DNA from: Trebonia sp.
Lineage (GTDB): Bacteria > Actinomycetota > Actinomycetes > Streptosporangiales > Streptosporangiaceae
DNA: 23,850 nucleotides
Reading direction: 5' to 3'
Assembly (NCBI GenBank): GCA_030038035.1
Contig: JASHPP010000682.1
Span: forward strand, 1 to 23,850
Part shown: piece after piece, positions 1 through 23,850 of the stretch
How the letters are laid out: every line of letters begins with the position of its first letter
How positions within the stretch are numbered: position 1 is the stretch's first letter
The notes under the pieces: model-generated
What the model was told of the DNA's origin: nothing
The model's input: only the letters and a program-made list of their open reading frames with translations
The model's database searches: none
Program-made: the position numbers and the translations under genes

Positions 1-1712
1 GGCCGCGACGGCCGGCCCGGCGCCGCCTGGGCCGGCGCGGGGCTGGGGCGGCGCCGCTCCCCGGGCGGCGGGTCTCCGCCGGAGATCGCGCGGATCGTGA
101 CGGTCACCCCGAATCGCGCGCGCAGCACCTCCCTCAGGACGTCCTCGTGCCTGCTGCCCGCGAAACCCTTCACGTTTCCCTGCCTGGGAAACCGGAGCGT
201 CAGCACGCCTTCGTCGAACGACAGCACGCTGGAGTCGTTCAGCAGCACCCAGGTGACCTTGTACTGGGCCTTGAGCGTGTCAAGCACCCCGGTCCAGGCC
301 TGCCGCAGCACCTCACCGGTAAGCTCGCCCCGGGGGGCGGGGGAGGATGCCGGGGCGCGGGAGGATGCCGGGGCTGGCGTGGCGGGTGCCGCCGGGGGCG
401 CCGCGTGCCCGGCCGGCCGCTCCTGCTGGGGAGGGGCAGTGGCCCGGGGAGCCGCCACGGCCCGTTCTGGATCATCTGCGGCTGGCTGCGGGACCGTTCC
501 CCGGGATCCGGCGGACGGGGCTGCGGCGCGTGATTCGAGCCGTTCCAGCCGGGCCAGCATGGAGCGCTCGTCGGTAGCCGCCGCCGGGAGCAGCACCTGC
601 GCGCACACCAGCTCGAGCAGCAGCCGGGGCGAGGTGGCGCCGCGCATCTGGTCGAGCCCCGCGCTGACGATCTCGGCGGCGCGGGTCAGCGCCGCCAGCC
701 CGGACCGGCTGGCCTGCCCGGTCAGCGCCTCCGCGCGGTCCGGGGGCACGTCGAGCAGCCCGGTCGCGATCGCGTCGGGCACCGAGGCGAGCACGATCAG
801 GTCGCGGAACCGGTCCAGCATGTCGGCAGCGAACCGGCGCGGTTCGTGGCCGCCCTCGATTACCCGGTTCACCGCGCGGAAGACCGTCGCCCCGTCGGCG
901 GCGGCGAACGCGTCCACGATCTCATCGAGCAGGCTGGCGTCGGTGTAGCCGAGCAGCGCGACGGCCAGGTCGTACCTCAGCCCGGCCTCGTCGGACCCGG
1001 CGAGCAGCTGGTCGAGGACGGACAGCGCGTCACGGGCCGAGCCGGCGCCTGCCCGCACCACGAGCGGGATCACGGCGGGCTCGAACGGGACGCCCTCGGA
1101 GTTCAGGATGTCCTCGAGAAGCTCGCGCATGACCGACGGGGGCATCAGCCGGAACGGGTAGTGGTGCGTCCGCGACCTGATCGTCGGGATGACCTTGTCC
1201 GGCTCGGTGGTCGCGAAGATGAACTTCAGGTGCGGGGGCGGCTCCTCGACGAGCTTGAGCAGGGCGTTGAAGCCCTGCTGGGTTACCATGTGCGCCTCGT
1301 CGATGATGTAAATCTTGTAGTGGCCCGCGACCGGTGAGTAGAACGCCCGCTCGCGCAGGTCGCGCGCGTCGTCGACGCCGCCGTGGCTCGCGGCGTCGAT
1401 CTCGATCACGTCGATGCTGCCTGGCCCGGACGGGGCGAGCGCGACACAGGAATCGCAGCCGCCGCACGGATCGGGCGTCGGGCCGTTGACGCAGTTCAGG
1501 CTGCGGGCGAGGATGCGCGCGCTCGACGTCTTGCCGCAGCCGCGCGGGCCGCTGAACAGGTAGGCGTGACTCACCCGCCCGTTACGCAGCGCCTGCCGGA
1601 GCGGGGCCGTCACATGGTCCTGGCCGCGGAGTTCGGCGAACGTGGCGGGGCGGTACTTGCGGTACAAGGCCAGGCCTTGCGTGGTCCGGGTTGCTTCGGA
1701 GTCTTCCGCCAT
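1..1712 (-). CDS. dnaX: DNA polymerase III subunit gamma/tau (3' end outside window)
   Basis: This is the clamp-loader ATPase subunit that loads the beta sliding clamp and organises the replisome. Reading leftward from ATG at 1712, 570 codons stay open to the window edge, so the C-terminus is missing. The N-terminus carries the family's LYRKYRPATF signature (about residues 16-25), a Walker A motif GPRGCGKT (55-62) and a four-cysteine zinc module (C74, C83, C86, C89). An IDEAH Walker B motif, LLKLVEEPP and a sensor-1 FATTEP follow. After the three AAA+/lid domains comes a Pro/Ala/Arg-rich linker, then a folded C-terminal domain (around KVTWVLL and LTLRFPRQGN) typical of actinobacterial DnaX. 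The linker contains an 18-bp tandem duplication (341-374). The SRP RNA gene lies about 20 bp upstream on the same strand, a common actinobacterial arrangement. The ribosome-binding site is weak. Confidence 0.95.
   Translation of the reverse strand, partial: MAEDSEATRTTQGLALYRKYRPATFAELRGQDHVTAPLRQALRNGRVSHAYLFSGPRGCGKTSSARILARSLNCVNGPTPDPCGGCDSCVALAPSGPGSIDVIEIDAASHGGVDDARDLRERAFYSPVAGHYKIYIIDEAHMVTQQGFNALLKLVEEPPPHLKFIFATTEPDKVIPTIRSRTHHYPFRLMPPSVMRELLEDILNSEGVPFEPAVIPLVVRAGAGSARDALSVLDQLLAGSDEAGLRYDLAVALLGYTDASLLDEIVDAFAAADGATVFRAVNRVIEGGHEPRRFAADMLDRFRDLIVLASVPDAIATGLLDVPPDRAEALTGQASRSGLAALTRAAEIVSAGLDQMRGATSPRLLLELVCAQVLLPAAATDERSMLARLERLESRAAAPSAGSRGTVPQPAADDPERAVAAPRATAPPQQERPAGHAAPPAAPATPAPASSRAPASSPAPRGELTGEVLRQAWTGVLDTLKAQYKVTWVLLNDSSVLSFDEGVLTLRFPRQGNVKGFAGSRHEDVLREVLRARFGVTVTIRAISGGDPPPGERRRPSPAPAQAAPGRPSR
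341..374. repeat. 18-bp-period tandem duplication inside dnaX linker
   Basis: The 16-base unit GGGAGGATGCCGGGGC occurs at 341-356 and again at 359-374. On the coding (minus) strand it encodes the repeated hexapeptide APASS(R/P) in the flexible linker of DnaX. The period is a multiple of three, so the frame is kept; it looks like slippage in a low-complexity linker. Confidence 0.8.
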
Positions 1713-1729
1713 GATCTCATCTCGCCTGC

Positions 1730-3480
<1,751 letters not shown>

Positions 3481-3481
3481 G

Positions 3482-3892
3482 TCAGGCAGCGGGCGGAGCG
3501 AGGATCTTGGACTTCTCGCGCTCGAATTCCTCGTTCGTGATGACTCCGTGGTCGCGCAGGCCGGCGAGCTTGGTGATCTCGTCGGCGGCGCTCTGCGGCC
3601 CGGCTGCCTCCTGGACGTAAGAGCGGAATTCCTCGTCCTGCCTGCGCTGCGCCGCCCGTGCCCGCTCGTGCATGCTCGGGCCGCGGACGATCAGGTAGCA
3701 CAGCACGCCGATGAGCGGGATGAACAGCACGAACAGGAACCACAGGGCCTTCGTCCAGCCTGACATGTCGGGGCTGCGGAACAGGTCGATGATCACCGTG
3801 ATCAGGATCCAGAACCAGAGCACCCACAAGAAAACCTCGACGATGCTCCAGAAAACGGAAAGTGCCGGGTAGGACGAGTCAGCGAGCGGCAT
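3482..3892 (-). CDS. Two-TM membrane protein with PLDc_N and SHOCT domains
   Basis: The product is a 136-residue protein of unknown function. Residues about 13-35 and 47-68 form two hydrophobic helices separated by a short loop with SPDMSGWTKALW, the pattern of the phospholipase D/nuclease N-terminal domain (PLDc_N), although no catalytic HKD domain follows. A charged, likely coiled region (about 72-95) leads to a C-terminal SHOCT domain (about 100-132, KLAGLRDHGVITNEEFEREKSKIL), a short helical module often found at protein termini. The start is fixed by AAGGAG 7 nt before the ATG. It lies 171 bp downstream of the NRAMP-like gene on the same strand, so co-transcription is possible but unproven. 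Its stop is 1 bp from the proS stop. Confidence 0.85.
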   Translation of the reverse strand: MPLADSSYPALSVFWSIVEVFLWVLWFWILITVIIDLFRSPDMSGWTKALWFLFVLFIPLIGVLCYLIVRGPSMHERARAAQRRQDEEFRSYVQEAAGPQSAADEITKLAGLRDHGVITNEEFEREKSKILAPPAA

Positions 3893-4063
3893 CGCTTGCT
3901 CCTTAGCGCAGAGGTGAACAGGGCGCCGGATGGCTGCGCGGGCGCGTCCTCCAGGCCCGGCGCGCGATAACTTTCTCCGCGCGGCAGGCTGTCCCGCATC
4001 GCCCCGCGCGGGTGATTGACGCGTATCCGCGCCCGCGGAACCGGCAGAATCGCGGAAGGCTTG

Positions 4064-5812
4064 TCAGCCGTGGCCCAGCCGGACGGCCTTGACGATCAGC
4101 AGCAGCACCGAGATCACGAGGTACCCGCGCAGGGTCAGCACGCCAATCTTGGTCAGCGGCGACCACTGCACGGGCTTGAGCAGCGCGAGCGGCGGCATCC
4201 GCCAGCTCATGCGTTCGGCCGGGGACATGGCGGCGCGCGGGTGCGGCGGCGGCGCGGGGCTCCGCCGCCCGGTGATCCGGATCCACACGCCGGCCAGGGC
4301 GGCGAAGGCAAGCAGCGCGACGGCCACCCAAACCGCGACCGTGGTCGCGCTGATGCCGGGGAACAGCGTGCTGATGACCAGCGTGCCCGACAGCACGAGC
4401 AGCACGCCGATGATGAACACCGCAACGATGTTCAGCCACCGCGGGTTCATCCACGGGCCGAGCACCTCGCGGTCGTTGCACAGCAGCAGCAGGAACACGC
4501 TCGCGCTCGGCAGCAGGATCCCGGCCAGCGCCTGCACCGCGGTGGTGAGCAGCCCGAGCGGGGTGCCCGGGATGAGCACGATCGTCGCCGCGAGCACGAT
4601 CATGGCGACGTAGAAGGCGTAGAACGGCTTGGCGTCCTTGAACGAGCGGTGCAGCGAGTGCCTGATGCCGAACACGTCGCCGAACGCGTAGCTGGTGGAC
4701 AAGGTGACCGACGCCGCGCCGATGATCGACGCGTCGAGCAGCACGATCGAGAACGCCGCGCCGTACCAGCCGCCGTGCATCTCCAGCGCGTGCGCCACCC
4801 CGAGCGCATCGGTGAAGTTCCCGGCCAGGTGGGTGCCGCGGACGGCGAAGACCGCGGAAATCAGGATCAGCGAGGCCCCGATCACCACGACGAAAGCGCC
4901 CACCGTGGTGTCGGCCCGCTCGTACGGGATGAACCGCGGGGTGATCCGCTTGTCGATGACGTTCGACTGCTGGAAGAACAGCTGCCAGGGGGCGACGGTG
5001 GTGCCCACGATCGCGATGATCAGGAGCACCGAGGTGGAGGTGAACCCCCCCTGCACGCCGGGCACGACGAAGTGGTAGCCGATCTGACTCCAGTGCGGGC
5101 CGGACGTGAGCCCGAGCGGAATCAGGATCAAGCTCACCGCGATAAACCCGAACAGCGCCTGTTCCCAGCGGCGGAAGCTGCCGCTCGCGGTGATGGCGAC
5201 CAGGACGACTCCGGTGACCGGCACCGAGACGTACGGGGTGACGTGGAAATACTGCAGCGCCAGGGAGACGCCGATGAATTCGGTGACGATCGTCAGGAAG
5301 TTCAGGATGAACAGGTCGCCCACGCTGAACCAGCCCCAGAACCTGCCGAACCGCTCGTTGATGAGCCGGGCGTGCCCTACGCCGGTGACCGCGCCGAGCC
5401 GGACCACCATCTCCTGGTTGACGATAAGCACCGGGATCAGCAGCAGCAGCGTCCACAGCAGGCTGTAGCCGTAGTTCTGCCCCGCCTGCGCGTAGGTGGA
5501 CACGCCGCCGGCGTCGTTGTCGCCGACCATCACGATCAGCCCGGGTCCCATGACCGCGAGGAAAGTGATCAGCTTGCGCTTGACGCCGCCGCCAACTTCC
5601 TCCTCGCCGAGCCGGATCCGGCCGAGCGCGCCCTCGATGTCGCCGAGATGGGCCTCGTCGAGCACCGCGGAGGGCGGCGGCTTGGCGAGGGCCGGCCGCG
5701 TGGGCACGGACGTGCCTGCCTGCTGGGCCGGCTGGGAGGTGTCCAGGCCCTGTTCTGGTGACGCCGGGTGACCGGGCTGCTGGGGTTGTGCGGGGCCGCC
5801 TCGGGTGGTCAC
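4064..5812 (-). CDS. NRAMP-superfamily divalent cation transporter, atypical metal site (NRMT-like)
   Basis: The product is a 582-residue polytopic membrane protein with a hydrophilic N-terminus of about 75 residues and roughly 11 membrane helices. It has the NRAMP fold signature GPGLIVMV in helix 1, but the ion-site motifs are changed. The canonical DPGN of helix 1 aligns with D100-A101-G102-G103, and the canonical MPH of helix 6 aligns with A274-P275-W276, so the metal-coordinating methionine is absent. In family knowledge, methionine selects for soft transition metals, and its replacement by alanine is a mark of NRAMP-related Mg2+ transporters; Mg2+ transport here is therefore an inference. 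The GTG start at 5812 overlaps the TGA of the upstream MgtE-N/CBS gene by 4 nt (GTGA), implying translational coupling. A proton-coupled Mn2+/Fe2+ carrier is the alternative. Confidence 0.88.
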   Translation of the reverse strand: MTTRGGPAQPQQPGHPASPEQGLDTSQPAQQAGTSVPTRPALAKPPPSAVLDEAHLGDIEGALGRIRLGEEEVGGGVKRKLITFLAVMGPGLIVMVGDNDAGGVSTYAQAGQNYGYSLLWTLLLLIPVLIVNQEMVVRLGAVTGVGHARLINERFGRFWGWFSVGDLFILNFLTIVTEFIGVSLALQYFHVTPYVSVPVTGVVLVAITASGSFRRWEQALFGFIAVSLILIPLGLTSGPHWSQIGYHFVVPGVQGGFTSTSVLLIIAIVGTTVAPWQLFFQQSNVIDKRITPRFIPYERADTTVGAFVVVIGASLILISAVFAVRGTHLAGNFTDALGVAHALEMHGGWYGAAFSIVLLDASIIGAASVTLSTSYAFGDVFGIRHSLHRSFKDAKPFYAFYVAMIVLAATIVLIPGTPLGLLTTAVQALAGILLPSASVFLLLLCNDREVLGPWMNPRWLNIVAVFIIGVLLVLSGTLVISTLFPGISATTVAVWVAVALLAFAALAGVWIRITGRRSPAPPPHPRAAMSPAERMSWRMPPLALLKPVQWSPLTKIGVLTLRGYLVISVLLLIVKAVRLGHG

Positions 5813-7131
5813 CTAGCGTCCCCGTGGTGGGCGTCCGGCGGCTCCGCCGCCTCGCGCCGCCGCCAGTCGTCAGGCAACGTGATCTCCAGGATGTCGTCGA
5901 CCGTGATGACCCCGAGCAGCCGGCGCTCGTCGTCGACCACGGGGATCGTGATGAGGTTGTAGTCCGTCATGAGCACGGCGACGTCCATGACGTCGGTGTC
6001 GGTGCCCACCCTGACCGGATCCGTGTCGCACACGTCGATCAGCGTGCTGGCCGGATCGGCCTGCACCAGCGTGACCAGGCGGGCCACGCCGCGCAGGCCG
6101 CCGTCGGAGTCGACGGCGTGCACGCTGGTCAGCGCCTCCGGCTGCAGCGTGCCCGACCCGCGGATCGCGTCAAGCGCGTCCGAGACGTTCGTCATGCTCG
6201 GCACCGCAACGAAGTCCACCCCCATGAGCCCGCCGGCGCTCGTCTGGTTGAAGCCGAGCAGCGTGAGCACCTTGGTCCGCTGCGGCGACGGCAGCAGGTC
6301 GAGCACCGGCTGCCGCCGCGCCTGCGGCAGCTCGGCGATCGCGTCCGCGGCGTCGTCGGCCCGCATCCTGCTGAGCACGGCGGCGATTTCCGCGTCCGTG
6401 CGGGCACCGAGCAGCCGGGTGGCGAGGTCCTCGTCCAGTTCCTCGAAGACGTCCGCCTCCAGTTCCGGGTCGTCGTGCACCCGGCCGAGGATCTCGGTCT
6501 CCTCGTTCTTCGACGCCTCCTCGAGCAGGTCCGCTATCTGAGCCGGCTTCAGCCTGCGCACCCGGGCGAACGGCCGCCGCTGGAGCGCGCTGCTCTCGTG
6601 CCCGATCAGCGACTCGAAGTCGTGCCAGTCGCGGAAGGACGGCCCGTCCGCGGCGTGCGGATCCGGACCGAGCAAGCCGAACAGCCGTCGCGGCCGGCGC
6701 CTGGTGTCCACCCCCGACAGGACCCATTCCGCGCCGTCCCTGTACAGCTGCAGGTCCCACGCGCGGACTAGCCGCGCGTTCTCCACATCGATCAGCCGGT
6801 GGCCGAGCACGTCCGCGCTGAGCAGCACCTCGCCCTCGCGCCGCTCGAAACGCCGCAGGTCGAGCTTGGCGGTCGTGAGCTTGAGCACGTCGCCGTCGAA
6901 GTCGGCGACCTTGTCCATCGGGACGAAGACCTCACGTCCCCCGCCAATCGCCGCGACCATGCCGGTGACCTGCGGGTAGTCCGAACCGCGGAGCCGCACG
7001 ATCACATCGGACACCCGTCCGAGCGACTCGCCGCCGCTGTCGGCGACGGGCCGCTTGAGCAGGGTGGAAAGGCGCATCGTCTGCCCGCGTTCCGCCGTCG
7101 GAGGCGGTGACGCAGGCGATGTACTGGTCAT
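5809..7131 (-). CDS. PRC-barrel / MgtE N-domain / CBS-pair soluble protein
   Basis: The product is a 440-residue protein with no membrane helices. After a Ser/Pro-rich leader it has PRC-barrel-like regions (about 19-95 and probably 100-160), an MgtE intracellular N-domain of helical repeats (about 180-320, e.g. LKPAQIADLLEEA, RMRADDAADAIAELP) and a tandem CBS pair (about 325-425, ending PVVDDERRLLGVITVDDILEITLP). In MgtE channels the N and CBS domains bind Mg2+ and gate the attached pore; this protein has no pore domain. Its stop overlaps the start of the NRAMP-like gene by 4 nt, so it is not a broken mgtE but the first gene of a coupled pair. AAGAGG about 9 nt upstream supports ATG 7131; M19 (MRLSTLL) is an alternative. 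The suggested role, Mg2+ sensor or regulator of the adjacent transporter, is inferred. Confidence 0.9.
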   Translation of the reverse strand: MTSTSPASPPPTAERGQTMRLSTLLKRPVADSGGESLGRVSDVIVRLRGSDYPQVTGMVAAIGGGREVFVPMDKVADFDGDVLKLTTAKLDLRRFERREGEVLLSADVLGHRLIDVENARLVRAWDLQLYRDGAEWVLSGVDTRRRPRRLFGLLGPDPHAADGPSFRDWHDFESLIGHESSALQRRPFARVRRLKPAQIADLLEEASKNEETEILGRVHDDPELEADVFEELDEDLATRLLGARTDAEIAAVLSRMRADDAADAIAELPQARRQPVLDLLPSPQRTKVLTLLGFNQTSAGGLMGVDFVAVPSMTNVSDALDAIRGSGTLQPEALTSVHAVDSDGGLRGVARLVTLVQADPASTLIDVCDTDPVRVGTDTDVMDVAVLMTDYNLITIPVVDDERRLLGVITVDDILEITLPDDWRRREAAEPPDAHHGDAR

Positions 7132-7423
7132 GTTGATGCCTCTTGATTAGCTAGCACTGCGTTTACGTGCGGGGACAGGCCGTCCCGCGATCCCTATGTT
7201 CCCCGCGAAAAATCCCCCGGTCACCGGAACGCGCTTCGCCGCACCCGATGACTCCCCGTTCCACGGCATCACCATCCCACCCGCAAGTGAACGCCAGGTT
7301 GACGGTGTCCCTTCCCGGGGGCTATTCCTGGTCCTCGGGGGTACCCCGACGCACCGCGCATAACCTGGTGCGTTGAGGTGATAAGAAGTCACCGGCACGT
7401 TTGACCGACGAAAGGCGCAGATC
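7132..7423. promoter_or_regulatory. Divergent promoter region between MgtE-N/CBS gene and first KimA-like gene
   Basis: This 292-bp gene-free stretch must hold the promoters for both directions. Towards the minus-strand gene there is a hairpin at 7169-7188 (GGGAC/GTCCC core with one bulge allowing a longer stem) about 38 nt before the ATG, and an AT-richer TAGCTAATC just before the ribosome-binding site. Towards the plus-strand gene lie three tandem hairpins (listed separately). I do not see the conserved cores of the M-box Mg2+ riboswitch or the ydaO c-di-AMP riboswitch. Confidence 0.5.
7335..7393 (+). promoter_or_regulatory. Three tandem hairpins in leader of first KimA-like gene
   Basis: Three perfect stems lie end to end, 31 nt before the start codon. 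The first is TCGGGG-gta-CCCCGA (7335-7349). The second is ACGCACC (7349-7355) with GGTGCGT (7367-7373), loop 11 nt. The third is GGTGA (7377-7381) with TCACC (7389-7393), loop 7 nt. The first two share one base, so they may compete. This could be a structured 5' UTR or protein-binding sites; no known RNA family is recognised. Confidence 0.4.
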
Positions 7424-9898
7424 GTGGCCATGCCCGAGCCAGTGGGCCTGCTTGACGGGCGCGGCAGCCAGCCGGACGGCTTCTGGTACACCGCGAAGCG
7501 GCGGATGCTCGGCCCGCCCCTGGTCAACGAGCAGCTCGGCGAGCAGCGGCTGTCCAAGCCGCTGGCGCTTGGCGTCTTGTCGCCTGACGGGATCTCGTCG
7601 TCCGCGTACGGCACCGAGGAGATCCTGATCGCGCTGCTACCGCTGGCCGGCCTGGCGGCGTTCACCCTGATTCTCCCGATGACGCTGGTCATCCTGCTCG
7701 TGATGACGCTCGTGGTGCTCTCCTACAGGGAAGTCGTCATGGTCTACATCAGGCCGGGCGGCTCCTATGTGGTGGCGCGGGAGAATTTCGGGCCCCGGGT
7801 CGCGCAGATCTGCGCGGTGGCGCTGCTCATCGACTACGTGGTGACCGTCGCCGTCCAGATCGCCGCCGGCACGGCGGCCGTCGCCTCGGCGTTCCCGGCC
7901 ATCGGGCCGTACAAGCTGGAGATCTGCGTCGGCGTCGTGCTCGTGATGTGCTACGGCAACCTGCGCGGCATCAAGGAAGCGGGCCGGGCGTTCGCCGTGC
8001 CCACGTACCTGTTCGCGGGTTCGGTCATCTTGATGATCGTGGTCGGCCTGGTCCGCGAGGTCATGGGCAACCTCCCGCTCTACGACCCGAAGACGATGCA
8101 CGGCACTTACACGCTCGGCTCGGGGACCGCGGGACTGATCAGCGGCGTGATGATCTTCACGCTGCTGCGCGCGTTCGCCAACGGCGGCGCGTCGCTGACC
8201 GGCATCGAGGCGGTGAGCGACGCGGTGGGCGCGTTCCATCCGCCGGAGGGGGTCAACGCCCGCCGGGTGCTGATCACCGAGGGGCTCATCCTGGGCACGC
8301 TCGTGGCCGGGATCTCCTGGCTCGCGCACGCCACGCATGCCACGCCCTATGTCGCCGGCTACCCGACGGTGCTGGCGCAGGAAGCCAAGATCGTCTTCGG
8401 GCACACGTTCCTCGGGCAGGCCTTGTTCCTGCTGGTGCAGGCGGCGACCATGCTGATCCTGTACACAGGCGGCAACACCAGCTTCAACGGGTTCCCGTTC
8501 CTGACCAGCTACGTCGCGGGGGACTCGTTCCTGCCGCGCTGGCTGCTCAAGCGCGGCCACCGGCTGGTGTTCTCCAACGCGATCATCCTGCTGACGATCG
8601 TCTCGGTCGCGCTGCTGATCGTCAAGAACGCGGACGTCAACAGCCTGGTGCCGCTGTACGCGATCGGCGTGTTCACCGCGTTCTCGATGGCCGGCTTCGG
8701 CATGGCCAAGTACCACCACACCCACCGGGAGCAGGGCTGGCGGCACAGGTTCGCGATCAACTTCTCGGCCGGGCTGCTGACCTCGGTCGTCGTGGTGATC
8801 TTCGCGGTCGTGAAGTTCGCGGAAGGCGCCTGGCTGGTCCTTGTGCTCTTCCTCGTGCTGGTCCCCGCGCTGATCCGGCTGAACGCCGAATACCGGGCGG
8901 AGGCCGAAGTCCTCGATACGGTCAGCGGCGAGCAGCCGAGCCCCGCCCCGCATTACTCCCGGCGCGTGGTCTTCGTCTTCGTGGACAGCTTCGACCTGGC
9001 CACGCTCGCGGCGCTCCGCTACGCACGGAGCCAGCGGCCCACGACGATCCGCGCGGTGCACTTCGTCATCGACAATGTGCGGGCCGAGAGGCTGCGCGAG
9101 AAGTGGACCCGGGCAGACCGCGGCGTCGCCCTCGACTTCATCGACTGCCCCGACCGCCGGCTCACCAAGGCCGCGAGCGAACTGGCCGAGCGGGAGGTCC
9201 AGGATCCGGGCACGTACGTGACCGTGATCCTGCCGCGGCGCAGCTACTCCCCGCTCCTCGGGCGGCTGCTGCACGACCGCACGGCGGACAAGATCGCCGC
9301 CGCGGTCAGCCGCATCCCGCGGTCGGCCGCCACCATCGTCCCGTACGACGTGCCGAGCCGGGTGGCGGTACTGCAGGCACGCCAGGCGGCGGCCAGATCG
9401 GCCAGGCTCGCGAAGCCCGCCGCGGCGCCGGCGCCGGCCGCGGCGGAACCGGCCGAGGGCGACGCCGCGCAGGCGGCCACCGCCACGGAACTCGCGCTCG
9501 AGGCGGACATCGCCGCTCGCCATGCCCTGCTGGGCAATGAGCGAGCCGCGCCGCCCCGCCCGGCCAGGCGGCACCCCGGCAGCGGCGACGAGCAGGGAGC
9601 GCCGGCCGCGGCACCGAGCGTTTCCCCGATCGGCTCGGTGACCTCGCCGGGGAAGGCCACGGTCGAGGGGCGGATCCGGGTCGTCGAGATCCGGCCGGTC
9701 GAGCGGAACTCGGTGCTGGCCGTGGAGATCAGCGACCACACGGGCAGCCTGACCGCGATGTTCTACGGCAGGTCGCACATTCCTGGTCTGGTCTGCGGGG
9801 CGCGGGTCCGGTTCCACGGCCCGGCCGGGATCCGCGGCGGCCAGCCCGTGATGATCAACCCCGCTTATGAGCTGCTCTTCCCCAGCAGGGACCAGTAG
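7424..9898 (+). CDS. KimA-like APC-superfamily permease with USP-like and OB-fold C-terminus
   Basis: The product has 824 residues. Residues about 45-490 form some 12 membrane helices with APC-superfamily features (GILSPDGISSSAYGTEE-like helix 1, RPGGSYVVARENFG, TGGNTSFNGFPFL). The closest named relatives I recognise are the KimA/YdaO high-affinity K+ uptake proteins; an amino-acid permease is the alternative. A USP-like cytoplasmic domain follows (about 510-650, VVFVFVDSFDLATLAALRYAR to SYSPLLGRLLHDRTADKI), then an Ala/Pro linker, then an OB-fold (about 737-820, GKATVEGRIRVVEIRPVE to MINPAYELL). In mycobacteria an OB-fold protein of this type is a separate gene near the permease and the trkA genes; here it is fused. 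GAAAGG 8 nt upstream favours GTG 7424 over ATG 7430. It converges on its paralogue with a 3-bp gap. Confidence 0.9.
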   Translation: MAMPEPVGLLDGRGSQPDGFWYTAKRRMLGPPLVNEQLGEQRLSKPLALGVLSPDGISSSAYGTEEILIALLPLAGLAAFTLILPMTLVILLVMTLVVLSYREVVMVYIRPGGSYVVARENFGPRVAQICAVALLIDYVVTVAVQIAAGTAAVASAFPAIGPYKLEICVGVVLVMCYGNLRGIKEAGRAFAVPTYLFAGSVILMIVVGLVREVMGNLPLYDPKTMHGTYTLGSGTAGLISGVMIFTLLRAFANGGASLTGIEAVSDAVGAFHPPEGVNARRVLITEGLILGTLVAGISWLAHATHATPYVAGYPTVLAQEAKIVFGHTFLGQALFLLVQAATMLILYTGGNTSFNGFPFLTSYVAGDSFLPRWLLKRGHRLVFSNAIILLTIVSVALLIVKNADVNSLVPLYAIGVFTAFSMAGFGMAKYHHTHREQGWRHRFAINFSAGLLTSVVVVIFAVVKFAEGAWLVLVLFLVLVPALIRLNAEYRAEAEVLDTVSGEQPSPAPHYSRRVVFVFVDSFDLATLAALRYARSQRPTTIRAVHFVIDNVRAERLREKWTRADRGVALDFIDCPDRRLTKAASELAEREVQDPGTYVTVILPRRSYSPLLGRLLHDRTADKIAAAVSRIPRSAATIVPYDVPSRVAVLQARQAAARSARLAKPAAAPAPAAAEPAEGDAAQAATATELALEADIAARHALLGNERAAPPRPARRHPGSGDEQGAPAAAPSVSPIGSVTSPGKATVEGRIRVVEIRPVERNSVLAVEISDHTGSLTAMFYGRSHIPGLVCGARVRFHGPAGIRGGQPVMINPAYELLFPSRDQ

Positions 9899-9901
9899 GA
9901 G

Positions 9902-12340
9902 TCATTCCGCCGCGCCCCTGGGCAGCAGCTGGTACGCCGGGTTGATCATGGCCGGACCGTCTTCGCGCATCGACACCTTGCCGTCCAGCCGCAGCCGCGC
10001 GCCGGGTTCCACGCCGGGAATGTGGGTGCGGCCGTAGAACATGGCTGTCAGCGTCCCGGTCCCATCGGTCACCGTGCACTCGAACACGCAGTTCTGCTCC
10101 ACCGGGCGGATCTCCACCGCCCGTACCTTGCCCTCGATCGTCGCCTTCCCCGGCCCGCTGAGCGCGCCGATCGGCGTCACGCCGGGCGGCAGCACCGCGG
10201 CCCGTACTTCGGATCCGTCCTCCTTGCCGACCTGGGCCGCGGCAGCCGGGCTCTTTTCTGTCGTCTGAACGGGCGCTGGCGTCTGCCCTGCCGCTGCCCC
10301 TGTCGCCGCGAGGTGGGCGGCGTGCCGGGCGTGGAGCACCTGGACCCGGCTCTCGACATCGAACGGGATGATCGTCGCGGCGGAGTTGGGCACCCGGCTG
10401 ACCACCGAGGCGATCTTGTCCGCCGTGCGGTCGTGCAGCAGCCGCCCGAGGAGCGGGGAGTAGCTGCGCCGCGGCAGCACCACGGTGACGTGCGTGCCGT
10501 TCTGGGCCGCTTCCTGGCTGACAAGCTCCACGGAAGCCCGCAGCAGCCTGCGGTCCGGCGTATCGATCATCTCCAGCGGGATGCCCTGCCCGAACCGCAC
10601 CCAGTTCTCGCGCAGCTTGTCGGCCTGGGCGGCGTCGATGACGAAGTGCACCGCTCGCACGGTCGTCGGCCGCAGGCCACGGGCGTACCTGATGGCCGCG
10701 AACGTCGCCAGGTCCACGCTGTCCACGAAGATCAGCACCACGCGGCGGCTGTAGTTCGGCTGCCGCAGCGTGATCGTGGCCGCCCGCTCGCTGATGTTCT
10801 GCAGGACCTCGGCCTCCATCCGGTACTGCCGGTTCAGCCTGATCAGCAGCAGCACCAGGAGCGGGAACACGACGACGATTACCCAGGCGCCCTCGGTGAA
10901 CTTCACGACCGCGAAGATCGCCACGACGATCGCGGTGTAGACGGCCGCGGTCCGGTTGATCACCAGTCGCCGCCGCCAGCCGCTTTCCTTGACCCGCCTG
11001 TGGTACTTGGCCATGCCGAACCCCGCCATCGAGAACCCGGTGAACACGCCGATCGCGTAGAAGGGGATCAGGCCGTTGACCTTCGCGCCCGTGCTGATCA
11101 GCAGCACCAGCGAGACGATCGTGAGCACGATGATGCCGTTGGACAGCGCGAGCCGGTGGCCGCGCTTGGTCAGCCAGCGGGGCAGGAACGAGTCGCCCGC
11201 GACGAAGCTGGCCAGGAACGGGAACCCGCTGAAGCTGGTGTTGCCGCCAGTGAACAGGATCAGCGCGGTGGCCGCCTGCACCACGAAGTACATGAAGTGA
11301 CCGGCGGTGCCGAAGACGACATTGGCCTCCTGGGCTAGCACGGTCGGATATCCCGCCTCGTAGGGGATCGCGTGGGTGACGTGCGCCAGCCAGGAGATGC
11401 CGGCGATGAGGAACGCGACGATCGACCCCTGGGTGACCAGGATCTGCCTGGCGTTGCGGCCCTCCGGCGGGCGCAGCGCGCTGACCGCGTTGGAGACGGC
11501 CTCAATGCCGGTAAGCGACGATCCGCCGTTGGCGAAAGCCTTCGCCAGCATGTAGATCAGCCCGAGGCTGAGGATGCCCTCTGTGCTGTGCCCGATCGGG
11601 AACGTGGCACCGGAGTACGGGCTGACGTGCGGCAGCCCGCTGGTCAGCTCGCGGGCCAGGCCGATGATGATCATCAGGCCCACCGAGACGGAGAACAGGT
11701 AGGTCGGCAGCGCGAACGCGCGCCCGGCCTCGCGGATGCCGCGGAGGTTGCCGTAGCACATGATGAGCACCGCGATCACCGAGATGACCGTCAGGATGTC
11801 GGGCCCGATGACCGGGATGCTGCCGAGCTGAGGGAACGCGGACACGATCGCCGCGCTGCCCGCGGCGGTCTGCACCGCGACCGTCACCGTGTAGTCGATG
11901 AGCAGCGCCACCGCGGCCACCTGCGCCACCCGCGGGCCGAAGTTCTCCCGCGCCACCACGTAGGAACCGCCAGCCCGGGTGTAGACCGAGACGACCTCGC
12001 GATAGGAAAGCACGACCAGGGCGACGCCTGCGAGGATCACCAGCGTCATCGGCAGGATCAGCGTGAACGCCGCGAGGCCGACCACCTGGATCATCTCGAT
12101 CAGCATCTCCTCGGTGCCGTACGCGGCCGAGGAGATCCCGTCACAGGACAGCACGCCAAGCGCGAGCGGCCTGGACAGCCGCTCCTCAGAGATCTGGTCG
12201 TTCACCAACGGGGGCCCGAGCAGCCGGCGCTTCAGCGAGTAGCCGAACGTCTCGGGCAGCCTGCTATCGGGCAGGGCGACGCCGGACAGCTCATCCGGCA
12301 TGCCGCCGTCAGCCAGCCCGGTCCCCTGCGGTGCCGCCAC
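9902..12340 (-). CDS. Second KimA-like permease with USP-like and OB-fold C-terminus (paralogue)
   Basis: This 812-residue paralogue of the neighbouring permease keeps the same order throughout: N-terminal RRLLGPPLVNDQISEERLS, about 12 membrane helices (about 50-500) with TGGNTSFSGFPFL, a USP-like domain (about 528-670, VVLIFVDSVDLATFAAIRYAR) and a C-terminal OB-fold (about 728-808, GKATIEGKVRAVEIRPVE to MINPAYQLL). The linker sequences differ strongly while the domains are alike, which fits an old duplication. GGAGG 9 nt before GTG 12340 fixes the start. It is divergent from the kdpD-like gene across a 258-bp region carrying GTTAAG repeats, so control by the adjacent KdpE is plausible. Role by analogy: K+ uptake or exchange; the substrate cannot be proven from sequence. 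Confidence 0.9.
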   Translation of the reverse strand: MAAPQGTGLADGGMPDELSGVALPDSRLPETFGYSLKRRLLGPPLVNDQISEERLSRPLALGVLSCDGISSAAYGTEEMLIEMIQVVGLAAFTLILPMTLVILAGVALVVLSYREVVSVYTRAGGSYVVARENFGPRVAQVAAVALLIDYTVTVAVQTAAGSAAIVSAFPQLGSIPVIGPDILTVISVIAVLIMCYGNLRGIREAGRAFALPTYLFSVSVGLMIIIGLARELTSGLPHVSPYSGATFPIGHSTEGILSLGLIYMLAKAFANGGSSLTGIEAVSNAVSALRPPEGRNARQILVTQGSIVAFLIAGISWLAHVTHAIPYEAGYPTVLAQEANVVFGTAGHFMYFVVQAATALILFTGGNTSFSGFPFLASFVAGDSFLPRWLTKRGHRLALSNGIIVLTIVSLVLLISTGAKVNGLIPFYAIGVFTGFSMAGFGMAKYHRRVKESGWRRRLVINRTAAVYTAIVVAIFAVVKFTEGAWVIVVVFPLLVLLLIRLNRQYRMEAEVLQNISERAATITLRQPNYSRRVVLIFVDSVDLATFAAIRYARGLRPTTVRAVHFVIDAAQADKLRENWVRFGQGIPLEMIDTPDRRLLRASVELVSQEAAQNGTHVTVVLPRRSYSPLLGRLLHDRTADKIASVVSRVPNSAATIIPFDVESRVQVLHARHAAHLAATGAAAGQTPAPVQTTEKSPAAAAQVGKEDGSEVRAAVLPPGVTPIGALSGPGKATIEGKVRAVEIRPVEQNCVFECTVTDGTGTLTAMFYGRTHIPGVEPGARLRLDGKVSMREDGPAMINPAYQLLPRGAAE

Positions 12341-12598
12341 TAGATTCCGCCTCCAACCGCGTCCCAGCCGTCTGCCCGCCAGTGTCCGCCTGACGCTCGG
12401 TAACTGGCAGAGACAAAGGTCGCCTGATTTAGGACCTTCCGGCGCTGGTGCGGCGCGTGGTGCGGTAGTTGATTTCTCATCGCGGGCATCAGGCTAGGCG
12501 CTACTTCGATGCTTGACTGCTAGGGCCGCGTTAAGGCTGCTGACCTGGACGTTAAGGATGCGTCAAGATGGTCGGCGGCTGGCCGGAAAGGCGCTGGA
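12341..12598. promoter_or_regulatory. Divergent promoter region between second KimA-like gene and kdpD-like gene
   Basis: This 258-bp gene-free stretch contains the ribosome-binding sites at both ends (GGAGG for the minus gene, GGAAAGG for the plus gene). GTTAAG/GTCAAG direct repeats lie near the plus-strand gene (listed separately). A TTGACT at 12513-12518 resembles a -35 box but has no suitable -10 partner. No terminator or riboswitch is recognised. Confidence 0.5.
12530..12567 (+). promoter_or_regulatory. Candidate KdpE operator: GTTAAG/GTCAAG direct repeats
   Basis: GTTAAG occurs at 12530-12535 and 12551-12556 (21 bp apart, both within CGTTAAGG), and GTCAAG at 12562-12567 (11 bp after the second). 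Spacings of 11 and about 22 bp place the repeats on one face of the helix, the usual layout for OmpR/PhoB-family response regulators that bind as head-to-tail dimers. The site ends 31 bp before the kinase start codon. Binding by the adjacent KdpE is an inference. Confidence 0.45.
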
Positions 12599-14440
12599 AT
12601 GACAAGCACGATGACTGGTGGACGGCATGAGACACCGCTACGCTGGCGCCGTCACGCAGCGCGACGCTTGCCGGGCCGGCCGGGACTTCCGGCCCCCTAT
12701 GCGCTGCCGGCCGGCTTCGCCGCGCTGTTCGCCGTGGGCACGGTGGCCGCGGCTCTGAACGGGCGGCTGTCCGCCACCGGAGTGCTGCTGTGCAGCGCGG
12801 TCGTGGTCACGGCCGTCTCGGTTCTCGCCACGCCGGCGGCGGCAGTGCCGCTTGGCGTCATCGGCTGGCTGACCGTCATCGGGTTCTCGCGGCCCCCTTA
12901 CGCTGACCTCCGGCCGACCGGAGCGACTGCCGCGCTCGCCGCGATCACCATGGCGGCGTGCGCGCTGTGCGGAGCCCTGGCGGGCGTGCTGTTCCGGTAC
13001 TGGACGGCGCGGGTCACACTAGAGAGCGTGGACCGGCAGAAAGAGAGCGGCATCAATGCCCGCAGGCAGCTGGCCGGCGCGGCGCTCGCCGCAGCCGGGC
13101 TGCCGCTGCTCACCGTGGTGCTCGCCGCCCTGCGTCCGCACCTGAACCTCTCCGACGACCTGCTGATCTACCTGGTCGCGGTGGTGGCGGTCACGGTGGT
13201 CGGCGGATTCTGGCCGGCGGTGTTCGCCGCCGTGGCCGCCAGCTTGCTGCTGAACTGGTACTTCACAGAACCGCTGCACACCTTCACGATCGCAGAACCG
13301 AAGAACCTGCTCGCGCTCGTGCTGTTCGTCACGGTCGCCGTCGCGGTGAGCAGCGTGGTGCACCTCGCCGCGCGACGCGAGGCGGATGCCGCCAGGAGCG
13401 CGAAGGAAACCGCGTCCCTGCTCGGCCTCGCGCAGACGGTACTCGGCGGCACGGACACCCCCGCCGATGTGCTCGAGCATCTGACCAGCAGCCACGGCGG
13501 CCAGGCCGACCTGCTGGAACGCGTGGGCGCCAAGTGGATCAAGGTGGCGACGAGCGGCGCGGCGGACCCGGGCGCGGCGGTCATCCGGTTTGAAGTCAGG
13601 CCCGACCTGGCGCTTGAGGTAAGCGGGCAGGCGGCCACCGCGACCGCCGCGCTGCTGGCCGGCTACACCGCTCAGGCGGTGGCGGCCCTGGACCGGGCAC
13701 GGCTGCGCACCCAGGCGGCCCAGGCGGAGGCGCTCGCCGAGGGGAACCGGATGCGGACCGCGCTGCTCGCCGCGGTCAGCCACGACCTGCGCACCCCGCT
13801 GGCGTCCATCAAGGCCAGCGTCAGCAGCCTCAGGCAGACCGACGTGCACTGGTCGCCGGAGGACGAGGCCGACCTGCTCGCGAACATCGAGCAGAACGCC
13901 GACCGGCTCGACGCGCTCGTCGGCAACCTGCTCGACATGAGCCGCCTGCAGACCGGGTCGCTGGCGCCCTTCCTGCGCGCCACGGCCGTGGACGAGGTAG
14001 CGCCGGTAGCCCTGCGCGGGCTCGACAACAGCGACCTGCTCGACATCGTGGTGCCTGACGACCTGCCGCTGGTCCGCGCCGACCCCGGACTGCTCGAGCG
14101 GGTGCTCGCCAACCTGTTCTCCAACGCGCTGCGGCACTCCCCGCCGGATTCCCGGCCGGCCTTGCGGGCACGGGAGGACGGTGCGCTGGTCGTGCTCGAG
14201 GTGGTTGACCACGGCAACGGAGTGCCGGGCGATGTCAAGGAGCGGATCTTCGAGCCGTTCCAGCGGCTCGACGAACGGTCGTCGGGCGTCGGGCTCGGGC
14301 TCGCGGTCGCCAAGGGCTTCGCCGAGGCGATGGGCGGCACGATCGTCGCGGTGGACACCCCGGGCGGCGGGCTTACCGTCCGGGTAACGCTGTCCGCCGA
14401 GACCAGCGGGGTCCCTGCCGCGCTCGGGTCCGGACAGTGA
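12599..14440 (+). CDS. kdpD: KdpD-type sensor histidine kinase lacking the cytoplasmic KdpD/USP region
   Basis: The product has 613 residues; full KdpD proteins are usually 800-900. Residues about 158-260 match the four-helix DUF4118 membrane domain of KdpD (LNLSDDLLIYLVAVVAV, NWYFTEPLHTFTIAEPKNLLALVLF). A GAF-like linker follows, then a HisKA domain with phosphoacceptor H395 in AAVSHDLRTPLASIK, and a HATPase domain with N-box NLFSNALRHS (N509), G1 DHGNGVP and G2 SGVGLGLAVAKG. In place of the normal N-terminal Walker/USP module there are three or four extra hydrophobic helices (about 35-130). ATG 12599 is supported by GGAAAGG 7 nt upstream. The stop is 13-16 nt before the response regulator start, so the two are co-transcribed. 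It probably responds to K+ or turgor by family, but loss of the USP region suggests altered input. Confidence 0.9.
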   Translation: MTSTMTGGRHETPLRWRRHAARRLPGRPGLPAPYALPAGFAALFAVGTVAAALNGRLSATGVLLCSAVVVTAVSVLATPAAAVPLGVIGWLTVIGFSRPPYADLRPTGATAALAAITMAACALCGALAGVLFRYWTARVTLESVDRQKESGINARRQLAGAALAAAGLPLLTVVLAALRPHLNLSDDLLIYLVAVVAVTVVGGFWPAVFAAVAASLLLNWYFTEPLHTFTIAEPKNLLALVLFVTVAVAVSSVVHLAARREADAARSAKETASLLGLAQTVLGGTDTPADVLEHLTSSHGGQADLLERVGAKWIKVATSGAADPGAAVIRFEVRPDLALEVSGQAATATAALLAGYTAQAVAALDRARLRTQAAQAEALAEGNRMRTALLAAVSHDLRTPLASIKASVSSLRQTDVHWSPEDEADLLANIEQNADRLDALVGNLLDMSRLQTGSLAPFLRATAVDEVAPVALRGLDNSDLLDIVVPDDLPLVRADPGLLERVLANLFSNALRHSPPDSRPALRAREDGALVVLEVVDHGNGVPGDVKERIFEPFQRLDERSSGVGLGLAVAKGFAEAMGGTIVAVDTPGGGLTVRVTLSAETSGVPAALGSGQ

Positions 14441-14456
14441 ACCGCGGAGCGCGGTG

Positions 14457-15134
14457 GTGACCAAGGTCCTCGTCATCGACGACGAGCCGTCGATCCTGCG
14501 GGCGCTGCGCATCAACCTCACCGCAAGGAACTACGAGGTCAGCACCGCGAGTGACGGCGCCTCCGGACTGGCTGCGGTGTCCAGGGACCGGCCTGACGTG
14601 CTGATCCTTGATCTCGGGCTGCCCGATATGGACGGCACGGACGTCATCCACGGGGTTCGCGGCTGGAGTTCGACGCCGATCATCGTGCTGTCGGTTTGGG
14701 ACCAGGAGCAACAGAAGGTGGCCGCACTCGACGCCGGGGCCGACGACTACGTCACGAAGCCGTTCGGCATGGACGAACTGCTTGCCCGGCTGCGCGCGGC
14801 CGTCCGCCGGGCGGCGCCCGCGCCAGATGAGCCGGTGGTGACCACGCCCGACTTCACCGTGGACCTAGCCGCCAAGCGGGTGACCAGGAGCGGGGAAGGC
14901 GACGTCCGGCTCACTCCGACTGAATGGCAGCTGCTGGAGGTGCTGGCCCGTAACCGCGGCCGGCTGATTACGCAGCGACAGCTGCTCCAGGAGGTGTGGG
15001 GGCCGGCGTACGAGTCGGAGAGCAACTACCTGCGCGTATACGTCGCGCAGCTGCGCCGCAAGCTCGAGCCGGAACCGTCCCGGCCGCGGTACCTGCTCAC
15101 CGAGCCCGGCATGGGCTATCGCTTCCAGGCCTGA
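14457..15134 (+). CDS. kdpE: KdpE-type OmpR-family response regulator
   Basis: The product has an N-terminal receiver domain with acidic pair D9-D10, phosphoacceptor D53 in LDLGLPDMDG, S80 and K102 (YVTKPF) (numbering from GTG 14454). A winged-helix DNA-binding domain (about 130-225) includes LTPTEWQLLEVLARNRGRLITQRQLLQEVWG and the KdpE-like YLRVYVAQLRRKLEPEPSRPRYLLTEPGMGYRF. Two adjacent GTG codons are possible starts; GGAG at 14446-14449 is 7 nt from GTG 14457 but only 4 nt from GTG 14454, so 14457 is preferred. It would be phosphorylated by the kinase encoded just upstream. Family targets are kdpFABC promoters; none is in the window, so local targets or remote operons are possible. Confidence 0.95.
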   Translation: MTKVLVIDDEPSILRALRINLTARNYEVSTASDGASGLAAVSRDRPDVLILDLGLPDMDGTDVIHGVRGWSSTPIIVLSVWDQEQQKVAALDAGADDYVTKPFGMDELLARLRAAVRRAAPAPDEPVVTTPDFTVDLAAKRVTRSGEGDVRLTPTEWQLLEVLARNRGRLITQRQLLQEVWGPAYESESNYLRVYVAQLRRKLEPEPSRPRYLLTEPGMGYRFQA

Positions 15135-15189
15135 CCGCCGCGTCCCGGTGACACGCATGAACATCGCCGCGGTGGGAAAGCAGCCAGCT

Positions 15190-15432
15190 ATGGACCGGCG
15201 AACGGGCCACGGGCCCGATGACATGGGCGACGACGAGCAGGAGACTGACGTCGCCGCGTACGAGCAGTACATCAAGGACCCGCCGGACGACCTGGTGATC
15301 GCCGAGGACGACGACGAGGACGCGGAACAGGCCACGGACTGGGCTGCCCGCCACCCCGCGGCGGCGGACGACACGGCAACCGCCGACACGCCTGCCGAGG
15401 ACTCGGCCGTCCACGAGACCCCCGGCCAGTAG
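15190..15432 (+). CDS. Small acidic hypothetical protein
   Basis: The product is an 80-residue, strongly acidic, soluble protein without a recognised domain. The middle segment DVAAYEQYIKDPPDDLVIAE, followed by a run of Asp/Glu (DDDEDAE), is the most structured-looking part, and the C-terminus is Ala/Thr/Asp-rich. Codon use from 15190 onward has the high G/C third position of its neighbours. ATG 15190 is preferred because GGGAAAG precedes it by 9 nt; the frame is open further upstream to GTG 15148 or ATG 15157, but that part lacks a ribosome-binding site and has poorer codon bias. It lies 55 bp after kdpE on the same strand. I do not recognise it; an unstructured acidic regulator or chaperone-like peptide is only a guess. 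Confidence 0.6.
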   Translation: MDRRTGHGPDDMGDDEQETDVAAYEQYIKDPPDDLVIAEDDDEDAEQATDWAARHPAAADDTATADTPAEDSAVHETPGQ

Positions 15433-15440
15433 GCCTGGCA

Positions 15441-15470
15441 TTGCGCACGGCTGCGTTACCCGCTAGTAAT
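15441..15470 (+). promoter_or_regulatory. Possible promoter of the ferritin-like gene
   Basis: TTGCGC at 15441-15446 and AGTAAT at 15465-15470 are separated by 18 bp, about 40 bp before the GTG start. This is the only AT-rich patch in the gap; the match to -35/-10 consensus is partial. Confidence 0.35.
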
Positions 15471-15511
15471 AAGGCGTGGGGTGGTATCCGCCGAGCCCAT
15501 TGGAGGCACGC

Positions 15512-16615
15512 GTGAGCACCTATGACCTGTACACCACACCCGTCGCGCGCGGCACCTGGGACGTGCCCGCGACCGGTGCCGCCCGCTTGTCTTGGGAGTA
15601 CGACGACGGGCGGCAGCGGCTGCTTGACCTGTACCAGCGCGGCAAGGACAAGCAGTGGGACGCCGCCAGGCGGATCGACTGGGACCAGCCGGTCGCCGCC
15701 GAGAACGTCACGGAGGCAGGCGACGAGTTCTGCCCGATCTACGGGTCGCGGCAGTGGGACAAGCTGAACCAGCGCGAGCGCGAGGAACTCGGCCACCACC
15801 TGTCCGCATGGCTGTTCAGCCAGTTCCTGCACGGCGAGCAGGGTGCGCTGACCGTGGCGGCGCGGATCATCGAGTCGGTGCCGGACATGGACTCGAAGTT
15901 CTATGCCGCCACCCAGGCGATGGACGAGGCCCGCCACGTGGAGCTGTTCGCCCGCTTCATGAGGGAGAAGATCGGCCTGTTCTATCCGGTCAACCCCGAC
16001 CTGGCGAAGCTGCTCGGCGACGCGCTTGGCGACGCGCGGTGGGACATGCCCTACCTCGGCATGCAGGTGCTCATCGAGGGGCTGGCGCTCGCCGCGTTCG
16101 GCGTGCACAGGGACATCGCGAAGAACCCGCTTGTCAAGCAGCTGCTCGCGTACGTGATGCAGGACGAGGCGCGGCACGTGGCGTTCGGCCGGCTCGCGCT
16201 ACGGGACTATTACGCCCAGCTCAGCCCGGCCGAGCTCGCCGACCGCGAGGAGTTCGTGGTCGAGGGGTGCCACCTGATGCGCAACCGGTTCATCGCCAGG
16301 GAGGTCTGGGAGCGGCTCGGCTTCGACGTGGCCGAATGCGTCGAGTTCACCGAGCACTCCCCCACCCAGCAGGCGTTCCGCCAGCTGCTGTTCACCCGGA
16401 TCGTGCCGTGCGTGAAGGACATCGGGCTGTGGGGCCAGAAAGTGCGCCAGGCCTATGCCGACCTGGGCGTGCTTGACGCCGCCGGAAGCGACCTCGACGC
16501 GCTGATGCGAGCCGACGAGGACATCGCCGACCGGATAGAACGCGAGCACGCGGCCGAGCTGGCCGCCCGCAAGCGGGAGGTGGACGCCGCCATCGCCTCC
16601 GGTCGCGCGGACTAG
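15512..16615 (+). CDS. Ferritin-like / R2-like di-iron protein
   Basis: The product is a 367-residue soluble helical protein with a complete four-helix di-iron ligand set: E109 (HGEQGA), E139-x2-H142 (DEARHVE), E189 (LIEGLAL) and E219-x2-H222 (DEARHVAFG). This pattern is shared by ribonucleotide-reductase-R2-like oxidases and AurF-type oxygenases; the substrate is unknown. Length exceeds that of ferritins (about 170), so an oxidase or oxygenase is more likely than iron storage. GTG 15512 is chosen because GGAGG lies 5 nt upstream; the frame is open 12 codons further but without a signal. A Rieske membrane protein starts 69 bp downstream on the same strand and could be an electron-transfer partner, although that gene appears to have its own promoter. 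Confidence 0.88.
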   Translation: MSTYDLYTTPVARGTWDVPATGAARLSWEYDDGRQRLLDLYQRGKDKQWDAARRIDWDQPVAAENVTEAGDEFCPIYGSRQWDKLNQREREELGHHLSAWLFSQFLHGEQGALTVAARIIESVPDMDSKFYAATQAMDEARHVELFARFMREKIGLFYPVNPDLAKLLGDALGDARWDMPYLGMQVLIEGLALAAFGVHRDIAKNPLVKQLLAYVMQDEARHVAFGRLALRDYYAQLSPAELADREEFVVEGCHLMRNRFIAREVWERLGFDVAECVEFTEHSPTQQAFRQLLFTRIVPCVKDIGLWGQKVRQAYADLGVLDAAGSDLDALMRADEDIADRIEREHAAELAARKREVDAAIASGRAD

Positions 16616-16646
16616 CTGCCGGCAGAGTCGGCCGGAGCTACGGCCG
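16616..16646 (+). terminator. GC-rich palindromes after the ferritin-like gene
   Basis: Directly after the TAG stop lies the perfect palindrome CTGCCGGCAG (16616-16625), then a hairpin CGGCCG-gagcta-CGGCCG (16629-16646). There is no U-tract, so this would be an actinobacterial-type imperfect terminator or a 3'-end stabilising stem. Confidence 0.35.
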
Positions 16647-16672
16647 GGGTGTAGCCTGCGCCCGGGCGTGGG

Positions 16673-16678
16673 TAGGGT
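16673..16678 (+). promoter_or_regulatory. -10 box of a probable leaderless promoter for the Rieske gene
   Basis: TAGGGT fits TAnnnT and ends 6 nt before the GTG start at 16685, with no Shine-Dalgarno sequence, predicting a leaderless transcript. Confidence 0.5.
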
Positions 16679-16684
16679 CAAGAC

Positions 16685-17707
16685 GTGAGGCAACCCCTCG
16701 GCAGGCTCCTGCGCAGGGACGGCGCGGGACGGGACGGCGCACGACCCGACGGCACGGGCGCGCCGGCGACCGACCCGGGACCGCCACGGCGGCACCGGGG
16801 GGCGGCGCTTTCGCTGTTGTCCGCGTCCCGGCCCGCCGCCCTGGCGGAGCGCATCGAGCGCGCGCCCGCCCTTGACGGCCCGGTCCGCGTGCTGTCCGAG
16901 ACAGTGGTGCGCGCGCTGCCGCCCGGGCCGCGGGCCGACGCGCTGCACGGCGTTCCGTTCGGCCAGCCCGCGCACCCCGCCCTGATCCGGATGCCGCTCG
17001 GCTGCTGGACGTCGGCCGTGCTGCTCGACCTGTTCCGCGGCACCGAGCGGGCCGCGGGCACGCTCGTGGCGGTCGGCCTGGCCGCCGCGCTGCCCTCCGC
17101 CGCCACGGGCCTGGCCGACTGGTCGGCGCTGCACCGCCATCAGCAGCGTGTCGGGCTGGTGCACGCGATCTCGCAGGCGTGCGCGACAGCGCTGTTCGGC
17201 GCCTCGCTGCTCGCCAGGCTGACCGGGCGGCACGGCAACGGCAAGGTGCTGTCGGCAAGCGGGCTCGCCGTCGCCACCGCGGGTGCGTACCTGGGCGGAC
17301 ATCTGGCGCTGCGCCTTGGCGCCGGCGCCAGCCACGCGGAGCCGATCGACCACCTCGCCGCCCTCGGCTGGCACGACCTGTGCCCGCTTGCCGACCTGCC
17401 CGACGGGCACCTGGCCCGCCGCCAGCTCGGCTACCTGAGCCTGCTGGCGCTGCGCCAGGGCGACACGGTGCAGGTGCTGTCGGACCACTGCGCGCACCTG
17501 GGCGGGCCGCTCCACCAGGGACGGGTGGTCACCGTGCGCGGTGCCGCCTGCGTGAGCTGCCCGTGGCACGGCTCCACGTTCCGGCTCAGCGACGGTGCGG
17601 TCATGCACGGTCCGGCCACCGCACGGCAGCCGGTGTTCGAATCCCGGATCAGCGACTCGGGCTGCGTGCAGGTCCGGCCGCAGGCTAAGCGCCGGGCAGC
17701 CGGGTGA
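16685..17707 (+). CDS. DUF2231 membrane protein with C-terminal Rieske [2Fe-2S] domain
   Basis: The product has 340 residues. An Arg/Gly-rich N-terminus (about 1-45) precedes a DUF2231 membrane domain (about 85-225, starting GQPAHPALIRMPLGCW) with about four helices. A Rieske ferredoxin domain follows (about 235-330), with cluster ligands C269-x-H271 (DHCAHLGG) and C292-x2-H295 (CPWHG). It is likely a membrane-anchored electron carrier; the partner is unknown. GTG 16685 is chosen for the -10 box 6 nt upstream. The preceding gene encodes a di-iron protein, which often needs an electron donor. The last 23 bp overlap the 3' end of the convergent SPFH gene. Confidence 0.88.
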   Translation: MRQPLGRLLRRDGAGRDGARPDGTGAPATDPGPPRRHRGAALSLLSASRPAALAERIERAPALDGPVRVLSETVVRALPPGPRADALHGVPFGQPAHPALIRMPLGCWTSAVLLDLFRGTERAAGTLVAVGLAAALPSAATGLADWSALHRHQQRVGLVHAISQACATALFGASLLARLTGRHGNGKVLSASGLAVATAGAYLGGHLALRLGAGASHAEPIDHLAALGWHDLCPLADLPDGHLARRQLGYLSLLALRQGDTVQVLSDHCAHLGGPLHQGRVVTVRGAACVSCPWHGSTFRLSDGAVMHGPATARQPVFESRISDSGCVQVRPQAKRRAAG

Positions 17708-18686
17708 CGCTGCCGGCCCCGTCCGTCCCCGCGAGCGGCGGCTCGATCTCCTGCTCATGCCGCTGCTTGGCCTCCGCGCCTGCGGTGCCGAAGAAACCGC
17801 CGAGCCCCTCCAGGGCCTTGCCCATCTCGCTGGGGACGATCCACAGCTTGTTCGCGTCGCCCTGCGCGATCTGCGGAAGCATCTGCAGGTACTGATAGGC
17901 GAGCAGCCGCTGGTCCGGGTTGCCCTCGTGGATGGCGCGGAACACCGTCGAGATCGCCTGCGCCTGGCCGCGTGCCCGGGCCGCCTGCGCCGTCGCGTCC
18001 GCCTCCGCGCGCACCACGGCCGCCTCCGCCTCGCCGCGGGCCCGGAGCACCGCGGCCTGCTTCTCGCCCTCGGCGGTCAGGATCGCCGCCTGCTTGGACC
18101 CCTCCGCGGACAGGATCGCGGCGCGCTTGTCCCGGTCGGCGCGCATCTGCTTTTCCATGGAGTCCTGAATGGACGAGGGCGGCTCGATGGCCTTCAGCTC
18201 CACCCGGCTGACCCGCAGGCCCCACCTGCCCGTCGCCTCGTCCAGCTCGCGGCGCAGCTCCCCGTTGATCTTGTCCCGGGAGGTCAGCGTGGTGTCCAGG
18301 TCCATGCCGCCGACCACGTTCCGCAGGGTGGTCACCGTGAGCTGCTCGACCGCGGCGACGTAGTTGGCGATCTCGTACGTGGCCGCCTTGGGGTCGGTCA
18401 CCTGGAAGTAGATCACGGTGTCGATGCCGACAACCAGGTTGTCCTTGGTGATCACGGGCTGCGGCGGGAAGCTGACCACCTGCTCCCGCAGGTCGATGAG
18501 CGGCCGCAGCCGGTCGATGCCCGGCACCACCAGGTTCAGCCCGGCGTGCAGCGTCCGGTGGTAGCGGCCGAAGCGCTCGACGATACCCGCCCGTGCCTGC
18601 GGGACGATCCGCACCGACCTCAGCACCGAGATCAGGGCAATTATCACGATCAGGACGAGAACCACTACCGCGACTATGGTGCCCAT
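17685..18686 (-). CDS. SPFH/band-7 (stomatin/QmcA-like) membrane protein
   Basis: The product is a bitopic membrane protein of about 333 residues. It has one N-terminal hydrophobic helix (about 3-25), an SPFH domain (about 26-180, VRIVPQARAGIVERFGRYHRTL, PGLNLVVPGIDRL-like) and a long Ala/Glu-rich coiled segment (about 185-250) with repeats of the type AAILSAEGSKQAAIL. The C-terminal conserved AYQYLQMLPQIAQGDANKLWIVP follows. Such proteins oligomerise into membrane microdomain scaffolds, often with an NfeD partner, which is not seen here. The only Shine-Dalgarno-like GGAG abuts the ATG at 18695, leaving no spacer, but lies 9 nt before ATG 18686, so the latter is preferred. It is downstream of the ABC ATPase gene by 88 bp. 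The 3' end overlaps the Rieske gene. Confidence 0.9.
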   Translation of the reverse strand: MGTIVAVVVLVLIVIIALISVLRSVRIVPQARAGIVERFGRYHRTLHAGLNLVVPGIDRLRPLIDLREQVVSFPPQPVITKDNLVVGIDTVIYFQVTDPKAATYEIANYVAAVEQLTVTTLRNVVGGMDLDTTLTSRDKINGELRRELDEATGRWGLRVSRVELKAIEPPSSIQDSMEKQMRADRDKRAAILSAEGSKQAAILTAEGEKQAAVLRARGEAEAAVVRAEADATAQAARARGQAQAISTVFRAIHEGNPDQRLLAYQYLQMLPQIAQGDANKLWIVPSEMGKALEGLGGFFGTAGAEAKQRHEQEIEPPLAGTDGAGSVTRLPGA

Positions 18687-18710
18687 CACCGTCATCTCCG
18701 CTCGGAGGCG

Positions 18711-18716
18711 CTTATA
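18711..18716 (-). promoter_or_regulatory. Possible -10 box for the SPFH gene
   Basis: On the minus strand TATAAG is an unusually AT-rich hexamer for this genome. It would start transcription near 18704, leaving a leader of about 18 nt that contains GGAG before ATG 18686. No good -35 is visible. Confidence 0.4.
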
Positions 18717-18774
18717 ACGCCCACGGTACCGTCGGTAGGCGGCAAGTGCCAGGGATGTCGCAATCCGTGGCCAG

Positions 18775-19563
18775 TCAGCGGGCGGCCCAGGCCGTCCAGC
18801 GCGACCGGCGGTACTCGATCTCCAGCGGAACGCCGAAGCACCGGGACAAATTGCGGGCGGTGAACACCCCGGCTATCGGCCCGGCCGCCAGGACCGAGCC
18901 CCGGCGCAGCAGCATCGCGTGCGTGAAGCAGTCAGGCACTTCCTCGACATGGTGCGTGACCAGCACCAGCATCGGCGCCTTCGGGTCGGCGGCGAGCTGC
19001 GACAGCCGGCGGAGCAGGTCTTCCCTGCCGCCCAGGTCGAGGCCTGCCGCGGGCTCGTCAAGCAGCAGCATCTCCGGGTCAGGCATCAGCGCCCTGGCGA
19101 TCTGCACGCGCTTGCGCTCGCCTTCCGACAGCGTCGCGAACCGGCGCCTGATCAGGTGCGCGCAGCCGAGCGCCTCGAGCAGGCCCACCGCCCTGGTCAC
19201 GTCGGCTGACTCGTATTCCTCCTTCCACCGGCCGAGCATCGCATACGCGGCGGTCAGCACCAGGTCGATGACCTTCTCGCCCGCCGGCACCCCTTCGGCC
19301 AGCGCGGCGCTCGTCAGCCCGATCCGCGGTCGCAGGTCGAACACGTTCGCCTCGCCCAGCCGCTCGCCGAGCACCTCCACCGTCCCCTCGGTCGGGAACA
19401 GCACCGTCCCCGCCACCTGAACCAGGGTCGTCTTGCCCGCTCCGTTCGGGCCGATCACGATCCAGCGCTCGTCCTCGTGTGCGGTCCAGTCGACGCTCCG
19501 CAACAGCAGCGACGTTTCGCGCCGCACGGACACGCCACGCAGCTTGAGCACCTCGTCAGACAC
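18775..19563 (-). CDS. Stand-alone ABC ATPase (ModF/YlmA-like)
   Basis: The product is a 262-residue ABC nucleotide-binding domain with Walker A GPNGAGKT (38-45), signature LSEGE (145-149), Walker B LLLDEP (D169, E170) and H-loop H204 (VTHH). The N-terminal pattern (LRSVDWTAHEDERWIVIGPNGAGKTTL) resembles the ModF/YlmA group (COG1119) more than classical importers. No membrane-domain or substrate-binding gene is beside it, so it may be soluble or pair with a remote permease. GTG 19563 is chosen because AGGAGG lies 8 nt upstream; the frame is open 23 codons further without a signal. It is divergent from serB, as in mycobacteria, where an equivalent ATPase gene also neighbours serB2. Function unknown. 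Confidence 0.9.
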   Translation of the reverse strand: MSDEVLKLRGVSVRRETSLLLRSVDWTAHEDERWIVIGPNGAGKTTLVQVAGTVLFPTEGTVEVLGERLGEANVFDLRPRIGLTSAALAEGVPAGEKVIDLVLTAAYAMLGRWKEEYESADVTRAVGLLEALGCAHLIRRRFATLSEGERKRVQIARALMPDPEMLLLDEPAAGLDLGGREDLLRRLSQLAADPKAPMLVLVTHHVEEVPDCFTHAMLLRRGSVLAAGPIAGVFTARNLSRCFGVPLEIEYRRSRWTAWAAR

Positions 19564-19603
19564 TGCCTGCCCCTCCTCTGCCCGGCACGGTCCGCCCAGA
19601 CCG

Positions 19604-19609
19604 AACCTA
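19604..19609 (-). promoter_or_regulatory. Possible -10 box for the ABC ATPase gene
   Basis: TAGGTT on the minus strand fits TAnnnT and would start transcription near 19597, giving a leader of about 34 nt that contains the AGGAGG ribosome-binding site. No clear -35 is seen. Confidence 0.35.
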
Positions 19610-19679
19610 TTCCACACCAGGCGGTCCGGCACAGCAGGTGGCGGTTAGGGGTTGGTCACACCGCCCGGCCGCCAGCGGG

Positions 19680-19685
19680 TAGCGT
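19680..19685 (+). promoter_or_regulatory. Possible -10 box for serB (near-leaderless)
   Basis: TAGCGT fits TAnnnT and ends 9 nt before the ATG at 19695. There is no Shine-Dalgarno sequence, so transcription starting about 7 nt downstream would give a leader of only 0-3 nt. Confidence 0.4.
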
Positions 19686-19694
19686 GGGCTCGCG

Positions 19695-20891
19695 ATGAAT
19701 CGACCGCGGACCACGCTGCTTGTCACGCTGACCGGCCGGGACCGGCCGGGGGTCACGTCGCGCCTGTTCGGCGTGCTCGCCAGGTACCCGCTGACCGTCG
19801 TTGACATCGAGCAGGTGGTGATCAGGGGCAGGCTGGTGCTCGGGGTGCTGACCTCCTGCGACGCACCGCCCGATCTCACCGCCATCTATCACGGAGTCAC
19901 TGGGCTGGCGACGGACCTGGGGCTCGAGGCCGAGATCACCACCGGCTCGGCCGAGCCCGCCTCCGCCGCCCCGCGCGGCCAGCTGCACGTCACCGTGCTC
20001 GGCAACCCGCTGCGGCCGGAAGGCGTCGCCGCGGTCGCCGGCCGGATCGCCGCGAGCGGCGCGAACATCGACCGGATAACCCGGCTGGCCAGCGACCCGG
20101 TGACCTGCATCGAGCTGGATGTCTCGGGGGCCGAGCCTGCGCAGCTGCGGGACGCGCTCGCGCGGGTGGCCGCCGACCGCGGCGTGGACGTCGCGGTGCA
20201 GCGCGGCGGCCTGTACCGGCGGGCGATGCGGCTGATCGTGATGGACGTCGACTCGACGCTCATCCAGGACGAGGTCATCGATGTCCTCGCCGCCCGCGCC
20301 GACTGCGCGGCCGAGGTCGCCAAGGTCACCGAGGCCACGATGCGCGGCGACCTCGACTTCGCCGCGTCGCTGCGGGAGCGGGTGGCGCTGCTGGCCGGCC
20401 TCGACACGTCCGTCGTCGACTCGGTGCGCGCCGGGCTGCGGCTGACTCCGGGGGCGCGCACGCTGATCAGGACCCTGAAGCGCCTCGGCTACAAGTGCGG
20501 GATCGTCAGCGGCGGGTTCACGGCCGTGATCGAGCCGCTGGCCACCGAGCTTGGCATCGACTACGTCGCCGCCAACACGCTTGAGGTCGCGGACGGGAAG
20601 CTGACCGGCCGGGTGCTCGATCCCGTCCTCGACAGGGACGGCAAGGCCGAGGCGCTGCGCGGCTTCGCGCGCGCCGCAGGCGTCCCGCTGTCGCAGACGG
20701 TCGCGGTCGGAGACGGCGCCAACGACCTGGGCATGATCGCCGCGGCCGGGCTTGGCGTGGCCTTCAACGCCAAGCCCGTGGTCCAGGACGCGGCCGAGGT
20801 GGCACTGAACGTTCCGTACCTGGACACGGTCCTGTACCTGCTCGGCATCTCCCGCGAGGCCGTGCAGGCCGCCGACCAGGCGGAGGATTAA
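19695..20891 (+). CDS. serB: Phosphoserine phosphatase with tandem ACT domains (SerB2 type)
   Basis: The enzyme catalyses the last step of serine synthesis, dephosphorylating O-phospho-L-serine. The 398-residue product has two N-terminal ACT domains (about 8-80, beginning LVTLTGRDRPGVTSRLFGVL, and about 97-170), which in SerB2 proteins bind amino acids and regulate activity. A HAD-family phosphatase domain follows, with motif I DVDST (D184 nucleophile, D186), motif II S272 (VSGGF), motif III K317 (DGKAEAL) and motif IV GDGANDLGM (D340, D344). All catalytic residues are present. ATG 19695 lacks a ribosome-binding site and fits a leaderless or near-leaderless start. It ends 1 bp from the hppA stop. 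Confidence 0.96.
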   Translation: MNRPRTTLLVTLTGRDRPGVTSRLFGVLARYPLTVVDIEQVVIRGRLVLGVLTSCDAPPDLTAIYHGVTGLATDLGLEAEITTGSAEPASAAPRGQLHVTVLGNPLRPEGVAAVAGRIAASGANIDRITRLASDPVTCIELDVSGAEPAQLRDALARVAADRGVDVAVQRGGLYRRAMRLIVMDVDSTLIQDEVIDVLAARADCAAEVAKVTEATMRGDLDFAASLRERVALLAGLDTSVVDSVRAGLRLTPGARTLIRTLKRLGYKCGIVSGGFTAVIEPLATELGIDYVAANTLEVADGKLTGRVLDPVLDRDGKAEALRGFARAAGVPLSQTVAVGDGANDLGMIAAAGLGVAFNAKPVVQDAAEVALNVPYLDTVLYLLGISREAVQAADQAED

Positions 20892-20892
20892 C

Positions 20893-23340
20893 CTACGCGC
20901 CCGGGTCGGCGTGCTCGGCGGGCGCGCTGGCCGGGGACGTGACCTGCCCGTTAGGCGCGTCCTTCGCGTCCGGCTTGGCGGCGGGAACGGCCTCCGCGGC
21001 GCCCTTGGCCGCGGACTCAGCGACCGCTGGCGCGGTCGCGCCGCCGATCTCGGCGCTGGCCGGCGCCTCGTCCTCCCCGGTGAGGGCGTGCGCGCGCCGC
21101 TTGGACACGATGATCGCCGCGATCACGATGATGACCGCGCCGAGCGCGACGCCGGTGCGCAGCCCGACGTTCGAGCTGTACTTCACCACGGAGGTGGCGA
21201 TCAGCAGCGACACCAGGTTCATGACCTTGATCAGGGGGTTGATGGCCGGCCCCGCGGTGTCCTTGAACGGGTCGCCCACGGTGTCGCCGATGATGGTCGC
21301 CGCGTGCGCCTCCGACCCCTTGCCGCCGTGGTAGCCGTCCTCGACCAGCTTCTTCGCGTTGTCCCAGGCGCCGCCTGAGTTCGCGAGGAAGACCGCCATC
21401 AGCACGCCGACGGTGATCGTGCCCGCGAGGTAGGAGCCGAGCGGCGCGTAGCCGAACGCGAACCCGACGGCGATCGGGGTCAGCACGGCGAGGATGCCCG
21501 GGGTGGCCAGCTCACGGAGCGAGTCCACGGTGACGATGTCCACGACCCGCGAATAGTCGGGCTTCTCGGTGAAGTCCATGATTCCCGGGTGGGTGCGGAA
21601 CTGGTTGCGCACCTCGATGACCACGCGCTGGGCGGCGCGGCCGACCGCCGAGATCAGCAGGCTGGCGAACAGGAACACGACGCAGCCGCCGACGATGAGG
21701 CCGACAAGCACGTTCGGGTGGTCAACCGACAGGCTGAACGACCCGCCCGCCTTGCCGAGCTGCTGCACGACCGTGGTGCGGAACGAGCCGAACAGGGCTG
21801 TCGCCGCCAGCACCGCGGTGGCGATCGCGATGCCCTTGGTGATCGCCTTGGTCGTGTTGCCGATCGCGTCCAGGTGGGTGAGCGCCTGCGCGCCCGGCCC
21901 CTCCACGTCACCGGACATCTCCGCGATGCCCTGGGCGTTGTCGGTGACCGGCCCGAAGGAGTCCATCGACACGATCACGCCGACCGTGGTCAGCAGGCCG
22001 GTCCCGGCCAGCGCGACCGCGAACAGCGCGAGCGTCGGGTTCCCCGTGCCAAGCAGGAACGCCCCGTACACGGCCGCGGCGATCAGCAGCGCCGCGTACA
22101 CGGCCGATTCCATGCCGGAGGAGATGCCGGACAGGATCACGGTGGCGGCGCCGGTCCGCGAGCTCTGCCCGATGTCCTTCACCGGGCGCCGGCTGGTCTC
22201 GGTGAAGTACCCGGTGAGCAGCTGGATGGCACTGGCCAGCACCAGGCCGATCAGCACCGCCCCGATGGCCATCCACTGCGGGCTGCCGCCGTGGCTCAGG
22301 ACGTCCGACTCGGCCCCGGTGAGCTGGCTGAAGTGCGCCGGCAGGTAGGTGAAGCAGGCGATCGCCACCAGGATGGCGGAGATCACCGCGGAGACGAAGA
22401 ACCCGCGGTTGATCGCGGTCATCCCGCTGCGGTCGCCGGCCCGCGGCCTGACCACGAAGATGCCGATCACCGCGGTGATCACGCCGATCATCGGCACGAT
22501 CAGCGGGAAGATCAGCCCGTAGTTGCCGAACGCCGCCTTGCCGAGGATCAGCGAGGCGACCAGCATGACCGAGTACGACTCGAACAGGTCGGCCGCCATG
22601 CCGGCGCAGTCACCCACGTTGTCGCCCACGTTGTCCGCGATCGTCGCGGCGTTGCGCGGGTCGTCCTCGGGAATGCCCTTCTCAACCTTGCCGACCAGGT
22701 CCGCGCCGACGTCGGCGGCCTTGGTGTAGATGCCGCCGCCGACACGCATGAACATCGCGAGCAGCGCGGCGCCGAACCCGAAGCCCTCAAGGACGTCCGG
22801 CGCGTTCCCCCGGAAGATCAGCACCACGATCGCCGCGCCGAACAGTCCGAGGCCGACCGTGAACATGCCCGCGACGCCGCCGGTGCGGAACGCGATCCGC
22901 ATCGCCCGGTGCTCACCGCCCTCGCGGGCCGCCGCCGCGACCCGGACATTGCCCCGGACGCACAGCGACATGCCCGTGAAGCCGGTCAGCCCGGAGAACA
23001 GCGCGCCAACCAGGAAAAAGGCGCTGCGTCCCCAGCGGACCCCGGTGGTGTCGGCGGGCAGCAGGAGCAGCACCCAGAAGATGATGAACACGAAGACGCC
23101 CAGCGTCCTGAACTGCCTTCGCAGGTACGCCGCCGCGCCTTCCTGCACCGCGCGGGCTATCTCCTGCATCTTCGCGGTCCCCTGATTGGCCGCGAGCACC
23201 TCGCGGACGAGCCAGCCCGCGACCCCGAGCGCGGCCAGGCCGATGACCGCGACGATCACAACCCAGGTCAGATTGCCACCGCTGACACTGACCGGCACGG
23301 CCGGTCCACCCGCCGCGAGAGCGGGGCTGAGCATAGACAT
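20893..23340 (-). CDS. hppA: Proton-pumping membrane pyrophosphatase, K+-independent type
   Basis: The product is an 815-residue membrane-bound pyrophosphatase with about 16 helices, which couples PPi hydrolysis to H+ export. The substrate-site signature is intact (GGGIYTKAADVGADLVGKVE, EDDPRNAATIADNVGDNVGD, about 201-246). The residue pair that separates the subclasses is K498 and T501 (GNTTKAITKG), the lysine form that removes the K+ requirement, so it should be K+-insensitive and H+-pumping. A C-terminal Ala/Pro/Glu-rich tail of about 65 residues extends beyond the last helix. AAGGAG lies 5 nt before ATG 23340, and a small hairpin GAACG/CGTTC (23352-23366) sits directly upstream of it. Its stop is 1 bp from that of serB. 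It lies downstream of an anti-sigma-like gene on the same strand, a synteny known from streptomycetes (bldG region). Confidence 0.96.
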   Translation of the reverse strand: MSMLSPALAAGGPAVPVSVSGGNLTWVVIVAVIGLAALGVAGWLVREVLAANQGTAKMQEIARAVQEGAAAYLRRQFRTLGVFVFIIFWVLLLLPADTTGVRWGRSAFFLVGALFSGLTGFTGMSLCVRGNVRVAAAAREGGEHRAMRIAFRTGGVAGMFTVGLGLFGAAIVVLIFRGNAPDVLEGFGFGAALLAMFMRVGGGIYTKAADVGADLVGKVEKGIPEDDPRNAATIADNVGDNVGDCAGMAADLFESYSVMLVASLILGKAAFGNYGLIFPLIVPMIGVITAVIGIFVVRPRAGDRSGMTAINRGFFVSAVISAILVAIACFTYLPAHFSQLTGAESDVLSHGGSPQWMAIGAVLIGLVLASAIQLLTGYFTETSRRPVKDIGQSSRTGAATVILSGISSGMESAVYAALLIAAAVYGAFLLGTGNPTLALFAVALAGTGLLTTVGVIVSMDSFGPVTDNAQGIAEMSGDVEGPGAQALTHLDAIGNTTKAITKGIAIATAVLAATALFGSFRTTVVQQLGKAGGSFSLSVDHPNVLVGLIVGGCVVFLFASLLISAVGRAAQRVVIEVRNQFRTHPGIMDFTEKPDYSRVVDIVTVDSLRELATPGILAVLTPIAVGFAFGYAPLGSYLAGTITVGVLMAVFLANSGGAWDNAKKLVEDGYHGGKGSEAHAATIIGDTVGDPFKDTAGPAINPLIKVMNLVSLLIATSVVKYSSNVGLRTGVALGAVIIVIAAIIVSKRRAHALTGEDEAPASAEIGGATAPAVAESAAKGAAEAVPAAKPDAKDAPNGQVTSPASAPAEHADPGA

Positions 23341-23603
23341 CCCATCTCCTTGAACGTCTGGCGTTCGCCACTCAGGCAGTCGTCTGGGCTCGCGGAAGCC
23401 TGCGAAGCCCGTTGCCGCCTGCTGTCAGTAGTCCGGAAAGCAGACGTGGCCGGAGTCTACGCTGCTTGCACGGGTTCTTGAAAATAAGCAAGTTTCTAAC
23501 ATGTCCGCTATCAAACCGTTACATTAACGCCGTCCGCCGGACGCCGGAAGGCCGACGTGTCACAGGTCCGCGCGCGGTCCGTTGTGACCCGCCACAACGC
23601 GGC
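23341..23603. promoter_or_regulatory. hppA upstream region with AT-rich stretch
   Basis: This 263-bp gene-free stretch precedes hppA. An unusually AT-rich block for this genome (about 23475-23527) includes TTGATA (minus strand 23514-23509), TTAGAA (23499-23494) and GCTTAT-like hexamers, but no pair has ideal -35/-10 spacing. This makes it the likely hppA promoter without a defined start. An inverted repeat at its far end is listed separately. Confidence 0.4.
23580..23599. terminator. Perfect inverted repeat CGTTGTG-N6-CACAACG
   Basis: Seven-base arms flank ACCCGC, starting 5 bp past the stop of the anti-sigma-like gene. The position suggests a terminator-like hairpin without a U-tract. The arms also resemble a CRP/FNR-family site (TGTGA half-site followed by CACA), so an operator for hppA is the alternative. 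Confidence 0.4.
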
Positions 23604-23850
23604 TCAGCCGGAATCAGACCGGCGCTTCCAGCTCATCGCGACGCTGGTTCCCCCGCCGGCCGGGGAGATCCGGAAATCGTCGGCGAGCCCGGAGATGACC
23701 GCGAGGCCCACCCCGGCGGGGAGTTGCGCGAGCGGGCCGTCGTTCCCGCCGCCGGCCTGGGGACCGGGCACGGCGCCGGGGGCGGTGCCGTTACCGCCCG
23801 CCGGTGCCGCGACCGCGACCACGCCGCGGCCGGATCTCTCGCCTGCCGGT
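23604..23850 (-). CDS. C-terminus of an anti-sigma / RsbW-like ATPase-domain protein (5' end outside window)
   Basis: The last 81 codons of a minus-strand gene are present; the frame is open to the window edge, so the start lies outside. The segment GVGLAVISGLADDFRISPAGGGTSVAMSWKR has the G2-box glycine motif and terminal strand pattern of HATPase_c_2 anti-sigma factors (RsbW/SpoIIAB-like). A Gly/Pro/Ala-rich insertion (PAGGNGTAPGAVPGPQAGGG) precedes it. In streptomycetes the gene beside the pyrophosphatase gene is an anti-sigma factor followed by the anti-anti-sigma factor BldG, so this may be that gene; the neighbouring sequence is not available to test it. The family call rests on a short segment. 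Confidence 0.65.
   Translation of the reverse strand, partial: PAGERSGRGVVAVAAPAGGNGTAPGAVPGPQAGGGNDGPLAQLPAGVGLAVISGLADDFRISPAGGGTSVAMSWKRRSDSG

Follow-up and report, generated by a model that had tools for sequence, protein, structure and literature searches.

The window, by which the whole analyzed stretch of 23,850 nucleotides from Trebonia sp. is meant, contains an operon of two minus-strand genes (ORF calls), with a soluble sensor gene first and a carrier gene second. Judged from its sequence, the carrier is a member of the NRMT clade, and the linkage of such carriers to a sensor built from parts of MgtE is conserved and specific. The pair and the idea of feedback are not new, since Shin et al. 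found in 2014 that most NrmT genes have a gene for the MgtE cytoplasmic domain next to them, and suggested regulation by feedback (PMC4072509). New here are the linkage counts in 246 actinobacterial genomes, the PRC-only partners, the classes of sensor partners and the changes of partner. An earlier note on this DNA had proposed a two-gene Mg2+ transport module; the NRMT placement and the conserved linkage speak for it, but its novelty falls to the 2014 publication.

Locus organization

The features of the pair are as follows (all on the minus strand).

4064..5812, minus: carrier, NRMT-type (SLC11/NRAMP fold); ORF of 582 aa, GTG start; PF01566, 264 bits
4985..5002, minus: helix 6 site T271-T-V-A274-P275-W276 (TxxA, replacing MPH); alignment A5, 35 rows
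5504..5515, minus: helix 1 site D100-A-G-G103 (DxxG); D100 and G102 invariant in the 35-row alignment A5
5636..5662, minus: N-terminal motif LDxxHxGDI, shared by carriers of the sub-clade that have a sensor and those that lack one; motif matches among loci
5809..5812, minus: 4-nt overlap GTGA of carrier start (GTG) and sensor stop (TGA)
5809..7131, minus: soluble sensor with PRC barrel, MgtE N domain and CBS pair; ORF of 440 aa, ATG start
5857..6234, minus: CBS pair, residues ~300-425; Pfam CBS, 46.6 bits
6247..6552, minus: MgtE N domain, residues 194-295; Pfam MgtE_N, 71.5 bits
6697..6846, minus: residues ~96-145, probably a further PRC repeat that has diverged, judged from relatives; conserved block in A3
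6865..7080, minus: PRC-barrel domain, residues 18-89; Pfam, 30.1 bits, cut-off 21.2

The 4-nt overlap of the two genes, already pointed out in the earlier note, is present as described, and an overlap of exactly this length occurs in 18 of the 60 sensor-bearing loci within the best 80 of 584. No M-box was found in the whole window by the Rfam gathering scan, whose sole matches were an SRP RNA and a tRNA. According to the available text of PMC4072509, the NrmT operon of C. acetobutylicum (Ca_c0685) and its relatives likewise places an Nramp-related carrier beside an MgtE-cytosolic-domain gene, and an M-box riboswitch lies upstream in only a subset of these operons. The window carrier also adjoins a gene for the MgtE cytosolic domain, which makes the pair another example of the operon type published in 2014, in which the small gene had been given no assigned function. 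The likeness is one of gene content: the window sensor has a PRC barrel, whereas a term search of the main text on the NrmT operon gave no mention of one.

Placement of the carrier

Canonical NRAMP/MntH proteins have a metal site of DPGN plus MPH. This site is not found in the window carrier, which reads NDAGG/TVAPW in the tree alignment where the DraMntH row reads MDPGN/TVMPH; the translation bears out both replacements given in the earlier note, A274-P275-W276 for MPH in helix 6 and D100-A-G-G for DPGN in helix 1. In the 35 rows of alignment A5, T271, T272, P275 and W276 are invariant and A274 is nearly so. The carrier thereby carries the NRMT signature, DxxG in helix 1 and TxxA/T in helix 6 (PMC8806188, available text). 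Its best PDB match is EleNRMT of Eggerthella lenta (7qia, E 1.9e-56; next match 1.6e-19), and 7qia/7qji are also the top Foldseek hits of the carrier model (pLDDT 87, pTM 0.85). The score against NCBIfam NF001923 (canonical MntH) is 107.4 bits, below the cut-off of 430 bits. In a quick tree the carrier groups with NRMT, outside the canonical Mn2+/Fe2+ NRAMPs, with EleNRMT in a neighboring clade; the depth of this tree is unsure because its single MntH outgroup row sits on a long branch and drew a long-branch warning.

EleNRMT, the closest solved structure, shares the DxxG-TxxA site and the NRAMP fold with the window carrier, but belongs to another sub-clade (31-32% identity). The window carrier has 13 hydrophobic segments in a Kyte-Doolittle scan, two more than EleNRMT at the C-terminal end. 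The sub-clade motif LD..H.GDI.GA.G was found in 67 loci of the best 80 of 584; two loci with close relatives of EleNRMT (L096, L142) lack LDxxHxGDI. These relatives also have a PRC-MgtE_N-CBS neighbor, which ends in a hydrophobic stretch, unlike the window sensor. EleNRMT is an uncoupled Mg2+/Mn2+ transporter assayed in proteoliposomes, and under the terms CBS, operon and genomic the paper on it makes no mention of a sensor neighbor (PMC8806188). The window carrier would resemble it in carrying Mg2+ without proton coupling. The motif alone is no proof of Mg2+ transport, since EcoDMT given all three NRMT site residues was still unable to interact with Mg2+ (PMC8806188, available text).

Domains and ligand positions of the sensor

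By its domain matches, the sensor has the N domain and CBS pair of the MgtE cytosolic sensor (PDB 2yvy, 8gpv) and is not an MgtE channel. As the earlier note held, it combines PRC barrel, MgtE N and CBS domains and lacks the channel: Pfam gave no match to the pore domain PF01769, and the Kyte-Doolittle scan found no membrane segment. The match to TIGR00400 (MgtE) reaches 116.1 bits, below the cut-off of 232.75, and covers residues 192-418 only. Some relatives (L103, L108, L142) have more than one PRC stretch, which suggests that residues ~96-145 form a second, diverged PRC repeat. One test of the sensor covered residues 295-425 well, and its reading is confined to that part.

The Mg2+-ligand positions of T. 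thermophilus MgtE (TtMgtE) were compared, with their letters checked against the TtMgtE sequence. D227, D259, D263, D380 and D413 of the window sensor stand at ligand positions in the alignment; D91, D95, D214 and D247 are kept, and the positions of E59, D91, D95, D214, D247 and D250 are all acidic. Part of the Mg2+ network differs, because the positions of E216, A223, D226 and D250 read M, T, N and E. The ATP ligands of the MgtE CBS domains, Y170, R187 and D188 (PMC5529423), are replaced by S336, V353 and T354. As read from the sequences, this loss is not general among NRMT-linked sensors, 9 of 22 others keeping both R187 and D188.

Conservation of the linkage

The adjacency of carrier and sensor exceeds chance. 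In the scan of genome contigs a sensor ORF adjoins the carrier in 60 of the best 80 of 584 loci, all confirmed, and 6 of the remaining 20 have less than 600 nt of upstream sequence. Among the 246 actinobacterial genomes, a PRC-type sensor lies within 1.5 kb of 45 of the 62 NRMT-type carriers; a separate MntH search gave 37 control rows, none with such a sensor nearby, 12 of them in genomes that hold one. Seventeen of the 62 have no PRC-length sensor within that distance: 11 of these have a PRC-only gene directly 3' of the carrier, one has a short sensor and one a sensor tail at a contig end. All 11 PRC-only partners looked at are without MgtE-N/CBS, and the same 11 genomes have a PRC-MgtE fusion elsewhere.

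Linkage was found in three phyla, with the sensor on either side of the carrier. The set titled Acidobacteriota (G005) repeats genomes of the phylum of G001 and was left out of the counts; the Bacillota list includes three half-length matches starting at position 96 and the Pseudomonadota list two partial matches starting at 85 and 102, and the 330-bit band limit was chosen after the scores were seen. Seven carriers of the window's score class have no adjoining sensor (3/12 in Actinomycetota, 2/2 in Bacillota, 2/2 in Pseudomonadota). Low-scoring NRAMP relatives (A2 matches below 250 bits) showed no linked sensor in 28 cases; as MntH-like controls they were rejected, the tree showing them to be NRAMP relatives of IGPGT and DPSG type. 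Two of the three results that the earlier note had named as telling against it, placement inside the canonical NRAMPs and lack of conserved linkage, thus did not occur.

Partners of the sensor

Among the matches listed, 92 PRC-type sensors of Actinomycetota were counted, A3-model matches starting beyond position 21 (MgtE proper, partial matches) being left out. Within these 92, 47 adjoin an NRMT-type carrier, 30 lie ahead of DUF1003, a further 11 are joined to an MgtE-like domain in one protein, two are fused to a P-type ATPase and two lie near contig ends; none has both an NRMT and a DUF1003 neighbor. The classes are not quite free of overlap: 21 of the 47 NRMT-linked sensors listed have long frames, and all 13 long-frame ones examined have an MgtE-like membrane tail. 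The description "pore-less" from the earlier note therefore stands for the window sensor, but not for all relatives.

The sensor tree requires at least three partner changes, and the P-type ATPase fusions nest among NRMT-linked sensors. These fusions were accepted because two genomes (G203, G245) and seven protein clusters (P0121-P0127) have them as uninterrupted reading frames; at least two of the clusters are proteins of those same genomes, and P0126 has no precomputed PRC match. In them (L083/L084, P0121-P0127) the same kind of cassette stands at the N terminus of a Mg2+ P-type ATPase (TIGR01524); the transporter fold is unrelated, the sensor is in cis, and R187 and D188 of the CBS pair are kept. 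In both P-type-fused sensors the residue at the E59 position is S, an argument against their Mg2+ network being unchanged. The joining of this sensor cassette to known kinds of Mg2+ transporter, the MgtE-like membrane domain and the Mg2+ P-type ATPase, lends indirect support to the interpretation of the earlier note.

Candidate sensor-NRMT fusions were judged by reading their sequences. Around its joint, P0131 diverges from its relative P0138 immediately ahead of the carrier portion, in the manner of a frame shift or deletion, and P0142 and P0146 look frame-shifted or scrambled; no intact natural sensor-NRMT fusion was found among the candidates, and none of these was counted. Also left out were P0130 and P0138, which run abruptly into part of an RND or a MATE protein, and P0147, which does so into part of a heavy-metal-type ATPase.

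Possible function of the pair

We consider it rather probable, with clear reservations, that the locus is an operon of the NrmT type in which a soluble Mg2+ gauge docks on and slows an NRMT Mg2+ carrier. The first gene would encode a cytosolic gauge related to the cytosolic half of MgtE, and the second a carrier of NRAMP fold taking up Mg2+ without a proton and able to carry Mn2+ too. The PRC repeats would most likely dock the gauge on the membrane protein; at high cytosolic Mg2+ the MgtE-N and CBS domains would close up and the carrier would be slowed. The 4-nt overlap may couple translation and thereby fix the ratio of the two proteins. Several observations stand against this explanation: the altered TtMgtE ligand positions, the missing M-box, the lack of an intact sensor-NRMT fusion and the seven sensor-less carriers. 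A further one is the only co-expression test of such a pair that we found in the literature, in which the sensor of the A. capsulatum pair Acp2976/2977 gave no better Mg2+ rescue (PMC4072509); Ca_c0685 was assayed without its sensor gene, and EleNRMT in proteoliposomes (PMC4072509, PMC8806188).

The A. capsulatum carrier, which adjoins an MgtE-like fragment and lacks an M-box, gave full rescue of a mutant in Mn2+ transport, whereas a Mg2+ mutant was rescued only when Mg2+ was in the low millimolar range; it looks like a Mn2+ transporter (PMC4072509). Together with the transport of both ions by EleNRMT (PMC8806188, available text), the different sub-clade of EleNRMT and the absence of an M-box from the window, this speaks for a pair devoted to Mn2+, with a carrier that serves chiefly for Mn2+ import and a separate MgtE half that senses the same ion. 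Such a pair is nevertheless improbable in our estimate, as the cassette also occurs in fusion with a Mg2+ P-type ATPase and with an MgtE channel domain, and canonical MntH is never beside the sensor in the 37 rows. The lack of effect of co-expression also fits a partner that retains MgtE-type domains as an assembly factor, membrane scaffold or metal chaperone rather than as a feedback inhibitor; chaperone activity was named as an alternative by Shin et al. (PMC4072509, available text), and the 11 PRC-only partners point the same way. We give this a small chance, since several Mg2+-ligand positions are conserved, MgtE-N/CBS is kept in 45 of 62 actinobacterial cases, and the PRC-only genomes are precisely those with a PRC-MgtE fusion elsewhere. 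The 17 exceptions could be read as a sign that unrelated ion genes have simply come together in one operon and do not act on each other; this is hardly credible, because the linkage recurs in three phyla with the sensor on one or the other side of the carrier, was not seen in the 37 MntH rows, and because 11 of the 17 exceptions have a PRC-only gene, one a short sensor and one a contig-end sensor tail.

Beyond the docked gauge, the survey suggests a portable sensor module that serves several membrane proteins unrelated to one another. As a whole this wider reading is tentative, at somewhat under even chances, and it is weighed lower because of the long frames and MgtE-like tails among NRMT-linked sensors. 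The sensor would act in trans on NRMT carriers and DUF1003 membrane proteins and in cis on the MgtE pore domain and Mg2+ P-type ATPases, with partner swaps in evolution. The PRC repeats would be the docking half, found by themselves next to NRMT in genomes whose sensor is joined to an MgtE channel, and ATP control would have been lost in sensors of the window and DUF1003 types. By this logic DUF1003, for which a sequence comparison gave no relative of solved structure (best E 0.45), would be a Mg2+ transporter or a transporter subunit. If the portable reading holds, a single Mg2+ control part is common to four membrane protein families that are otherwise unrelated, and there is a first functional lead for DUF1003.

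The role of the sensor has become easier to test, as close relatives of the structurally solved EleNRMT have a sensor neighbor. The PRC-only partners offer a natural control, and the fusions to a Mg2+ pump allow the action of the cassette to be assayed within a single polypeptide.

Two APC permease genes neighbor the window pair; they recur in only two of the loci listed (L045, L144) and are therefore not regarded as parts of the module.

The carrier/sensor pair and its relatives

The gene layout, metal-site motifs and sensor domains described in the earlier note were upheld, the overlap of the two genes reading GTGA:

4064-5812, minus strand: NRMT-type carrier, with D100-A-G-G103 and T271-T-V-A274-P-W276
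5809-7131, minus strand: sensor, with PRC, MgtE_N and CBS matches and without the MgtE pore domain

The carrier, with an Nramp-family match of 264 bits, has EleNRMT of Eggerthella lenta as its best solved relative by sequence search (7qia, E 1.9e-56), followed by B. fragilis MntH (E 1.6e-19). A model built from 35 sequences (pLDDT 87, pTM 0.85) found 7qia and 7qji as its top structural matches (TM-score by target 0.86-0.87). The site agrees with the published NRMT signature DxxG-TxxA/T (PMC8806188) at D100-A-G-G103 and T271-T-V-A274. Thirteen hydrophobic segments can be seen by hydropathy, two of them past the last stretch aligned with EleNRMT. A quick 100-row tree, which carried a long-branch warning, placed the carrier in a 53-row clade (SH-aLRT 99), EleNRMT in a separate clade, and DraMntH far away on a long branch.

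The N-terminal motif LDxxHxGDIxGAxG occurs in 67 of 80 loci (the best 80 of 584 carrier matches confirmed in genome contigs), in sensor-linked and sensor-less carriers alike; unlike the window carrier, the EleNRMT-like L096 and L142 lack it. Throughout one 16-row clade of the 100-row tree, the last glycine at the helix 1 site is replaced by alanine (DAGA). The sensor accompanies 4 of these rows and is absent from 12, one gene being counted twice.

DAGA (DxxA, not DAGG) carriers: L066, L068, L072, L075-L077, L079, L080, L138, L148 and others

Two sensor-linked NRMT relatives, L109:2522-3763 and L113:2615-3853, have no aspartate at the aligned helix 1 site (IGASG, NGASG).

Linkage of carrier and sensor

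A sensor frame lies beside the carrier in 60 of the best 80 of 584 loci, at the 5' side in 53, at the 3' side in 6 and on the opposite strand in 1; the exact 4-nt overlap is found in 18 of the 60. The linkage survey suggested earlier was carried out in 246 evenly drawn Actinomycetota genomes, linkage being defined as a PRC-length sensor at most 1.5 kb from the carrier, among the matches listed. With the carrier profile A2, 45 of 62 carriers of at least 330 bits were linked, compared to 2 of 6 at 250-330 bits, 0 of 28 other NRAMP relatives below 250 bits, and 0 of 37 rows of the MntH control (NF001923; 35 genomes, 12 rows from genomes with a PRC-length sensor). The sensor is also linked to 18 of 23 carriers in Bacillota (199 genomes) and 4 of 8 in Pseudomonadota (150 genomes). 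In Bacillota G523 (L149) it is split between two overlapping frames, resembling the split gene reported for C. acetobutylicum by Shin et al. (PMC4072509). The pair and its feedback proposal have been in print since 2014 in that paper, and the window pair is a further case of this operon type.

Among the 17 unlinked actinobacterial carriers, 11 are followed directly 3' on the same strand by a PRC-only gene, about 191 aa long (11 of 11 examined; Pfam PRC match in 3 of 3 scanned), and these 11 genomes are the same 11 that hold an MgtE-like PRC fusion elsewhere. L139 has a 274-aa sensor with a 4-nt overlap, L158 a sensor tail at the contig end, and no sensor was seen within the stretch fetched in L136-L138 and L154.

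PRC-only gene beside NRMT: L100, L155-L157, L159-L165

Other partners of the sensor

Among the 92 PRC-length sensors listed in the 246 Actinomycetota genomes, 47 lie at most 1.5 kb from an NRAMP-type carrier, and in 30 the next gene 3', on the sensor's own strand, encodes a DUF1003 protein (PF06210); none of the 92 has both. Of those with neither neighbour, 13 have frames that reach 590 codons or more, and the other 2 lie near contig ends. Conversely, 30 of 75 DUF1003 matches are preceded by a PRC-length sensor, and the two gene ends overlap in some loci (4 nt in L089).

Sensor followed by DUF1003 membrane protein: L087-L089, L093-L095, L101
PRC-MgtE_N-CBS and P-type ATPase in one open frame: L083:1278-5231, minus strand; L084:1590-5543, minus strand; P0121-P0127
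NRMT-linked sensors with a variously diverged MgtE-like C-terminal membrane domain: L086, L103-L114

Two of the 13 long-frame sensors (G203, G245) are 1317-aa proteins with a C-terminal P-type ATPase. In an NCBIfam run with one fusion of each kind, the L083 fusion passed the Mg2+ P-type ATPase model TIGR01524 (1099 bits, cut-off 610.75) and the MgtE-like fusion L085 passed TIGR00400. When the sensor part of the ATPase fusion was used as a protein query, seven clusters were obtained, P0121-P0127 (1265-1318 aa); each has MgtE_N, CBS and ATPase domains, and 6 also have a PRC match. P0130, P0131, P0138, P0142, P0146 and P0147 were rejected as sensor fusions and read as chimeras or frame shifts. 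The other 11 long-frame sensors carry an MgtE-like C-terminal membrane domain; all 6 that were scanned matched PF01769, and the remaining 5 align with these. Frames of at least 590 codons also occur in 21 of the 47 NRMT-linked sensors, so the partner classes overlap in part. In all 13 examined of these, the tail is related to the MgtE-like membrane domain (profile match 98.7%); PF01769 scored 61.7 bits in L105 and 10.7 bits in L103, and was not matched in L108 and L112. The L096 and L142 sensors have one hydrophobic stretch, at the C-terminal end.

A quick sensor tree (78 sensors, the partner being known for 76) requires at least 3 partner changes and gives no direction; on it the five P-type fusions make up a single clade (99), next to three NRMT-linked sensors (98). 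A novel proposal, put forward tentatively and at slightly under even likelihood, is that PRC-MgtE_N-CBS serves as a portable Mg2+ governor for several unrelated membrane proteins. In literature largely without subscription journals, nothing was found on a PRC barrel combined with MgtE or with MgtE_N and CBS, nor on DUF1003-sensor pairs, DUF1003 with magnesium, or DUF1003 function.

Possible mechanism and ligand positions

From the anatomy and the cis fusions, it is most likely that the PRC part would dock the sensor on the carrier and that the Mg2+-loaded sensor would hold the carrier back; the 4-nt overlap would set the sensor:carrier ratio. Against this restraint count the outcome of co-expressing the A. 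capsulatum sensor and the fact that Ca_c0685 was active when assayed with no sensor present, as described in PMC4072509, and the like activity of EleNRMT, as described in PMC8806188.

By sequence, the nearest solved chains to the window sensor are MgtE cytosolic domains (E 6.9e-25), which its model (pLDDT 79, pTM 0.40) likewise matches. Positions were compared with what we take to be the Mg2+ ligands of T. thermophilus MgtE, the residue letters being checked against its chain. Among 61 window-type sensors, aspartate is present at the equivalents of D91, D95 and D247 in all, of E59 in 60 and of D214 in 59. The D226 position is asparagine in 59, E216 is retained in 6, and the D250 position is E or D in 55. 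R187 and D188, named among the ATP ligands of MgtE in PMC5529423, are both present in 11 of 11 MgtE-fused, 2 of 2 P-type-fused and 9 of 22 other NRMT-linked sensors. The two never occur together in the 61 window-type or the 7 DUF1003-type sensors.

Other genes of the window

Several further features were observed:

1727-1822, minus strand: small SRP RNA
1931-2019, plus strand: tRNA-Ser(GGA)
2038-3480: downstream gene, presumably prolyl-tRNA-synthetase-like
7424-9898, plus strand: APC-type permease (AA_permease_2)
9902-12340, minus strand: related APC-type permease (AA_permease_2), convergent, with a C-terminal OB-fold match slightly below cut-off
12599-14440: DUF4118/KdpD-like histidine kinase, next after the permeases

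RecG was weakly matched at the C-terminal end of both permeases. In L144 (Bacillota), a sensor without NRMT neighbour (4023-5276) precedes an AA_permease_2 gene (5463-7409) related to the window permeases at about 30% identity.
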